Part shown: positions 1-64,000 of the stretch, piece after piece
Numbering within the stretch: position 1 is the stretch's first letter
Layout of the letters: every line of letters starts with the position of its first letter
NCBI RefSeq assembly: GCF_000724625.1
Contig: NZ_CP007139.1
Location: 2,356,001-2,420,000, forward strand
Source of the DNA: Fimbriimonas ginsengisoli Gsoil 348
GTDB lineage: Bacteria; Armatimonadota; Fimbriimonadia; Fimbriimonadales; Fimbriimonadaceae
DNA: 64,000 nt
Direction: 5' to 3'
Made by a program: the position numbers and the translations under genes
The notes under the pieces: generated by a model
The model's database searches: none
Told to the model about the DNA's origin: nothing
Seen by the model: the letters and a program-made list of their open reading frames with translations, nothing else

Positions 1-216
1 TTCTACGATGTGATCACGAACGGCTACGGCGCGATGTACAGCTATGCATCGCGTATCGAGCCGCAGGACCGCTGGGCCGTCGTCGCGTACATCCGCGCGC
101 TGCAGCTTAGCCAAAACGCTACTCCGGCCGACGCCGACCCGGTCGAGCTCGAGAAGAGCACCCATCCCGCTCCCGCCGAAGCCGCTTCGGGCGAAGGAGC
201 GAAGTCCGAGGGCTAA
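1..216 (+). CDS. Cytochrome c subunit (ActE-like) of alternative complex III, 3' end
   Basis: Only the last 71 codons are in the window; the gene is open at the left edge. The segment with [15 protein letters not shown] and [16 protein letters not shown] is the C-terminal part of a mono-haem cytochrome c: the Met of GAMYSYA fits the axial ligand region and [12 protein letters not shown] the last helix. The CxxCH haem site lies upstream of the window. A low-complexity Ala/Glu/Ser tail follows. It lies 21 bases before the ActF gene, which identifies it as the ActE-type subunit passing electrons from the quinol-oxidising complex to the oxidase. Confidence 0.8.
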
Positions 217-237
217 TCCGCTCGCGGAACGAACAAC

Positions 238-1482
238 ATGGCTATCACGACTCACGAAACCACGACCGGAACGGCGCCTCAACTGCGGATAAGCAGCCTG
301 GGCCGGCCGATGCTGATTCTGGGGATTGTCCTCATCGCGATCACGGGAATAAAGCTTTTCGGGGCGGACAACCACGAAATGTACGCCTCGTACATGTTCG
401 GGGTCATGTTCTGGATGAGCCTGACGCTTGGGCTGTTCGGAATGTCGATCCTGCACCACTGCGTGCGAGGTCGCTGGTCGGTCCCATTCGTAAGGCTGAT
501 GGAGGCGGGCGGCGGTCCGGCGGCGCTTCTCACCATGGCCGTCCTGTTCCTGCCGTTCGTTTTGAATCCCGGCGTGCTGTACGATTGGGCCGACCCAGTG
601 AAGCGAGCGGCGGATCACGTGATGAACCACCGAAGCGCCTACATGAATCCGATGGGCTTTACCATTCGGTACGTGGCGTTCTTCGCAATCTGGATCGCCT
701 ACTCCTGGTTCATGCGAAGATCGGTTCTTCGCCAAGAGGCGGGTGGCGGATTCAAGCTCGAGATCAGTCGCACCGCTTGGGGGGCCGCGGGAATCGTGAT
801 GTTCTTCCTCACGGTCACCTTTGCGCTTACCGACTGGCTTATGTCGATGGATAACCACTGGTTCTCCACCATGTACGGGACCTGGTTCATCATCATGTCG
901 TGCGGCGCCGGCTTGGCGTTCTGCTTGATGATCTTCAACGCGAACTCGGATAAAGAGCCGTATCGAAGTGTGATTTCCCCGACCCTGACCCGCGACCAGG
1001 GCAACATGCAGTTCACCCTGACGATGCTTTGGGGCTACACCTCGCTTTCGCAGTTCCTCATCATCTGGAACGGCAACATCCCCGAGACCACGAGCTACTA
1101 CAAGAACCGAAGCTCCGACATGTTCCCGCCCGGAATGGCGAGCAACCACTGGGGAATCCTCGGCATGGCGCTCATGATCGGCCGGTTCTTCATCCCGTTC
1201 TTCGCGCTGCTGTCGCCGCGCATCAAGAAGTATCCAGAGAACCTTCGACTGGTCGGAGGCTGGATCCTTGTAATGCACTTTATCGAAATCTATCTCTTGG
1301 TGCAGCCGTCGATTCCTGGCCGCGCGATCCAAGGCCCGTTTGCCGCGCATTTCGTGTGGGACCTGCTGGCTTGGGCCGGAGTGGGCGCGATCTGGATCGC
1401 CGTATTTGCCCTGCAGACCGCGAAAGCGCCGCTGGTACCGACTTACGACCACCGATTGGAGGCGATGAAGCATGCACACTAA
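238..1482 (+). CDS. actF: Alternative complex III quinone-binding membrane subunit ActF (NrfD-like)
   Basis: A 414-residue polytopic membrane protein with about ten hydrophobic helices. Motifs such as NHRSAYMNPMGF, TDWLMSMDNHWFSTMYGTWF and GNIPETTSYY are typical of the ActF/NrfD-like quinol:cytochrome c oxidoreductase subunit. In this family ActF and ActC form the membrane part where quinol is oxidised. The ATG at 238 follows 21 bases after the cytochrome gene and the 3' end overlaps the next gene by 11 bases, so the genes are co-transcribed. ActA to ActD should lie left of the window. Confidence 0.9.
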   Translation: MAITTHETTTGTAPQLRISSLGRPMLILGIVLIAITGIKLFGADNHEMYASYMFGVMFWMSLTLGLFGMSILHHCVRGRWSVPFVRLMEAGGGPAALLTMAVLFLPFVLNPGVLYDWADPVKRAADHVMNHRSAYMNPMGFTIRYVAFFAIWIAYSWFMRRSVLRQEAGGGFKLEISRTAWGAAGIVMFFLTVTFALTDWLMSMDNHWFSTMYGTWFIIMSCGAGLAFCLMIFNANSDKEPYRSVISPTLTRDQGNMQFTLTMLWGYTSLSQFLIIWNGNIPETTSYYKNRSSDMFPPGMASNHWGILGMALMIGRFFIPFFALLSPRIKKYPENLRLVGGWILVMHFIEIYLLVQPSIPGRAIQGPFAAHFVWDLLAWAGVGAIWIAVFALQTAKAPLVPTYDHRLEAMKHAH

Positions 1483-2095
1483 CGAGCCGCGAGAAGATCC
1501 GCTGGTCGAACTCGGTTACGAGATCCGCGACGTCGATTATCCGAAGACCCGGAAGGCAATCATTTACTTCTTGAGCTTCGGAGCGTTTTGCGCCGTCGTC
1601 GGATGGTTTATCTATGCCAACCGCTTTTGGATTTTCCGAGTCACCGACACGCGAGTTGGACCGCACGAAGCGCTTGCTCGCCGAATCCCGCAGGACCCGA
1701 ATCCGCTCCTTCAGGACAACGTGGGGTCGAAGGTCGACATCTCCGATTTCCGGAAGGAAGAGAGCGCCAAGCTCAATACCACCGGCTACATGGACAAGGC
1801 GCTGACTCGCGTTCATATCCCGATCGACCGCGCGATCGACCTGATCGCTCAGCGGGGAATCGTTCCCACTAACCGAACCGTCCCGGCCGTTTCGAAGGGG
1901 AACACGACCAACCAGAACCAGATGCCGACCGGGGTGCAGACGCAAACTCCGACCGAAAAACCTGGACAACCAGGTGTGCCCGGAATCGTTCAGCCGCCTG
2001 CGCCCCTTGGTGGCGGCACCAGTAGCGAAGGCATTGTGCATCTTAGCAGCCCCAACGGATCGCCCAAAACTGCGCCCAAAAGGGCCGGCCAATAG
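1472..2095 (+). CDS. Single-span accessory protein of the alternative complex III locus
   Basis: A 207-residue protein overlapping the end of actF by 11 bases. It has a charged N-terminus, one membrane helix at about residues 29-49, a soluble region with NPLLQDNVGSKVDI and TRVHIPIDRAIDLIAQRG, and a Pro/Thr/Gln/Gly-rich tail from about residue 145. I recall similar proteins directly after actF in Acidobacteria-type ACIII clusters, but know no assigned function. The LLQDNV and IPIDRAIDLIA segments look like the conserved core. A structural or assembly role in the ACIII-oxidase complex is inferred from position only. Confidence 0.65.
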   Translation: MHTNEPREDPLVELGYEIRDVDYPKTRKAIIYFLSFGAFCAVVGWFIYANRFWIFRVTDTRVGPHEALARRIPQDPNPLLQDNVGSKVDISDFRKEESAKLNTTGYMDKALTRVHIPIDRAIDLIAQRGIVPTNRTVPAVSKGNTTNQNQMPTGVQTQTPTEKPGQPGVPGIVQPPAPLGGGTSSEGIVHLSSPNGSPKTAPKRAGQ

Positions 2096-2118
2096 CTGAG
2101 AACTAGGTGAAACGACAA

Positions 2119-3027
2119 ATGAAACCGAACGCAATGAACCCGAAGACGACGAAGGCAGCTCTGCTCGCCCTCTGTCTGGGGCTTGCCGCGTTCGCGCCGG
2201 CCCAAGACGGAGACCGGAAGAACGAGTCTCCGCTTGCCCGAACGATGGGCATCACCCAGCGGCTCGGCCAACCGGTGCCCAAGGACGTCGAGTTCAAGGA
2301 CGAGGACGGCAAGACGATCCGCTTCGGCGATCTGATGGGCAAGCGCCCGATGATCATCCTCCCGATCTTTTTCCAGTGCCGAACCGGTTGTCCGCTGATC
2401 ACGGACGCCACCATGAAAACGTTGGCGAAGGCCAACAAAGTCGACAACGAGCTCGTACCGGGGCGCGACGTCGAGATGGTGCTCCTCAGCATCGACCCCC
2501 TCGAAACGCCGGAGCTCGCCCGCGCCAAGAAGCAGCTCGTTCTTAACGCTATGGAGCCGCCAAACGCGCCCGAAGGATGGCGCGAGAACGCATCCAAGGG
2601 ATGGCACCTCCTGACGGGCGACCTAGAGTCGATCCATAAGGTCACCGACGCCATCGGATTCAAATACAAGTTCGATCCGGTCAAGCACCTGATCAACCAC
2701 CCGACGTGCACCGTGATGCTGACGCCCAGCGGGCGGGTCAGCAGCTACACGATCGGCAACGATTTTCCGACTCGCGTGATTCAGCAGAATTTCGCGGTCG
2801 CAAAGAAAGAAGAGATTGGCGATAAAGCCGATCAATCGATGATGTTCGGCTGCATCATGCTCGACCCCGTGACCGGTAAGTACCGGATCGTGGTCGAGAA
2901 TGTCATGCGAGTTGCCGGTGTCCTCACGATCGTCGTGGTAGGGCTCTGGATTTTTCTAATGAGTCGAAACAGCAAGCGCGAGGAGCGGCTGCGGGGCCTC
3001 GATCCCCGTGCGCTGAAGCGTGGCTAA
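2119..3027 (+). CDS. SCO1/SenC-family copper chaperone for cytochrome c oxidase
   Basis: A thioredoxin-fold protein with the SCO copper site CRTGC (Cys about 87 and 91) and a downstream His in LINHPTCTVMLTPSG. An N-terminal signal sequence (LLALCLGLAAFAPAQ) and a C-terminal helix (VAGVLTIVVVGLWIFLM) place it outside the membrane but anchored. SCO proteins deliver copper to, or reduce the cysteines of, the CuA site of oxidase subunit II, which is the next gene (8-base overlap). The ATG at 2119 is preferred over a GTG at 2107 because AGGTGA at 2105-2110 lies 8 bases before it and overlaps the GTG. Confidence 0.88.
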   Translation: MKPNAMNPKTTKAALLALCLGLAAFAPAQDGDRKNESPLARTMGITQRLGQPVPKDVEFKDEDGKTIRFGDLMGKRPMIILPIFFQCRTGCPLITDATMKTLAKANKVDNELVPGRDVEMVLLSIDPLETPELARAKKQLVLNAMEPPNAPEGWRENASKGWHLLTGDLESIHKVTDAIGFKYKFDPVKHLINHPTCTVMLTPSGRVSSYTIGNDFPTRVIQQNFAVAKKEEIGDKADQSMMFGCIMLDPVTGKYRIVVENVMRVAGVLTIVVVGLWIFLMSRNSKREERLRGLDPRALKRG

Positions 3028-4165
3028 CACAGATATGTTCAACTTTCCCCTGGCGCCTCCATCCGCATCGAACTTCGCTGGCGAGCATGACCTCGTGTTC
3101 TATGCGCTTTGTTTGCTGTCGCTCTTCTTCCTCGTCATCGTGACGGTCGGCATTATCGCGTTCTCCATCCGGTACCGGGCAGGGAACAAGGTGGACCGCT
3201 CCCGCCCCATGTACGAGAACCTGAAGATCGAGCTCACGCTAACCTTCGTCCCGCTGATCCTCGGCATCGGGATGTTTTGGCTCGGCGCCCGCGTATTCGT
3301 CGAAATGCGCACGCCCCCCAAAGACGCGCAAGAAATTTTCGTCGTGGGCAAACAATGGATGTGGCACATCCAGCACGGTAACGGAGTTAGGGAGAACAAC
3401 ACGCTCCACGTTCCGGTCGGCAAGCCGGTCAAGCTGACCATGATCTCTCAGGACGTCATCCATGGCTTGTACATCCCAGCGTTCCGGGTGCAGATGCACG
3501 TGGTGCCTGGACGCTACACCAGCCTCTGGTTCACCGCCACCAAGGCGGGCGAATACCACCTCTTCTGCTCCATGTACTGCGGAACGCAGCACTCGGAAAT
3601 GGGAGGCAAGGTCGTCGCTATGGAGGCGGGTGAGTACGCGAAGTGGCTGGCCAACGGAGGAATGTCCGTCGCCCCGATGTCGATGGAGCAAGCCGGACAG
3701 AAAATCTACAACAAGGTCGGCTGCAACAATTGCCATGGTGAAACCAGCACCCCGCGCGCTCCGACCCTGATGGGGATCTACAACACGAAGCGAACGTTCA
3801 CCGACGGTTCGTCGCTGGTGGCGAACGAGGAGTATCTGCGCGAGTCGATCCTCCGCCCGTACAACCACCTGACCCAAGGGTACGACGAGACGATGCCCGC
3901 CTACGACGGCCAGTTGACCGAAGGAGACGTCCTTAACCTGATCGCCTACATCAAGGCGATGGGGACGACCGCCGGCTCGACCACCCCGACGAGCATCGTC
4001 AATCGGAGAACCGCGCCGACCAACGCCACTGGCCAAGATGTGCCCGACACGCTTTCGGTCGGTGCGATGCAGTACAACCAAGAAGACCCCAACGCTACGC
4101 CGACCGTGCGTAACAACACCCCCGCGGTGGGTGCGATCGCCGCTGAGAAAGGAAAGAATCCATGA
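3020..4165 (+). CDS. coxB: Cytochrome c oxidase subunit II fused to cytochrome c (caa3 type)
   Basis: 381 residues. Two N-terminal membrane helices (about 24-50 and 68-88) are followed by the CuA cupredoxin domain with the full ligand set in [12 protein letters not shown] (about residues 182-194). A fused cytochrome c domain follows with CNNCH near residue 235 and a Met ligand in ETMPAYDGQ near 291. The fusion defines caa3-type oxidases. The start is a GTG overlapping the SCO gene; an ATG five codons in is possible. The 3' end overlaps subunit I by four bases (ATGA). Confidence 0.95.
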
Positions 4166-5910
4166 GCGCCACTGTCATCCGTCCTGACGACCACTTTGAG
4201 GAGGTGCACGAACCGGTCAATTACGCCAACAACGGGCACACCATCAAATCGTGGTTGTTGACCCACGACCATAAGCGGATCGCGATCCTCTATCTCGTAT
4301 CCACGGCGTTCTTCTTCTTGCTGGGCGGCATCGCGGCGGGCCTGATCCGCTACGAGCTGACGAGCCCTGCCGGCGTCATCCTGGAGTCCGAGACCTACAA
4401 CAAGGTCTTCTCCTCGCACGGCATTCTGATGATCTTCACGTTCCTGGTGCCGGCGATTCCGGCGATCTTCGGGAACTTCGTCTTGCCATTGATGATAGGC
4501 GCGCGTGACGTCGCCTTTCCCAAGCTCAACCTTCTGAGCTGGTACCTCTACATGGCGGGCGGCGGCTGCATCCTCTGGGGAATCCTAGGCGGCGGCGTCG
4601 ACACTGGTTGGACCTTCTATACGCCGCTTTCGAGTACCTACTCGAATGGCCAAGTGACGATTACCATCATCGGAATCTTCATCGGAGGCTTCTCGTCGAT
4701 CACCACCGGCGTCAACTTCATCACCACCATCCACAAGATGCGGGCGCCCGGTATGACCTGGTTCCGGTTGCCGCTCTTTGTTTGGTCGATGTACGCCACG
4801 AGCATCATTTTCGTGCTCGGCACGCCGGTCATCGCGATCACGCTTCTCCTCGTCGTATTCGAGCGCGCTTTCCACCTGCCGATCTTCGCTCCGGAGCTTG
4901 GCGGCGACCCGGTTCTATTCCAGCACCTGTTCTGGTTTTATAGCCACCCGGCCGTCTACATTATGATTCTGCCGGGCTTCGGAGTCATCTCGGAGCTCAT
5001 CGCGAACTTTAGCCGTAAGCGGGTCTTCGGTTACCACTTCGTCGCGTTCTCCTCGCTCGCCATCGCCGGCTTGGGATTCCTCGTGTGGGGCCACCACATG
5101 TTCATCTCCAGCCAGTCGATGTATGAAGGGATCGTCTTCTCGCTCATCAGCTTCTTGGTCGCGGTTCCGTCCGCCATCAAGATCTTCAACTGGACTCTAA
5201 CGCTCTACAAAGGCAGCGTCCGCCTGCAAGCGCCGATGCTGTACGCACTCGGCTTTATGGGACTGTTCACAGTGGGCGGTCTCACCGGTCTCTTCCTCGC
5301 CTCGATGGGGACCGACGTTCACCTGACGAACACCTACTTCATCGTCGCCCACTTCCACTACGTGATGGTCGGCGGGCAGATGATGGCCTACCTTGGCGCC
5401 CTCCACTACTGGTGGCCCAAGATGACCGGGCGAATGTACAACGACGGCATGGCGAAGTTCGCCGCGCTTATCGTGTTCATCGGATTCAACCTCACGTTCT
5501 TCCCGCAGTTCATCGTGGGTTGGCTCGGTATGCCGCGCCGGTACCACTACTACTATTTCGCGCCGGAGTATCAGGCGTATCACATCATGTCGTCGCTGGG
5601 CGCGTCGATCTTGGCGCTCGGCTTCATTCTGCCGGCGTTCTATCTCACCGCCTCCCTGATCAACGGCAAGAAGGCGAGTGCGAACCCGTGGGGCGCCCAC
5701 GGTCTCGAGTGGGAGACGGCGTCGCCGCCTCCGACGAGCAACTTCATCGAGACGCCGATCGTCACCGACGAGGTTTACGACTTCGACCCGGCAAGCGAGT
5801 TCGAGCAGGAAGCTGGTAGCCACCGCATCCTGCACGGCGACGAGCCCGGTCTTCAGACGAAGGACGGCGACCGACTGCCGCAGGATCGATCGTCAAAGGG
5901 AGATGAGTAA
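4162..5910 (+). CDS. coxA: Cytochrome c oxidase subunit I, A2-type haem-copper oxidase
   Basis: 582 residues with about 12 membrane helices; the catalytic subunit reducing O2 to water and pumping protons. [17 protein letters not shown] (about residues 256-272) carries the CuB His and cross-linked Tyr. YSHPAV in place of HPEVY is the signature of A2-type oxidases, which lack the A1 glutamate. WGHHMF (CuB histidines) and [16 protein letters not shown] (haem histidines) are present. The C-terminal about 60 residues are soluble and acidic. Four-base overlap with subunit II. Confidence 0.96.
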
Positions 5911-5914
5911 CTAG

Positions 5915-6625
5915 ATGGCCGCGATTCCCGATCACACCCTGGTTCACGACCACGGCCATGATCCCGCGCTGGGGCACCAGTTCGAGAACATGGAGCAGCA
6001 GACCGAGAGCTACTTGGTCGGCATGTGGACGTTCCTCGCCCAGGAGGTCATGTTCTTCGGCGCGCTGTTCGTGACTTTCACGCTCTATCGGTGGAACTAT
6101 CAGGTTGACTTCTGGAAGGCCCACGAGCACCTGAACGTAGTCATGGGCGGCGTTAACACCTTCGTGCTGCTGGTGAGCTCGTTCTTCATGGTATTAGCGG
6201 TGCAAGGTGCGCAGCTCAAGAAGAGAGGTCAAGTGCTTACGTGCCTAACCCTCGTTCAAGCGTGCGCGTTCACGTTCCTTACGATCAAGTACTTCGAATA
6301 CTCGTCTAAGTTTGCGGACCACCTCTACCCCGGGGTCGGGTTCACCACGAATCCTGAGCATGTGCACGGCGCCAACCTAAACCACGCCCAGATCTTCTAC
6401 GGACTCTACTTCGGCATGACGGGCCTCCATGCGGTGCACATCATCGTGGGAATTATCGTGATTGCCGTCGTGATGTACCTGTGGTACAAGCGAGCCGCAT
6501 CGGTGACTCAAGACTTCGTCTACACCGAGATGGTCGGTCTTTACTGGCACTTCGTCGACCTTGTCTGGATCTTCCTATTCCCGTTGTTCTACCTCCAGGC
6601 GCCGCCCATTCCCGGCCTCAAGTAA
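5915..6625 (+). CDS. coxC: Cytochrome c oxidase subunit III
   Basis: 236 residues, start ATG preceded by AAAGGGAG inside the end of coxA. After a His-rich N-terminus come [24 protein letters not shown] and [18 protein letters not shown], all standard subunit III signatures including the conserved Glu of helix III and the terminal WHFVD helix. It supports proton uptake and stability of subunit I. Four bases separate it from coxA and two from the next gene, so it belongs to the same transcript. Confidence 0.95.
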
Positions 6626-6627
6626 CC

Positions 6628-7050
6628 ATGGCGAAATCACCCCTTCAACACGCTCATCACGTCGTTCCGACGTCGACTTACGTCATGACCTTCCTGGCGT
6701 TGGCGGCGCTGATGCTTCTAACGATCTTCGCCTCGTACTGGACGCTGCCTGGGGGCGTGCTGTCGAACAACATCCTGGCCATGGTCATCGCCTCGGCGAA
6801 GGCGTTCCTCGTCATCTGGATATTCATGGGGATCAAATGGGCGACTAAGCTGGCTCGGCTCTGGGCGGTTGCCGGCTTCATCGTCTTCCCGCTGATGTTC
6901 ATCATGTTCCAGGACTTCTTCGCCCGTCACAACGAGATCGTTCCGAGCTGGGGCGGCCAGCGAGAGTCGGCCCTCCCACGCGTCATGGACCCGGTTGGAA
7001 ACAGCGCTCCTGCCAAAGGCGCCAGCGCCGGCCTCCGCCCTCGAGGCTAA
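6628..7050 (+). CDS. Cytochrome c oxidase subunit IV-like small membrane protein
   Basis: 140 residues beginning MAKSPLQHAHHVVP. Three hydrophobic helices follow (YVMTFLALAALMLLTIFAS, MVIASAKAFLVIWIFMGIKW, LWAVAGFIVFPLMFIMF), the layout of bacterial subunit IV/CtaF proteins. The AKAFLVIWIFMGIKW segment resembles the family helix with a central Lys. The reading frame is open upstream, but the ATG at 6628, two bases after coxC ends, is the natural start. It is the last gene of the respiratory operon, 33 bases before a terminator. Confidence 0.85.
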   Translation: MAKSPLQHAHHVVPTSTYVMTFLALAALMLLTIFASYWTLPGGVLSNNILAMVIASAKAFLVIWIFMGIKWATKLARLWAVAGFIVFPLMFIMFQDFFARHNEIVPSWGGQRESALPRVMDPVGNSAPAKGASAGLRPRG

Positions 7051-7055
7051 CCCCC

Positions 7056-7082
7056 CGTGGCGCCGGCTTCCAGCCGGCAGCC
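7056..7082. repeat. Dispersed hairpin, TCC-loop family
   Basis: A hairpin with stem GCCGGCT / AGCCGGC and loop TCC, between the last oxidase gene and its terminator. The same design (variable perfect stem, TCC loop) recurs at 12934, 37841, 47915, 52852 and 57271. Confidence 0.6.
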
Positions 7083-7083
7083 C

Positions 7084-7118
7084 AAAGCTCTGGTCGCATA
7101 GTGACCAGAGCTTTTTTG
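7084..7118 (+). terminator. Rho-independent terminator of the ACIII-caa3 operon
   Basis: Perfect 12-bp stem AAAGCTCTGGTC / GACCAGAGCTTT with a 7-base loop at 7096-7102, ending in a run of T. It sits just after the last oxidase gene and is the clearest intrinsic terminator in the window. Confidence 0.88.
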
Positions 7119-7195
7119 TTAGGCCCGGCCTAACAAAGCGAAGGTCCACACAATTAGGAGAATGCCCAATACCTCCGAGCCCAGATACTGGACCA

Positions 7196-7490
7196 GCCCC
7201 GAAGGCGGCGACCTATCAAAGCTAAGGGTGCAGCGAAGCGGAACCCTGGTAACGAATCGGCCCAACCCCAAGCCCTGAAAGCGGCGACATCTGCACCTAT
7301 CTTATGGAAGTTGTTTGGGCTTACTGACTCCTCTTGCGGAGAGACGGTTGGATTGTGAACACGGCGGCTCCTGATATTGTTAGGGTGATATCGCCGCTTT
7401 CAGGGCTCAGAGCGTCTGTCGGCTCCTTTACCAGGGTTCCGCTTCGCTGCACCCTTAGCTTTGAGACATAGCCTCTTCGAGGCCGGCCGA
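7196..7490. repeat. Inverted pair of a dispersed about 100-bp repeat
   Basis: The gene-free stretch 7119-7500 holds two copies of one repeat in opposite directions. The left copy (about 7196-7295) carries CAAAGCTAAGGGTGCAGCG, GAACCCTGGTAACGA and AGCCCTGAAAGCGGCGA; the right copy (about 7388-7487) carries the complement of these blocks. The centre (7296-7387) is unique and codes for nothing convincing. A further copy lies at about 35970-36065. The right end finishes in a short GC-rich hairpin and a T run against the stop of plsC. Confidence 0.75.
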
Positions 7491-7500
7491 GGCGGTTTTT

Positions 7501-8142
7501 TTAGTCTTCGACCAGAGTCAGGAACTGCCCCTGAACCCAGGCAAGGAACTCCTCCGCCGAAGTTTCCTTTCCAAAGGTCCGGGGCTCGCCCCAGACCAGG
7601 GTTACCGTCCGGAAGGCCGGCCGCGGAATCGTCTTCCCGTACGGCATCATCCGTTGCGAACCGCTGATACCCACGCAGATCACCGGCGTTCCCGCCATGC
7701 GGGCGATCAGCGCAACACCCGGTTTCAGCTCTTGGAGCTCGCCGTCCTCGCTGATCTGACCCTCGGGAAAGATCCCGACCGCCTCCCCCGTCTTCAGAAG
7801 GTCGGCCGAAAACTTGAGCGCCTTGCGGTCGGGCTCTCCTCGTTTTACGGCGAACGCCCCAAAAAAGCGCATCAGCCGGCCGATCACCGGCAGATCGAAC
7901 AACTCGCTCTTCGCCATGAAATGAACCGGACGGCCGCACGCGTATTGCACGAGGATCGGGTCCATATCCGCGATGTGATTCGCCAAGATGAGCACTCCTC
8001 CCTCCTTCGGCACTCGGTACGCTCCGCGCACCTTTACGGGACCCAAGAGCACGAGTAGCGCTCCGGCGACCATTCGGCCAAGGGGAAGCCAAAACTTGCG
8101 GAATCCGGCGGGAAACGGACCGACGACCAGCTCATCGGCCAC
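7501..8142 (-). CDS. plsC: 1-acyl-sn-glycerol-3-phosphate acyltransferase (PlsC family)
   Basis: 213 residues. It contains the acyltransferase motifs HxxxxD (His56-Asp61 in ANHIADMDP) and FPEGQIS near residue 125, plus a hydrophobic N-terminal helix (MVAGALLVLLG) for membrane association. These enzymes add the second acyl chain to lysophosphatidic acid in phospholipid synthesis. The start overlaps the end of purN by 11 bases, so the two form a minus-strand operon. The exact substrate could also be another lysophospholipid. Confidence 0.88.
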   Translation of the reverse strand: MADELVVGPFPAGFRKFWLPLGRMVAGALLVLLGPVKVRGAYRVPKEGGVLILANHIADMDPILVQYACGRPVHFMAKSELFDLPVIGRLMRFFGAFAVKRGEPDRKALKFSADLLKTGEAVGIFPEGQISEDGELQELKPGVALIARMAGTPVICVGISGSQRMMPYGKTIPRPAFRTVTLVWGEPRTFGKETSAEEFLAWVQGQFLTLVED

Positions 8143-8704
8143 GTAACACCATGGCTACCGCCTCGGGAAACGCCTGGTGCTCCAACTTGAGCACGCGGGC
8201 GGCAAGGGTTTCCGGCGTATCTCCCGGCTCGACCGGGCATCGCTTCTGAAGCACGACCGGCCCCTCATCGTACTCGCTCGTCACCAAATGCACCGTGCAT
8301 CCGCTCTCCAACTCCCCCGCCTCGAGAACCGCCTTGTGGACTCGCAGGCCATACATCCCTTTGCCGCCGAACTTGGGAAGGAGGCTGGGGTGGATGTTGA
8401 GGACCCCTTTTGGGAAAGAGTGGAGAACAGCATCCGGAATTAGGCGGAGAAACCCCGCGAGGCAGAGTACGTCGCAGCCGGCGAATGCGCCCAGCAACTC
8501 CTCCGTGTAGTGCTCTCCCGGCGCGACGACCGCCGTCGGTAAGCCCATCTCTCGGGCCACCCCCAGCGCCGGCGCCTCCGCACTTGCCGCGACGACCCGC
8601 TTAACGTCCGCGTCGAGCCGGCCCTCGGCGCAGGCTCGGGCCAGCGCCGCCATATTGCTCCCCCGTCCCCGAGGCCCCACCAAAATTCCGATTCCCGCCT
8701 TCAC
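8132..8704 (-). CDS. purN: Phosphoribosylglycinamide formyltransferase PurN
   Basis: 190 residues of the formyltransferase fold. GILVGPRGRGSNMAAL is the phosphate-binding loop; GVLNIHPSLLPKFGGKGMYG carries the catalytic Asn and His; the Asp of TSEYDEGPVV completes the active site. It transfers a formyl group from 10-formyltetrahydrofolate to GAR in purine synthesis. The start is GTG at 8704 with TATAAC ending 8 bases upstream and no ribosome-binding site, so the message may have almost no leader. Confidence 0.92.
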   Translation of the reverse strand: MKAGIGILVGPRGRGSNMAALARACAEGRLDADVKRVVAASAEAPALGVAREMGLPTAVVAPGEHYTEELLGAFAGCDVLCLAGFLRLIPDAVLHSFPKGVLNIHPSLLPKFGGKGMYGLRVHKAVLEAGELESGCTVHLVTSEYDEGPVVLQKRCPVEPGDTPETLAARVLKLEHQAFPEAVAMVLRGR

Positions 8705-8822
8705 TCTGGTTAGTTATAGCGGTTCGGCGAGGGTGTACGGGGGACCAATTTAGTGAGACCTTGAATAGTGCGTCAAGCTTTTGCGAAGGGAAAGGCGGGT
8801 GGGGTGGTGCGGGCAACCCACG

Positions 8823-8828
8823 TACAAT
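8823..8828 (+). promoter_or_regulatory. -10 element TACAAT, six bases before the SARP start
   Basis: TACAAT at 8823-8828 is followed by exactly six bases and the ATG at 8835. No Shine-Dalgarno is present, so transcription would begin at or next to the A of ATG. The same spacing occurs before the genes at 33418, 36737, 46178 and 49081(-). Confidence 0.5.
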
Positions 8829-8834
8829 CAATGA

Positions 8835-11780
8835 ATGAGGTCGATATGGCGAGTAGAAATGCTGGGAACCTTGCAAGCTCAATCGGAGGAGCAAACGATC
8901 ACCCGCTTTCGCACTCGACGAGTGGGCCTGCTCCTCGCCTTTCTTGCTTACTACGAAGACCGCAGTCATTCGCGAGACGAGCTGGCGGAAATGCTCTGGC
9001 CCGAAAGCGAGCCTGACCCCGCCCGCCGAAACCTGCGCCAAGCCCTCTCGTCTCTCCGGCGTCACCTCGAACCTCCCTCCGTTCCCGCCGGCGCGGTGCT
9101 GGTGGCCAAGCAGGGACGAGTCTCCCTCAACCCTGGACGCGTCACCACGGACGTATCGGATTTCAAGTCCCTCGTCCGTAGCGCTTCCGCCGAGACCTCA
9201 GGCGTCAAGCGACTCGAAAAGCTGAAGCAAGCCGTCGCACTTTATCGAGGCGACTTCCTTCCCGGCTATTACGAAGAATGGGTCCAGGGCGAGCGTCTTC
9301 ACCTCGAGGACCTGCTTGTATCCGCCCTGCAGAACCTGATCCGGGCGTGCGAGGCGGAAGGCGAGATCGACGAGGCGATTCGGTATGTTCGGATCGCCCT
9401 TGCGAAAGACCACCTTAAAGAGGATCTCCACGCCACCCTGATGCGCCTCTATCTCGCCTCCGAAAGGCCGGCCAGCGCCCTTCAGCACTTCCAAGAATGG
9501 ACCGACCAACTCGCGAGAGAGCTGAGCGACGAGCCCAGCGCCGAGCTGAAGGCGTTGGCCGACCGGGCGATTCGACAGGGATCGGCAACCATCGAGTCCG
9601 CTCCCGGTCGCGCGGAGAACGAGGTTGTATCGGCGCCGCCGTCCCCTGCGCGACAACCCTCAGGCCCCATCGTCCGGCTGCCCGTTCAACTCACCCGGTT
9701 CTTCGGCCGCTCGCACGAACGCGACCGCGCCATCCAAGATTTAGCCGAGAGCCGAATACGGCTGGTTACGTTGTGGGGACCGGCCGGAACCGGAAAGACT
9801 CGCCTCTCGATCGAGGTCGGCCGTCAGTTATCCGAAGCTCGCGACTGGAACGTCTGGTTCGCCTCGCTCGCCGATATCTCGGCCGGTTCGATGGTGCTCG
9901 ACGCGGTGCTCACGGCGATGAGGCTTCGCAACGAGGCGGGAAACAGCCCCATCGATCTGTTGCGGGCCAACCTCTCCGGCCCGAAAAACCTTGTCATCCT
10001 CGACAACCTGGAGCACGTCTTGGAGGAGGCGATGCCGGTGGTGGAGCTCCTGCTGCACGAGATTCCCAATCTGTCGATCCTTGCCACCTCCCGTCAAAGC
10101 CTGAAGCTCGCCGGTGAGCAAGAAATCGATCTCGCCGCGCTTCCAGTGCCGCCGAAGGAGGAGCTCCCCCTCTCGGCCCTGACCGAAGTGCCCAGCGTGC
10201 AGCTCTTCGTAAGCCGGGCTCAGTCGATCTTGCCCGATTTCCAGCTCACGCCAAACAATGCTCTTCCTATCGCCGAGATCTGTCGCAGGCTCGACGGGCT
10301 CCCCCTCGCGCTTGAAATCGCGGCGGGCCTGTCGAATGCCTTCACCCCGTCTCAGCTCCTCCAAAACTTGGAAAACCGGCTCGAGCTGTTGCGGAGCCGC
10401 CGCCGGGATCTCAGCATCCGGCACCGAAGCCTCCGCGCGGCGATCGACTACAGCTACGATCTGTTAGCGCCGGAGCTTCAGCGGTTCTTCCTGAGCCTCT
10501 CGGTTTTTCGTGGCGGCTTTACAATCGAGGCGGCCGACAAAATCTGCCTCCCATCTTCTCAAAGACAGAATTGCCTTCGAATGGTTCTCGACTTGCAGGA
10601 GCGCTCTTTGCTCCGCTCAGAGGAGAGTGGCGAGGGCGCACCCGCCCGCTTTCGCCTTCTGGAATCGTTTCGTGAATACGGCGCCGAACTTCTCGACGCG
10701 GAAGAGGAACTCGCCCTGCGCAGTCGCCATGCGGCGTACTTCTTGGCTCAGGGAAAGGGGAGCGGGGACCAGGAAAACCAACTGGCCGCGCTCCGCTTCT
10801 ACTTCGAACAGGGCCAATACCATGAATGCGTCGTTCTACTCGAGGGCCTTCACGGCTTCTCCTTGCTCGGCCAAGAAACGATCCAGGCCCTCGTTCGATT
10901 GCCCGATTTCGATCGGCTCGATCCATTAGACCGGATCATGCTTCTAAGGCTCTTGGCGAACGCCCACCTCTACCCGTCTGAGTTTGAGGAGTCTTACCGA
11001 GTATCGCAACGAGCCCTGGAGATCGCCGTCCAAGCCGAACGAGAAGATCAAATCGCGATCTGCCACCGCGGGATCGCAGTGGCCGCCGGATATCTGGGAC
11101 GGCGCGACGAGGCGATCGCTCACACCGAGCGGTTCCTCTGCTACGCCGAACGGGTGGGGGACCTAAGGATGATCGAACATGGCTACAACGCGATCGGGTC
11201 GGAACTCTGGGCAAAGGGCGACTTTGCCGCGGCGTTGAAGGCGTTCGACGGAGCCCAGGCCGCCGCCTCCCAGCTATACGGCAGCGAGCCGCCATGGCCA
11301 ACGCTCTACAACGTCGCCCGCGTCTACCTCGATTCCGGCCGATACGACGACGGGATGCAGATTGCGAGCGAGGGGCTCCGTATCGCGCAAAAACAAGGAG
11401 ACGAGTTCGGCATATCGATGTGTCTTTCGCTGGTCGGCCGTTATCATCGCCTCCGTGGAAGCCTCGTGGCGGCGTTGGCGACCAGTCACGAAGTGCTCGT
11501 AAGACGTCGGCGGGTCGGCTTCCTCTTTTGGGCGCTGACCGGCCTCCTGGATCACGCGTCGATCCTGATCGCGATGGACCGCCACCGCGACGCGGCGACT
11601 CTCCTGGCCGCGTCGCGAGGGGTCACGAAGCAGCAGCGTTTCCCGGACGACCGCCAATACGCGGAAGGACTCGCCGCGGCTAAAGCCGGGCTGTCGGAGC
11701 GAGTTTTCGAACAGGCGTGGGCGGAAGGCTTGGCGATGAACATGGAGGAAGCTTTTCGATTTGCCCTCCAACAGTCGTGA
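8835..11780 (+). CDS. SARP-type regulator: BTAD, NB-ARC-like ATPase and TPR region
   Basis: 981 residues. About 1-100 form an OmpR-like winged helix (SRDELAEMLWPESEPDPARRN is typical of SARPs). About 100-250 are the bacterial transcriptional activation domain (YRGDFLPGYYEEWV, AIRYVRIALAKDHLKEDLH). An NTPase follows with Walker A GPAGTGKTRLS (about 314-324) and Walker B NLVILDNLEH. The rest is helical TPR-like. There is no C-terminal LuxR helix-turn-helix. Such proteins are ATP-gated transcription activators; the target is unknown, but the prepilin gene 81 bases downstream is an obvious candidate. Confidence 0.85.
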   Translation: MRSIWRVEMLGTLQAQSEEQTITRFRTRRVGLLLAFLAYYEDRSHSRDELAEMLWPESEPDPARRNLRQALSSLRRHLEPPSVPAGAVLVAKQGRVSLNPGRVTTDVSDFKSLVRSASAETSGVKRLEKLKQAVALYRGDFLPGYYEEWVQGERLHLEDLLVSALQNLIRACEAEGEIDEAIRYVRIALAKDHLKEDLHATLMRLYLASERPASALQHFQEWTDQLARELSDEPSAELKALADRAIRQGSATIESAPGRAENEVVSAPPSPARQPSGPIVRLPVQLTRFFGRSHERDRAIQDLAESRIRLVTLWGPAGTGKTRLSIEVGRQLSEARDWNVWFASLADISAGSMVLDAVLTAMRLRNEAGNSPIDLLRANLSGPKNLVILDNLEHVLEEAMPVVELLLHEIPNLSILATSRQSLKLAGEQEIDLAALPVPPKEELPLSALTEVPSVQLFVSRAQSILPDFQLTPNNALPIAEICRRLDGLPLALEIAAGLSNAFTPSQLLQNLENRLELLRSRRRDLSIRHRSLRAAIDYSYDLLAPELQRFFLSLSVFRGGFTIEAADKICLPSSQRQNCLRMVLDLQERSLLRSEESGEGAPARFRLLESFREYGAELLDAEEELALRSRHAAYFLAQGKGSGDQENQLAALRFYFEQGQYHECVVLLEGLHGFSLLGQETIQALVRLPDFDRLDPLDRIMLLRLLANAHLYPSEFEESYRVSQRALEIAVQAEREDQIAICHRGIAVAAGYLGRRDEAIAHTERFLCYAERVGDLRMIEHGYNAIGSELWAKGDFAAALKAFDGAQAAASQLYGSEPPWPTLYNVARVYLDSGRYDDGMQIASEGLRIAQKQGDEFGISMCLSLVGRYHRLRGSLVAALATSHEVLVRRRRVGFLFWALTGLLDHASILIAMDRHRDAATLLAASRGVTKQQRFPDDRQYAEGLAAAKAGLSERVFEQAWAEGLAMNMEEAFRFALQQS

Positions 11781-11805
11781 TCTGTTTACGTTTTGTTGAC
11801 GCTCC

Positions 11806-11822
11806 GAGTTCAGGCTGAACTC
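11806..11822. promoter_or_regulatory. Palindrome next to a -35 element ahead of the prepilin gene
   Basis: GAGTTCAGGCTGAACTC is a perfect 8-bp inverted repeat around one base. A TTGACG hexamer at 11796-11801 precedes it, so the palindrome fills the spacer of a possible promoter for the prepilin gene at 11862. No T run follows, which argues against a terminator for the gene before it. Confidence 0.5.
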
Positions 11823-11861
11823 GTATTCGCATTTCTATTCTGTTCACCCAGGTGAAATCCT

Positions 11862-12698
11862 ATGTCTCGAAACAAGCCCCAATCTCAAGCTTTTACGCTC
11901 ATCGAGTTGCTTGTCGTCATTGCCATCATCGCCATTTTGGCCGCCATTCTCTTCCCGGTCTTTGCCCAGGCGAAGCGCGCGGCGAAGAAAACGGTGTGTC
12001 TCTCCAGCATCCGGCAGGTGTCCACCGCGTCCATCATGTACGCGAACGATTACGACGACTACGCCGCCTTTGGACTGATTTTGGCGAGCACCGACGAGCG
12101 GTATGAGCTTCGTTCTTGGTACGCGTACGTCTATTACGGGCTCCCCAATCTGGATGGACCGTTCTACGATTCTCAAGAAGGGTTCTTTGGCCCGTACATG
12201 AAGAACCAACAGGTCTACGGCTGCCCAGAGTCCGACCCGCTGCTCGCCGGCCAGTTGTCGCCTGCCTTCCCCAACGGCTTTGGCGTCAACGACAGCATCA
12301 TGTCCGTGGAACTGCCGGCCTGGGGCGTTCCGATGCATCCAACGGTAAACCTAACCGCCATCGACCGGCCCGCCGAGACGATGCTGATCACCGACGCCGT
12401 CGGGTTAAACAGCGACGGCTCCTCGGTGACCTTGGGGCACCAGACATGGATCGATCCACCTTCAAATGCCTTGCCCCAAGTGTGGGGTGTGCACTCAAAG
12501 ATGGCGAACGTTGGATGGGCCGATGGCCATGCCAAGGCCCAGCGCATCACCATCCGGCCGACGAAGGATCTGTATTACGACGACGCGGCCGCATTCCAGG
12601 GAGCGAAGCAGTACGAGATCGGCGACATCATGAATCCACGCTACCCATATGGTAGCGAGTGGCAGGATTACTATTACCGGATCGATAAGCCGAACTAA
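11862..12698 (+). CDS. Prepilin-type protein with H-X9-DG domain
   Basis: 278 residues. The class III prepilin signal [13 protein letters not shown] is at about residues 11-23 with Ala, not Gly, before the cleavage site, followed by [10 protein letters not shown]. The C-terminal half holds a His-x9-Asp-Gly motif (HSKMANVGWADGHAK) found in large prepilin families of Planctomycetes and Armatimonadota. The start is set by AGGTGA at 11850-11855. Presumably cleaved and methylated by PilD and assembled into, or held at, a type IV pilus or type II secretion machine. A small lipoprotein gene follows after seven bases. Confidence 0.88.
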   Translation: MSRNKPQSQAFTLIELLVVIAIIAILAAILFPVFAQAKRAAKKTVCLSSIRQVSTASIMYANDYDDYAAFGLILASTDERYELRSWYAYVYYGLPNLDGPFYDSQEGFFGPYMKNQQVYGCPESDPLLAGQLSPAFPNGFGVNDSIMSVELPAWGVPMHPTVNLTAIDRPAETMLITDAVGLNSDGSSVTLGHQTWIDPPSNALPQVWGVHSKMANVGWADGHAKAQRITIRPTKDLYYDDAAAFQGAKQYEIGDIMNPRYPYGSEWQDYYYRIDKPN

Positions 12699-12705
12699 AT
12701 AAGCG

Positions 12706-12921
12706 ATGAAAAGCCTTATCCCCTTGGCCGCGACTCTTCTGATCGCTGGGTGCCATTCGGCTCCCAGCGCCGCCGCTCCCACCGTGAATCCCGCCAAGGA
12801 AGCCTTGGCGGCCAAGCTAAAAGCGATGCCACCGGAGAAGCGGTCGGAATATATGACCCAGCATCCCGACGAAGCGGCCGCCGCCATGCCCGGCCTGGGC
12901 ATGGGAAAACCCCATCGCTAA
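12706..12921 (+). CDS. Small lipoprotein paired with the prepilin
   Basis: 71 residues with a lipoprotein signal (PLAATLLIAGC, Cys16). The mature part is short and charged: AKLKAMPPEKRSEYMTQHPDEAAA. Its layout (lipobox, spacer, an amphipathic stretch with K-x-M-P-x-E-x-R/Q and Y) matches the lipoproteins at 61599 and 63175. It starts seven bases after the prepilin gene and is surely co-transcribed. Function unknown. Confidence 0.7.
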   Translation: MKSLIPLAATLLIAGCHSAPSAAAPTVNPAKEALAAKLKAMPPEKRSEYMTQHPDEAAAAMPGLGMGKPHR

Positions 12922-12933
12922 CCCACCCCGGAG

Positions 12934-12978
12934 CGCGGACATCCTGTCCGCTCCCTGGACCATGGGCGTCCCGCCCAT
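12934..12978. repeat. Two TCC-loop hairpins
   Basis: Stem GCGGACA / TGTCCGC at 12935-12951 and stem ATGGGCG / CGCCCAT at 12962-12978, each with loop TCC. Same design as the other dispersed hairpins, and different stem sequences. Confidence 0.65.
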
Positions 12979-13073
12979 CATCCGTAGCCCCGCCCATGTA
13001 AACCACTCCCCAAAACGGATGTGCCCGAAACAGGGGACTAAATCCGGAAATTACAAGAGCCAATGATCAAGTT

Positions 13074-13202
13074 ATGCTTGAGATCCTGCCCCTCCTAACC
13101 GCCTCCTTCGCTACCGTGATTCTCGCGAGCTATCTGCGATCCAAACGGGCGCCGGAGACAACCGCCACCGAAACCACCAATCCTCAGACTGTTCGGTGCT
13201 GA
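13074..13202 (+). CDS. Possible 42-residue single-span membrane peptide
   Basis: A short reading frame from ATG 13074 to TGA 13202. A hydrophobic helix (LEILPLLTASFATVILASYL) is followed by basic RSKR and a Thr/Glu-rich tail ending TVRC. It has the shape of a small membrane protein, but no good ribosome-binding site is visible. It lies 70 bases before a long hairpin next to the selenocysteine tRNA. The coding call is tentative. Confidence 0.35.
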   Translation: MLEILPLLTASFATVILASYLRSKRAPETTATETTNPQTVRC

Positions 13203-13271
13203 AGCGAGAAAGAGCCTAACAGCCATCTACCACCGCTTCCTTAATCCAAGCAGCCGGCCGCACGGAGCGAG

Positions 13272-13306
13272 AGAATGACCGGCGCGAATTGCGCGCCGGT
13301 CATTCT
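13272..13306. terminator. Long hairpin downstream of the selenocysteine tRNA
   Basis: A perfect 14-bp stem, AGAATGACCGGCGC / GCGCCGGTCATTCT, with a 7-base loop. It lies 11 bases beyond the 3' end of the tRNA (transcribed leftward), where a terminator or processing stem is expected. A T run is missing on the minus strand and only weak (GTTT) on the plus strand. Confidence 0.55.
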
Positions 13307-13317
13307 GTTTAGAGTCT

Positions 13318-13412
13318 TGGCGGGAATGTGTGGGAATCGAACCCACCCGACGCCTTTGCGACGTCACACTGGTTTTGAAGACCAGGAGGCACACCAGCAC
13401 CCATTCACTCCC
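13318..13412 (-). tRNA. selC: tRNA-Sec (anticodon UCA)
   Basis: Read on the minus strand: acceptor strand GGGAGTGA, six-pair D-stem with the tetraloop TGGT, anticodon arm CTGGT-CTTCAAA-ACCAG with UCA at 13378-13376, a long variable arm (GACG..CGTC), T-arm GTGGG-TTCGATT-CCCAC, and an encoded GCCA 3' end. The long D-stem with four-base loop, the long acceptor and the UCA anticodon are diagnostic for selenocysteine tRNA. About 95 nt. It implies that SelA, SelB, SelD and at least one selenoprotein are encoded elsewhere; none is evident in this window. Confidence 0.93.
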
Positions 13413-13434
13413 GGTGGGATGCTACCTTTGTCGG

Positions 13435-13458
13435 GGCGTTGGGCGTTGGGCGTTGGGC
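13435..13458. repeat. Heptamer GGCGTTG array, left part
   Basis: Three units of GGCGTTG followed by GGC, interrupted by the IS element. The array resumes at 14702. Confidence 0.85.
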
Positions 13459-13512
13459 TGTAGTATCCCAGGATTCTGTACCAGTGGCTTAGAGGGAAAA
13501 TAGTGAAGCCAC

Positions 13513-13800
13513 ATGTCGGAATCGAAGTCGGGAAGGCGTCGAGTATTCGCGCCGGAGTTCAAGTTGCGTTTGGTGGTTCAGATCGTCTCGGGCCAGCGCA
13601 CGCTGGCGGATCTGAGCCGCGAGCACCAGATCAAAGACTCTTTGCTCGCGCGCTGGAGAGACCAGTTCTTGGAAAAGGCGCCCGAGATGTTCGGCGCCGC
13701 ACCCACCGGCCAGGAGCGTCTCGCCGAGCTCGAGCGGGAGATCGGCCGCCAACACATGGAGTTGGAGATCTTAAAAAAAGCGTCGCGTCGGCTCCTCTAG
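13513..13800 (+). CDS. IS3-family transposase OrfA
   Basis: 95 residues with a helix-turn-helix (RRRVFAPEFKLRLVVQIVSGQRTLADLSREHQI split over helices) and a C-terminal Leu/Glu coiled coil (ERLAELEREIGRQHMELEILKKA). It binds the terminal repeats. It ends in frame +1 relative to OrfB. The run of seven A at 13773-13779, just before its stop, is a classic -1 slip site that yields the OrfAB transposase. Confidence 0.9.
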   Translation: MSESKSGRRRVFAPEFKLRLVVQIVSGQRTLADLSREHQIKDSLLARWRDQFLEKAPEMFGAAPTGQERLAELEREIGRQHMELEILKKASRRLL

Positions 13801-14651
13801 AAGGGCGTCTGAAGCAGGCCCGAGCGCTCGCGGGTAAGTATCCGTTGCGCCTGGTGTGCCGCCTGCTCGGAGTCTCCCGCAGCTCGGCGCTCTACCGGGC
13901 GAAAGAGGAGCCGGACCTGGAAAGCCTGACGGTGACGATCCTTCACCTGCGGGCGAGCTTTCCTACCGCCGGCCTTCGGCTCATGCACGCCTACCTGGCT
14001 CGCCTGAGAGTGGCGGCGACCCGGTCGCAGGTGCGCACGGTCTACGTCCGCTTGGGGCTCCTGGGCAAACGGGCGCCGCCTCGGTCCAAGGGAACCACCG
14101 ACTCCCGGCACGAGCATCCTCGCTATCCCAACCTCATACGGGATCTCGTGCCGTCGTATCCGAACCAGGTGTGGGTGGCCGACACCACCGAGCTCGTAGC
14201 CGGCGGGCGCCGGACCTTCCTCGCGCTGGTGGAAGACCTGTTCACCCGCCGAGTCGTCGGGGTTTCGCTCTCCTTTGCCAACGACTCCTGGCTGACGCTC
14301 TCGGCGCTCGATATGGCGCTTAGCCGGGAAACTCCCGCCATCCACCACTCCGACCAAGGCAAGCCCTACGCTTCGGGAGTCTATACCCGGCGCCTTCTCG
14401 CCCAGGGAGTCACCCTCAGCATGGCCCGAGTCGGATGCGCTTGGGAGAACGGACATGCCGAACGTCTGAACCGAACCTTCAAAGAAGAGGAGATCTTAAG
14501 GAGCGAGTATGAAAGCCTGAACGAGGCCAAAGAGTCCATCGCCGCCTACGCAAAGCACTACAATGAAAAGCGCATCCATATGAGCCTTGGCTACCGAACC
14601 CCTAACGAGGTGCTCCAAAGCCATCGCCAAGACCAGCCGGACGGGGAGTAA
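13771..14651 (+). CDS. IS3-family transposase OrfB (DDE integrase domain), made by -1 frameshift
   Basis: The frame opens upstream, but protein-like sequence begins at the slip site (LEGRLKQARALAGKYPLRLVCRLLGVSRSSALYR). The rve integrase core has the catalytic triad: Asp in WVADTTELV, Asp in AIHHSDQGKPYAS and Glu in NGHAERLNRTFKEEEI. The ending HMSLGYRTPNEV is typical of the family. It is translated as a fusion with OrfA through the A7 site at 13773-13779. All key residues are present, so the element may be active. Confidence 0.9.
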
Positions 14652-14701
14652 CAACCCCCATAGAAACAACGCCCGCTGGTACAGAGAATTGGGAAGCTAC
14701 A

Positions 14702-14729
14702 GGCGTTGGGCGTTGGGCGTTGGGCGTTG
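14702..14729. repeat. Heptamer GGCGTTG array, right part
   Basis: Four GGCGTTG units continuing the array broken by the IS element. The same heptamer occurs three times at 33316-33336. Confidence 0.85.
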
Positions 14730-14730
14730 C

Positions 14731-14940
14731 GGAGCCTTCGGAGCCTTCGGAGCCTTCGGAGCCTTCGGAGCCTTCGGAGCCTTCGGAGCCTTCGACAGTG
14801 CTAGGCATTACCCTAATGCTCCCTCGCTCCGCATGCTCCGACAGCTCCGAAGCGAAGCGCTGCTCCGAACGCTCCCCGCGAAGCGGGCAGCGGTAGCTCC
14901 GATAGCTCCGATAGCTCCGAAGCAAAGCGGGCTCCGAGCG
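14731..14940. repeat. 9-base tandem repeat GGAGCCTTC x7 with an inverted companion array
   Basis: Seven perfect units of GGAGCCTTC at 14731-14793, then degenerate sequence holding several GCTCCGA blocks and three units of TAGCTCCGA at 14894-14920. GCTCCGA is the complement of the TCGGAGC core of the first array, so the two halves can pair. No spacers of CRISPR length exist. It abuts the stop of the minus-strand gene at 14941. Confidence 0.85.
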
Positions 14941-16137
14941 CTACCCCAGCGCCGCCCGCATCTCCCGAACGGCCGGCTCTTCGATCTCGGCAATTCGTAA
15001 GACGATCTCGGCCATCGCGGCCTGAATCTCCGATGCGAAAGGCTCCAGCCTCCCGGGCTCGCCGAGGGTGGCGATTAGGGAGCGCATTTCATTCGCCATG
15101 GCGGCTCGCTGGGCGACGGCATCCGGGGGTTGGGAGATCCAGACCTCAGTTCGCCGGCGCTTAAGCTCCTTAAGTCGGGCGAACTCGGGCACGAGGTCGG
15201 GCATGCTTGCTTCCGCGAGAGCTTCCCACTGGATCGCCGAAAGGTCGAAGGCGTCGGCCACCGAATTCAAAGCCGATAGGCCGGTCCAAACCGCCGCCTC
15301 CCGCAAGAAAGCCGCGAACCTCCCTCGGTCCCCGGCGGGAGCCGTACCCCAGGTCGAGATCCAGTCCCAAACCCCTGGCTGCCCGATCTTGCCCGCCAGG
15401 GCTTGGGTCAGCCGGGGACCGGGCGCGAACGTCCTCGCCCACCCTTTCGGGTTCTTTGGGTCGGTCAGCATCTTTGCCCAGTTGCGCATTCCGGTAAAGC
15501 CGAAGTTGTTTGCCGAGCCCATGGGCGGCTTGTCCAGGAAGAGCGCCGCGCAGGTTTCCATTCCCCGGATCAACCCCTCTCCGAGCCGCTCAGTATCCGG
15601 CGCTTCCAAGATCGTCATCCGGTACCGGTCCTTCTTCACCTTTCCCCGCGCCCGGTCTAGCTCTTCGGCCGAGACTCGAAGCGGCACTGAAGCTCCGTCC
15701 GCGACCAGGAAATCGGACCCATCCTGCCCGACCACGAGCAGGGGCTGCATGTGCCACATCTGGGTTGCGCAAAGGCCGCGATAGGGCATCGAAAAGACGT
15801 CCGCCCACACGATGACGACGTTACCGGCATCCAACTCGAGCCGCAGATTGTCCTCAGCCCGCTTCGCCTGGGTCGTCTCACGCGAGTCGCGCCGGATCGC
15901 CAGATTGTCCAATGCCCGTTCGAAAGGCGAGAAGGTGTTGCGGGTTAGCAAAGCCACGTGCGGCAGGTGGCCGGTGTACTCGAAGACGAAGTAGCCGAAC
16001 GCGATCCCGCCGCTGGCGCCGAGGGCGAGCGCCTCTGAGTAGGGCCGTCCGGTCTTCGGACTTACTGCCCCCATCGCCGCCAGCGCGTTCGCGATCGTGC
16101 CGGTTTCGTAATGCCGACCAGGAAACGTCGTGATCAT
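14941..16137 (-). CDS. BtrH N-terminal-like / DUF4872 protein
   Basis: 398 residues. The N-terminus GRHYETGTIANALAAMGAVSP plus SEALALGASGGIAFGYFVFEY matches the butirosin BtrH_N fold, where a Cys normally follows the His; here it is Tyr (HY). The middle (GNVVIVWADVFSMPYRGL, QPLLVVGQDGSDFLVADG) resembles the papain-like core with a conserved Asp. A helical C-terminal third matches DUF4872. BtrH itself moves an acyl group from a carrier protein. Without the Cys, an acyltransferase role here is doubtful. Isolated gene; role unknown. Confidence 0.6.
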   Translation of the reverse strand: MITTFPGRHYETGTIANALAAMGAVSPKTGRPYSEALALGASGGIAFGYFVFEYTGHLPHVALLTRNTFSPFERALDNLAIRRDSRETTQAKRAEDNLRLELDAGNVVIVWADVFSMPYRGLCATQMWHMQPLLVVGQDGSDFLVADGASVPLRVSAEELDRARGKVKKDRYRMTILEAPDTERLGEGLIRGMETCAALFLDKPPMGSANNFGFTGMRNWAKMLTDPKNPKGWARTFAPGPRLTQALAGKIGQPGVWDWISTWGTAPAGDRGRFAAFLREAAVWTGLSALNSVADAFDLSAIQWEALAEASMPDLVPEFARLKELKRRRTEVWISQPPDAVAQRAAMANEMRSLIATLGEPGRLEPFASEIQAAMAEIVLRIAEIEEPAVREMRAALG

Positions 16138-16235
16138 CGCCGCCAGTATCGCCCGACTTTTCGCCCTCCGTCAAAAAATGCGACATAGTCGGATGGCTTG
16201 GTCGCACGATTTCGAGACCGCTCGGATGCAACGGC

Positions 16236-16637
16236 GTGCCCTGCATAGGCAGTCATAACCTCGTGATCAGCCGGACTTCGACCGTTCCTACGCAAACCGA
16301 GCGACTCGTCGCCGCCGGCATGCACATCGCCACCATCTTCGCCCCGTTGGTCGGCCCGGCGATCGTGTGGGCGTTGTGGCGGAATTCCCCGTTCGTATCC
16401 GGTCATGCCCGCCGAACCTTCAACGGAACCCTCCTGCTGCAAGGCGTGCTCTTGTTCCTGGGCGCCTGCTCCCTGATCTACACCATCTGGTCGATCTCCC
16501 AAACCGGATGGCAAAACGTCAACATCCTCGCCCTCGTCCTTCGTTGGGCCATCGTCTGGGTATTCCTCATCGTCCTGGAATGGATCAACATCCTCACCGC
16601 CCTAAGGCACGCCTACCGCGCCTACCGTGGCGAGTAG
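16236..16637 (+). CDS. DUF4870-like small membrane protein
   Basis: 133 residues from GTG 16236; a second GTG at 16263 is equally possible. Three hydrophobic helices (MHIATIFAPLVGPAIVWALW, FNGTLLLQGVLLFLGACSLIY, ILALVLRWAIVWVFLIVLEW) and the pattern AxxxHI..PL.GP..WxxWR followed by GHARRTFN resemble DUF4870 proteins. No function is known for the family. Confidence 0.6.
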   Translation: MPCIGSHNLVISRTSTVPTQTERLVAAGMHIATIFAPLVGPAIVWALWRNSPFVSGHARRTFNGTLLLQGVLLFLGACSLIYTIWSISQTGWQNVNILALVLRWAIVWVFLIVLEWINILTALRHAYRAYRGE

Positions 16638-16639
16638 CC

Positions 16640-16835
16640 TCCGGAGCCCCCTCCTCTTGCAAGGCGATGTATGTGCGCCTCGGAGGAGGGGGTTGGGGGT
16701 GGCGGTTCCGGACCATGCCAGTCTGGAGACCAGCAGCCCTCCGGATCATCCGCGAGGGCGCCGACGCTACGACCGGAATTCTCCACCCCCGACCCCTCCT
16801 CATCGCACGATGCATCGACGAGGAGGGGCTCCGGA
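16640..16835. repeat. Two copies of the CCCCCTC / GAGGGGG hairpin repeat, opposite directions
   Basis: 16640-16712 starts TCCGGAGCCCCCTCCTC and returns with GAGGAGGGGGTTGGGGGTGG..TCCGGA. 16773-16835 is a second copy in inverted orientation. Same family as 37949, 38061, 55097 and 63461. The 199-base gap holds no gene. Confidence 0.7.
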
Positions 16836-16836
16836 G

Positions 16837-17355
16837 CTACGCGGCGAACCCTTCGAAGCGGTCGCGGACCAGGGAGAGACCGATGCGGTACCCCTCGAAC
16901 TCCTGGCTGAGGCGCCGGAACACCGGCGCGTCTTCAGCGTAGTCGCCGTGGTCGAAGGTGCTTGCCACGTAGTAGCTGAACTGGCCTTGCCGGATCGGGT
17001 CGAGCAGGGCGTCCATGCCGGTGGGTGATTTCATGCGTGGCAGGAACTCCGGAAAGACTCCCGACCAAAATAGGAGGAAGTCGCCGATGTGCCGGTGCAC
17101 CTCACGCTCCCGCGCGAAAGAATCGGCCTTCAGGCGGACATCGCCCTCGGCCACCATTTCCGCCACACTCTCGACCCGCGCGCCGTACGCGTCGCGGATG
17201 GAATAGATGCCGTCCTGGTGAATGAACCGGACCAGCATCTCGGCGAGATATCGCTCGACTTCGCTTTGGTCGAGGCCAAGCCGCGCCAGCGAGTCGTGCA
17301 GGGTCTCCGCAAAGTACGCCCGAATCGGGTGCCCGCGGTCTACGTCTCCAGTCAT
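16837..17355 (-). CDS. Conserved protein of unknown function
   Basis: 172 residues, soluble and acidic, largely helical (YFAETLHDSLARLGLDQSEVERYLAEMLVRFI, HIGDFLLFWSGVFPEFLPRM). I do not recognise a family. The start is supported by AGAGGTAGGTAAG upstream. Its 3' end runs against an inverted hairpin repeat. It is divergent from the zinc-ribbon gene at 17550, with a pyrimidine-rich 194-base gap between. Confidence 0.6.
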   Translation of the reverse strand: MTGDVDRGHPIRAYFAETLHDSLARLGLDQSEVERYLAEMLVRFIHQDGIYSIRDAYGARVESVAEMVAEGDVRLKADSFAREREVHRHIGDFLLFWSGVFPEFLPRMKSPTGMDALLDPIRQGQFSYYVASTFDHGDYAEDAPVFRRLSQEFEGYRIGLSLVRDRFEGFAA

Positions 17356-17549
17356 TTTCTTACCTACCTCTTTTGCCCTCTCCCCAATCTTTCCTCGGCT
17401 CTCGCCGTTCTCCTCCTATCCTTGGAAGGTCGATCGAAACGAAAACCTGGTAACGTTCCGGACGTACGACTTCGGCGGTTGGTTCAATTGGACCTAACGC
17501 CGTCGTTGGCTGTTGTTTCACCGTAACGAACTGGGATAGTCAACACGTC

Positions 17550-18524
17550 ATGAATGGTATGACCTGTCCGCGATGTGGTCGGCCGGTAAACCCGAATGTT
17601 GCGCAGTGCCCGCACTGCGGACAGCCGTTGCGCCCCGCGGCTCCTGCCGCGGTGACGATCGCCAACGCCACCCTCGCCACCGGCGCGCTCCAAAACGCCT
17701 TCGAGAGCCAGCGCCGTCGAAACGTCATCATCGCCTCCATCGTTGCCGCCCTGGCCCTGTTGTTCGCCATCATCATGGGGCTCCGCGCGGCGGGAATCCT
17801 CGGCGCCAGCGGCAACCGCCCGGGCGACCTGTTGAACGCGAAGGGAAGCATGCCGACGCCGGTCCTGATGGCGCCCGGAGCAACCGCTCCGCGCGTTCTG
17901 GACGCCAGCGCTCAGAGAGTGGCGGAACTGCGCATGCCGCAGGACGTTTTCGACTGGCTGAAACATCTCCAAAAATGCGAGGAACGGAAGAACCAGCTGA
18001 TCGGCGACGAATTTACTGAGATGCAGGTCTTCCAGCAGAAACTATCCGTCATGGGCGCGGGAATCGGTTTGGGCGATCCTTTCGAGCAATCCAAGGACGG
18101 AAAGGACGATCAGGCTCCGGGCTCGTACACATCGGGCAAGATCCTGGACATGCGCCCGCAGTGGCAAGAGCTGACGAATTTCTTCCACTCCAAGAAACCG
18201 CCGGCGGAGTGCCAACCGATCGCGGACGACTTCGACAACGGACTCTCGGAAATCCAAGGCGAGATCGGCGATATCAGCGACATGTTGAACCAGGCCGACG
18301 TCGACCCCGAGAAAATGCTGCAGGCGGCCAAGAAGATGCAGGGCAAGAGCTACAACATCGACCGCTACCTGATGAAGTGCGACAAGAAGCTGAGCGGGAT
18401 CTGCGCCAAGTACAACGTCAACAAGTGGTTCAACATCAATCCCGATCCGATGGCAGGCGGCCTAACCGGGAAGATGGGAACCAACGTTCCGGGCGGATTT
18501 ATCGGAGCCGGTGGCGGACAGTAA
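17550..18524 (+). CDS. Zinc-ribbon membrane protein of unknown function
   Basis: 324 residues. An N-terminal zinc ribbon (CPRCGRPVNPNVAQCPHCGQ, two CxxC pairs) is followed by a membrane helix at about residues 52-75 (VIIASIVAALALLFAIIMGL) and a long extracytoplasmic helical region. The end is Gly/Met/Asn-rich. The zinc ribbon would be cytoplasmic. It overlaps the SprT-like gene by 14 bases, so the two are probably translationally coupled. Confidence 0.65.
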   Translation: MNGMTCPRCGRPVNPNVAQCPHCGQPLRPAAPAAVTIANATLATGALQNAFESQRRRNVIIASIVAALALLFAIIMGLRAAGILGASGNRPGDLLNAKGSMPTPVLMAPGATAPRVLDASAQRVAELRMPQDVFDWLKHLQKCEERKNQLIGDEFTEMQVFQQKLSVMGAGIGLGDPFEQSKDGKDDQAPGSYTSGKILDMRPQWQELTNFFHSKKPPAECQPIADDFDNGLSEIQGEIGDISDMLNQADVDPEKMLQAAKKMQGKSYNIDRYLMKCDKKLSGICAKYNVNKWFNINPDPMAGGLTGKMGTNVPGGFIGAGGGQ

Positions 18525-19053
18525 ACGCGCGGCCTCCGGCCGAGGAGAAAGCGAAGCTTCCGGCGTGGCGAGCGTAACCGCGCTTCGAGAAGCGGCTGAA
18601 TTGGCGCTTGAGGAGGCAGTGAACCTCTTTCCGCTTCCGTACGTGCCGATCCTTATTTGGAAAGGGTATCGCGTCACCGCGGGAATGGCTTATTACCGAA
18701 GCGGGGCGATCGGATTGTCGACCCGGGTGCTTCAGACGCCGGAGGCGGTGCGGGAGACCCTTCTGCATGAGTACGCGCATTTGCTTGCCGTCCACCGTCA
18801 TGGGAAGAAAGCAGCGAACCACGGCGAGTTTTGGCGTCAAGCGATGCGAGACCTGGGTCAAGCGCCGCAGGTCCGACACTCGTACGAGGTGGAACGAAAC
18901 GTCCCGCGCCAGCAGGTGACGTACGTCTGCATCAAGTGCGGCAAACCATTCGTCCGCGCCCGCCGCCTCCCCAAGCGGCAACGCTACATCCACCGCAACT
19001 GCGGCGGGGACCTGCGTTTGCAGAGCATCCAACCCATCGAAAGGAAAAGCTAA
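18511..19053 (+). CDS. SprT-like zinc metallopeptidase domain protein
   Basis: 180 residues from GTG 18511. The active-site motif HEYAH (LLHEYAHLLAVHRHGKKAANHGEFW) gives HExxH plus a downstream His, as in SprT/Spartan-like gluzincins. A C-terminal zinc ribbon has CIKCGK and a later single Cys (NCGG). Family members act on DNA-protein crosslinks or are poorly known. A convergent hairpin lies after the stop. Confidence 0.8.
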   Translation: MADSKRAASGRGESEASGVASVTALREAAELALEEAVNLFPLPYVPILIWKGYRVTAGMAYYRSGAIGLSTRVLQTPEAVRETLLHEYAHLLAVHRHGKKAANHGEFWRQAMRDLGQAPQVRHSYEVERNVPRQQVTYVCIKCGKPFVRARRLPKRQRYIHRNCGGDLRLQSIQPIERKS

Positions 19054-19061
19054 CTCTCCTT

Positions 19062-19133
19062 CCTTTGCGTCTTAGCGCCTTTGCGTGACCCTCCCTTCCG
19101 GAATTTTCACGCAAAGGCGCTAAGACGCAAAGG
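19062..19133. repeat. Perfect 27-bp inverted repeat between convergent genes
   Basis: The left arm 19062-19088 begins CCTTTGCGTCTTAGCG; the right arm 19107-19133 is its exact complement, with an 18-base loop. It fills the gap between the SprT-like gene and the convergent GH5-like gene and probably ends both transcripts. I recall the motif TTTGCGTCTTAGCGCCTTTG as a common intergenic repeat in many bacteria. Confidence 0.85.
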
Positions 19134-19139
19134 GGGGAA

Positions 19140-21437
19140 TTACTTTAAGGTGGCTGAGAAGGGGCCGGCAATTCCGGGGATCTCGTAGACGCCGGCGTGG
19201 CGGAACAGGTCGGATTCCGACACCCAGCTCCCGGTTCGGATATTGAAGATGCGGCAGCGCACCTTCGCGGGGCCGTTCCACTTCAGCCTTAGAGAGCCGC
19301 CGCCGCTTGTCCAGGCGATCGCCGCTTTCGGGGTTCCGAAGGCGCAACTGGCGGCGGATTTGTCACCTTCCGCGCTAACCGCTACCCGGACCCCGGCCAG
19401 GGACGGCCAATCCACGGCGGCTACGAACCGGCTCATGTTCTTGAGGTGGTGCAGCATTCCCTCGGTGAGGTGATGCGGATTCCGGTATGGCCAGCGGAGT
19501 CCACTGCCCGCCGCTCCCGAGGCGAGGTGAGCCCAGCTCATGTTGAGGAAGATCTCGTCATCGAGCTGCGCGCTCTCGACCCAACGGTCGATCGGACCGT
19601 TCTCGGTATCCATAAAAGGTCGCGTGTCGTTCAGCAGCGAAAGGGCTCGCCTCACGCCATCTCGGATCGCGAGTGCCGGGCCGACCGGCTCCTTCGGAGC
19701 TCGCGAAGCACCGATGTACAGGTGGTTGGTGGCGTAGTCCAGCGACTTCTCCCGGTACACGACCGGGACGAGATCTCCCTTCGGCATGGGTTCGCTGAAC
19801 GAGGTGCTGAGGAGGTGGGTCCGTCCCCATTTCTTTCGTTCGTAGGAGCGTACGAAGGCCGACATGTCGTCGATCCAATCCCGAAGCTGCGCCGGCTTGG
19901 CTCCCCACCAGAGGTCGGCTTCGTTGAGCAGTTCCCAGGAGAAGATCGTTCCCGAATTGCCCCAACGGTCGATCAAGTACTGAAGCCGCCTTTTTTGCTG
20001 ACGGCGCAACGCGGGGCTCGTGATGAAGTCGATCTTCCGCTTGAGCAATCCCCCCAAGTCCGGGTTGTAGGGGGTTCTGTCCCACCGCAGGTTCATCCAG
20101 AAGGTGTCCCAAGGGGTGACGATCAGCTTGATATCGTGCTTGCGGGCGGCGAGAACGATGGTGTCGATCCATCGAACGTGCTCCGGTGAGAACGTTCCGA
20201 TCGGCTCCTCCAGATTTCCCGACTGGGGCGTCTCGATCATCAGGCGGATCGTGTTGACTCCGTTCTCTCGGAGGTGCGCCATGTACCGGTCCGGCGAGTC
20301 GGGAACGTATCTCTCACGATCCGGATTCGCCTCCTCGAACTTCGGCCAATCCGGGTTGTGGTTGTATCCCAACGGGATAAACGCCCGGCCGTTCGAATGG
20401 ACGAAGTAGCGCCCACCCGGCATCACGTGAACGTAGTCTTCACGGGCAACAACGGTGCGAACGAGCGGCCTCGGATTCTGCGTTTCTCTGAGCAGCCGCG
20501 CCCGCGAGCGAGCGTATTCCGCATGCATCAAGGCCAATCCGTTGTGCAAGGCGGCTGAGAGCGTATCGGCGTCCCGTTTCGCAGCGGAATGGGTTAGCGC
20601 CTCGGCTCGTTGAATCGCCCGGTCTACTCTCATCGGGTCGTCGGCTTCGTTGCGGAAGCGTGTGACCCAGCGGCGAACGGTAACGGCCTTGGCGTCATAG
20701 GCAACCGCGGCTTCCACGTCGAGCGTCCCCGGCTTGCCCGCGGCGGCCCTGATCCAAGCTTCGCCGAGAACTTGGCGGCCGGCGGATGGTAGTACGTCTA
20801 AGCTCTGCGACAGTTCGCGAATCGGGCGCCCGTTGGTTCCGACAATACGGGCGAGAAGACCCCACCCGCCGTTTCCTTGCTCGATCTTGAAGAGAAGGCG
20901 GTTTCGCCCTTCCTTCAAGTGGATCGGAACGGTGTCCTCGTCTCGCTTAACGCCGCGAGCAATCTGTTTTCTGAATCGCAGATCGCCGTTTAGCCAAACC
21001 TTCGCGCCGTCGTCGCTGCCAAAGAGGATCTTGGCGTCGGTTGCCCGAGGGGCGTCGATCTCGGTGTATAGATAGGCAATTCCCGGCTTGCCTCCATCTA
21101 GAAGCGTGCCGAGATCGATCCCGGCAGTGCGGTCTCCGAGCCCAAGGAACCAACCGTCTCTTCGCTTGATCGTCAGACGGGGGTCCGTTTCCCGCTCCGC
21201 GGCGATCATCGGTATGACGCGGCCCTCGGCGGCGGTCGCGTTCGCTTCGCCATTCAGGTAATCGGTAGCGAAGCCGGTGCCCCGAAGCTCTAAGGCGCCT
21301 ACGTTCGGAAACGGTCCCGATACGAGCCAAGCGAGGATCTCGCCATCTGAGCCAAGTCGCAGGTGAGCCGGGGTCGCCGAAGAAAGGGAGGCGGCGCCCA
21401 AAAGGGCGCCGGCGGCAAGCAGCTTGGAGAGGGTCAT
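19140..21437 (-). CDS. Secreted GH5-like glycoside hydrolase
   Basis: 765 residues with a signal peptide (LLAAGALLGAASLSSATPA). About 30-300 are beta-rich, PA14/CBM-like. A GH5/clan A (beta/alpha)8 barrel follows: PLGYNHNPDW, NGVNTIRLMIE, IFSWELLNEADLWW (acid/base Glu after Asn) and RPFMDTENGPIDRW (candidate nucleophile Glu). A small C-terminal beta domain ends it. Probably an endo-acting mannanase or glucanase; the substrate cannot be read. Its start overlaps the ABC permease stop by four bases, so enzyme and transporter are one operon. Confidence 0.8.
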   Translation of the reverse strand: MTLSKLLAAGALLGAASLSSATPAHLRLGSDGEILAWLVSGPFPNVGALELRGTGFATDYLNGEANATAAEGRVIPMIAAERETDPRLTIKRRDGWFLGLGDRTAGIDLGTLLDGGKPGIAYLYTEIDAPRATDAKILFGSDDGAKVWLNGDLRFRKQIARGVKRDEDTVPIHLKEGRNRLLFKIEQGNGGWGLLARIVGTNGRPIRELSQSLDVLPSAGRQVLGEAWIRAAAGKPGTLDVEAAVAYDAKAVTVRRWVTRFRNEADDPMRVDRAIQRAEALTHSAAKRDADTLSAALHNGLALMHAEYARSRARLLRETQNPRPLVRTVVAREDYVHVMPGGRYFVHSNGRAFIPLGYNHNPDWPKFEEANPDRERYVPDSPDRYMAHLRENGVNTIRLMIETPQSGNLEEPIGTFSPEHVRWIDTIVLAARKHDIKLIVTPWDTFWMNLRWDRTPYNPDLGGLLKRKIDFITSPALRRQQKRRLQYLIDRWGNSGTIFSWELLNEADLWWGAKPAQLRDWIDDMSAFVRSYERKKWGRTHLLSTSFSEPMPKGDLVPVVYREKSLDYATNHLYIGASRAPKEPVGPALAIRDGVRRALSLLNDTRPFMDTENGPIDRWVESAQLDDEIFLNMSWAHLASGAAGSGLRWPYRNPHHLTEGMLHHLKNMSRFVAAVDWPSLAGVRVAVSAEGDKSAASCAFGTPKAAIAWTSGGGSLRLKWNGPAKVRCRIFNIRTGSWVSESDLFRHAGVYEIPGIAGPFSATLK

Positions 21438-22264
21438 TTAAGTCCGGTGAGGGCGATCCCCTCGGTGATTCGTCGCTGGAAAATGAGAAAGGCGATCAGC
21501 ATCGGCACCGTAATGATCACGGCGGACGCCATGGTCAAACCGTACTCCAGGTTGTAGCGTCCCTGGAAGATGGAAAGCCCCACCGGCAAGGTCCGCATGT
21601 CGATATCGTTCGTCACGATCAGCGGCCATTCGAAGCTGTTCCAACTCCCCATGAAGGTGAAGATCGCCAGGGTGGCGAGCGCCGGCTTGGAGAGCGGCAT
21701 GATGACTCGCGAGTAAATCGTCCACAACCCGGCGCCGTCCAAGAAAGCGGCTTCCTCGAGTTCGGCGGGAATCGTTAAGAAGAACTGCCGAAGCAGAAAG
21801 ACCCCGAACGCGCTGGCGAGGCCGGGGAGGATGATGCCCAGGTACGAGTTGAACAGCCCGAGTTGCGTCACGATGAGAAATACCGGGATGAGCATTACTT
21901 GATTCGGGATGATCATCGTGGCGACGATGAGAATGAAGAGGGCGTTTCTCCCCTTGAACTCGATTCGGGCCAGCGCGAACGCGGCCATGCTCGTCACCGC
22001 GAGGACCAATAAGGTCACGACGAGCGCGATCCCCAGGCTATTGAAGAACCAGCGCAAGATCGGGAACTCTTCCGCCTTGGCGAAGAGATTCCGGAAGTTT
22101 TGGAAGGTCGCATGCTCCGGCACCCACTGCGGCTTGGGGATAAGCACGTCGTGCTCCGGCTTGAACGCCGTTGATAACATCCAAACCACCGGCGCAACCA
22201 TCATGATCGCCGCCAACGCGGTCGCGGCTTGGCCGACGACGCGGGAGAATGACGCCTTCTTCAT
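21434..22264 (-). CDS. ABC sugar transporter permease, MalG/UgpE type
   Basis: 276 residues, six membrane helices. The EAA loop EEAAFLDGAGLWTIYSRVIMPLSKPAL docks on the ATPase. The ending EGIALTGLK is typical of MalG-type permeases. It pairs with the MalF-type permease at 25914 and the binding protein at 24655, which sit on the other strand about 3 kb away. No ATPase gene is present, so a shared MsmK/UgpC-like subunit is expected elsewhere. A TAGGAT hexamer lies nine bases before the ATG. Confidence 0.92.
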   Translation of the reverse strand: MKKASFSRVVGQAATALAAIMMVAPVVWMLSTAFKPEHDVLIPKPQWVPEHATFQNFRNLFAKAEEFPILRWFFNSLGIALVVTLLVLAVTSMAAFALARIEFKGRNALFILIVATMIIPNQVMLIPVFLIVTQLGLFNSYLGIILPGLASAFGVFLLRQFFLTIPAELEEAAFLDGAGLWTIYSRVIMPLSKPALATLAIFTFMGSWNSFEWPLIVTNDIDMRTLPVGLSIFQGRYNLEYGLTMASAVIITVPMLIAFLIFQRRITEGIALTGLK

Positions 22265-22290
22265 CGTGGTTAGATCCTAATACCGATCAA

Positions 22291-22402
22291 GTGGCACGGG
22301 CGGCTCGCCCGTGGGTATCTCGGGCGGCCCGCCCGAGTGGAAAGCCATCGGAGCCGCCAACGTGGAAGTGATTGAAACGACGCAGGTTCGAGCCAACCTG
22401 CG
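22291..22402. repeat. Three small dispersed hairpins
   Basis: Stem CACGGGCG / CGCCCGTG with loop GCT (22295-22313), stem CTCGGGCG / CGCCCGAG with loop GCC (22319-22337), and stem CGCAGGTT / AACCTGCG (22381-22402). The last is also found at 45262 and 63597. They occupy the gap between the small lipoprotein and the permease. Confidence 0.7.
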
Positions 22403-22408
22403 CCCTAG

Positions 22409-22609
22409 CTACTTCTTCTGGCCGGCAGTTGGGGGCGGGCCGCCTTTAGGCTGGAAGTTTGCCCGCTGGTTGGCTTCCTCTTTACGCATTTGCTGCATTC
22501 GGTCCGGGCTGATCGGATTCTCGTTGCCGACGTTTTCACACCCGGCAAGCGGCAATACGCAAGAGCCGAGGAGGACGAGCGCCGCGACGGTGGGTTTATT
22601 AATGGTCAT
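22409..22609 (-). CDS. Small lipoprotein paired with a prepilin
   Basis: 66 residues with a lipobox (LPLAGC, Cys24) and a short mature part, NPISPDRMQQMRKEEANQRANFQPKGG, ending Pro/Lys-rich. A GAAGAAG ribosome-binding site precedes the ATG. It follows the prepilin gene at 22685 on the same strand after a strong hairpin, the same order as at 60644-61850. Function unknown. Confidence 0.7.
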   Translation of the reverse strand: MTINKPTVAALVLLGSCVLPLAGCENVGNENPISPDRMQQMRKEEANQRANFQPKGGPPPTAGQKK

Positions 22610-22633
22610 AGCTTCTTCGGGGAAATCGTAGGA

Positions 22634-22663
22634 GCGGCCGCGGGGATCTCTCCCGACGGCCGC
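22634..22663 (-). promoter_or_regulatory. Hairpin between prepilin and lipoprotein genes
   Basis: Stem 22634-22644 / 22652-22663, 11 pairs with one bulged base, almost all GC; loop of seven. No T run follows on the minus strand. It may act as a partial terminator or RNA-processing stem lowering expression of the lipoprotein relative to the prepilin. Confidence 0.55.
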
Positions 22664-22684
22664 GATAGGAGGTGGTTTCGAAGA

Positions 22685-23560
22685 CTACGGGACCTGGGCG
22701 GGGTCGCAATTGCCCCACGTGCCCCAGTAGTTCTTGTTCTGAGTCGGATCCGAGTCCATGGTTGGGTTCGTGTCCGGGTTGATCCACGCTCCGCGGCTGT
22801 CCATGTACACCCACTCCCAGTATCCGAGGTTCTTGAACTTCACCTGGTTTCGCTTCATGAATTTGGCGTGACCGTCGGCGAAGCCGTAGTTGCCTCCCTT
22901 ATTGAAGTTGAAACCCACCCACTGGAGGTCGGCGTCGTTGGCGTGCTTGGCGCCATCGTTGAAGTGAGCGCGCCGCGGGGAGCAGATCGCTTCGCGAACC
23001 GTGGTCGCACGGACCTGCATGATGATTTGGTCGCCCGGCTTGCTGATCGCGGTCTGCGAGGTGTTGCTAGCGCAGCCGTTCATCACATAGCTGGTCTTGC
23101 CCGCGCCGGGCAGCTTCGAGGGAGCGAAGGCCGGGTCGGTGTCGTTCTGAGCGCCCGGGCTCACCATCATGTCCATGTTCTTGATGTACGGCTGGGTCGT
23201 CTGCCCCCAGTTCTGTACCGCAAGCGGATCCATGAAGCCGAGCGGGGCGTTGGCGCCCGCGCCGTAGTTTGTGCCGTAGAAATTCTGCTGGCCGGTGTAC
23301 GGTTGCAGGGTCGCCCAGTCGCCCGCGCCGTTCGGGAGGAGTCCCTCGCCATTAGCCGTGAACTGGTCGTCGGTGTCTTGGCTGTATAGCAGTTGGCCAA
23401 GCTCGGTCTGCTTGACGTTGGAAAGGTCCTGCGTCTTCTTTGCCGCCGCCTTCGCCTGGGCGAACACCGGGAACAAGATGGCGGCGAGAATCGCGATGAT
23501 CGCGATGACGACGAGGAGCTCGATGAGAGTAAATGCCGATTGGCGCTGAATAGATTTCAT
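22685..23560 (-). CDS. Prepilin-type protein inside the sugar-utilisation cluster
   Basis: 291 residues. Prepilin signal [13 protein letters not shown] with Ala before the cleavage site, then [16 protein letters not shown]. The C-terminal YGFADGHAKF matches the H-X9-DG domain except that the His is replaced. A textbook Shine-Dalgarno (AAAGGAGG) precedes the ATG. It lies between the ArsR-type regulator and the small lipoprotein, all on the minus strand, upstream of the permease and GH5 genes. Confidence 0.87.
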   Translation of the reverse strand: MKSIQRQSAFTLIELLVVIAIIAILAAILFPVFAQAKAAAKKTQDLSNVKQTELGQLLYSQDTDDQFTANGEGLLPNGAGDWATLQPYTGQQNFYGTNYGAGANAPLGFMDPLAVQNWGQTTQPYIKNMDMMVSPGAQNDTDPAFAPSKLPGAGKTSYVMNGCASNTSQTAISKPGDQIIMQVRATTVREAICSPRRAHFNDGAKHANDADLQWVGFNFNKGGNYGFADGHAKFMKRNQVKFKNLGYWEWVYMDSRGAWINPDTNPTMDSDPTQNKNYWGTWGNCDPAQVP

Positions 23561-23606
23561 GCTTCCTCCTTTGGAAGTTGAGAACGGATACGGCGAGAGA
23601 AACCGC

Positions 23607-24602
23607 TCATTGTTCGGATCCTCTCCCCGAGGGGATAAGGGCGCCCGGCTGGTGCTGAACGCTGATTTTCCTGCCTAAGTAGTGCAGCCTCAAGACCAGG
23701 TCCTGGGCGTAGTTTCCGAATCCGGAACCGAAGAGGTTGAAGCCGCCCGGATGCTCGGCTTCCGGCTTAATGCCGATCCGTACGGAGATCGGCTGGTTCG
23801 GAACGACCAAGGCGCGCTCGAGGTTGACGTCCGACACCTTCGTGCCGTCGACGTAAGCGCCGTCCTGGTCGACCGACCAAATCTTCTGTGCGCCGTACTG
23901 GGTCATGTGATCGATCCACCAGTCGGGGTTGAGCAATCCGCGTTTGCCACCGAAGTCGCCGGGCGAGGTCCAGGTGCCGACCTCGACGCCGTTGATCCAG
24001 AGGGTGATATCGGAGGGGTAATCCGGATCGTAGTTCGGCGCCTCCGAACAAATTTCCATCATCAGTTCCAAGCGCCGTAGCTCGGCGGTGGAGGGGAGGG
24101 TGCAAGGGAACACGTATTCCACGAACCCGTCTGCCATCCAAAGGATCTGCGCTCCCGCTCGCTCGGGATCGTAAAAAGACTGGGGAATGTCGACAAAGCC
24201 GATCATGCGCTCCCGATTCGCCAATCCGCACGTCGGAGACGGATTGGCGAGTGTATATAGCCCAATCGGCATGGAAACCTCATCCATCTTGAGGTCGGAA
24301 CCGACGAGATTCTCAAAGGAGATGAGGAGGCGGTCGCATCCGATGGAGCATCGCTTCTGCATCCCTTGCTGCCCGGGCATGTACTCGCTGGTGACGAGGC
24401 CGGCTTGCTCCAGAACTTGGATGTGCTTGGTGGCCGTAGGTTGGGCAATGCCGCAAGCGAGGCAGATTTCGTTGATGTTCTTGTCGCCTTCGGCGAGTAA
24501 GGTCAGGATCTCCAGGCGGGTGTCGGACGCGAGCGCCTTGAAGAGCTCGGCACTCTCCTTTCCGCGGACTTCCAATATGTGGGATCCTTTGTTCGTCGAC
24601 AT
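23607..24602 (-). CDS. ArsR-type transcription regulator with a C-terminal effector-like domain
   Basis: 331 residues. About 1-90 form an ArsR winged helix (ELFKALASDTRLEILTLLAEGDKNINEI, QPTATKHIQVLEQAGLV). About 100-310 form a beta-rich domain (YPSDITLWINGVEVGTWTSPGDFGG, WSVDQDGAYVDGTKVSDVNL) that I recall from ArsR-like regulators near carbohydrate genes in Paenibacillus. No metal-binding cysteine set is present, so a sugar signal is more likely. It starts 52 bases from the divergent sugar-binding protein, and their promoters must overlap. Confidence 0.8.
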   Translation of the reverse strand: MSTNKGSHILEVRGKESAELFKALASDTRLEILTLLAEGDKNINEICLACGIAQPTATKHIQVLEQAGLVTSEYMPGQQGMQKRCSIGCDRLLISFENLVGSDLKMDEVSMPIGLYTLANPSPTCGLANRERMIGFVDIPQSFYDPERAGAQILWMADGFVEYVFPCTLPSTAELRRLELMMEICSEAPNYDPDYPSDITLWINGVEVGTWTSPGDFGGKRGLLNPDWWIDHMTQYGAQKIWSVDQDGAYVDGTKVSDVNLERALVVPNQPISVRIGIKPEAEHPGGFNLFGSGFGNYAQDLVLRLHYLGRKISVQHQPGALIPSGRGSEQ

Positions 24603-24654
24603 TGCAATTGGGTGATACTATAGCCCAGACGCGATGCTTATGCAAAGAAGTTCG
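24603..24654. promoter_or_regulatory. Divergent promoter region of the sugar ABC operon
   Basis: The 52 bases between the regulator start and the preferred start of the binding protein contain GATACTATAG (24615-24623). It reads as TACTAT on the plus strand and TATAGT on the minus strand, both -10-like. The regulator could therefore control both directions from one site. Confidence 0.4.
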
Positions 24655-25917
24655 ATGGAGAACGCGAGCAAATGGCTTTCCTTTCTTGTGGCCACGGCCG
24701 CAATTGCCGCCATGTTCGGCTGTGGTCCGGCGAAGGCGCAAAACCCCGCTCCCGGCGAGCCGATGGAGCTTGCCTTCTGGAACGGTTTCTCCGGGCCGGA
24801 CGGCAAGGCGATGGAGCAGATCGTCAAGCAGTTCAACGCGGAGCATCCCCGCATCCACGTGAAGATGCAGATCATTCCGTGGGGGACGTACTACGACAAG
24901 GTCACCCTCGGCCTCGCCTTCGGCGGGGCGCCCGACGTCTTCATCCTCCACGCCAACCGGGTCCCCGAGTTCGCGTCACACGATGCCCTGAATCGGCTCG
25001 ACGACCTCGTCGCCTCCGATAAACTCGACAGCGCCGACTTCGTGCCGAAGGCATGGAATGCCGGCATCTGGCAAGGTAAGCGCTTCGCTCTCCCTCTCGA
25101 TTGCCACCCAGTCGGGATGTACTACAACGTCGACCTCTTCAAGAAGGCTGGGATTGATCATCCGCCAACCACGATGGCCGAGTTTCTGGACGACGCCCAC
25201 CGGCTGACCAAAGACACCGACGGGGACGGCAAGACCGACCAATGGGGATATGCGATGACGGACATCCACCTCGTTTCCACCACTTTCCTCGACCAGTTCG
25301 GAGGCGGCGTCTTAACGCCCGATATGAAGGCGTCGGCCCTTGATTCGCCCGCCAGCCTGCAGGCGGTGGAAACCCTGCTCGGGTTCAGCGACAAGGAGAA
25401 GATCAGCAACCCGCCCTCGGGGGACGATGGGTGGCGGGGCTTCCAAACCGGAAAGGTCGGTATGGTTTTCCAGGGAATCTGGATGATCGACTCGCTCGAA
25501 CAGCAGAAGGGGTTGAATTACGCCGCGGCGCCGGTCCCGTTCTTCGGCCCGGTACACACCGTGCAGGCAAGCAGCCATTGCATGTCGATGCCGGCCGCCC
25601 TGAAAGGCGCTCGGCGCGAGGCCGCGTGGAGCTTCATGCGATACCTGAGCGACCACAGCCTCACCTGGGCTAAGGGCGGGCAAGTTCCGGTCCGGCTCTC
25701 GATCCTCCACTCAACCGGCTTCCAAGACCTAAGGGTCCAACGCGAATTCGCCAAGCAGCTCGACTACGTGCAATACGAACCGTTCTCGACGGTGATCAAC
25801 CAGATCTCCGGGTTCGCCGACTCGGCGATCGACGCGAGCCTTAACCATGTCGACAAGCCGGAGACGCTCTTGAAAGACGCGGCGAGACGGGTGAACAACG
25901 TGTTGAGGCGGCAATGA
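24655..25917 (+). CDS. ABC sugar transporter substrate-binding lipoprotein
   Basis: 420 residues from ATG 24655. An in-frame ATG at 24634 would leave almost no leader, whereas AAAGAAG precedes 24655. A lipoprotein signal (FLVATAAIAAMFGC) is followed by a family 1 solute-binding fold: MELAFWNGFSGPDGKAMEQIVKQFN, GTYYDKVTLGLAFGGAPDVFIL, DTDGDGKTDQWGYAM. It captures an oligosaccharide outside the cell for the permeases at 25914 and 21434. It overlaps the next gene by four bases (ATGA). Confidence 0.92.
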   Translation: MENASKWLSFLVATAAIAAMFGCGPAKAQNPAPGEPMELAFWNGFSGPDGKAMEQIVKQFNAEHPRIHVKMQIIPWGTYYDKVTLGLAFGGAPDVFILHANRVPEFASHDALNRLDDLVASDKLDSADFVPKAWNAGIWQGKRFALPLDCHPVGMYYNVDLFKKAGIDHPPTTMAEFLDDAHRLTKDTDGDGKTDQWGYAMTDIHLVSTTFLDQFGGGVLTPDMKASALDSPASLQAVETLLGFSDKEKISNPPSGDDGWRGFQTGKVGMVFQGIWMIDSLEQQKGLNYAAAPVPFFGPVHTVQASSHCMSMPAALKGARREAAWSFMRYLSDHSLTWAKGGQVPVRLSILHSTGFQDLRVQREFAKQLDYVQYEPFSTVINQISGFADSAIDASLNHVDKPETLLKDAARRVNNVLRRQ

Positions 25918-26777
25918 GGAAGCGGGTGCAGGCCCGAGGGGCATGGCTCTTCCTCGCGCCGTACCTGGTGCTGTTTACGCTGTTCGTGCTCGCTCCCGTC
26001 TTCTATGGATTCTGGATCTCGCTGCACAACTGGCATATCCTCAGCAAAGACGTTCCGTTCGTGGGTTTGCGCAACTACACCAGCGCCATCAACGACGACC
26101 TGTTCCGCATTTCCTTGGTGCGAACCGGCTACTTCGTGTTGATGGTAGTGCCGACTAGCAATATCCTTTCGCTGCTATTCGCCCTCGCGTTAAACCAGAA
26201 GTATCGCGGAACCACCCTCTACAAGATCGCTTTCTATCTACCGGTCCTTCTGTCGGTCACCGTGGTTGCCGTGTTGTGGCGGTGGATGTACAGCCGGGAA
26301 TACGGGCTGCTCAACCACTATCTGGGAACCGATTTCCGGTGGTTGGAAGACCCGAAATCGGCGATGCCGGCCCTCGCCCTGATGAGTGTTTGGTGGGGCG
26401 CCGGCGGAAATATGCTGATCTACCTTGCCGGCATCAAGTCGGTACCGAAGGAGATCCAAGAGGCCGCCGAACTGGACGGCGCGAACCCCATTCAACGCTT
26501 TTGGAACACGACTTGGCCTTGGATCAAGCCGGTAACGCTGTTCTGCGTAGTCATGTCGATCATCGCCGCCTCGCAGGTTTTCGGTCAGACGTACATCCTC
26601 ACGCAGGGCAACCCCGCCTACTCGACGTTGACGGTGATCCTGTACATGTACCAGCAAGGATTCGGCCAATATCAGCTCGGCTACGCCTCCGCGGTGGCGT
26701 ATCTCCTCTTCCTGGTTGTCTTCGGCTTGACCCTCGTTCAGTTCAAATTGCTGGCGCCAGCCAAAGACCGGTCGTAA
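25914..26777 (+). CDS. ABC sugar transporter permease, MalF/UgpA type
   Basis: 287 residues, six membrane helices. The EAA loop is KEIQEAAELDGANPIQRFWNTTWPWIKPV. AWLFLAPYLVLFTLFVLAPVFYGFWIS is the typical first helix. It is translationally coupled to the binding-protein gene. Partner of the MalG-type permease at 21434(-). No ATPase gene is linked. Confidence 0.93.
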   Translation: MRKRVQARGAWLFLAPYLVLFTLFVLAPVFYGFWISLHNWHILSKDVPFVGLRNYTSAINDDLFRISLVRTGYFVLMVVPTSNILSLLFALALNQKYRGTTLYKIAFYLPVLLSVTVVAVLWRWMYSREYGLLNHYLGTDFRWLEDPKSAMPALALMSVWWGAGGNMLIYLAGIKSVPKEIQEAAELDGANPIQRFWNTTWPWIKPVTLFCVVMSIIAASQVFGQTYILTQGNPAYSTLTVILYMYQQGFGQYQLGYASAVAYLLFLVVFGLTLVQFKLLAPAKDRS

Positions 26778-26887
26778 GGCCGAAAACCGTCGCGGACTAC
26801 GGTGACTTGCCACCGCTCTCGGCAGCGAACCTACGTGCGAGGTGATCGAGCACTCGGCTTCCGGGGCTTACGAGAATCTGCCAAGAG

Positions 26888-27223
26888 TTATCGCAGGTCC
26901 CTTTCAACATAGGACTGCCAGTCTTGGGCCGTATGGAAAATGAGCAAGACCTAGATCGTATCACCAGCGACTCGGTAAACGGCAACGTGACCATGGCCAC
27001 CGGCGCGACGCTGCATGAGTAGCCTTCGTACGCCTTCAAATTCTTGAATGCTTTCTCCGAGTTGAGGATGCGACTCCAATTTCCGCATCTCCCGATAGAG
27101 AAACCTCTCGTAGGAGTCGGCATGTCGTTCTCCGTGCTCCTCGGCATTCCACCGCCAAATGCTCCTCATCGAAGCGCTGGCCCTGTGGGTGAGCACTAAG
27201 ATCAGCGACGTTCGGCCCGCCAC
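26888..27223 (-). pseudogene. ParE-like toxin with an internal amber stop
   Basis: The frame from 27223 gives 90 residues of a ParE/RelE fold (LILVLTHRASASMRSIWRW, FLYREMRKLESHPQLGE, GGHGHVAVYRVAGDTI) and stops at TAG, 26951-26953. Beyond it the same frame continues with VLLIFHTAQDWQSYVERDLR and a TAA at 26888-26890. That is exactly the expected last strand and tail of ParE. One substitution (probably GAG to TAG) has therefore truncated the toxin. The antitoxin gene overlaps its start by 22 bases and looks intact. Confidence 0.8.
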
Positions 27224-27468
27224 TTAGCCTTGAACTCCCTCAAATCCGACTCGGACTTCTCGAGGCTGACCAGCTCTCCACGATCCGCCTCATCGATACC
27301 CGCCTGAATCGCCTTATGCAGCTCCGGCGTCATTACGAATCCATCGGACTGAGGAATAGCCATGCCGACCCGATCGAGATATTCATTCACGGTTAAACCC
27401 ACGGCAGAGGCCCGCCGCTCAAAACCGGCGAATGCTAAATCGGACAGCTCAATGTGGTGGCGTAACAC
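27202..27468 (-). CDS. ParD-like antitoxin
   Basis: 88 residues from GTG 27468 with AGGGAG three bases upstream. The N-terminus (IELSDLAFAGFERRASAVGLTVNEYLDRV) suggests a ribbon-helix-helix-type DNA-binding fold. The C-terminal LHKAIQAGIDEADRGELVSLE plus a basic tail fits the toxin-wrapping part of ParD-type antitoxins. It overlaps the toxin gene by 22 bases. The toxin is broken, so the antitoxin may persist as a regulator or as protection from related toxins. Confidence 0.7.
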   Translation of the reverse strand: MLRHHIELSDLAFAGFERRASAVGLTVNEYLDRVGMAIPQSDGFVMTPELHKAIQAGIDEADRGELVSLEKSESDLREFKAKWRAERR

Positions 27469-27553
27469 GTTCTCCCTTAAGGACGATACACATTATTCTA
27501 GCGTTTCCGATACCGATACTTTGTCGGGAGTGCGGTGCTAGGATGGCGTTGCC

Positions 27554-30500
27554 ATGGCGGACCAGCTAATTCCCCGACGTGACTTTATCAAGCTGACCGG
27601 GGCGGCGGTTGCCGGCATATCGCTTCCCCGGAGGCCGGGGCAGAAGACGCCCGATGAGTTCGCGCGGCTTGTTCCTACCGACAAGAAGCTCGATCCGAAG
27701 TGGGTCGCCTCCCTCACCGCGCCCGGCAAGCGGGAGTTTTACCGAGGGGACGAGCTTAAGTTTATCGGGATGCCGGTAGGGGGAATTTGTGCCGGGCAGG
27801 TGTATCTCGGCGGTGACGGCCGCCTCTGGCTCTGGGACATCTTCAACCAGCTCAAGTTCGGGGTCGTGGACAAGAGCGTCGTTTTCCGAGGGGAAAAACT
27901 GAGCGCGGGGGGCGGGGCGAACTATATCGAGCCACCTCTTCAGGTGCACCCGTTCGCACAAGGGTTCTCTCTTCAAGCCGAAACCGCGGAGACGAAAACG
28001 GTACGCCCGCTGGACAGTTCCGGCTGGTCCGATATCGCGTTCTCGGGCGAGTATCCGATCGGGCTCGTGCAGTATCGCGATCCGGAGTCGCCGGTTTCCG
28101 TCGATCTAGAGGCGTTTTCGCCTTTCATCCCGCTAGACGAGGACGACTCCGGACTCCCGGCGGTAGTGATGCGCTACACGGTGAGAAACCTTACCGCGGA
28201 GCCGGTCAAGGTCCGGATCGCGGGTTGGATGACCAATCCGGTCGGCTTGCACACTGTTGGTCTCGGCGAGGCGAGATATGAGAACGAATCCAAAAAAGGG
28301 AAGAGCCACACCAGGATCGACTTTTCTCTCAAACCGGAGCCTCTGACCGAGCATATTCGTCCGCCTATCGTTTTCGACGATTTCGAATCCGACACGTACG
28401 CTCAGTGGACCGTCAGTGGGACCGCTTTCGGACCGGCTCCCTACGAGAGGTCGAAGTTGGCAGGCTACCAGGGCGATGTGGGCGGCACTGGCCGCTTCGT
28501 GGTGAATAGCCATAACGTTCGGAATGGTGAAAGCGTGGCGGCAGGCGATGCTCACACCGGCCGGATGGTCAGCCACGAGTTCACCATCCAGCGGCGGTAC
28601 ATCGAGTTCTGGATCGGCGGCGGAAACCATCCCGGTAAGACCTGCATCAATCTCCACATCGAGGGGGATCGCGTTCAAAGCGTGACGGGACATGACAGTA
28701 ACCAGATGCGCCGAGCGCACTTCGACGTGGGCAATTTCGAGGGGAGAAAGGCGACTCTCGAGATCGTCGACGAGGAGAGCGGAGCCTGGGGGAATATCGG
28801 AATCGACGACATCCGATTCGTCGATTCTGTGAGCGCGGTTCCTCTGGAGGGCCGGCCCGACGTGGGTGAAATGAGTCTCGCACTCCTCGGCAACCCGAAA
28901 GGTCACCGACACATTCACGGCCCTTCCGCCGATGAGATCCCCTACCTCGCCTTTGCGAATCCACATGAGCTGGGGCACCCACGCCAGACCCAAGATGGTC
29001 GTACCACCAGCGCGGCAAACACCGGCCTTTCCCTCGCGCCCGGCGCCAGCGAGACCTTCACCTTTTTGGTCGCCTGGCGGTTTCCGAACCTTGAATTACC
29101 GAAACTTGGCAAGGTCGGTCATCACTATGCCGCGCGCTTCGCAAACGTGGGGCAGGTCGTTCAACACATCGCAAATAACCTGCCGGGTCTCTATGGCAAG
29201 ACGAAGCTTTGGCACGAGACCTGGTACGACTCGACGGTTCCGCGATGGCTGCTCGACCGCACGATGGCGACGACGAGCACGTTGGCCACGATGACCTGCG
29301 TCCGATTCGCGAACGGGCGGTTCTACGGTTGGGAAGGGATCGGATGCTGTGAAGGGACCTGCGGCCATGTATGGCAGTACGCCCAGGCGATGGGGCGGCT
29401 CTTTCCCAAGTTGGAAAGGACGGTCCGGGAGATGGTCGACTTCGGCGTGGCGTTCCACCCGGAGACGGGGATCGTCGAGTTTCGGGGCGAGTACGGCAAT
29501 GGCTATGCTGCCGACGCGCAGGCGGGCTACGTCCTTCGCGCCTATCGCGAGCACCAAGTGAGCCGGGATTCGGCCTTTCTTCATCGGGTCTATTCGCGGG
29601 CGAAGAAGGCGCTGGAATATCTCATCTCGCAAGATCCTGATGAGGATGGAATTCTCGTCGGCCGACAGCACAACACGTTGGACGTCGACCTATACGGCCC
29701 TTCCTCATGGCTTTCATCCCTCTACCTGGCGGCCCTACGGGCGGGAGAAGAGATGGCGAAGGAGACGGGAGATAAACCGTTCGCCGCCCGTTGCCGCAAG
29801 ATCTTTTTGGTCGGTCAGAAGCGGTTTGTCCCCGTGATGTGGAACGGCGACTACTTTGTCCAGCGGGCCGATCCGGCTTATCCGGATGCGCTTCGATACG
29901 ACGACGGGTGCGAGGTCGACCAAGTGATGGGGCAGTGGTGGGCGTGGCAACTCGGTCTCGGGTGCATCATCGAGGGAGACCGCACTAAACGAGCGCTACG
30001 CGCCCTCTACCGGAACAACTTCCTGCCCGACGTCGGACCCTATCGCGACAAGTTCACCCCCGGTCGGTGGTACGCCATGCCGGGCGAGGGCGGGCTTGTG
30101 ATCTGTACGTTTCCCCGAGGCGATCGAGAACGAATTCTTGGCAACCGTCCGACCTGGGCGTCGATGTACTTCAACGAGTGCATGACCGGCTTCGAGTACG
30201 AAGCGGCCGGTCACATGATCTCCGAGGGCTTGGTGCGGGAAGGGCTGGCCGTGATCCGAACCGTCCACGACCGATACAGCCCGAGCCGCCGAAACCCTTA
30301 CAACGAGGTCGAATGCAGCGACCACTACGCCCGCTGCATGGCGGTCTACGGGGCGTATCTGGCGGTTTGTGGCTTCGAGTACCACGGCCCGAAGGGTCAC
30401 ATCGGATTCGCCCCCCGGGTGACGCCGGAGCATTTCCGGGCGGCCTTTACCGGTGCGGAAGGATGGGGGACCTATGAGCAGCGTATCGGGAAGTCGTTCG

Positions 30501-30703
30501 AAGCCAGCTTCCACGTAAAGCATGGTGAGTTGCGGTTGCGGACGATCTCCTTCGACGTCCCGATGGCGATCCCAACCTCCAATGTCCGGGTGACCGGTAA
30601 GCACGTCACCGCCACCGCCGCCCGCGTCGGCCGCCGAGTGACGGTGACGTTCAGTCAGGAGGTCGTGATCACCGAAGGAGAAACCGTTCGGCTTGGTCTC
30701 TGA
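27554..30703 (+). CDS. GH116-family (GBA2-like) glycoside hydrolase with a GH32-like insert, Tat-exported
   Basis: 1049 residues. RRDFIKLTGAAVAGISLP is a twin-arginine signal. The N-terminal beta domain is interrupted at about 272-425 by a module (VFDDFESDTYAQWTVSGTAFGPAPY, IEFWIGGGNHPGKTCINL, IGIDDIRFVD) that I recognise from levanase/GH32-linked proteins. The (alpha/alpha)6 catalytic domain from about 550 has GCCEGTCGHVWQYAQAMGRLFP, with a Glu at the position expected for the nucleophile, and DDGCEVDQVMGQWWAWQLG. Family members are beta-glucosidases or beta-xylosidases. No operon partners; TAGGAT nine bases before the ATG. Confidence 0.85.
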   Translation: MADQLIPRRDFIKLTGAAVAGISLPRRPGQKTPDEFARLVPTDKKLDPKWVASLTAPGKREFYRGDELKFIGMPVGGICAGQVYLGGDGRLWLWDIFNQLKFGVVDKSVVFRGEKLSAGGGANYIEPPLQVHPFAQGFSLQAETAETKTVRPLDSSGWSDIAFSGEYPIGLVQYRDPESPVSVDLEAFSPFIPLDEDDSGLPAVVMRYTVRNLTAEPVKVRIAGWMTNPVGLHTVGLGEARYENESKKGKSHTRIDFSLKPEPLTEHIRPPIVFDDFESDTYAQWTVSGTAFGPAPYERSKLAGYQGDVGGTGRFVVNSHNVRNGESVAAGDAHTGRMVSHEFTIQRRYIEFWIGGGNHPGKTCINLHIEGDRVQSVTGHDSNQMRRAHFDVGNFEGRKATLEIVDEESGAWGNIGIDDIRFVDSVSAVPLEGRPDVGEMSLALLGNPKGHRHIHGPSADEIPYLAFANPHELGHPRQTQDGRTTSAANTGLSLAPGASETFTFLVAWRFPNLELPKLGKVGHHYAARFANVGQVVQHIANNLPGLYGKTKLWHETWYDSTVPRWLLDRTMATTSTLATMTCVRFANGRFYGWEGIGCCEGTCGHVWQYAQAMGRLFPKLERTVREMVDFGVAFHPETGIVEFRGEYGNGYAADAQAGYVLRAYREHQVSRDSAFLHRVYSRAKKALEYLISQDPDEDGILVGRQHNTLDVDLYGPSSWLSSLYLAALRAGEEMAKETGDKPFAARCRKIFLVGQKRFVPVMWNGDYFVQRADPAYPDALRYDDGCEVDQVMGQWWAWQLGLGCIIEGDRTKRALRALYRNNFLPDVGPYRDKFTPGRWYAMPGEGGLVICTFPRGDRERILGNRPTWASMYFNECMTGFEYEAAGHMISEGLVREGLAVIRTVHDRYSPSRRNPYNEVECSDHYARCMAVYGAYLAVCGFEYHGPKGHIGFAPRVTPEHFRAAFTGAEGWGTYEQRIGKSFEASFHVKHGELRLRTISFDVPMAIPTSNVRVTGKHVTATAARVGRRVTVTFSQEVVITEGETVRLGL

Positions 30704-30842
30704 TGGGTACGTTCCGGCTGAGCCGTACACAGGATTGTGATTCCCGTGCAAACGATTCGATCTTCGTGGCTAGCCGACTCTAACTTTTCGGCGAGACGTC
30801 CAATCGAACTTAACGTGCCCCGATGAAACGTCCTGACCCTAC

Positions 30843-30859
30843 TAACCTGGTGTAGGTTA
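30843..30859. promoter_or_regulatory. Small inverted repeat upstream of the PilC-like gene
   Basis: TAACCT-GGTGT-AGGTTA in the 187-base gap 30704-30890. It is 31 bases before the start and could be an operator or an RNA stem. Nothing else stands out in this gap. Confidence 0.3.
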
Positions 30860-30890
30860 CGGAGTAGAAAGAGGTAGAAGGGTTTAACAC

Positions 30891-32195
30891 ATGCCGACGT
30901 TCGAGTATCAAGCGCAGGCGGCGGATGGCCGCGAGGTCAACGGCAGGGTTATTGGCGCGTCTTTGGACCAGGCGTTGCAGGATCTGGTCGCGAAAGGGAT
31001 GCAGATCACTAAGATTGGCTTGGCCGGAAACCCAAACGATCCGCTCGCCGGCATGTCGATCGCCTCTACCACGGTTCAAGGCGCCACCCCAGCAGAGTCG
31101 GCCGCCGAAGAGACGGGTCGAGAGGAGCCCGTCTATGACTACGGCCCCCCGACCGGCGAGCGCTCTTATGCCGAGACCAGTATCTGGGGGCCGCTTGTTG
31201 GCCAGGTCCCGCTGCCGGCGCTTCTCTTCTTCTTCCGGCAGGCGTCGACGATGTTCGAAGCGGGAGTCCCGGCCGTGCAGGCGCTGGAAACGCTGGCCGG
31301 ACAATCGCAGAGCGCCAAACTTTCCGGGATCATTCGGGAAATCGCCGGCCATGTGAAGGCAGGCCGGCCGATTTCGGCGGGCTTGCAGCGATACCCCGAG
31401 GTGTTCTCCCCGATCGTGGTAAGCCTCGTCCGGTCGGGCGAGCAAGGCGGCTTCTTGGACAACGCGATGGGGATCGTTGCGGGTTACCTCGAGCGAGAGA
31501 TCGAGCTCCGAAACCTGTACAAGCGGGTCACCTTCTATCCGAAGCTTCAAGTCGGTTTGTCGATGATCATCATCATCGCCGCGAACCTCATCATCGACTC
31601 CCTGGGCGGCACCGAGAAACTTCACTCGCCGCTAACTACCGCCACGACGTGGATTTGGTTGGGACCGCTGATCATCGCGCTGTTCCTATTCTTCAGGATT
31701 GGACTCGCCAACCCGGCGACCAAGTATCAGTGGGACACCATCGTGAGCAAGACGCCGTACATCGGAGAAACGATGAAACAGCTCAGCATGGCGAAGTTCG
31801 GGCGGGCGTTCGGGGCTCTCTATCGGGGTGGGGTTCCGATGCAAAAGGCGCTCACCCTGGCGGCCGACTCCTGCGGAAACGAATTCCTGCGGGCTCGCAT
31901 GTACACCGCCTACAAAGGGTTGGAGGACGGCCGCGGAATCACCGAGACGTTCCGCCAAACCCAAGCGTTCTCTCCTATCGTGATCGACATGGTGGGAACC
32001 GGAGAGCACACCGGCAACCTCGACCTCATGCTGGCCAAGGTCGCCCAGTACTACGAGGAGGAAGCCACCACCAGGTCGCTCAAAACCGGGCAGATCATGG
32101 GGGTGACGCTTGGATTGCTTGTCGCCATCTACATCGGCTACATCATCATTAATTTCTGGACCTCCCACTACGCTGGTCTGAGTACGGCAGGCTGA
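30891..32195 (+). CDS. Type II secretion / type IV pilus inner-membrane protein (GspF/PilC family)
   Basis: 434 residues. The N-terminal MPTFEYQAQAADGREVNGRVIGASLDQAL is the typical PilC start. Two repeated T2SF domains follow (FFRQASTMFEAGVPAVQALETLA and FGRAFGALYRGGVPMQKALTLAA), with three membrane helices ending in VTLGLLVAIYIGYIIINFW. It is the platform protein that turns ATPase motion into pilus or pseudopilus assembly. The linker at about 55-95 is Pro/Glu-rich and long for the family. Ribosome-binding site AAGAGGTAGAAGG; the next gene follows four bases after the stop. Confidence 0.9.
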   Translation: MPTFEYQAQAADGREVNGRVIGASLDQALQDLVAKGMQITKIGLAGNPNDPLAGMSIASTTVQGATPAESAAEETGREEPVYDYGPPTGERSYAETSIWGPLVGQVPLPALLFFFRQASTMFEAGVPAVQALETLAGQSQSAKLSGIIREIAGHVKAGRPISAGLQRYPEVFSPIVVSLVRSGEQGGFLDNAMGIVAGYLEREIELRNLYKRVTFYPKLQVGLSMIIIIAANLIIDSLGGTEKLHSPLTTATTWIWLGPLIIALFLFFRIGLANPATKYQWDTIVSKTPYIGETMKQLSMAKFGRAFGALYRGGVPMQKALTLAADSCGNEFLRARMYTAYKGLEDGRGITETFRQTQAFSPIVIDMVGTGEHTGNLDLMLAKVAQYYEEEATTRSLKTGQIMGVTLGLLVAIYIGYIIINFWTSHYAGLSTAG

Positions 32196-32199
32196 CCCG

Positions 32200-33309
32200 G
32201 TGGCGAAGACGCACTACGAAACGCTGGGACTTAAGCGCTCCGCGACGGCCGCGGAGATTAAGTCGGCGTATCGAAAAATTGTCCTAGCCCACCATCCCGA
32301 CCGGTCGAAAGATCCTCGTTCCGTTCAGATCTTTATGTCGGCGACGGAAGCCTACGATGTGCTCACGGACGCGTCCGCCAAGCTGCGTTACGACGAAGGG
32401 CTGAACGCCGAAGCGAAGCGGATAGCCGAACGGCAGCGTCAGGCGACGGCCACCCAACAGAAGGTGGCGGCGCCTTCCGGTCCCAGACCGGGATGGACGG
32501 AGACGGTCACCTCACCATCCACGGTAGCCGCCGACGTGAGCCGGCTCCCCGGATTGTTCGCGCGAGGCAAGCACGCGGAAGCCGAGAGCCTGGCCCGCGA
32601 AATCCTAGCCGTCTCCCCACGGCAGCCGGTCTGCTACGCCATTCTCGGGGACATCCACCGCGCCCGCGGAAACGTCAACGAAGCCGCCCGCATGTACGCC
32701 TACGCGGCGCAATTCGAACCGAATAATCCGGTCTATCAGAGACGATACGAAGAGCTGCTATCCAGCAATAAAGTCGTGGAAACGCGGCATCACCATTCGC
32801 AGCTTCAAGGCGAGGATAGGAAGGGGCTCGCCCCTTTAGTGGGCGGTGGATTGATTTTGCTGGCGGCGATCTTCTTGGCGATTAGCCCGGAGAAAGCGGT
32901 GTTTGGAAAAGTCGCCGGAATCTCCTCATGGACCGGCAGCTTGCCTATTGTCCTTTTTCTTGCTGGGGTCTCGGTCGGCGCGACGCTGGCAATTGGGAAT
33001 CTACTCGACCGGTTCCAATCGCTGACTACCACCGCCACCGGCCGAATCGGCCCAGCGGTGGCCCTGGCGCTCGTCGCCGTCGTCAACTTCTGGGCGGCGT
33101 TGTTGCTTTACTTATCGATGGGAGCTTTTCAAAACGCCTTTAACTACTCGACGACCCGGATTATGGCCGGCGTGGTCGTAGCGACCGTAACTCTGGCCTT
33201 CGCCAGCAGCGCCCACGTCGTCGCTGCCCAGGCATTAACCTGGGGCGGAAACCTCGTCTATCTCGGCGCCCTCATCGGCTGGCTCGTGGCGGATCAGATG
33301 AAAGGATAA
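32200..33309 (+). CDS. DnaJ-domain membrane protein with TPR-like linker
   Basis: 369 residues from GTG. A J-domain at 1-70 has the HPD motif (VLAHHPDRSKDP). About 110-185 holds TPR-like helices (GKHAEAESLAREILAVSPRQPVCYAILGDIHRARGNVNEAARMYAYAAQFEPNNP). The C-terminal half has four membrane helices. It would recruit Hsp70 to the membrane. Coupled to the GspF/PilC gene (four-base gap), which suggests a role in pilus or secretion assembly; that link is inference. Confidence 0.8.
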   Translation: MAKTHYETLGLKRSATAAEIKSAYRKIVLAHHPDRSKDPRSVQIFMSATEAYDVLTDASAKLRYDEGLNAEAKRIAERQRQATATQQKVAAPSGPRPGWTETVTSPSTVAADVSRLPGLFARGKHAEAESLAREILAVSPRQPVCYAILGDIHRARGNVNEAARMYAYAAQFEPNNPVYQRRYEELLSSNKVVETRHHHSQLQGEDRKGLAPLVGGGLILLAAIFLAISPEKAVFGKVAGISSWTGSLPIVLFLAGVSVGATLAIGNLLDRFQSLTTTATGRIGPAVALALVAVVNFWAALLLYLSMGAFQNAFNYSTTRIMAGVVVATVTLAFASSAHVVAAQALTWGGNLVYLGALIGWLVADQMKG

Positions 33310-33315
33310 GTCGGA

Positions 33316-33391
33316 GGCGTTGGGCGTTGGGCGTTGGGCGTGGCGGATAAGGATTTGGGACCTAACGCCTAGCGCCCAACGCCCAGCGCCC
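33316..33391. repeat. GGCGTTG heptamers with an inverted arm
   Basis: Three GGCGTTG units at 33316-33336 and an inverted array (AACGCC/CAACGCCCAGCGCC) at 33363-33391 form a large imperfect hairpin after the DnaJ-like gene. The same heptamer is the IS target at 13435-14729. Confidence 0.75.
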
Positions 33392-33405
33392 TTCCCCAAC
33401 CCTGC

Positions 33406-33411
33406 CATAAT
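33406..33411 (+). promoter_or_regulatory. -10 element CATAAT, six bases before the malate dehydrogenase start
   Basis: CATAAT, then CGAGAA, then GTG at 33418. No Shine-Dalgarno. Fits a leaderless transcript. Confidence 0.5.
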
Positions 33412-33417
33412 CGAGAA

Positions 33418-34341
33418 GTGAAGGTCAGCATCATTGGCGGTGGCGGGCGTGTGGGATCGGATGCGGCGTATGCGCTCCAATTCGGCGGGATCGTGCGGGA
33501 AATGGCTCTCGTCGACATGAATGCGGAGATGGCCTCCGGCGAGGCGCTCGATCTTCGCCATGGCGCGGCACTCACGTCGAACCAGAAGTTTACGAGTGGC
33601 AGCGATTACGGCATCGTCGACGGTAGCGACTGCGTGGTGATCACCGCCGGCCTGAGGCGAAAGCCGGACGAGACTCGCCTCGAGCTCGTCAACCGGAACG
33701 TTTCCCTCTTCAAATCCATCCTGGAAAACCTGAAGGGAGTGAAGCTGGCGGACGGCGCCACGATCCTGGTGGTTTCTAATCCGGTCGATATCCTTACGCA
33801 CCTGGCGACCGATGCCGGGTTTGTGCCGCCGTCGCAAGTCCTCGGCCTCGGCACCGTCTTGGACACTTGTCGGTTCCGTTCCCTTTTAGCCGACCATTTC
33901 CAGGTGAACGCCACCGATGTGAAAGCGTTGATCCTGGGCGAGCACGGCGACTCCATGGTTCCGATCCTTTCTTCCGCGACGATCGGCGGCGTGCCGATGA
34001 GCACGATTCCGAACTACGAAGCGGAGATCCAAGGCGTGTTTGAATTCACTCGGAAGAGCGGCGCGGAAGTGATCCGGCTCAAGGGTGGCGCCGGTCGCGC
34101 GGTCGGCGTTTCGATCAAGGAAGTTGTGGAAGCGATCGCTCTGAATTCAGAGAAGATCCTTCCGGTTTCCAGCGTTCAGCACGGGAAACTTGGAATTTCC
34201 GACATCGCTCTCTCGCTTCCGACCAAAGTCGGCCGAAAGGGCGTGGTCGAGGTTCTCGAGCCTTCGGTGAACGACTCCGAGCGAGAAGGGCTTCACAAGT
34301 CGGCCCAGTCGCTGAAAGAAGTTCTTGCCCAAATCTCGTAA
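33418..34341 (+). CDS. mdh: Malate dehydrogenase, LDH-like type
   Basis: 307 residues, GTG start. NAD-binding IIGGGGRVGSDAAYAL and acidic VDMN at the second strand. The specificity loop TAGLRRKPDETR has Arg where lactate dehydrogenases have Gln, favouring oxaloacetate/malate. Other motifs are LDH-like: GTVLDTCRFR and LGEHGDSMVPILSSATIGG with the catalytic His. This mixture is known in LDH-like malate dehydrogenases. Lactate activity cannot be excluded. Confidence 0.85.
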   Translation: MKVSIIGGGGRVGSDAAYALQFGGIVREMALVDMNAEMASGEALDLRHGAALTSNQKFTSGSDYGIVDGSDCVVITAGLRRKPDETRLELVNRNVSLFKSILENLKGVKLADGATILVVSNPVDILTHLATDAGFVPPSQVLGLGTVLDTCRFRSLLADHFQVNATDVKALILGEHGDSMVPILSSATIGGVPMSTIPNYEAEIQGVFEFTRKSGAEVIRLKGGAGRAVGVSIKEVVEAIALNSEKILPVSSVQHGKLGISDIALSLPTKVGRKGVVEVLEPSVNDSEREGLHKSAQSLKEVLAQIS

Positions 34342-34394
34342 GTTACGCCGCAACGGTTAGCCGCTGGATTGAAAAAGCCGCTACGATAGTCGCC

Positions 34395-35612
34395 TTGACA
34401 CGGAATCGGGCTTGGTGGCTATTCGGAGGCGCGTGGGTGCTTTTCGCGCTTGGAGCGTGCGGGGGCGGAGGGGGTTCCTCTTCGTCCGGCACGCCTCCAC
34501 CCGATCCTGGCGCGACCCTCGGCGATCCCCTGCCGGGGCTGACCGCCGACCAGTCGACCCGCTTTCAGACCGGCCAACACGATTTTATCGAGGCCGAAAC
34601 GGAGGCGCAAGGAGTGGGTCCGCTCTTCAACGGAACTGCCTGCGCGGAGTGCCACAAGGCGGGCACGATCGGCGGAGCCGGGACCGACTTGGACCGCACC
34701 CGGGTCACCCGTATCGGCGGCGTGCGAGCCGGCGCCTACAGCGATCTGGAGAGTATGGGTGGACCTGTCATGCAGTCTCGCTCTCTGCGGGAATTCGACC
34801 CGTCCTACCCGTGCGTTCCCGAGACGGTACCGTCCGGCGCCGAGTATGTCTCGCACAGGATGGCGACGCCGCTTTTCGGTCTCGGCTTGGTCGAAGCGAT
34901 CCCGGATGCAACGATTCTTGCCGGAGCGGTCGCCAAGGCGGATGGCGTTCAGGGAGTAGCGAACATGGTGCGCAATCCCGATACGGGACGCACCGAACTT
35001 GGCCGTTTCGGCTGGAAGGCGCAGGTCTCCACGCTTCACTGGTTTGCCGGGGACGCTTATCTAAACGAGATGGGAGTTACGAGCCCCTCGTTTCCTAAGG
35101 AGCTCTTGCCGCAGGGACAGCCGATACCGCCGGGTGCCGATACGGTCGCCGATCCGGAAGACAATGGCCGTGACGTCGGCCGCTTCACCGACTTTATGCG
35201 GTTTCTCGCTCCTCCGGTCCCCTCCGCGTTATCCGCTCAGGCGGTTCGGGGAAAGCAACTTTTCGCGCAAATCGCCTGCACCGCTTGCCACACCCCGTCG
35301 ATGCAGACCGGCCCGAACGAGATCGCGGCTTTGGCGAACCGGCCGGTTCCGCTCTACTCCGACCTCCTTTTGCATCGTATGGGATCGCTCGGCGACAACA
35401 TCGTGCAGGGCCAAGCCGCCGGCGATCAGTTCCGCACGGCGCCCCTGTGGGGTCTCCAACATCGCCACTTCTTCCTCCACGACGGCCGCGCCACCACCTT
35501 GGAGCAGGCGATCTCCGACCACGACGGCGAAGCCACCGCCGCGCGAACGCGTTTTTTCGGCCTTGCCGACAATGACCGGGCCGCCTTGCTGGAGTTCTTG
35601 GGCAGCTTGTAA
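34395..35612 (+). CDS. Di-haem c-type oxidoreductase (DUF1111 / thiol oxidoreductase family)
   Basis: 405 residues, apparently from TTG 34395. No ATG or GTG fits better, and the signal sequence (WWLFGGAWVLFALGAC, a lipobox) starts right after. Two haem c sites: CAECH (about residue 80) and CTACH (about 296). The family C-terminus FRTAPLWGLQHRHFFLHDGRATTLEQAI is clear. Members are periplasmic electron-transfer proteins related to MauG-type peroxidases; the substrate is unknown. TACGAT lies seven bases before the start. A Gly/Ser linker follows the lipid anchor. Confidence 0.85.
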   Translation: MTRNRAWWLFGGAWVLFALGACGGGGGSSSSGTPPPDPGATLGDPLPGLTADQSTRFQTGQHDFIEAETEAQGVGPLFNGTACAECHKAGTIGGAGTDLDRTRVTRIGGVRAGAYSDLESMGGPVMQSRSLREFDPSYPCVPETVPSGAEYVSHRMATPLFGLGLVEAIPDATILAGAVAKADGVQGVANMVRNPDTGRTELGRFGWKAQVSTLHWFAGDAYLNEMGVTSPSFPKELLPQGQPIPPGADTVADPEDNGRDVGRFTDFMRFLAPPVPSALSAQAVRGKQLFAQIACTACHTPSMQTGPNEIAALANRPVPLYSDLLLHRMGSLGDNIVQGQAAGDQFRTAPLWGLQHRHFFLHDGRATTLEQAISDHDGEATAARTRFFGLADNDRAALLEFLGSL

Positions 35613-36335
35613 GGGGGGATTTCGTCAGTTGCAAAACCGCTTTGTCGCTGATATTGGTGACTACCGCCCCTCGACCCCGTAGGGGTCCTCAGAAATTAGC
35701 CGCGGGTCGCAGACCCGGGGACAAGGAGCGCAATGCTTCTCGACCCCGATAGGAGGTCGCATAACCTCGTGGAGGGACCGATGCGTGGTATTTAAGGGAC
35801 GGTGACGGTCTAGGTGAAGTCGCCACTTTCGGGGCCGTTTGAGTTCCGCATTTTTCGTGCGGCACACGGCCGTAGCCGCCGATGGCACCTGCCCTCCGGA
35901 ATCCGTTGCACCGTATGCGTTCAAAAGCGAGGGTCCACCGATCCCAGGTCCGGATAACCGAAGATCCTCAACCCGCCCCAAGGGGGCGAAATATCAAAGC
36001 GAAGGGCGGAGCGAAGCGTAGCCCTGGTAAAGAGGCGGACCACCCTCCGAGCCCTGAAAGCGGCGACGTCTGCCTAGAAATATCAGGGGCCCTCGAACAC
36101 GTCGAACACCATGCAACAGGCTCTCCTCGAGGCGAGCTTCACAAGCCATGCCGAACCGGAGGGATGGATCGTTCCGGTCTGCTTCCGTCCTGTTCTGGAC
36201 GTGCGTTAGGTTCTGCGACCGCCTACCGGGGTCGGAGAGGGTGGCAGCCCCCTACCCCGGGTCTGCGACCCGCGGCTATTTTCTTTGATCCCTCCGGGAT
36301 CGTTGAGCCTGCGGCGAACCTCTTAGCGGCCCGCT
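35613..36335. repeat. Gene-free stretch of dispersed repeats
   Basis: 723 bases without a credible gene. 35665-35760 holds GACCCCGTAGGGGTC-type short palindromes and CGGGTCGCAGACCCGGGG. 35970-36065 repeats the blocks seen at 7196-7490 (ATATCAAAGCGAAGGGCGG, AGCCCTGAAAGCGGCGA). 36215-36330 has GACCGCCTACCGGGGTC, CGGGTCTGCGACCCGCGG and GATCCCTCCGGGATC. The right edge runs straight into the truncated PIN toxin. Confidence 0.75.
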
Positions 36336-36416
36336 TCAATTAGGTTCGTGAGGTGGCTCCTTGAGGAAGTTGGAGACCACGTTCGTGTCAACCACCACCG
36401 CCGGACCAAGGGTCAC
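36336..36416 (-). pseudogene. Truncated PIN-domain (VapC-like) toxin
   Basis: A 26-residue frame from GTG 36416, overlapping the antitoxin stop (GTGA). It reads VTLGPAVVVDTNVVSNFLKE and then PPHEPN-stop. VVVDTNVVSNFLKEP is the first strand and helix of PIN toxins with the first catalytic Asp. A full toxin has about 130 residues, so four fifths is missing. The break coincides with the dispersed-repeat block, which probably replaced the rest of the gene. Confidence 0.75.
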
Positions 36417-36610
36417 TGATTAAACGCCCGCTTGTCTTCGTCACGAAGTTGTTCTAGGCGGGCGATGAATGACTCAGGGGTTTCCTCTTTTGGAAGGATG
36501 TCGGCGTATAACGATTTCCGATCCGTGGGAAGCTGCGTCCCCTGCGAGCGCACCAATTCTTCCAGGCTATTGGCACGTTCAAACCTGGTTAGATCGATCT
36601 TGATGCTCAT
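36413..36610 (-). CDS. VapB-like antitoxin beside the truncated PIN toxin
   Basis: 65 residues (SIKIDLTRFERANSLEELVRSQ, LPTDRKSLYADILPKEETPE, ARLEQLRDEDKRAFNQ). Its small size, charge and position directly before a PIN start mark it as an antitoxin; no exact family is recognised. A consensus TATAAT (36629-36634, minus strand) lies 18 bases upstream, with GAGGT before the ATG. It is divergent from rlmN. Toxin function has been lost. Confidence 0.65.
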   Translation of the reverse strand: MSIKIDLTRFERANSLEELVRSQGTQLPTDRKSLYADILPKEETPESFIARLEQLRDEDKRAFNQ

Positions 36611-36628
36611 GGCATGACCTCGACTCCC

Positions 36629-36634
36629 ATTATA
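36629..36634 (-). promoter_or_regulatory. Consensus -10 TATAAT for the antitoxin
   Basis: Perfect TATAAT on the minus strand, 18 bases before the antitoxin ATG at 36610. No good -35 hexamer is seen. Confidence 0.5.
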
Positions 36635-36724
36635 ACGGACGGCAGAGGCGTGTCCTGTATCTCCTCCATCCGAGTTGTCGAGCCTTGGATAGGCGTAGGA
36701 ATGGGGATGCCGGGGACCGAGCGG

Positions 36725-36730
36725 TACACT
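36725..36730 (+). promoter_or_regulatory. -10 element TACACT, six bases before the rlmN start
   Basis: TACACT, TCCTAT, then ATG at 36737. No Shine-Dalgarno. Supports a leaderless start and the shorter protein. Confidence 0.5.
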
Positions 36731-36736
36731 TCCTAT

Positions 36737-37825
36737 ATGACGGCCGATGGCGTTGAGGCCAAGAAACCCTGCTTGGTGGGGATGACGCGGGAGGAGCTGA
36801 CGGCAGCTCTCGCGCCGCGACCGGACGCCAAGCTGCGGGGCAAGCAACTTGCGGCACAGCTTTACAGCCGGGCTCAAGACGATTTCGCCAATATGGCGGA
36901 TCTTCCGCTTGCGTTTCGGCAAGAATTGGGCGAGCGGTTTCAATCCCAGCCGCTCGAGATCGCCGCGCACCGACACTCGACCGACGGAGTGCAAAAACTC
37001 CTTGTCCACAACGGCGACCATCAAGTCTACGAATGCGTTCTGTTGCCCTACGAAGACCGGGTGTCCTGCTGTCTATCGAGCCAGGTCGGCTGCCCGATGG
37101 GGTGCCGATTCTGCGCGACCGGGCTCGGCGGTTTTGACCGAAACCTGACGGCCGGCGAGATCATCGGGCAGTATCTGCTACTCCAACGCATCAGCGAGCG
37201 GCGCGTCTCGCACGTGGTCTTCATGGGGATGGGCGAGCCACTGCTCAATCTCAAAAACGTGCTCAAGTCGGTGCGCTTGATGCATGAAGAGGTAGGGCTC
37301 AGCTATCGGCATATCACGATTTCGACGGTGGGCCTCGTCCCGCAGATCTACGAATTGGCCGAAGAAAAGCTACCGATCCACCTGGCGCTTTCGCTCCACT
37401 CGCCGATCGACGAGGTGCGCGACCGGCTGATGCCGGTTAATCATAAATGGCCGGTTGCCGAGGTGATGAAGGCGATGCGCGACTACTACGTCGCTACTGG
37501 CCGCAAGATTACGTTGGAGTACCTACTGATCAAGGGGATTACCGACACCCCTGAGCAGGCTCAGGAGCTGGCGCGCGTGGTGAAGGGGACGCCGAGCGTG
37601 GTGAACCTTATCCCATTCAATTGGGTGGATACCGAGCAAGGTTTCGCCCGCCCGGAAAAAGAGCGGGTGCAGGCGTTCCGCCGGGTGCTCGAGTCGCGTG
37701 GGGTCAACGTTACCCAGCGGGTCGAACGCGGCCATGACATCGCCGCCGCCTGTGGGCAGCTCGCCGGTCAGCATAAAGGCAAGTTTGCGAGGAGGGAAGC
37801 TCCATCGCTCCCCGTCCTGAACTAG
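36737..37825 (+). CDS. rlmN: 23S rRNA (adenine-2503-C2)-methyltransferase RlmN
   Basis: 362 residues from ATG 36737. Upstream in-frame ATGs would add 41 unconserved residues, and 362 is near the family norm of about 350. The radical-SAM cluster CPMGCRFC (CxxxCxxC) is present, as are VVFMGMGEPLLNLKNV, HITISTVGLVP and LALSLHSP. The enzyme methylates A2503 of 23S rRNA (and A37 of some tRNAs) through a methyl-Cys intermediate; a C-terminal Cys (AAACGQLAGQ) is in place. Confidence 0.95.
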   Translation: MTADGVEAKKPCLVGMTREELTAALAPRPDAKLRGKQLAAQLYSRAQDDFANMADLPLAFRQELGERFQSQPLEIAAHRHSTDGVQKLLVHNGDHQVYECVLLPYEDRVSCCLSSQVGCPMGCRFCATGLGGFDRNLTAGEIIGQYLLLQRISERRVSHVVFMGMGEPLLNLKNVLKSVRLMHEEVGLSYRHITISTVGLVPQIYELAEEKLPIHLALSLHSPIDEVRDRLMPVNHKWPVAEVMKAMRDYYVATGRKITLEYLLIKGITDTPEQAQELARVVKGTPSVVNLIPFNWVDTEQGFARPEKERVQAFRRVLESRGVNVTQRVERGHDIAAACGQLAGQHKGKFARREAPSLPVLN

Positions 37826-37840
37826 GCTCCGATCCCGAGG

Positions 37841-38114
37841 GTGGCACTGGCTTCCAGCCAGTGGGTCCCATGTCCTTCCAGGACATGGCGAACGTACGTT
37901 CGCCAGAATGCCGGTCTGGAGGACCGTTGGTCTCCAGACCGGCTCTTTCCGGACCGGACTCCCTCACCCCCAACCCCCTCTCCCTCGTTCGGCACATACA
38001 TCCGAAGGAGGGAGAGGGGGCTTCGGAAATTCCGCCCTCAACCCTCTGCCCTCCGCCCTTCGAACTCTCCCTCGTCAGGCACAAACATCCTGAGGAGGGA
38101 GAGGGGGCTCCGAA
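37841..38114. repeat. Composite of dispersed hairpins upstream of the Lpt operon
   Basis: 37841-37904: stem CACTGGCT / AGCCAGTG (loop TCC), stem CATGTCCT / AGGACATG (loop TCC) and the palindrome GGCGAACGTACGTTCGCC. These 64 bases recur identically at 47915-47978. 37911-37942 holds an 11-bp hairpin (CCGGTCTGGAG). 37949-38027 and 38061-38114 are two copies of the CCCCCTC / GAGGGGG repeat, the second ending just before the LptC-like gene. Confidence 0.85.
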
Positions 38115-38127
38115 GGGTTATGGTTTT

Positions 38128-38700
38128 TTGTTACTCTGCCTCCTCGCTCTCGCCGGCTGTGTTCCTCCGCGGGCAAAGGAGGCGGAGGGGACGAAGGTGG
38201 AGAAGAAGAAGGATATTCCGGCGCAAAGGATCAATCTGCCGAACGGGGAATCGCTGCAGTATCGGCTCAAAACAAAAGTCGGAGCTCCGCCGGAGCGCGA
38301 GCCGGCTTGGTACGTCAAATGGGTGAACGCGAAAGTCCAGATGACTTCGAACGGGCCGGTTGGCGGGAGAATGGAGGGCGTCTCGGGCAATTTCTTCAAG
38401 GACGGGAAGAAGAGCACGACCTTCCAAGCCCAAAGCGGGCTAGCGGACAAGGCGAATAACATCCTGAATCTTGCCGGCCAGGTACAGGTCGTCGCTCCTA
38501 ATCCCAAGCCGGGCGCGACGAAACCGAGGGCAGTATTGACGTGCGACCGCCTCGTTTACGATGCTACAACCAAACGCTTTAAAGCGCTGGGGCACGTTCA
38601 AGTTGTGGGCGAGGTTGGAACCATAGGTACCCTTTCCGAACTGTGGGCCACCGAGGAGCTTGACCAGGTAGCCACCCCGGACATGTTTATAGCCAAATGA
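38128..38700 (+). CDS. LptC/OstA-like lipoprotein, first gene of the Lpt operon (start uncertain)
   Basis: About 190 residues: a lipobox (LLCLLALAGC), a Lys/Glu linker, then a beta-rich region (YVKWVNAKVQMTSNGPVGGRMEGVSGNFF, LNLAGQVQVVAPNP, RFKALGHVQVVGEVGTIG) with the repeating pattern of LptC/LptA beta-jellyroll proteins. The frame is open back to 37861 but there encodes dispersed repeats. TTG 38128 is the first start that leaves only the signal, although that signal lacks a basic N-terminus. The original 5' end may have been replaced by the repeat. Four-base overlap with the next gene. Confidence 0.6.
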   Translation: MLLCLLALAGCVPPRAKEAEGTKVEKKKDIPAQRINLPNGESLQYRLKTKVGAPPEREPAWYVKWVNAKVQMTSNGPVGGRMEGVSGNFFKDGKKSTTFQAQSGLADKANNILNLAGQVQVVAPNPKPGATKPRAVLTCDRLVYDATTKRFKALGHVQVVGEVGTIGTLSELWATEELDQVATPDMFIAK

Positions 38701-39476
38701 TCCGCTCTACCCTCGCCATCGCCGCCTCGGTCGGGTTGACTGTCGCATTTGCAGCTACCCAAGGCCGGCGGTTTCAATACTCGGACGGCAGCATGACCGT
38801 GTTGTCCACCAGTGGAAGGGCGGAATTAGGCCGGGGAGACGCCTACCACTTTTTCCTGAAGGGCGCCGTCTCCATCGCCTCGCTAGCTCAAGGATTGACC
38901 CTAACCGCGGATACCGTGACTTGCGACACAGCGTTGGGGGCGAACAAGAAGACTGAACTGAGGCATGCCGTCGCCACCGGCGGGGTGCATATGGTCAAGA
39001 CGGTCACCAACAAGGTGGGTAAACAGACCACCGACATCACCGGAACTCGAGCCGACATGCAGAGCGCGCCCAACGGCAGCATCGTGAACCTGGCTGGCCC
39101 GGTTAAGATCGTCAGTCTCGACCAAGTCAAGCGGAAAACCATGACCGCCACCGGCCGCTCTGCGGTCGCCGTTCTAGAGCCCGGAAGTAAGAGCAGCCTC
39201 TCCAGCGGGATCCGCGGAGCCACCCTCCAGGGGCCGGTTCACCTGGTGATGGTTCAATCGAAAGCAGGGACTCAGGGAGATTCGACCCTCGTCGCCGACG
39301 CCGATCGTATGGAAATGAAGAATCTAGGAAAGGTCCCCCAAGTGGTGCTGATCGGCCACGTCAGCGGCCATGGAGAAGGTGCCAGCCGGGTTGGGCGGTT
39401 CAGCGGGATGACCCGGGCCACGATCCAGCTCAACGCCCAAGGCGAAGTCACCGGATTCGGCACGGAGGCAGGCTAG
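38697..39476 (+). CDS. OstA/LptA-like periplasmic protein 1
   Basis: 259 residues with a signal peptide (STLAIAASVGLTVAFAATQG). The repeated beta pattern (TLTADTVTCDTALGANKKTELRHAVATGGVHMV, ITGTRADMQSAPNGSIVNLAGPVKIV, TLVADADRMEM, QVVLIGHVSGHGEG) is that of OstA-like LptA proteins, which form the periplasmic bridge for lipopolysaccharide. It overlaps its neighbours by four bases and one base. Confidence 0.75.
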   Translation: MIRSTLAIAASVGLTVAFAATQGRRFQYSDGSMTVLSTSGRAELGRGDAYHFFLKGAVSIASLAQGLTLTADTVTCDTALGANKKTELRHAVATGGVHMVKTVTNKVGKQTTDITGTRADMQSAPNGSIVNLAGPVKIVSLDQVKRKTMTATGRSAVAVLEPGSKSSLSSGIRGATLQGPVHLVMVQSKAGTQGDSTLVADADRMEMKNLGKVPQVVLIGHVSGHGEGASRVGRFSGMTRATIQLNAQGEVTGFGTEAG

Positions 39477-40447
39477 TGAATTACGCCGCCTGCCTCGGGC
39501 TACTGGCCGCCCTCAGTAGCATCGGCTCCCAGCCGACGAACCTTCAAGCTACCGCCCAAGAGCCCGTTCTGGAAGTCGAGGGCGTAGCGGGGACGATCCG
39601 GATGCGCAATTTCACCCGTTCTCACGTCGACGCCATTTCCGGAGAGACCATAATGACCGGCGTCGGCAATCCCGTGGTCGTGGAAGACACGGGAACGGGG
39701 CTCACCCTGATCGCCAAGTCGATGTCCTGCCGCCTGAAGCAAAACGACAAAGGCGAGTATGTGGTGCAGCAGGCTACGTTGGCCGATGGGGCGCAGGTGT
39801 TGATCGACTCCAGCGTCGCCGCGAAGAGCGCAACCGAACGGGCGAAGCGCGAGAACAAGCCGGCGCCTGCCGCCCCCAAAGAGACCACCAAGACCCGCAT
39901 CGACTCCGATAGCATCGTTTACGTTCTGAACGAGCAGGAGGGGGTGATGACCTTCCCGAAGCCGGTGGAGTACAGCGGGACCAGCGATGGGCGGGCGACG
40001 AAAACCCAGGACAATATCAAGGTGGAAGTTCCCTTCACTCAGCTCACGAAGGCGTCCGGCAGCAAGGGAAGGTTCACGATCCACGTCCCTCTGAGCGCAG
40101 GCGATCCGGTCGAAGCGAGGACGGGCCACCTCGACGGACTGGTGAAGTTCAGCCTCGTCCGGTCCGAGACACCGGCCCCGAAAGCGGGCGTCCCGGTCCC
40201 TCCGGAGGTGACGACGGTAAACGGGGTGGGCGATAGCTTCGACGCGGACTTCGTCAAAGAAGGCGACCCCACGTTAACCCTCACCGGAAACGTCAAGCTC
40301 GACGGGGCCGGCAAGGCGTTCAAAGGATCGGTGACGGGAACCCAGGCGATTTTCACTTTGGACCGCCTTACCCGGCAGGTGACCGGCTACGAATTTGTGG
40401 GTCAGCCCGCAACCACCCGGATCAATACGAAGGTGGGCGGCCGTTGA
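39476..40447 (+). CDS. OstA/LptA-like periplasmic protein 2
   Basis: 323 residues from GTG 39476 (one-base overlap). Signal-like start (AACLGLLAALSSIGSQ), then OstA-type beta repeats (EVEGVAGTIRMRNFTRSHVDAISGETIMTG, LTGNVKLDGAGKAFKGSVTGTQAIFTLDR). The central region is charged. A second OstA-like gene in one operon is unusual; it may form a longer bridge or supply the LptC role. It ends within the start of lptB. Confidence 0.72.
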   Translation: MNYAACLGLLAALSSIGSQPTNLQATAQEPVLEVEGVAGTIRMRNFTRSHVDAISGETIMTGVGNPVVVEDTGTGLTLIAKSMSCRLKQNDKGEYVVQQATLADGAQVLIDSSVAAKSATERAKRENKPAPAAPKETTKTRIDSDSIVYVLNEQEGVMTFPKPVEYSGTSDGRATKTQDNIKVEVPFTQLTKASGSKGRFTIHVPLSAGDPVEARTGHLDGLVKFSLVRSETPAPKAGVPVPPEVTTVNGVGDSFDADFVKEGDPTLTLTGNVKLDGAGKAFKGSVTGTQAIFTLDRLTRQVTGYEFVGQPATTRINTKVGGR

Positions 40448-41274
40448 AGATCGTAGGGAAGGACCTCGTCAAGGTCTATAAGGGACGTCGCGTCGTCAAC
40501 GAGGTGTCTTACGACATTTCACAAGGCGAGATCGTCGGTTTGCTCGGGCCGAACGGGGCGGGTAAGACCACCACGTTCTACATGACGGTCGGCTTGGTAA
40601 AGCCGACGAAAGGTCGGGTCTTTTTCGACGACGTCGATGTGACGAAGTGGCCGATGTACAAGCGGGCCCGGGCCGGAGTCGGCTATCTCCCGCAGGAGCC
40701 GAGCGTCTTCCGCAAACTCACCGTCGAGGACAACCTCCGATTGGTTTTGCAACTCGCGGGTCGAAGCCGGCGCGAGATCAAAGAAAAGATCGCCCAGCTT
40801 TCCGATGAGCTGCACATCAGGCATATCCTGCAAAGCACCGGAAACGTACTCTCGGGCGGCGAGCGCCGCCGCGTGGAGATCGCCCGGGCGCTTGCGACCG
40901 AACCGAAGTTCATCCTACTCGACGAGCCGTTTACCGGCATCGACCCCGTCACGATCGAAGAGATCCAGGAGATCTTGTTCCGGCTTAGGGCCCGAAACAT
41001 CGGCATCTTGATCACCGACCACAACATCTCGGCGACCTTGAGGATCACGGATCGAAATTATATTCTCATCGGTGGCGAGATCTTTGCCCGTGGCACCGGT
41101 CAGGAGATCGCCGGGAACGAAGGGGTGCGCAAGCACTACCTTGGCGCCCAGTTCGGAACCGATATATTCGCGGGACGCGATCCGGATGCGCCGGCGATCG
41201 AGGCCGCGGAAGGTGACGCCGGGCTAGAAGACCAAGCGCCCACCGGTCCGCCGGAGTTCGAGGAGCCGCAGTGA
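40444..41274 (+). CDS. lptB: Lipopolysaccharide export ATPase LptB
   Basis: 276 residues from TTG 40444, overlapping the previous stop (TTGA). Walker A GPNGAGKTTTFYM, signature LSGGERRRVEIARALA, Walker B FILLDEPFTGIDP, H-loop LITDHNI. Strong LptB features: GYLPQEPSVFRKLTVEDNL and YILIGGEIFARGTGQEI. It powers extraction of LPS by LptF/G. The C-terminal about 35 residues are an acidic extension beyond the usual 240. Confidence 0.94.
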   Translation: MKIVGKDLVKVYKGRRVVNEVSYDISQGEIVGLLGPNGAGKTTTFYMTVGLVKPTKGRVFFDDVDVTKWPMYKRARAGVGYLPQEPSVFRKLTVEDNLRLVLQLAGRSRREIKEKIAQLSDELHIRHILQSTGNVLSGGERRRVEIARALATEPKFILLDEPFTGIDPVTIEEIQEILFRLRARNIGILITDHNISATLRITDRNYILIGGEIFARGTGQEIAGNEGVRKHYLGAQFGTDIFAGRDPDAPAIEAAEGDAGLEDQAPTGPPEFEEPQ

Positions 41275-42473
41275 GGCAGATCGACCGATTGGTCATGAAG
41301 GAGCTGGTCGGCCCCTGGCTTTTCGGGGTCGGGCTATTCGCGTCGCTGCTCATGGCGGCGACGTACCTCAACCGAATCGTCGGTTTCTTCGTCGATCAGG
41401 TTCCGTTGCCGATCCTGGGGCAGCTCATCTTGCTTCTCTTTCCGGCCATTCTCGTAAAGACTTTCACGATGGCGGTGCTACTGGCGGCGTTGCTAGCGTT
41501 CGGACGCCTCAGCTCGGATAGCGAGGTTGTCGCTTTACGCGCGGGCGGGGCCAGCATTTTCCGGATCGTGGTACCCGTGATGGCGTTCTCGTTCATCATT
41601 GCCCTCGTCACGCTCTGGTTCGACGAGCAGGTCGTTCCGTCTGCCACCCAGCGATCGAAGTCGCTCCAGGATCAGATCATCGCGAGCAAGGGAATTAAGG
41701 TGAACCAGCCGTTCGCCCGCCCCATCGTTCAAGACGGCAAGCTCAAAGCCACGATCGCCGCGGAGAACGTCGACATCCTAAGGAACGCCCTCGAAGGGGT
41801 CACGATTATCTCCTACGGCGAGACCGACAAGCTGGGTCCGAATGGTAAGGCGGTAATCGGTAAGGATGGGAAGCCGGTCAAGGAGATCCGAGAGCAGTAT
41901 TACCTTCACGCCAAGGAGATCGTATACGAAGGGCTCACCCAGGCGCTCAAGGACGGTTTCGGGGGCGGCCTCTCTCACTGGAGGGTGCAGGGCGGAATGA
42001 CCCTCGTCCCGGCGGATTATTCGAACGTGATCCACTCCGAATCGGCCTGGCCGGACGAGGTTCCCACGATCCCGCAAAGCTTCGCCGACCTCACCGCCGA
42101 CCGTAAGGACGAGTTCGACCTGATGAGCATGAACGAGCTCAAGCAGGAGATTGAAAAACACCGAGAGTTGAAAGACTGGACTCCGGCCGAGATCTCCAAC
42201 GGCGAATACGGATATTGGAACAAGCTCTCCGTGCCGCTCGCCGCCTTCGTTTTTGGAACTTTAGGGGCGGTTCTCGGCATACGAAACCATAGGACCGGCA
42301 CGGCGTCGGGTTTTGCCCTCGCCATCGCAATCATCTTCGGATATGTGACATTGGCAAATTTTATGAACGTTTGGGCGAGCGGCGGCGTTCTACCCGCGTA
42401 CGTCGCAAGTTTCGCACCGATCTCTTTGGGCTTTATCGCGTCCGGGATAATTATGTGGAGACGAAACGCCTAG
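41271..42473 (+). CDS. LptF/LptG-family permease
   Basis: 400 residues from GTG 41271 (four-base overlap with lptB). The typical start is RLVMKELVGPWLFGVGLFASLLM. Helices in the N-terminal third (NRIVGFFVDQVPLPILGQLILLLFPAILVKTF) and C-terminal third (YWNKLSVPLAAFVFGTLGAVLGI) flank a large beta-jellyroll domain. Two such permeases usually pair; only one is here, so it may act as a homodimer or with a distant partner. Confidence 0.9.
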   Translation: MRQIDRLVMKELVGPWLFGVGLFASLLMAATYLNRIVGFFVDQVPLPILGQLILLLFPAILVKTFTMAVLLAALLAFGRLSSDSEVVALRAGGASIFRIVVPVMAFSFIIALVTLWFDEQVVPSATQRSKSLQDQIIASKGIKVNQPFARPIVQDGKLKATIAAENVDILRNALEGVTIISYGETDKLGPNGKAVIGKDGKPVKEIREQYYLHAKEIVYEGLTQALKDGFGGGLSHWRVQGGMTLVPADYSNVIHSESAWPDEVPTIPQSFADLTADRKDEFDLMSMNELKQEIEKHRELKDWTPAEISNGEYGYWNKLSVPLAAFVFGTLGAVLGIRNHRTGTASGFALAIAIIFGYVTLANFMNVWASGGVLPAYVASFAPISLGFIASGIIMWRRNA

Positions 42474-42488
42474 CGAGGCTCTGAAACC

Positions 42489-44048
42489 GTGGACCTTCTT
42501 CCTCTTGGGTTCCTGATCCTAATCGTCCTGATGTCGGGAGCCATTGCCGTGCTTGCCGACGACCTGGGGCGACGGCTGGGGAAGAAGCGTCTTCACGTGC
42601 GGGGGCTCCGTCCCAAACGGGTGGCGCAGATCGGTACCGCCCTCGCCGGAGTTCTCGTTTCGCTGGTCACGATCCTGATCGTGGCGGCTGGGAGCTCGGG
42701 GGTGCGGCAGTGGATTACTGACGGCCGGCGCGCGATCGGGGAGCGCGACCGGGCCATCGGAGAGCGGGATACGGCCATCAAAGAGCGCGACTCCGCCCGC
42801 CGGGAGCGGGAGCAGACGGAAGCGGGAGTTGCCTTGCTCAACGCGAAAAACTCCGGTCTGCTTAAGATCAACAAGGGGTTGACGAACGAGCAGCTCCGCC
42901 AAAAAGCCGAAATCGCGGAAAAGAAGCGGGAGCTGGATCGTAACAACGCTAAAGTTCTCCGATTGGCTAGCCAGATTCGAGTGGCAAACCTTGAAGTGAA
43001 GCGGGGGCAGACGAGCCTGAATCAGACTCGAACTCAGCTTGGCAACGCCAAGTCCGAGCTGAGGGGTTTCAACGCCCGCCTCGCGGTGGTTCAAAACCAA
43101 TATCACAAACTGATTCAACAGAAGGGCGAGGCCGACTCGGACATCATGCAGCTCGAGTTCGAGAAGAGGAACCTCGATCTGCAAATCGGCGACTTCAAAT
43201 CGCGGATTTCGGGACTGCAGACCCAAATCTCGGGATTGGAACGAGACCAATCGGAAGCGACTCAGAAGCTGAATCAAGCGAAGACCGAGCTTGCGGATAC
43301 TCAGCGGGATCTCGATAAAAGTCAGCGCGAGCTCAGCGCGGTGATGGGCGATCTGAGCGAAGCTCAGCGGGCCGCCGTGACTTACAAGATCATCGGGGAC
43401 CATGCTCGCGACGCGCCCCCGACTTACTTAAAGGGGGAGGAAGTGGCACGACTGTCGATCGAACCCGGGCTCAGCGCGACCAAGGCGGCGGCTGCTCTTC
43501 AGGTGCTGCTCCGTACCGCCCGGACCGCCGCACTCTCCGCCGGCGCGAAGCCGAACGATCCATACCCGGAGGCGGGAATCTTCGAGCATCGCGATACCCG
43601 CACCGGCAGGCAGATTCCGACGGCCGACATCGAACGGGAGATCGTAGCCGGGATCACCGGAGCGAAGGAGCCGATGGTGCTGGTCGCTCTCTCGAGCGTC
43701 AACGCCTTCAAGGGGGAGCCGGTATCGCTCGAGGTCGCCTGGATGCCCAATCCGCTGGTTTACCATCGCGACGAAGTGGTGGCGGAAACGAAGCTGGACG
43801 GCCGCAAAGATCCCGCCGCGATCATGGCCGGGATAAGCGGACTGGGAGTGAAAGTGCGGGATAGGGCAAAGCAAGACAAAATGCTTCCTCGCACCATTCT
43901 GGATTCTACGGCAGCTCTTCCGTCCGAACAGGTATGGCGACTTGTAACCGATGTTAGGCGGAGCGGCGGGTTTGTTCGGTTGCGCGCGGTGGCGGAGAAC
44001 GACACCCGCGCGGGCGATCCGTTGAAGCTTCGGTACGTGATCCGGTAG
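42489..44048 (+). CDS. DUF3084-like coiled-coil membrane protein
   Basis: 519 residues from GTG. Two N-terminal membrane helices (LLPLGFLILIVLMSGAIAVLAD and VAQIGTALAGVLVSLVTILIV) flank GRRLGKKRLHVRGLRPK. A long coiled coil covers about 85-300 and contains a repeated IGERDRAIGERDTAIKERD. The C-terminal domain is globular. This matches DUF3084, found beside lpt genes in Cyanobacteria. Its function is not established; a link to envelope export is inferred from synteny. Confidence 0.85.
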   Translation: MDLLPLGFLILIVLMSGAIAVLADDLGRRLGKKRLHVRGLRPKRVAQIGTALAGVLVSLVTILIVAAGSSGVRQWITDGRRAIGERDRAIGERDTAIKERDSARREREQTEAGVALLNAKNSGLLKINKGLTNEQLRQKAEIAEKKRELDRNNAKVLRLASQIRVANLEVKRGQTSLNQTRTQLGNAKSELRGFNARLAVVQNQYHKLIQQKGEADSDIMQLEFEKRNLDLQIGDFKSRISGLQTQISGLERDQSEATQKLNQAKTELADTQRDLDKSQRELSAVMGDLSEAQRAAVTYKIIGDHARDAPPTYLKGEEVARLSIEPGLSATKAAAALQVLLRTARTAALSAGAKPNDPYPEAGIFEHRDTRTGRQIPTADIEREIVAGITGAKEPMVLVALSSVNAFKGEPVSLEVAWMPNPLVYHRDEVVAETKLDGRKDPAAIMAGISGLGVKVRDRAKQDKMLPRTILDSTAALPSEQVWRLVTDVRRSGGFVRLRAVAENDTRAGDPLKLRYVIR

Positions 44049-44171
44049 TAAGCGGAGAAAATTGGTGCAGGACCTTGGGCGTGATCGTCCATTTTGGGTA
44101 GGCCATTCAGATCAGCTCAACAATCAGGGTGGTCTTAACGTCCGATCATTCGGACTATCCGTAGTCGACCC

Positions 44172-44585
44172 ATGGAAAAGACCGTCCTCGCCATAGACCC
44201 CGGCACCAGCAAGTGCGGAATGGCGCTCGTTCGCCGCGATGGGCAGAACCAAATTGAGCTTCTTTGGCGAGCGGTTGTCCCGCGCGACTCTGTTTTGGGC
44301 AAGCTGGGCGAGTTGCAGCGGATCGCCCCCTACCAGCTCATCATCGTCGGAGGCGGCACCCAAAGCCGGGAGATCGTGAGCGAGATCCGGGAGAAGCATG
44401 TGGGCATCGGGATCCTGGTCGTCGATGAGAAGGATACGTCGATGCATGCCCGAGAGCGTTATTGGGTCCACAACCCGCGCAAAGGGTGGCGCCGCCTCGT
44501 TCCCTCCACCCTCCAGGTTCCCCCGGACCCGGTGGACGATTTCGTTGCCATGATTCTGGCCGAGCGAGTTCTGCTGCATAGCTGA
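44172..44585 (+). CDS. RuvC/YqgF-like RNase H-fold nuclease
   Basis: 137 residues. VLAIDPGTSKCGMALV is the first strand with the catalytic Asp; IIVGGGTQSREI and VVDEKDTSMHARERYW carry later strands with acidic residues; DPVDDFVAMILAERVLL ends the fold. It resembles the small RuvC-like proteins found after DUF3084 genes in Cyanobacteria. It could process pre-16S rRNA (YqgF role) or DNA junctions. The 123 bases before it show no clear promoter. Confidence 0.78.
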   Translation: MEKTVLAIDPGTSKCGMALVRRDGQNQIELLWRAVVPRDSVLGKLGELQRIAPYQLIIVGGGTQSREIVSEIREKHVGIGILVVDEKDTSMHARERYWVHNPRKGWRRLVPSTLQVPPDPVDDFVAMILAERVLLHS

Positions 44586-44617
44586 TCGGAATGCGCCGCT
44601 AAGTCAGAATAGATTCG

Positions 44618-45190
44618 ATGTCACTCCGGCCCCAATTCGAGGAATTTGTCCGGCTAGCCGATGCGACGCGTGCCAAGGCGGCGAAGGTAAAGCCGCTTTC
44701 GGCCGCCAAACTCACATGGAGTCCGGCCGAAGACCGCTGGAGTGTTGCCCGCGTCCTGGATCACCTAAACAAGACGCATGCCCTATGTATTCCGAATTTC
44801 GAGGCCGCGCTGTTATCTGCCTCGCCCGCGGGTACGGAGCGAGACCGGCTGGTCAAGTACGGATTCATGGATAGGGTTTTTGTGAAGATGATGGGGCCTA
44901 CCTTCCCGATCAAGCCGCCAGTGCCGCCAATGTTCGAGCCGGACCAGGCGCCCGACCCGAAAGAAGCCGTGCGTCGATTCTTTGAGCTGCACGACAAGCT
45001 CCGAGCGCTTATCGAGAAAGCTGACGCGTACCAGCTAGCCAAGCTTAAGGTCGTGTCCCCGGTCAGCCCCAAGTTCCGGCCCGGCTTCGTTCCGTACCTT
45101 CACAGCCTTGTCCTTCATGAGGAGTATCACTGGGGGCAGATCGAGGCGCTCCTTGCCGATCCTCGTTTTCCCAAGTCGAAAATTGCGTGA
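44618..45190 (+). CDS. DinB-family protein
   Basis: 190 residues in a four-helix bundle with the metal triad positions His in RVLDHLNKTH and His/His in LVLHEEYHWGQ. The family includes thiol-dependent transferases such as bacillithiol S-transferases. No pathway can be assigned from context. CAGAAT ends seven bases before the ATG. Confidence 0.78.
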   Translation: MSLRPQFEEFVRLADATRAKAAKVKPLSAAKLTWSPAEDRWSVARVLDHLNKTHALCIPNFEAALLSASPAGTERDRLVKYGFMDRVFVKMMGPTFPIKPPVPPMFEPDQAPDPKEAVRRFFELHDKLRALIEKADAYQLAKLKVVSPVSPKFRPGFVPYLHSLVLHEEYHWGQIEALLADPRFPKSKIA

Positions 45191-45261
45191 TCGGCCAGTA
45201 GACGGTCAACCTTCATTCTTCGCATGTTCTTGATGAACTTGGTCGGCCTTTGGGGACTGTC

Positions 45262-45425
45262 CGCAGGTACGAACCAACCTGCGCCTACACGACTTCGCCG
45301 TAAAATGCAGCATCCGTTCCCGACCCTCGGAGAGGTCACAGGAATTAGCCCGGGGTTTCCCACCCCGGGACAAAACGGCCGCCCCTCGACCGACCCTGAA
45401 GGGGTCGCAGAGCCTCTCCAAATGT
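45262..45425. repeat. Dispersed hairpins after the DinB-like gene
   Basis: CGCAGGT / ACCTGCG hairpin at 45262-45283 (also at 22381 and 63597). Then short palindromes GCCCGGGGTTTCCCACCCCGGG and GACCCTGAAGGGGTC of the same kind as at 35665-36330. They fill the gap before the convergent tspO. Confidence 0.65.
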
Positions 45426-45450
45426 TCCAAGAATGAGCCTTCACGGTCGG

Positions 45451-45957
45451 CTAGTGGTTTAGCCGAAAGATCGCCCAGTTTAGCGCCGTCGCATAGGTGA
45501 CCCAGGCTAGGTAGGGGGCGAGTAGCCAACCGGCGGCAGGGCGGATGCGGGCGAACATGACCGTGGTTGCTAAAATCGCCAGCCACAAAAGGCAAATCTC
45601 AAAAAGGCCGATCCGAAGCAGTTGCCAGCCGAAGAAGATCCACGGCCATAGCGCATTCAGCACGAGCTGAACGAAGAACATCGCTAGCGCCCATGTCCTG
45701 CGTCCGCTCGGAACCTCGCCGGGAGGTACCGACCAGACGGTCCATGCCGACCAACCCATCAGCCCATACAAAACGGTCCAGACCGGTGCGAATAACCAGC
45801 CGGGAGGCGCCCAGGCCGGCTTGCTCAAGACGATGTAGGAGAACGGCAGGCTTTGGTTCGTCGCCAACGCGCCGACGAACCCTGCTGCATAACTTGCGGT
45901 GAGAAACAGCAGCAGTGCGATCACCGGATTTCGTCGAGGGACGCTCGCTTCGGCCAT
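45451..45957 (-). CDS. tspO: TspO/MBR-family tryptophan-rich membrane protein
   Basis: 168 residues from ATG 45957 (a TTG at 45969 is less likely). Five helices with the family motifs LSKPAWAPPGWLFAPVWTVLYGLMGWSAW, LNALWPWIFFGW and YLAWVTYATALNWAIFRLN. TspO proteins bind tetrapyrroles and sterol-like ligands and take part in stress signalling. The gene stands alone. Confidence 0.92.
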   Translation of the reverse strand: MAEASVPRRNPVIALLLFLTASYAAGFVGALATNQSLPFSYIVLSKPAWAPPGWLFAPVWTVLYGLMGWSAWTVWSVPPGEVPSGRRTWALAMFFVQLVLNALWPWIFFGWQLLRIGLFEICLLWLAILATTVMFARIRPAAGWLLAPYLAWVTYATALNWAIFRLNH

Positions 45958-46165
45958 AGCCGCTCTCAATATGGCACCTCTAGGGTTAACGTAGCGGGTC
46001 CATTCGTTTGCAAAGCAAGGATTACCGGCCCGTCAGCAAAAGCTTTGCTCGTTCCGATGCTACGCGACGGGTGGGTTAAGACCTTGTCCTTTGAGACCGA
46101 TGCCCGACGGGCGTGACCAGAACTGTTACCTTCACGTCCCGGACGAGGCATGAGCGTCCTTCGAA

Positions 46166-46171
46166 TAGAAT
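46166..46171 (+). promoter_or_regulatory. -10 element TAGAAT, six bases before the vapB start
   Basis: TAGAAT, six bases, then ATG at 46178. The GGAGG there is only two bases from the ATG and too close to act as a normal ribosome-binding site. Confidence 0.5.
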
Positions 46172-46177
46172 GGAGGT

Positions 46178-46402
46178 ATGGAATCGTTTCACACTGAGGC
46201 GACGATTGGTCAGGAGGGTGGTCTCCATCTGGAGCACCTACCTTTTAGGCGTGGTGAACGCGTCCAGGTCACCGTGATCGCGGCGACCCCCGTTTCTGTT
46301 TGGCCTCAAGGCTACTTCTCCGAGACTTTTGGGGCGATTCACGACGATTCCTTCGTTCGTCATCCGCAAGGTGATTTCGAAAGACCTAGGCCTATTCAGT
46401 GA
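46178..46402 (+). CDS. vapB: VapB-type antitoxin
   Basis: 74 residues. EATIGQEGGLHLEHLPFRRGERVQVTVI is a swapped-hairpin (AbrB-like) DNA-binding segment, and the tail DDSFVRHPQGDFERPRPIQ resembles tails that wrap PIN toxins. Four-base overlap with vapC. It represses its own operon in known systems. Confidence 0.8.
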   Translation: MESFHTEATIGQEGGLHLEHLPFRRGERVQVTVIAATPVSVWPQGYFSETFGAIHDDSFVRHPQGDFERPRPIQ

Positions 46403-46800
46403 CGTATCTTTTAGATACCAATACCTGCATTGAGTTTTTGAGAGGACGAAATCACACCCTCCTTGAACGGTTCCGATCGCGAAATCCCAACGAATTATCG
46501 ATTTGTGCCACGGTCCGTTCCGAACTCGTATTCGGGGCTCTCTTGAGTCGTGATCCTGTGCGAGAGTTGGAAATCGTTCGCAAGTTTTCCGACCCACTGA
46601 CCTGCCATCCATTTGACGAGCGTATTGCCGACAAGGCTGCCGAACTGCGGGCGATTCTTGTCAAACAAGGAAACCTCATCGGTCCGTATGACTTGCAGAT
46701 CGCTGCGTCCGCGCTGGAACTGAGGTTGACGTTGGTAACGCACAACCTGAAGGAGTTTGCTAGGGTTCCTGGACTTCCGCTCGAAGACTGGGAGAGTTGA
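46399..46800 (+). CDS. vapC: VapC-type PIN-domain toxin (intact)
   Basis: 133 residues. PIN motifs: Asp in YLLDTNTCIEFLRG, Glu in ATVRSELVFGAL, Asp in GPYDLQIAASAL, and LVTHNLKEFARVPGLPLEDW at the end. These are magnesium-dependent RNases that usually cut tRNA or rRNA. All catalytic acids are present, so this is the only complete toxin-antitoxin pair in the window. Confidence 0.9.
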   Translation: MTYLLDTNTCIEFLRGRNHTLLERFRSRNPNELSICATVRSELVFGALLSRDPVRELEIVRKFSDPLTCHPFDERIADKAAELRAILVKQGNLIGPYDLQIAASALELRLTLVTHNLKEFARVPGLPLEDWES

Positions 46801-46885
46801 ATGGAGTCCTCCCATATCTCCGGAGTTATAAGGGCTGCAATGAAGTCGTCGCCTCGCCGATCCGATCATAAGGAAAACTAGAGAG

Positions 46886-47656
46886 GTGCTCGCCGCTTTC
46901 GCCCTTCTGACTGTCATGACCGATCCGACGCCGCTTACGCGGGCGCATGCGCATAACGATTACGAGCATGCCCGGCCGCTCGAGGATGCGCTCGAGCAGG
47001 GGTTCTCCTCGGTGGAGGCGGATATCTACCTCGTCGAGGGCGAACTGCGAGTGGGACACGACCGGAAAGATCTCGTGGCAGGACGAACATTGGAGAAGCT
47101 CTACCTTGACCCGCTCTTGGAGCGAGTAAAGGCTCGGAAAGGTCACGTCTACCAAAAGGCCGAACGGTTCACGTTGCTGGTGGACATCAAGGCAGACGGC
47201 GAGGCGATTTATGCCGAGCTTCGCACGCGGTTGCCCAAATATCGCGCGATGCTATCCGAATACGCCAACGGGCGAAGACGATCCGGCGCCGTCGATATCG
47301 TTCTCTCGGGCGACCGTCCGGTAAAGAAGCTGGTGGCCGACAAGCGCCGGTGCATGTGGCTGGACGGAAGGCTCGACGATGATTACGCCGGGGAACGACC
47401 GTCGGCCATTGCCCCGCTCGTCAGCTCCAGCTTTTCGCCCCTCTTCTCATGGCGTGGGGTCGGCCCGATGTCGGATACGGATCGGACCAAGTTGACGGAC
47501 ATCGTGAGCAAAGCCCACCGGCAGGGCCAGCAAGTCCGGTTCTGGGGCGCGCCCGACAAGCTCGCGGCATGGCAACTCCTGTACAACGCGGGCGTCGATC
47601 TCATCAACACGGATGACCTAAAGGGCCTGGCATCCTATCTCCGATCCCGGTCGTAA
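46886..47656 (+). CDS. Glycerophosphodiester phosphodiesterase / PI-PLC-like TIM barrel protein
   Basis: 256 residues from GTG, with AAGGA about 12 bases upstream. HAHNDYEHARPLEDAL and FSSVEADIYLVEGELRVGHD carry the two His and acidic residues of the PI-PLC/GDPD active site; WGAPDKLAAWQLLYNAGVDLINTDDL is the closing barrel strand. The layout is closest to the AIM6-like branch. A short hydrophobic start (LAAFALLTVM) is not a clear signal peptide. Confidence 0.75.
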   Translation: MLAAFALLTVMTDPTPLTRAHAHNDYEHARPLEDALEQGFSSVEADIYLVEGELRVGHDRKDLVAGRTLEKLYLDPLLERVKARKGHVYQKAERFTLLVDIKADGEAIYAELRTRLPKYRAMLSEYANGRRRSGAVDIVLSGDRPVKKLVADKRRCMWLDGRLDDDYAGERPSAIAPLVSSSFSPLFSWRGVGPMSDTDRTKLTDIVSKAHRQGQQVRFWGAPDKLAAWQLLYNAGVDLINTDDLKGLASYLRSRS

Positions 47657-47664
47657 CGCGCTAA

Positions 47665-47913
47665 ATGATTGTCGGCTTACCCGTCCTGTTTTTGGGACTT
47701 CTGTTCGATGCCTTTAACATCGTCTGGTCCTTACAGGCGTTGCGCGGCGACGGCCTCCGCCCCTCCGCCGTTCGGGGTCTTCCCCTGTATTTCTATGCCT
47801 TTGCGGCGGTGATCATCTTTGAAAGCATTCTCACTGCTGCCATCGCCTTCTTTGGTCTCACGGTCTGGCACTGGTTCTGCGCCTACCGCATCCGACAAAG
47901 CGCCAAGGTGTAA
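47665..47913 (+). CDS. Small two-helix membrane protein
   Basis: 82 residues with helices IVGLPVLFLGLLFDAFNIVW and LYFYAFAAVIIFESILTAAIAFFGL. It starts eight bases after the phosphodiesterase gene and is probably co-transcribed. No family recognised. Confidence 0.6.
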   Translation: MIVGLPVLFLGLLFDAFNIVWSLQALRGDGLRPSAVRGLPLYFYAFAAVIIFESILTAAIAFFGLTVWHWFCAYRIRQSAKV

Positions 47914-47914
47914 T

Positions 47915-48088
47915 GTGGCACTGGCTTCCAGCCAGTGGGTCCCATGTCCTTCCAGGACATGGCGAACGTACGTTCGCCGGGGGCGGGTTTGGAGACCGAC
48001 GGTCCGGGAGTGACCTTTTGAGTCTAAATATTGGGCAGGCGCTCCGCGCTGGGGAAAAGCGCGAAGAGCTTCGCGCACTCCCAAAAGG
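47915..48088. repeat. TCC-loop hairpin repeat plus GC-rich inverted repeats
   Basis: 47915-47978 is identical over 64 bases to 37841-37904. 48008-48088 holds an imperfect inverted repeat around TGACCTTTTG and nested GCGCTCCGCGC / GCGCGAAGAGCTTCGCGC stems, probably ending the convergent transcripts of 47665 and mtnA. Confidence 0.8.
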
Positions 48089-49081
48089 TCAGAGACTCGA
48101 AATGTCTCGTTCCGAGAGGAACGAATATGGGCCGCTGTGGACGCCTTCTTCGGTGATGATCGCGTCGATCAGGGTGCCCGGCGTGACGTCGAAGCCGGGG
48201 TTGAAGACATGGCAGGCTTCCGGCGCGATCTGAATTCCCTCGATGTGGGTGATCTCCTCCGCTCCGCGTTCTTCGATCGGGATCGCGTCGCCATTCGGCA
48301 GCTTAGTGTCGAGAGTCGACGTCGGCGCGGCGATGAAGAACGGGATTCCGTGGTGGCGGGCAAGGACGGCGAGGGAATAGGTGCCGATCTTGTTGGCGGT
48401 GTCGCCGTTGGCGGCGATCCGATCGGCGCCCGCGATGACACAGTCGACCCTCCCATCCCGCATCAGGGAAGCGGCGGCGCTGTCGGCGATGCTGTGGAAC
48501 GGAATCCCCTCTTTCGTCAGTTCGTAGGCGGTAAGACGTAGCCCTTGCTGGCGGGGGCGTGTCTCGCAGGACCAGACGTGGATCTCCTTGCCGGCGTCGT
48601 GCGCCGATCGGATGACACCGAGTGCGGTCCCGTGGCCGGCGGTGGCGAGAGCGCCGGTATTGCAGATAGTGAGGACGTTCCAGCCGGGGTGAATCAGCTC
48701 TTGGCCATGGCGTCCGATCGCGAGGTTCATCTCGTAATCCTCGTCCTCGACCTTCTTTGCCTCGGCTAGGACCGCTTCCGCGTTAAGCGAAGGGAGCGCC
48801 ATAATTCGGTCGATCGCCCAGAAGAGGTTGACCGCGGTGGGGCGGGATGCGGCGAGCTCCTTGGCCGCCTCGTCCATATCCGCGCCGTTCGCCGCCGCCA
48901 ACGCAAGCCCATAAGCGGCGGCGACGCCGATCGCGGGCGCCCCTCGTACGACCATGTCGCGAATCGACTCCGCCACCTGGTGGTGGTCGGCGAGGGGAAT
49001 CCACTCTTCCCGGGTGGGCAGCCCGCGCTGGTCCAGCATCGAAAGCCGCCCGTCTTCCCAGCGCATCGAGGTCAATCTCAT
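48089..49081 (-). CDS. mtnA: S-methyl-5-thioribose-1-phosphate isomerase MtnA
   Basis: 330 residues. VVRGAPAIGVAAAYG, ICNTGALATAGHGTALGVI, SCETRPRQQGLRLTAYEL and IAGADRIAANGDTANKIGTY cover the active site, with the catalytic Cys (CETRP) and Asp (GADRI). It isomerises methylthioribose-1-phosphate to the ribulose form in methionine salvage. TAATCT at 49088-49093 lies six bases before the ATG and just past the sigma factor stop, so it may have its own leaderless promoter as well as readthrough. Confidence 0.95.
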   Translation of the reverse strand: MRLTSMRWEDGRLSMLDQRGLPTREEWIPLADHHQVAESIRDMVVRGAPAIGVAAAYGLALAAANGADMDEAAKELAASRPTAVNLFWAIDRIMALPSLNAEAVLAEAKKVEDEDYEMNLAIGRHGQELIHPGWNVLTICNTGALATAGHGTALGVIRSAHDAGKEIHVWSCETRPRQQGLRLTAYELTKEGIPFHSIADSAAASLMRDGRVDCVIAGADRIAANGDTANKIGTYSLAVLARHHGIPFFIAAPTSTLDTKLPNGDAIPIEERGAEEITHIEGIQIAPEACHVFNPGFDVTPGTLIDAIITEEGVHSGPYSFLSERDISSL

Positions 49082-49087
49082 GCGAAC

Positions 49088-49093
49088 AGATTA
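49088..49093 (-). promoter_or_regulatory. -10 element TAATCT, six bases before mtnA
   Basis: Minus strand: TAATCT, GTTCGC, ATG (49081). No Shine-Dalgarno. Confidence 0.45.
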
Positions 49094-49097
49094 CTGA

Positions 49098-49700
49098 TTA
49101 GGATCGCCGATTACCGAAGGCGCCGCTTTGCAGAAGGATCTCTCTCAGCAAACGCCGCCCGCGGTGAATGCGCGATCGAACGGTGCCGATCGTCGTTCGC
49201 TGGATTTCAGCGATCTCCGAGTACGACATGCCGTCCAGGTCGCACATGGTGATCGCGTCGCGGTAGACGTCGGGAAGCTCGCGCAGCGCCTTGTGGAGCT
49301 GCGTACGCAGCTCGTCTTGAAGCACTTCTTGGTCGGGGGACGGGCCCTCGTCCGGGATCGGGAGCTCCTGAACTTCACCGTCGCTCGGCGAGATCATCGA
49401 GTTCAAAGACTCGGCCTTTCGGATCGGGTTGTCCCGCCGCCGAGAGTCCAAGTAGGCTCGTTGCATGATCCGCAGCAGCCAGTTCAAAAACGGCCGGCCC
49501 GGGAGATAGCTGTCGAACCCCTTCCATGCCTTTACGTACGTGTCCTGCATGAGGTCCTCGGCGTCGGCCGGGTTTCTGGTGAGTTGGAGCGCCATGGTGT
49601 AAGCGCGCCGGCGAGTCTGCCCCATCATGTCCTGAAATCGCTGGAGATCGGTATCGGTTCGCGGCAGGGTTAATATTGGGGAGGCTTCGATTACACACAT
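49098..49700 (-). CDS. ECF-type RNA polymerase sigma factor
   Basis: 200 residues. Region 2: AYTMALQLTRNPADAEDLMQDTYVKAWKGFDSY, FLNWLLRIMQRAYLDSRRR. Region 4: LPDVYRDAITMCDLDGMSYSEIAEIQRTTIGTVRSRIHRGRRLLRE. No anti-sigma gene is adjacent; the neighbour is mtnA, 16 bases downstream. The linker between regions is acidic and about 40 residues long. An extended -10 and a leader hairpin lie upstream. Confidence 0.92.
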   Translation of the reverse strand: MCVIEASPILTLPRTDTDLQRFQDMMGQTRRRAYTMALQLTRNPADAEDLMQDTYVKAWKGFDSYLPGRPFLNWLLRIMQRAYLDSRRRDNPIRKAESLNSMISPSDGEVQELPIPDEGPSPDQEVLQDELRTQLHKALRELPDVYRDAITMCDLDGMSYSEIAEIQRTTIGTVRSRIHRGRRLLREILLQSGAFGNRRS

Positions 49701-49722
49701 GCTGGTTCTCCTTGCTCGGAAT

Positions 49723-49744
49723 GGAACTGGCTCGTGCCAGTTCC
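49723..49744 (-). promoter_or_regulatory. Leader hairpin of the ECF sigma gene
   Basis: Perfect 9-bp stem GGAACTGGC / GCCAGTTCC with a 4-base loop, 22 bases before the sigma start and inside the predicted 5' leader. Possible control of translation, or an operator. Confidence 0.5.
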
Positions 49745-49771
49745 CACTTTAGAGGACATCGCTGCTTCGAA

Positions 49772-49780
49772 ATTATATCA
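49772..49780 (-). promoter_or_regulatory. Extended -10 promoter of the ECF sigma gene
   Basis: Minus strand TGATATAAT (TGnTATAAT), a perfect extended -10. The start point would be near 49765, giving a leader of about 65 bases. The surrounding ATATCA / TGATAT half-sites could hold a regulator. Confidence 0.6.
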
Positions 49781-49940
49781 CTGAATATTGATATGTTGCT
49801 CGGTTCGAAGTTTGCCGACCCTTTTCTAGGGTCCTTTCGTGGGTCGATGTTCCCAGCCGGACGATTCCTGGGGTTAACGAGTTGTATAGTTCGCACACCT
49901 AAGACTCGCCTACACATGGTGCGGCTACCTTCGAAAGAGC

Positions 49941-50306
49941 ATGAAGTTCGTTGTGATCACTAAGGACCCAGATTTGGAAGCCTCTGCGCGCGAGGGGTTC
50001 CATCCTTCGGACGAGTGTTTATGCTTTTTCGATTGGAAGCCCGCGCTGGAGGCCGCCGATGGCGCGGACCTGATGTTCGTGGATCTAATGGCCACGCTAA
50101 TCGAGCCGAACAAGATCGGGGGCTACGAACAGTTTGCGCTCGCGAAGATGGCACACCCCACGGCGTGCGCGACGCCGTTAGTGCTCATCGCTCCGGAAGA
50201 AGATTACGAGCTCGACTTCATGGTTGGCTGGCCGGATTTCGTTTTCGGACACGTCCGGCGGCCAGTCACATACAAGATCTTCCGCCGCGCCTCGACCTGG
50301 GTATGA
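49941..50306 (+). CDS. Unknown protein, receiver-like fold
   Basis: 121 residues. Alternating strands and helices (MKFVVITKDPDLEASAREGF, GADLMFVDLMATLIEPN, CATPLVLIAPEEDYELDFMVGWPDFVFGHVRRPV) recall a response-regulator receiver, with Asp in MFVDLM at the phosphorylation position. It lacks the usual N-terminal acidic pair and conserved Lys, so it is at best a pseudo-receiver. GAAAGAG precedes the ATG. Divergent from the sigma factor. Confidence 0.5.
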   Translation: MKFVVITKDPDLEASAREGFHPSDECLCFFDWKPALEAADGADLMFVDLMATLIEPNKIGGYEQFALAKMAHPTACATPLVLIAPEEDYELDFMVGWPDFVFGHVRRPVTYKIFRRASTWV

Positions 50307-50333
50307 CCGTGGCGTCGGCGTCCCGCCAATGAT

Positions 50334-51191
50334 CTACGCCTTTGGATGGGCCGAGTCGACCGCTTTTCGCAATCGCTCCACGCTGACGTGAGTGTAGATC
50401 TGAGTGGTCGCCAGGCTCTCGTGGCCAAGTAACTGCTGAACCGATTTCAAATCGGCTCCGTTATCCAGCAGATGGGTGGCGAAAGAGTGGCGCAACGTGT
50501 GCGGCGTGGTTTCCGGTGGCAATCCCACCCGAACCGCCCATCTCTTGACGATATTCTGCACCGAGCGGGTGGTCAGCCGCCCCCCTTTAGGGTTCGTGAA
50601 GATCGCCGATCCGCTGAGCGGGCTTACCCGTTCGGTCGCCATATACTCCTCGAGCGCAAACGCGGCGGTCTTACCGAACAGGGCGATCCTCTCCTTGTTT
50701 CCCTTTCCCCGCACTTTGAGCGTTCGTTCCTTCAGATCGACATCCGCAAGGTCGAGACCGACCGCTTCCGATACCCGCAGACCCGCCGCGTACATCAATT
50801 CCAGGATCGCCCGGTCCCGCGCCGGGGTGCGGGCGTTGTCCGCCTCCTGGTCCAGCAGCTCCGCCGCCTGTTGCTGGCTCAGCGCCTTTGGGAGCCGCTT
50901 CCGGCGAATCGGGGCTTCCAATGCCTCCGTAGGGTCATGGTCAAGCTCCTGGATGGCCTTTAGGAAGCGCACGAAGGCTCGCAGGGTAGAGAGTTTCCGA
51001 GCGCGCGTCACCGGCGTCGGGGCGTGCTTCCGGAGGTAGAGCCGCAGCCGATCGGGGGCGAGGTCGAATACCCCATTGAGGTACGACGAAAGCTGAGCCA
51101 GGTCGGACCCGTAGGCACGGACGGTGTTTGCGGAGCGCCGCGCCGCCAGGTGATCGAGGAATCGTTGGATCAGGGGATCGAGGTCGGCCAT
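50334..51191 (-). CDS. XerC/XerD-type tyrosine recombinase
   Basis: 285 residues, with an N-terminal SAM-like domain and a C-terminal catalytic domain: Arg in AAGLRVSEAVGLD, HTLRHSFATHLL (His, Arg) and LGHESLATTQIYTHV (His and nucleophile Tyr). Length and motifs are those of chromosomal Xer recombinases that resolve dimers at dif rather than phage integrases. No dif-like site was found nearby. Whether it is XerC or XerD cannot be told. Confidence 0.9.
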   Translation of the reverse strand: MADLDPLIQRFLDHLAARRSANTVRAYGSDLAQLSSYLNGVFDLAPDRLRLYLRKHAPTPVTRARKLSTLRAFVRFLKAIQELDHDPTEALEAPIRRKRLPKALSQQQAAELLDQEADNARTPARDRAILELMYAAGLRVSEAVGLDLADVDLKERTLKVRGKGNKERIALFGKTAAFALEEYMATERVSPLSGSAIFTNPKGGRLTTRSVQNIVKRWAVRVGLPPETTPHTLRHSFATHLLDNGADLKSVQQLLGHESLATTQIYTHVSVERLRKAVDSAHPKA

Positions 51192-51253
51192 TGATTAGAC
51201 CCGGCTCAGCCATGTGGACGCAAGAATATGGGTGGGACGCCCAAGATCCGGGG

Positions 51254-51307
51254 GCCGGACGGGACGTCCGCGCTCCGAGGGGAGTAGTGGGCCGAGGCCA
51301 ACTACTC
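51254..51307. repeat. Hairpins between fabF and the recombinase gene
   Basis: Stem CGGACG / CGTCCG with loop GGA near 51256, and a second hairpin at 51282-51307 (GAGTAGT / ACTACTC around GGCC-GA-GGCC) that includes the fabF stop codon. The latter may stall or end the fabF transcript; no T run follows. Confidence 0.55.
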
Positions 51308-52567
51308 ACCTCGGAAGATCAGCGACACGTTGTGGCCGCCGAAGCCGAACGAGTTCGAAAGCGCCACGTTCGTCTTCACGTCCCGGGCTTGGTTCGGAAT
51401 GTAGTCGAGGTCGCACTCCGGATCGGGGATCTCGTAGTTGATCGTCGGCGGCAGTTTGCCGTCGCGCATCGCCAATAAGCAGATGACGGCTTCGATCGCG
51501 CCGGCGGCGCCGAGCGAATGGCCGATCATCGATTTGGTCGACGAAATCGGAACCTTCGTTTCCTCACCGAAAACCTGCTTGATCGCGTGCGTCTCCAGCT
51601 TGTCGTTGTAATAGGTGGAAGTCCCGTGGGCGTTGATGTAGCCAACCTCGTCGGCGGACATGCCGGCGTTGCGTAGCGCCTTCTTCATCGCCCGAATTGC
51701 TCCGCTTCCTTCCGGATGGGGCTGGGTGATGTGGAAGGCGTCGCCGCTCATGCCGTAGCCAAGGATCTCTCCGTAAATTTTCGCGCCGCGAGCGATCGCG
51801 TGGTCGCGATCCTCCAGCACCAGCACCGCCGATCCCTCTCCGATGACGAACCCGTCCCGTTCTTTATCGAAGGGACGCGAGGCGTGCTCGGGATCGTCGT
51901 TGCGCGTCGTCATCGCGCGGGCCGCGCAAAAAGCGGCGAGGCCGATCTCGCTGATCGGCGCTTCCGATCCGCCGGCCAGCATCGCCACCGCGTCGCCGCG
52001 TTTGATGATGTGGTAGGCGTCGCCGATAGCGTTGGAGCCGGTCGCACATGCGGTAACCGTGCAGGAGTTCGGCCCGCGCAGTCCATTGAGGATCGACACG
52101 TAGCCGCTCGCCATATCAGGAATCATGTACGGAACCCAGAAGGGGGAAACGCGGCTTGGGCCTTGCTCCACCTGCTTACGATGCTGCTCTCCCATGAAGG
52201 TGAGGCCGCCGATGCCGGAGCCGATGAGAACACCGAATTCGTCGCGCAACTCCTCGGTGAGCTCGATGCCCGAGTCTTGGAGTGCCATCGTGGAGCTGGC
52301 GACCGCGAACGAAATAAATCGGTCGATGCGACGGGCTTCCTTCTTATCCAACCAATCTTCGGCGTTGAAGTCCTTGACTTCAGCCGCGATGTGGGTGGCG
52401 TAGTCGGTGGGGTCGAGTAGGGTGATGCGGGCGACCCCGTTCGTGCCCGCTAGAATCGCGGGCCAGAACTTCTCGATCCCCGTACCGACCGGCGTAACCG
52501 CGCCAATGCCCGTTACGACGACGCGACCGCTAGTCGCGGGTCGATCGCCGACTTCGGCTTCGCTCAT
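51302..52567 (-). CDS. fabF: 3-oxoacyl-[acyl-carrier-protein] synthase II FabF
   Basis: 421 residues of the thiolase fold with the Cys-His-His triad: Cys in [17 protein letters not shown], His in [12 protein letters not shown] and His in [30 protein letters not shown] is the usual N-terminus. It elongates acyl-ACP in fatty acid synthesis. Overlaps acpP by four bases. Confidence 0.96.
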
Positions 52568-52806
52568 CCGTTCGATTTGGAGGTGATGTAGGTGACTGCG
52601 TCGCCTACCGTCTTGATGTTGCCGACCTCCTCGTCGGGAATGTCGATGCCGAATTCGTCTTCAAGAGCCATGACTAGCTCGACGACGTCCAGGCTGTCGG
52701 CGCCGAGGTCCTCGGTAAAGGAGGCGCTTTCGACGACCTCTTCTTCCTTAACTCCCAGCTCTTCGACGGTGACCTTTTTAACTCGATTCAGAATGTCCTG
52801 CGACAT
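52564..52806 (-). CDS. acpP: Acyl carrier protein
   Basis: 80 residues, acidic. [20 protein letters not shown] carries the Ser that takes the phosphopantetheine arm. Partner of FabF in one operon. TATCTT lies nine bases before the ATG. Confidence 0.96.
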
Positions 52807-52851
52807 ATCTTTCGCAAGATACCCAGCTTTCCCTCCCTCCCGCCCGCCAAC

Positions 52852-53020
52852 GTGGCACGCGGCTTCCAGCCCGTGGGTATCACGACCATCCTGGTCGTGC
52901 GAAACGTAGCATCGGCACCCTGCCTATGAACCCCTCACGACCGCACCGGTCGTGGAATGAGGGCCAGGGGCAGGATGCCCCTGGGACCCACTGGCAAGAT
53001 GCCAGTGCCACTGGTGGTCG
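52852..53020. repeat. Block of TCC-loop hairpins, forward then inverted
   Basis: Contains CACGACCA / TGGTCGTG (loop TCC), CACGACCG / CGGTCGTG (loop CAC), CAGGGGCA / TGCCCCTG (loop GGA) and CACTGGCA / TGCCAGTG (loop AGA). The second half runs in the opposite direction to the first. It fills the gap between acpP and the cyclophilin gene. Confidence 0.75.
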
Positions 53021-53027
53021 CCAACCG

Positions 53028-53981
53028 CTAGCCCGCCAAGGGCCTCACGAGCGCCTTGGGACCTTCGCCGTACGGCGCCGCGTCAACGAGGCGGGCGTTA
53101 ATGATCTTTGGCGGGTTCGTGGGCCGGTCTTCCTTGCCTACCGGCACTGCTCCTATCTTCAGGATCGTCTGACCGCCGGAGATCGCCTGCCCGAAGGCGG
53201 CGTACTTGCCGTCGAGGTGCTTGGTTCCGGCGCGGCTGAGGCACACGAAGATCTGGCATCCGTTGGTATTCGGATCGGTGGATCGGGCAATCGAGATGAC
53301 GCCAAAGTCGTGAGGGAGCGTTGAGTTCTCGAGTGGGTAGGCAAAACCCGGGCCGCCGCTTCCGGTTCCGGTCGGGTCGCCGCCTTGGATCACGAACGGC
53401 GTTCCGTCGGCTCGCTTGGCGACGACCCGGTGGAAGATCGTCCCGGTATAAAGGCCGCCCTTAACGAGCTGCATGATGTTCCACGCCGTATTGGGGGCGG
53501 CGTCGGGCCGCATGCGGAACCGCATGGACCCTAGGGACGTGTCGAATTCGATGTCCTGATCGACATAGGCTCGGATGCCGTTATACATAGGGCCGTCGTC
53601 ATCCGGGACGAATTCCAAGGTCTTGCCGTCCGCCTTCAAGCGCGAGATCGGGGGATTGAGCATCGGCTGAAGCACCAAAGCCGGTCCGATCTTTCGGCCG
53701 CCGACGACCAGTTGGGCGTAGAGCAGTTTCGGGCGTTTTGCGGTCCAGAGCTCCGGAAAGAGCTTGGCGAGGTCCATCCGGCCAGCGCTTACCTTTGCTT
53801 TGTTCGAGGTTGCGGCGGTCACCGCTTCCAGCAGCCGAATCTCCGCCTCGCCCCGTTCGCCGCGTGGAATGCGTACATCTACGGTTAAGGGGCGATTAAT
53901 TCCGTTGTACGGATGATCCGCTGAGACCTGGCCTAGGGAAAGAGACGGAATAGCCAGCAAAAACCAAGCAAGGCACTTCAT
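53028..53981 (-). CDS. Secreted cyclophilin-type peptidyl-prolyl isomerase
   Basis: About 317 residues from ATG 53981 (another ATG at 53999 only lengthens the signal). Signal CLAWFLLAIPSLSLGQ. An unknown N-terminal beta domain at about 20-170 precedes the cyclophilin domain: TIFHRVVAKRADGTPFVIQGGDPTGTGSGGPGFAYPLE, GVISIARSTDPNTNGCQIFVCL, HLDGKYAAFGQ. Acts in folding of exported proteins. TAGCAT ends eight bases before the start. Confidence 0.88.
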   Translation of the reverse strand: MKCLAWFLLAIPSLSLGQVSADHPYNGINRPLTVDVRIPRGERGEAEIRLLEAVTAATSNKAKVSAGRMDLAKLFPELWTAKRPKLLYAQLVVGGRKIGPALVLQPMLNPPISRLKADGKTLEFVPDDDGPMYNGIRAYVDQDIEFDTSLGSMRFRMRPDAAPNTAWNIMQLVKGGLYTGTIFHRVVAKRADGTPFVIQGGDPTGTGSGGPGFAYPLENSTLPHDFGVISIARSTDPNTNGCQIFVCLSRAGTKHLDGKYAAFGQAISGGQTILKIGAVPVGKEDRPTNPPKIINARLVDAAPYGEGPKALVRPLAG

Positions 53982-54057
53982 TGCAACTGATGCTATCATG
54001 CTGGGACCGTCGCTCTCTAGAGCAGCGAACGCAACGACGCGACAAGTTAGAGGAAAA

Positions 54058-55080
54058 ATGGACCCGATCGCTCTCCTGGAAGAGCTAACGTCGATTCCCG
54101 GCCCTCCTGGTCAGGAAGAGGCAGTTGCTGAGGCGCTTTGGCGTCATGTCGAGTACATGGGCTTGCAGCCGGAAGTCGACGCCAAGGGCAACCTGCTCGT
54201 GTGGATCGGCTCCGGTGCGCCTAACGTCGTCGTGACCGCCCACATGGACGAAATCGCAATGATCGTCCGCGAAGTGCGTCCGGACGGCAGCCTTGCCGTA
54301 ACAAGACTGGGCGGAATGCATCCATGGAAGCTTGGTGAGGGTCCGGTGGATATTCTCGCGAGGGGCGATTCGCTTCCGGGCGTCCTCGGGTTTGGCGGCA
54401 TTCACACCGAAGACCCATCGTCCAACGTCGTCAAGGCGCGGGACAAGGGGCTCGAGTGGGACGCGGCTTCCGTTTTTACCGGACGAAGCGCAGAGGAACT
54501 CGCCGAGCGAGGCGTCCGGCCAGGAACTCGGGTGGTGGTGTCGAGGTCGAGGCGCAAACTGACCTATCTCGGCGACCACGTCGCGGGGTACTTCATGGAC
54601 GACCGAGCGGACCTGGTCTCCTGGTTACTTGCGCTCGAGCATCTGAAGGATCTAGAGATCAACGTTCTCTTCGCCGCGACCGCAAGCGAAGAGGTGGGCG
54701 GGGAAGGGGCGCTTTTCCTGCTCCATCGCGTCTGGCCGGCGGTCGTGATCGCGTTAGAACTCGGGGCGCTCGTTCCCGACGCCCAAGCCGACCTATCTCC
54801 GACGCCGACGGTTTGGGCGCTGGACGGATATGGAGCCACGACGGCGGCCGACCTCGACCTGCTCGCCGACATCGGCCGCGAGCTGAACATGGACTTGCAG
54901 TTCCAAGCGTTCTCCCGGGGCGGCAGCGATGCCTCCCTCGCCGCCTCCCGCGGCCTCTGCGCCCGCCCAATCACCCTGGGCATCCCGATGGCCAACAGCC
55001 ACGGCTACGAGATCATCCACCGCGACTCCATGTCCGAACTCGCGCGTCTGACCTCGCGCCTTATTCGAGTCTTGGTGTGA
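54058..55080 (+). CDS. M42-family metallo-aminopeptidase
   Basis: 340 residues from ATG 54058, preceded by AGAGGAAAA; an upstream in-frame ATG at 53998 adds an unconserved stretch. Dinuclear metal ligands: His in TAHMDEIAMIV, Asp in YFMDDRADLVSWL, Glu-Glu in ATASEEVGGEGA, and His in SHGYEIIHRDSM. GGSDASLAASRG is typical of M42 glutamyl aminopeptidases, which form large cytosolic peptidase shells. Confidence 0.92.
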   Translation: MDPIALLEELTSIPGPPGQEEAVAEALWRHVEYMGLQPEVDAKGNLLVWIGSGAPNVVVTAHMDEIAMIVREVRPDGSLAVTRLGGMHPWKLGEGPVDILARGDSLPGVLGFGGIHTEDPSSNVVKARDKGLEWDAASVFTGRSAEELAERGVRPGTRVVVSRSRRKLTYLGDHVAGYFMDDRADLVSWLLALEHLKDLEINVLFAATASEEVGGEGALFLLHRVWPAVVIALELGALVPDAQADLSPTPTVWALDGYGATTAADLDLLADIGRELNMDLQFQAFSRGGSDASLAASRGLCARPITLGIPMANSHGYEIIHRDSMSELARLTSRLIRVLV

Positions 55081-55096
55081 CGGTTGCGAACCGTTG

Positions 55097-55335
55097 TCCG
55101 GAGCCCCCTCCTCGTCGCATGAACAAGCTATCTGTTTACCGCCCTTGCTCCAGTTGCGATGAGGAGGGGGTTGGGGGTGGAGAGCTCCGATTCTCACTGC
55201 CCTCCAAAGACCCGTCTTGCGGAGATCCCCGACCCTTCCGGGTAGGGAACAACCTCCTTTACCAGGGGTCTTCGACACCCTGGCTAAGTTTTGTGACCCT
55301 TCGGGTCGGGATGGTCGGGAGGGTCACAGAACTTG
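55097..55335. repeat. Dispersed repeats in the gap after the M42 gene
   Basis: 55097-55190 is a copy of the CCCCCTC / GAGGGGG repeat with TCCGGA and CTCCGA ends. 55225-55335 holds short palindromes (GACCCTTCCGGGT, GACCCTTCGGGTC) and TTTACCAGGGGTC, of the same class as at 7196 and 35665. No gene in 55081-55343. Confidence 0.65.
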
Positions 55336-55343
55336 CGCGGTTG

Positions 55344-56048
55344 CTATGGGTTTTCAACCCTCGGTCGCCCGTTGAAACCTGCTTCCTCTGGGGTTAGAAC
55401 GGCGGGGTAGAGGCGTAAGTCCGCTAGCATGCCGTTGAATGGCTGGTTGTGCGGTCCGAGGTTGTTCTGGACGTTGCCGATGCCCACGCCGGGCGCCTGC
55501 TTCGGGTCTAAGTTGGCGAACGGCCGTCTCGAGGTGTGGGCGTAGGCAACCCGCTCGTCGCCGAACCACATCGCCAACTCGCCGGTTTTCACGTCGAACG
55601 TCGCCGTGATATGGGTCCAGCGGTTGAGCGGGAGCTCCGCCTTCACCTTCATCTGCTGATCACGCTCGTTGCCGACCGCGAAGTTGATGGTCCCGTCTCC
55701 CTCGACCACCATCCAATACGTGTCGTATCCGCAGCGATCGTCGCCGCGAAACAGAATCTGCGCGCCGGGACCGTCGTTGACATAGCTGCGTGGGTAGATC
55801 CAAGTTGAAACCGTCATCGACCCAGTGAGCTTTAGCGCCGGAAGGTCGTCGAACAATACGCCGCCGTGCTGGCCGGAAAAGTTATAGGTCACTCCGTCTT
55901 GACCGCGGAACCGGTTCGCTCCGGGCGTGATTCGAGGGGTGACGGGCCGACCGGCCACCGTGATGTTCCCCTTCAGATCCAGCCAAAGCGCGGGCACGAT
56001 CTCCTGTCGCGCCGCAAGCATAAACGCCATCAATCCACCGATAACCAT
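55344..56048 (-). CDS. LamG/concanavalin-like domain protein
   Basis: 234 residues with a hydrophobic N-terminus (MVIGGLMAFMLAA) and one beta-sandwich: LTGSMTVSTWIYPRSY, WMVVEGDGTINFAVG, LNRWTHITATFDVKTGELAMWFGDERV and FNGMLADLRLYPAVLTPEE are standard laminin-G-like signatures. Probably a carbohydrate- or surface-binding module. GAGGTGAG precedes the ATG. Confidence 0.8.
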   Translation of the reverse strand: MVIGGLMAFMLAARQEIVPALWLDLKGNITVAGRPVTPRITPGANRFRGQDGVTYNFSGQHGGVLFDDLPALKLTGSMTVSTWIYPRSYVNDGPGAQILFRGDDRCGYDTYWMVVEGDGTINFAVGNERDQQMKVKAELPLNRWTHITATFDVKTGELAMWFGDERVAYAHTSRRPFANLDPKQAPGVGIGNVQNNLGPHNQPFNGMLADLRLYPAVLTPEEAGFNGRPRVENP

Positions 56049-56155
56049 CTTCTCACCTCAACTGCTCCCTTCTCGGACGCTTGCGTGTGGGTGGCGTTTC
56101 GTGGAGACATTGTTCAAACGATTTTTATGACCGCACTCGTGCCACGATATAAAAC

Positions 56156-57268
56156 ATGGCAACTGAGGGAAGAGCCGCAATCCTGGAAGCACCGGGCGAG
56201 CCGGCCGTTATCCGTGACATCGTCGTCGACGCACCCGGGCCGAACGAAGTTTTGGTCAAGATCGTAGCCAGCGGCGTATGCCACACCGATCTCACCGTCA
56301 AAGTGCTGAACGGGAACGGGATGGCGTTCCCGATCGTGCTCGGCCACGAGGGGGCCGGATACGTGGAGCAGGTCGGCGAAGGCGTGACCCACCTCAAACC
56401 GGGCGACCCGGTCGTCATCGCCTACCGCGTCCCCTGCGAGAACTGTCCTGCGTGCCGCCGAGGCGACCCGCGGCATTGCTACATGGCGCTTCGGCCGGGC
56501 CAGCGCATCCATCGCAAGAGCGACGGAGCAACGTGTTCGCAGGTCCTGCGTTGTGGGACCTTCGCGACCCACACGGTGGTTCACGCGAAAGCGGCGATCA
56601 AGATGCCGGAAGAGATGCCGCTCGATAAGGCGTGCCTTATCGCCTGCGGCGTCGTTACCGGGGTGGGCGCCACGATGAACACCACGCCAGTTGCGGCGGG
56701 AAGCCGTGTAGCGGTCATCGGCTGTGGCGGAGTAGGGCTTAGCGTCATCCAGGGGGCCAAGCTTCGGCACGCCCGCCAGATCATCGCCGTCGACGTGAAC
56801 CCGACGAAGCTGGAGTGGGCTCGAGACTTTGGCGCGACTCACACCGTGAACGCAAAGGAAGTCGACCCCGTGCAAGAGGTCCGTCGGCTCACCGAGGACG
56901 GTTGGGATGGCGGCGTCGAGTACGCGTTTGAGGCGACCGGCATCCCCAAGTGCACCGAGCAGGCGGTGAAGATGCTCGCTTACGGCGGCACGGCGACGAC
57001 GATCGGCTTCCCGGCGGCGACGGACAGCGTAAATCTGAACCTCGGTGATATGGCCACCGGTGTCTACTGGAACAAGGCCGCCCTCCATGTCTGCCACTGC
57101 GGCGATGCGCTCCCGTCGCTCGACTTCCCGCTCCTGGCTCAGCTTTACCTTCAGGGCAAGCTCGATCTGGATAGCATGGTCACCCGCAAGATCCGCCTGG
57201 AGGACGTCGAGGACGCCTTCCACCAGATGGAAACCGGCGACGTCATCCGCTCCGTCATCGAGTTCTAG
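56156..57268 (+). CDS. Zinc-dependent alcohol dehydrogenase (class III-like MDR)
   Basis: 370 residues. Catalytic zinc ligands in ASGVCHTDL, GHEGAGYVEQVG and ACGVVTGVGA; structural zinc Cys set CENCPACRRGDPRHC; NAD site VAVIGCGGVGLSVIQGAK with acidic VDVN. The closest group is class III/mycothiol- or formaldehyde-linked enzymes. The cofactor thiol cannot be decided. No operon partner. Confidence 0.9.
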   Translation: MATEGRAAILEAPGEPAVIRDIVVDAPGPNEVLVKIVASGVCHTDLTVKVLNGNGMAFPIVLGHEGAGYVEQVGEGVTHLKPGDPVVIAYRVPCENCPACRRGDPRHCYMALRPGQRIHRKSDGATCSQVLRCGTFATHTVVHAKAAIKMPEEMPLDKACLIACGVVTGVGATMNTTPVAAGSRVAVIGCGGVGLSVIQGAKLRHARQIIAVDVNPTKLEWARDFGATHTVNAKEVDPVQEVRRLTEDGWDGGVEYAFEATGIPKCTEQAVKMLAYGGTATTIGFPAATDSVNLNLGDMATGVYWNKAALHVCHCGDALPSLDFPLLAQLYLQGKLDLDSMVTRKIRLEDVEDAFHQMETGDVIRSVIEF

Positions 57269-57270
57269 CC

Positions 57271-57338
57271 GTGGCGCCGGCTTCCAGCCGGTAGCCCTTT
57301 ACCGACACTGGGCACTGGCTGGAAGCCGGTGCCAGAAA
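57271..57338. repeat. TCC-loop hairpins before the lacI gene
   Basis: Stem CCGGCT / AGCCGG (loop TCC) and stem GGCACTGGCT / AGCCGGTGCC (loop GGA), in opposite directions. Confidence 0.7.
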
Positions 57339-57391
57339 GCCGGCACTGCGGTGGTGTATTAGCCACTGTTTTAGAATTTTTAGAGAATAAT

Positions 57392-57455
57392 CCGTGAATA
57401 CGAATTCTTGTGCTAATCTATCCGTCTGAATTCGTATACGAATTCGTATTCACGG
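57392..57455. promoter_or_regulatory. Operator region of the LacI-type regulator
   Basis: CCGTGAATACGAATTC (57392-57407) and its exact complement GAATTCGTATTCACGG (57440-57455) flank 32 bases. A perfect 18-bp palindrome, GAATTCGTATACGAATTC (57428-57445), overlaps the right arm. Related sequence occurs only before the second lacI copy (63774-63797), so these are probably the sites bound by the regulator itself. Confidence 0.75.
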
Positions 57456-57462
57456 ACCGCCA

Positions 57463-58482
57463 ATGAGGGTGACCCAGCTCGATATCGCAAAGCAGGCGAA
57501 TGTATCCCAGGCCACGGTTTCGCGCGTGTTGTCGGGCGACGACCGGGTGGAGGCTTCGTTGCGGGACCGGATCCTGGCAGTGATCCGGGAGCATAACTAC
57601 CAGCCGGACGTAAGAGCCCGCTCCCTTCGCCTCCAGCGCACTGGCCTCATCGGGCTCGTGCTCAAGCGCCCTCACGGCGGCCTCGCCGACGATCCGTTCT
57701 TCGCCGCCCTCATCGCCGGCATCATGGACTTCCTCTGCGGCCAGCCGTACCACCTCTGCGTGGACGTCGTAACCGACGACGCCTCCCAAGAGGGGATCTA
57801 CGACGAGATGCTCCGCACGCGCAGGGTTGACGGCCTGATCCTCGTTGAGTCGGAAGGACGGGACGAGCGGATCGCGCTCTTGCAGCGGGATAAGTTCCCG
57901 TTCGTTTTAATCGGCAACCCCCAGAACGAGGCGATCGCCTCCGTGGATAACGACAACGTTAAAGCGGGAGAGATGGCGACCCGTCACCTCTTAGACGGCG
58001 GTTACAAGCGGATCGGGATGCTGGCGGGTCCTCAGTCGCTGACGGTAAGCGAAGACCGGATCGCGGGGTACTGCCGGGCGATGAAGAGCGCGGAGCTCAC
58101 CGTCAAGGTTTGGCACTCTTCGTTCGGGTTCGAAGCGGCCAGAGACGAGGCGATCGGGATCTTGACTCAGGAGCATCGGCCGGAGGCGCTGGTGGTGCTG
58201 GACGACTTCATGGCGTTCGGGGTGGTGCTGGCGGCTCGCTCTTTGGGCATCCGTATTCCGGACGATATCGCGCTCGTCGGTTTCAACGACAGCTCGCTCT
58301 GCAATTTGATTCCGGGCGGTCTTACCTCGGTGAGCCTCGGTATCGAGGGGATCGTGGAGCGGGCTGTTCACAAGCTTTTGGCGATCGTCGAGACGGGGGA
58401 GTGCCCCGATCCGATCCGCGACATCGTTCCTTGCGAGCTTTGCATCCGAGGCTCCTCAAGACCCGCTGAGGTGAGAGCGTGA
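57463..58482 (+). CDS. LacI-family transcription regulator
   Basis: 339 residues. The helix-turn-helix VTQLDIAKQANVSQATVSRVLSG is followed by the hinge (YQPDVRARSLRLQRTGLIGLV) and a periplasmic-binding-like sensor domain ending with SVSLGIEGIVERAVHKLLAIVETGE. It overlaps the downstream amylase gene by four bases, so regulator and enzyme share a transcript, and the operators upstream imply self-control. Its first 185 bases recur at 63816-64000 with one silent change. Confidence 0.93.
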   Translation: MRVTQLDIAKQANVSQATVSRVLSGDDRVEASLRDRILAVIREHNYQPDVRARSLRLQRTGLIGLVLKRPHGGLADDPFFAALIAGIMDFLCGQPYHLCVDVVTDDASQEGIYDEMLRTRRVDGLILVESEGRDERIALLQRDKFPFVLIGNPQNEAIASVDNDNVKAGEMATRHLLDGGYKRIGMLAGPQSLTVSEDRIAGYCRAMKSAELTVKVWHSSFGFEAARDEAIGILTQEHRPEALVVLDDFMAFGVVLAARSLGIRIPDDIALVGFNDSSLCNLIPGGLTSVSLGIEGIVERAVHKLLAIVETGECPDPIRDIVPCELCIRGSSRPAEVRA

Positions 58483-60611
58483 ACTCGTTTCTTGCCGTGT
58501 TGGCATGCGTTTTCTCCGGCGTGGCCCAAGAGGTTCGGCACACGTTCACGTTCGTGCCGCCGAAACCGGTTCATCAAGTGACCATTGCCGGCACGTTCAA
58601 TGGCTGGGACAAGAACGCGACGCCCCTAAGACTGTCCGGCGGCGCCTGGAGCATTTCCCTTCCGCTTCGGCCCGGCAAGTACCGCTACAAGTTCGTCGTC
58701 GACGATCAATGGATCACCGATCCGAAGGCCCAGGCGAACGAGGGAGACGGCAACGGAAACGTGAACTCAGTCCTCGTCATCGTGCCGGGCGACTATGATC
58801 GGCCCGCTTCCCCGAACGACGGCGTCGTCGCCGCCAGCGCCCTTGAGCACGCGACGGAGATTCCGTACTTCAACTTCGACCGCGGCCACCTGACCCTCAG
58901 CCTTCGCACCCGGCCAAACGACGTCGCCGACGTAAAGGTTGTCGTGAAAGGGGTCGGCTCGTTCCCGATGCAGGGGACCGATATCGACGACTTGTATCGG
59001 CGCTACACGGTCAGCATCCCGTGGGACCGAAAGCGAGACTTGAGCTACCACTTCGAGCTCCGTGACGGGCGCAAGACCTTCCCGTTTGGGAAGAACGGCC
59101 TGAACGACTCTGCGGACTACCGGGTCGAGGCGAAGAAGTTCAAGCCGTTCGAGGTCCCGCCGTGGGTAGAAAAAGGCGTTATCTACCAGATTTTCCCGGA
59201 CCGATTCGCCAACGGCGATACGAAGAACGATCCCCGGAACGTGCAGCCGTGGAACGCGACGCCGACCTACTCCAACCGTTTTGGCGGCGACATCGCGGGG
59301 ATTCGCCAACACCTCGACTATCTCGAGGGTCTTGGAGTTAAGACGCTCTACCTCAATCCGATTTTTCTGGCCGGTAGCAACCACCGGTACGACACCATCG
59401 ACTACCTGAAGGTCGATCCGGAGATCGGGACCAACGAAGAGTTTGGCCAGTTGACCAGAGAATTGAAGAGCCGCGGAATACGAACCGTGCTCGACGGAGT
59501 TTTTAACCACACTTCGACCAAGTTCTTCGCGTTTGACGACGTCGTTCGGAACGGCGCCGCTTCGAAGTACACCGGCTGGTACGGCTTCAAGTCGTTCCCC
59601 GTGAAGATCCAGGAGAACCCGAACTACGTCGCCTGGTTTAACTTCCCTTCGATGCCGAAGGTCAACCACTCCAACCCGGCGTTTCGGCGCTACCTGCTGG
59701 ACGTCCCGGTCTACTGGGCCAAGCATGCCGACGTGGCGGGCTGGCGACTTGACGTGGCGAACGAAGTGCCGATGGATTTTTGGCGCGATTTCCGCCGTAC
59801 CGTCAAGTCCATTAATCCGCAGAACTGGATACTGGGCGAAGAATGGGGCGATGCTACCCGCTGGCTGCAGGGCGACCAATGGGACTCGGTCATGGACTAC
59901 CCGTTCCGCGGAGCGGTCCTGAATTTCGTAGGGAAGGACGGTTCGGGCAAGCCGAGCGATTTGATGAACGGTCTGATGGCGGCGTATTCGCGATATGCCC
60001 CCCAAGTTTCGCGTAACGCGATGAACCTGATCGGGAGCCACGATACGCCCCGGATCCTTACGATGTGCGGCGAAGACAAGGATCTGGCGAAGCTCGCCGC
60101 ATCGATCCAGTTCACGTGGGCAGGGACGCCGAGTATCTATTACGGGGATGAGCTGGGAATGTCGGGAGGTAAAGATCCCGAGAATCGTCGGGGGATGGAG
60201 TGGGCCAAAGCAACCGACCGAAATGAGTTCCTGACTCACTACCGCCGACTTATCGCCATTCGCAACGCAAATCCGGCTTTGCAGTCGGGCGACCCGGTTC
60301 CGCTTGGGTCTAATGACGCTAACGGAACCGCCACCTACGCCCGCGTGTTGGACGCCGACAAGGGGCAGATCGCCGTCATTGCGCTAAACCGCTCCGATCG
60401 TCCGCAACAGATCGTTTTCTCTCTAGACCGGCTTATTCATCGTCGGCTGAAACTCGTCGACGCACTTGGCGGTGAGGCGGCTACGCTCTCCCCCCAAGGC
60501 CAGATCCGTCTTTCGCTCGCGCCCAAAAGCGCGGCCATCCTTGTCCCTCCATCAGGACTTATTCGACACTCTCGCCTTGGCCGCGGCAGCCGCCGCCCCG
60601 CCTCGGTCTAA
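58479..60611 (+). CDS. GH13 alpha-amylase-family enzyme with N-terminal CBM48/E-set domain
   Basis: 710 residues from GTG. A signal-like start is followed by a CBM48/E-set module ([31 protein letters not shown]) and a second domain to about 220. The GH13 barrel: [34 protein letters not shown] (nucleophile Asp), WILGEEWGD (acid/base Glu), [10 protein letters not shown] (third Asp). Features resemble cyclomaltodextrinase/neopullulanase. It probably breaks down maltodextrins outside the cytoplasm. Confidence 0.92.
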
Positions 60612-60643
60612 CTGCAATCCATTCTTTTCTCTCGAGGTATTTC

Positions 60644-61546
60644 ATGAACCGTCAACGAAGATCGGGCTTTACGCTCATCGAGCTTCTCGTCGTCATCGCG
60701 ATCATCGCGATCCTTGCCGCCATCCTCTTCCCGGTCTTCGCCCAGGCGAAGCTTGCGGCCAAGAAGACTTCCGACCTGTCCAACATCAAGCAGAACATGA
60801 CTGCGGTGTTCATTTACGCGAACGACGCCGACGACTCGCTCGCGCCGTCGATCGAGTACGAACCGTACATCTTCGCCGCGCGAATTCTGCCCTACACCAA
60901 GAACAAGGACATCTTCAAGAATCCGGCGAGCTCGGCCAAGGAAGGAACGATCCAGAGGAAGCAGGCCGCGAATGGCGGTCCGTACATGCTGGATCCGAAC
61001 GATGGCTGCGTCGGCCTCGGCGTCTCCACCGTCGGCATCTCGAAGTACTACAACGACATCTACCCGCCTCTCGACTATGAGATCAACAAGTATCTCTTTG
61101 GTTACGACGGCAAGACCTGTAAGGGACAGTACAACTACTACGAGCCGGCTCCGAACATGACGAGCGGCAGCCCCGGCGGCGAAGGCGTGACCGGTATCGG
61201 ACCGGGTTCGCTCTCGTTCGTCAGCGTCGCGAAGGTCGTTCTTTGGACCGACTTCCCGATCTCGGGTCTTCAGTATCCGGGCAACAACGTCGTTCCGTTC
61301 TGGGGCCAGAAATTCAGCTACTTCGCGGGTCAGGCCAACGCCGCCCACATGGACGGCCATGCCAAGTCCTACCCGATCACCAAGCTTCTGCCTGGTATCA
61401 ACGGCGACAACAACAGCTACAACTCCTGCAGCAGCGTCGAAGGCATCACGCCTCCGGACAACGCGTGGGCCGGCACCGGTGGCGCTTGCAACGGCAAGAG
61501 CTACAACTGGTGGGGAACCAACTACGCCAGCTCGGACAACCAGTAA
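60644..61546 (+). CDS. Prepilin-type protein inside the amylase island
   Basis: 300 residues with [13 protein letters not shown] preceded by Gly (normal cleavage site) and [16 protein letters not shown]. Ends with [19 protein letters not shown], an H-X9-DG-like domain without the His, and a long Asn/Gly/Ser tail. GAGGT five bases before the ATG. It lies between two GH13 genes. Confidence 0.88.
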
Positions 61547-61560
61547 GACCTCGGGATACC

Positions 61561-61583
61561 GGGCTCGGCTTTTCGCCGAGCCC
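61561..61583 (+). promoter_or_regulatory. Hairpin between prepilin and lipoprotein genes
   Basis: Perfect 9-bp stem GGGCTCGGC / GCCGAGCCC with a 5-base loop, 14 bases after the prepilin stop. No T run. Same position as the hairpin at 22634(-), suggesting shared control of the lipoprotein level. Confidence 0.6.
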
Positions 61584-61598
61584 GCCCCTATAAGAACT

Positions 61599-61850
61599 AT
61601 GAAAAGCAAATTCTGGATCGCCGGCGTTCTCGCTTTGACTTGTTTCGGCTGCAACATCGGCAACGCGCCGGAGCCGATGAGCGAAACGGACCTTAAGAGC
61701 GCCCTCGAAAAGCTGCCTGCAAAGGAACAGATCGACTACATCAATGCCAGTCCGATGCCGGCTAAGATGAAGGCCCAGCGGATTAAGGAAATCGAGGACA
61801 AGACCGGCTACAAGGCGCCCAAAACCGGGGCTCCTCAGACGCCTCACTAA
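61599..61850 (+). CDS. Small lipoprotein paired with the prepilin
   Basis: 83 residues from ATG 61599. Signal IAGVLALTCFGC, then MSETDLKSALEKLPAKEQIDYINASPMPAKMKAQRIKEIEDKTGYK. It is clearly related to the lipoprotein at 63175: both have D-x-x-S-A-L, E-Q-I-x-Y, SPMP and EI-E-x-KTG. No known domain. It lies between the prepilin and the second amylase. Confidence 0.75.
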   Translation: MKSKFWIAGVLALTCFGCNIGNAPEPMSETDLKSALEKLPAKEQIDYINASPMPAKMKAQRIKEIEDKTGYKAPKTGAPQTPH

Positions 61851-61882
61851 ATTTCCGTCCCGACGCCCTGCCTGAGCCGACC

Positions 61883-63160
61883 ATGCTGCTGCCGCTGCTT
61901 GCTTCCTTTTGCCTTGCTCAGATTGGCTCTCCGAAGATCGAGGACGCCGTCGTCTACGAGGCAAATCTACGAGCATGTGGCGGCTTCGCCGGGGTCTCGA
62001 AGCGGCTTGACGCGCTTCATGAACTGGGCGTAAACGTTCTTTGGCTGATGCCGATTCAGCCCGTTGGCAAGATCCGTTCCGCAGGCGGGTTGGGGTCTCC
62101 TTACGCGATCGCCGATTTCGACAAGGTGAATCCCGAGTTCGGAACTCCGGAGGAGTTCCGACGGCTGATTGAGGGAGCTCACCGCCGAAACATAGCGGTG
62201 GTCCTCGATTGGGTCGCCAACCACACCGCGTGGGACAACCCTTGGCTCAAGAACCACCCGGATTGGTACACGCACGATGCCAAGGGCGAGATTACGATTC
62301 CGGCCGGAACGAACTGGCAGGACGTCGCCGATCTCAACTACGATAACCGCGACCTCCGCAAGGCGATGACCGCTTCCATGAAAGGTTGGATCGACCGGTA
62401 TGGGGTCGACGGCTTCCGTTGCGATGCCGCGGACTTCGTGCCCTTCGACTTCTGGAAAGAGGCGGTTTCGACGTTGCGGAAGAGCCAGCGGCGTCCGCTG
62501 TTCATGCTCGCCGAGGGATTCCGGGCCGACCATTACGCGGCCGGATTCGACCTCACTTTCGGCTGGAATTTCTATCACAAGCTTCGAGATATTTACAAGG
62601 GCGCCAAGGCGAGCGATCTCGTTTCCGCGGTTCAGGCCGAGAGCCGAGATATTCCCCCGGGCGCCCGGCGCCTCCGCTTCCTGACCAACCACGACGAGTC
62701 GGCTTGGCAGGGCACGATCCTCGATTTCTTCAAGACCGACGAAGGGGTGAAGACCGCTTTCACCGTCACCGCGCTTTACGGCGGTACTCCCCTGATCTAT
62801 ACCGGCCAGGAAGTGTCGTGGCCGAAACGTATCCCTATCTTCGAGAACTCCACGATCGACTGGAATCGCGACCCGCAAGCCGTCAAAGCGATAGCGGCTC
62901 TTTTCGACCTTCGGCGACGGCATGCGGCGCTACGGACCGGGACGATCTCGGATGTTTCGACGGACGACGCGATCGTTTTCGTCCGGAAACAGGGCGCGGA
63001 TGAGGCGCTGGTGGTGGCAAACGTCCGTAGCCGCCCGATCAACCTACGTCTCGGAAAGGCGGGTCAAGGGGCATGGCGCGACGGTTGGACAGGCAAGCCG
63101 GCAACCCTCGAGCCCAATATCTCGCTGCCGGCATACGGCTGCAAAGTTTTCTTCCGGTAA
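61883..63160 (+). CDS. Secreted GH13 alpha-amylase
   Basis: 425 residues, short signal (LLPLLASFCLAQ). Barrel motifs: VLWLMPIQPVGK, VVLDWVANHTAWDNPW, GFRCDAADFVPFDFW (nucleophile Asp), LAEGF (acid/base Glu), FLTNHDESAW (third Asp), GGTPLIYTGQE. The small beta C-domain ends YGCKVFF. Shorter than the first amylase and without extra modules. Likely acts on starch or glycogen-type glucans together with the 58479 enzyme. Confidence 0.92.
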   Translation: MLLPLLASFCLAQIGSPKIEDAVVYEANLRACGGFAGVSKRLDALHELGVNVLWLMPIQPVGKIRSAGGLGSPYAIADFDKVNPEFGTPEEFRRLIEGAHRRNIAVVLDWVANHTAWDNPWLKNHPDWYTHDAKGEITIPAGTNWQDVADLNYDNRDLRKAMTASMKGWIDRYGVDGFRCDAADFVPFDFWKEAVSTLRKSQRRPLFMLAEGFRADHYAAGFDLTFGWNFYHKLRDIYKGAKASDLVSAVQAESRDIPPGARRLRFLTNHDESAWQGTILDFFKTDEGVKTAFTVTALYGGTPLIYTGQEVSWPKRIPIFENSTIDWNRDPQAVKAIAALFDLRRRHAALRTGTISDVSTDDAIVFVRKQGADEALVVANVRSRPINLRLGKAGQGAWRDGWTGKPATLEPNISLPAYGCKVFFR

Positions 63161-63174
63161 TCCTCACAAACAGC

Positions 63175-63450
63175 ATGAAACGAATCCTTCTCCTCATTAC
63201 CGCTCTTATCGTTGCCGGCGCGCTCGCCGGTTGTAAGGGTGGCTCCGCGCCCGATACGATGAGCGCGGACCAGACGACCTCGGCCCTCGATAAGATGAAG
63301 CCGGAGGATCAGATCAAGTACTACGCCAACAGCCCGATGCCGGAAGCTCAAAAAGAAAAGAAGTACGCCGAGATCGAAGCTAAAACGGGCGTCAAGGCAA
63401 GCACCGTCCTAGGCGGCATGAAAGGCCCCGGCGGCCCACCCAGCCGCTAA
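63175..63450 (+). CDS. Small lipoprotein following the second amylase
   Basis: 91 residues from ATG 63175. Signal LLITALIVAGALAGC, then MSADQTTSALDKMKPEDQIKYYANSPMPEAQKEKKYAEIEAKTGVK. A paralogue of the lipoprotein at 61599. It starts 14 bases after the amylase stop, so it is co-transcribed. No prepilin is directly attached to this copy. Confidence 0.75.
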   Translation: MKRILLLITALIVAGALAGCKGGSAPDTMSADQTTSALDKMKPEDQIKYYANSPMPEAQKEKKYAEIEAKTGVKASTVLGGMKGPGGPPSR

Positions 63451-63735
63451 ACGAAGCACGCCTCCGGAGCCCCCTCTCCCTCCTTCGGATGTATGGTGCC
63501 GAACGAGGGAGAGAGGGTTGGGGGTGAGGGAGTCCGGAAGGACCGCCGCTCTCCAGAGCGGCCTCCCTACGACGAATCAGAAATGAAACGCTCCCGCGCA
63601 GGTACGAACCAACCTGCGGCTTGTAACAACGCTTCGCGTTAGAAGTATTCCCAGCCGCCCCCATTCAGATGGTTTTTCCGAGTCGGCTGAGCGTTGCGCC
63701 AAACCCGGCAATTCTCCTACCTTTATAAAAAGGCG
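63451..63735. repeat. Dispersed repeats before the second lacI copy
   Basis: 63461-63537 is a CCCCCTC / GAGGGAG repeat with TCCGGA ends. 63597-63618 is a CGCAGGT / ACCTGCG hairpin identical in core to 45262-45283. The remaining 120 bases show nothing recognisable. No gene in 63451-63815. Confidence 0.7.
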
Positions 63736-63736
63736 T

Positions 63737-63797
63737 TTGCACGTAGGAATTTCTATGTTAGGATATTTTCTGGGAATACGAATTCGTATACGTATTC
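63737..63797 (+). promoter_or_regulatory. Promoter and operator of the second lacI copy
   Basis: TTGCAC (63737-63742), 16 bases, TAGGAT (63759-63764) is a weak promoter. The operator-like GAATACG-AATTCGTATA-CGTATTC (63774-63797) begins nine bases after the -10, near the predicted start point. It shares half-sites with 57392-57455, although the rest of the upstream sequence differs. Confidence 0.5.
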
Positions 63798-63815
63798 TCA
63801 GACGAGTAGACGCCA

Positions 63816-64000
63816 ATGAGGGTGACCCAGCTCGATATCGCAAAGCAGGCGAATGTATCCCAGGCCACGGTTTCGCGCGTGTTGTCGGGCGACGACCGGG
63901 TGGAGGCTTCGTTGCGGGACCGGATCCTGGCAGTGATCCGGGAGCATAACTACCAGCCGGACGTAAGAGCCCGCTCCCTTCGCCTCCAGCGCACCGGCCT
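63816..64000 (+). CDS. LacI-family regulator, second copy (5' part)
   Basis: 61 codons to the window edge. The DNA matches 57463-57647 at 184 of 185 positions; the one change (63995 C against 57642 T) is silent. The whole DNA-binding domain and hinge are therefore the same protein, and both regulators should bind the same operators. Identity stops five bases before the ATG. Whether the sensor domain differs lies outside the window. Confidence 0.92.
   Translation, partial: MRVTQLDIAKQANVSQATVSRVLSGDDRVEASLRDRILAVIREHNYQPDVRARSLRLQRTG

Follow-up and report, generated by a model that had tools for sequence, protein, structure and literature searches.

Selenocysteine (Sec) is used by about one-fourth of sequenced bacteria (PMC9312934), and its insertion through seryl-tRNA synthetase, SelA, SelD and SelB is established bacterial biochemistry (PMC13188914). 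Pair C7-G66 of E. coli tRNA-Sec is reported to be an element for recognition by SelB and rejection by EF-Tu (PMC9976931), some bacterial tRNA-Sec have 7+5 stems as another departure from 8+5 (PMC5330540), and in tRNAs generally the helix is not disrupted by occasional acceptor-stem mismatches (PMC7609411). A UGC-containing TlpA family and UxxC thioredoxin-like families are among the selenoproteins listed for prokaryotes (PMC13188914). Here, we describe a tRNA-Sec gene and its protein partners in Fimbriimonas ginsengisoli Gsoil 348. Its genome paper (PMC4072686) lists tRNAs covering all 20 amino acids and has no word beginning with 'selen' in its main text. Words beginning with 'armatimonad' were likewise absent from two reviews of prokaryotic selenoproteins (PMC13188914, PMC9312934), and a title and abstract search, which is weak evidence, found no paper describing Sec use in Armatimonadota. 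The window is the whole 64,000-nucleotide stretch analysed, and its features at this locus are as follows.

13318..13412, (-) strand: tRNA-Sec gene, 95 nt, with encoded CCA (ARAGORN, Rfam RF01852, fold)
13376..13378, (-) strand: UCA anticodon (ARAGORN, gene position 35)
13405..13405, (-) strand: eighth acceptor position, 5' side (A)
13329..13329, (-) strand: eighth acceptor position, 3' side (A), giving an A-A mismatch
13419..13424, (-) strand: -10-like hexamer TAGCAT, 6 nt before the mature 5' end, at chance level

ARAGORN reported tRNA-SeC with anticodon TCA at 13318-13412 (-) as the sole tRNA gene in the window. RF01852 matched 13322-13412 over model positions 1-91 of 91 with 73.7 bits (E 3.1e-13), above its gathering score of 47 bits; that score alone is a weak criterion because tRNA-Ser genes here reach 48 bits, the two matches listed next (48.2 and 48.0 bits, among 10 in the whole genome at E 0.001 or better) being tRNA-Ser genes. 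The fold (-39.8 kcal/mol, z -2.52) has an acceptor stem of 7 pairs, a D-stem of 6 pairs with a 4-base loop, a variable arm of 7 pairs and a T-stem of 5 pairs, and the gene ends in GCCA, which places G at discriminator position 73. Searching by tRNA-Sec pattern gave one match in the window and none in 100 shuffles. An earlier note made from the letters alone had read a tRNA-Sec here from the UCA anticodon, six-pair D-stem, long variable arm and CCA, and ARAGORN, RF01852 and the fold all agree: 13318-13412 (-) is an ordinary bacterial tRNA-Sec gene.

The eight acceptor positions of an 8+5 helix are present, with A-A rather than a pair at the eighth. The mismatch singled out by the earlier note is thus confirmed, but it is no peculiarity of this gene. 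Of the 121 armatimonadotal genomes, 64 have a tRNA-Sec gene; in the 49 such genes that were read, a standard eighth pair is absent from 43, and the 3' base at that position is A in 40. A wider bacterial survey, in which 118 stretches yielded 118 readable matches (L138 was lost at an edge and L233 counted twice), was reduced to 105 by dropping 13 matches with poor acceptor pairing, with 5'-end shifts of up to 2 allowed; its scan requires fixed loop letters, which makes it a sample, and at least two Armatimonadota records lie inside it (L171, L205). Many of these genes have no standard eighth pair: among the 105 matches listed and kept, 57 are mismatched, 47 Watson-Crick and 1 wobble, and a stricter count, again among the matches listed (n=59), gave 32, 26 and 1. 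Because loss of the eighth pair is frequent both in the phylum and in the wider sample, the A-A is ordinary and full 8+5 pairing is not family-defining. These counts suggest that the non-pair is systematic in the phylum and, by the wider sample, that the same holds for many bacteria, which must by implication do without an eighth pair of the C7-G66 type. No treatment of a mismatched tRNA-Sec eighth pair was found in the literature searched, and we do not claim that such mismatches were unknown.

The protein partners are encoded elsewhere on the single 5,231,762 bp contig, in which the window spans 2.356-2.420 Mb. An open selA frame lies at 4.87 Mb (Pfam SelA, E 2.5e-120), an open selB at 0.57 Mb (616 aa; its domains are of the EF-Tu-like and SelB winged-helix kinds; selB was searched for in the Fimbriimonas ginsengisoli genome), and selD at 2.56 Mb, open apart from one in-frame TGA. 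The remark that no sel gene lies near the tRNA therefore holds for all three, while the suggestion that the tRNA would be a relic if all Sec machinery were absent falls away, selA, selB and selD occurring together in this one genome as the Sec trait requires. SelD, 337 residues long, scores 358.5 bits against TIGR00476 (cut-off 125), and its TGA sits in the N-terminal motif SCAGUASKLG, at what we take to be the catalytic Cys/Sec site. Across the 121 genomes, 55 of 66 SelD rows over the cut-off contain one TGA, three of the 11 without it being matches that begin beyond the site; in 22 that were read, the TGA lies in the N-terminal G-U/C motif. Selenouridine synthase had no match in this genome, so SelD most likely serves Sec.

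For co-occurrence, tRNA-Sec was counted at E <= 1e-11 (>= 61.6 bits) and selD over its cut-off, and RF01852 matches at or below 53.1 bits were taken as other long-armed tRNAs, two of which were checked. With some of the 121 genomes incomplete, tRNA-Sec, selA and selD were all present in 63, all absent in 53 (including G120, whose selD fragment falls below the cut-off) and mixed in 5 (G012, G054, G067, G071, G116). By rank, 5 of the 20 genus members, F. ginsengisoli among them, have all three; outside the genus but within the family the count is 33 of 53, in the rest of the order 10 of 28, and in the remainder of the phylum 15 of 20. The trait is as patchy as had been expected, and repeated loss of an ancestral Sec trait is the simplest reading of these presence and absence counts. 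One mixed genome of the same genus, G012, encodes a SelD without TGA and has neither a tRNA-Sec-grade match nor selA; its SelD may serve another selenium use.

An insertion element at 13458-14702, which starts about 45 bp before the 5' end of the tRNA-Sec gene on its upstream side, has 30-nt terminal inverted repeats (77% complementary), an HTH_Tnp_1 protein and an rve integrase frame, and presumably is of a type resembling IS3. It lies within a GGGCGTT tandem array, with 24-nt copies on both its sides; a tandem 9-mer array (CGGAGCCTT) adjoins it at 14730-14803, with inverted partners downstream. Just 3' of the tRNA, a strong palindrome at 13273-13305 (GAATGACCGGCGCG...CGCGCCGGTCATTC) lacks a T run, and a terminator scan found nothing there; it is possibly a processing or termination signal. 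The flanking genes at 5915-8713 and 17454-19053 are conserved in L079 of G003, another Sec-using member of the genus, where the orientation of the tRNA-Sec is reversed relative to them, a sign of local inversion or of relocation. A promoter scan upstream of the tRNA found no consensus promoter, which counts against a working system; the best -35/-10 pair has 6 of 12 matches, and about half of shuffles score as high.

With the element so close and no evident promoter, with selA, selB and selD all distant, and with 15 of the 20 genus genomes lacking both a tRNA-Sec-grade match and selA, the isolated tRNA might be taken for the relic of a lost Sec trait. We consider this very unlikely: selA and selB are open, selD is open except for its Sec codon and itself needs Sec, a second selenoprotein is predicted, and the tRNA folds normally but for an eighth pair that most relatives lack too.

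The selD TGA is followed by two hairpins, written by eye from single folds. A narrow SelD motif missed 8 of 31 loci and a wider one gave 22 sequences with U; across these 22, 81.5% of cells are paired, and covariation scores 0.348, compared with a mean of 0.164 in shuffles (0/500 as high) and 0.057-0.116 in six slid versions. Coarser counts separate less sharply: pairs changed on both sides number 9, with slid versions reaching 8 and 26/500 shuffles doing as well; for further pair types 13/500 shuffles do so. RNAalifold on the 22 sequences returned no consensus structure. Mean hairpin z is -1.85 for 20 sequences with U versus -0.79 for 3 with C, and in this species alone a modest -2.11 (8/200 shuffles as good). 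SelD had been named among the genes to check for a TGA with a hairpin after it, and both are borne out, the hairpins through covariation across relatives.

The second predicted user came from a search of this genome for in-frame TGA in five families (SelD, Fdh-alpha-, AhpC-TSA-, AhpD- and thioredoxin-like); the list of its selenoproteins is therefore incomplete. One of 29 AhpC-TSA-like matches and one of 19 thioredoxin-like matches contain a TGA, and both are the same TlpA/ResA-like gene. Read through the TGA, it gives 164 residues with FWAFWUGPCKASMPELKK and redox motif WUGPC; its hydrophobic N-terminus resembles, by eye, an export signal, and the protein is probably exported. With its U read as C for scanning, it reaches the cut-off of none of the NCBIfam models listed for it, ResA (88.7 vs 170) and NF041054 (WAxxUGC ResA-like; 39.2 vs 300 bits) included, and a predicted TlpA-like selenoprotein subfamily that no NCBIfam model matches is a modest further result of this work.

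At least 14 TlpA-like matches from at least 13 other genomes have one TGA, and in ten loci read outside this genome it occupies the first redox position. Eleven of the 13 genomes listed have a tRNA-Sec-grade match; G090 and G120, which do not, are 73% and 88% complete. The best TlpA-like match of G025, a genome in which neither a tRNA-Sec-grade match nor selA was found, reads WCGPC. After the TGA, RNAalifold predicted a helix of 8 pairs, and in 10 sequences its covariation is 0.436 against 0.184 in shuffles (0/500 as high) and 0.069-0.139 when slid; both-side changes and further pair types are matched by 4/500 and 37/500 shuffles, and the single-sequence z in this species is a modest -1.26 (27/200 as good). 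Both selD and the TlpA-like gene thus combine a TGA at a redox position with a SECIS-like hairpin, the support for the hairpins being comparative. In G016 of the same genus, L271 carries a TlpA-like WUGPC in a 385-codon open frame, only 41% identical to the F. ginsengisoli protein, and by this identity selenoprotein sets may differ between close relatives.

Other families gave no further user in this genome. Formate dehydrogenase, proposed by the earlier note as a place to look, yielded six Fdh-alpha-like matches, none over the cut-off and none with TGA, and neither of two AhpD-like matches has one; the other 28 AhpC-TSA-like matches have no TGA. A codon-scored scan of the window and some genome loci, insensitive enough to miss selD's own TGA in L010, listed nine TGA candidates, of which the TlpA-like one alone was judged credible; the sole candidate in the window, 24978 (-), runs antisense to a stop-to-stop frame of 433 codons and was rejected. 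Applied to loci of relatives, the scan returned SelD and one more credible case, at L070:2576 (+) beside selD in G058, which belongs to another genus: an AhpC-TSA_2 frame (PF13911, 50.7 bits, cut-off 27) with its TGA in FLRHFGULFAREQ, a candidate further selenoprotein. At L049:2943 (-) of G102, one TGA interrupts a frame resembling, by eye, a REP-associated transposase, which is either a broken gene or a recoded one.

The absence of TGA from the Fdh-alpha-like and AhpD-like matches, and of any selenouridine synthase match, would also suit a Sec system that makes SelD alone, as a self-maintaining loop without other products; we give this very little credence, since in the TlpA-like gene the TGA is conserved and followed by a covarying hairpin, and G025 has a counterpart with Cys. 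Weakest is a general suppressor that makes TGA a sense codon genome-wide, which the UGA-reading anticodon would permit and which we practically dismiss given the tRNA-Sec structure, the encoded SelB, an in-frame TGA in one gene among the 29 AhpC-TSA-like and 19 thioredoxin-like matches, and the lone antisense candidate of the insensitive window scan. Our verdict is that UGA is recoded in particular genes rather than genome-wide. The warning that in-frame TGA codons of this genome may not be stops very likely holds for some of them, those of selD and the TlpA-like gene, as judged from their sequences; as a general doubt it does not stand.

We therefore regard it as very likely that the tRNA-Sec gene is part of a working bacterial Sec-decoding system in Fimbriimonas ginsengisoli. 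Seryl-tRNA synthetase would charge the tRNA with serine, SelA would convert Ser-tRNA-Sec to Sec-tRNA-Sec with selenophosphate supplied by SelD, and SelB would bring Sec-tRNA-Sec to UGA codons with a SECIS hairpin after them, the users predicted so far being SelD itself and the TlpA/ResA-like WUGPC thioredoxin. From this gene set we infer transcription and charging of the tRNA and actual Sec insertion. More tentatively, and with rather more doubt than belief, we propose that a probably exported TlpA/ResA-like WUGPC subfamily in Fimbriimonadia helps to keep a Sec trait that is often missing, and that SelB of the phylum recognises tRNA-Sec without C7-G66.

These results indicate that F. ginsengisoli, the first of the Fimbriimonadia to be sequenced completely, uses the 21st amino acid, a trait unmentioned in the main text of its genome paper. 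At least two genes of this species may be shortened by gene calling that takes TGA as a stop, and a single genus in which 5 of 20 genomes have the trait offers a close comparison for Sec retention versus loss.

Set beside bacterial tRNA-Sec (RF01852), the Fimbriimonas tRNA shares the UCA anticodon, 6-pair D-stem, 4-base loop, long variable arm, G before CCA and, by position, the 8+5 geometry; it differs from that of E. coli in having A-A where the latter has C7-G66 (PMC9976931). Like other SelA/SelB/SelD Sec-decoding systems, the genome encodes all three protein partners. Its SelD matches Sec-containing SelD (TIGR00476) in scoring above the family cut-off and in having TGA in the conserved N-terminal G-U/C motif, with no notable difference. 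The predicted TlpA/ResA-like protein resembles the thioredoxin-like selenoproteins of TlpA/ResA type (NF041054; PMC13188914) in its thioredoxin-like domain and in having Sec where the redox motif has its first cysteine, and differs from the UGC-containing TlpA family, as that family is described in PMC13188914, in having WUGPC rather than UGC.
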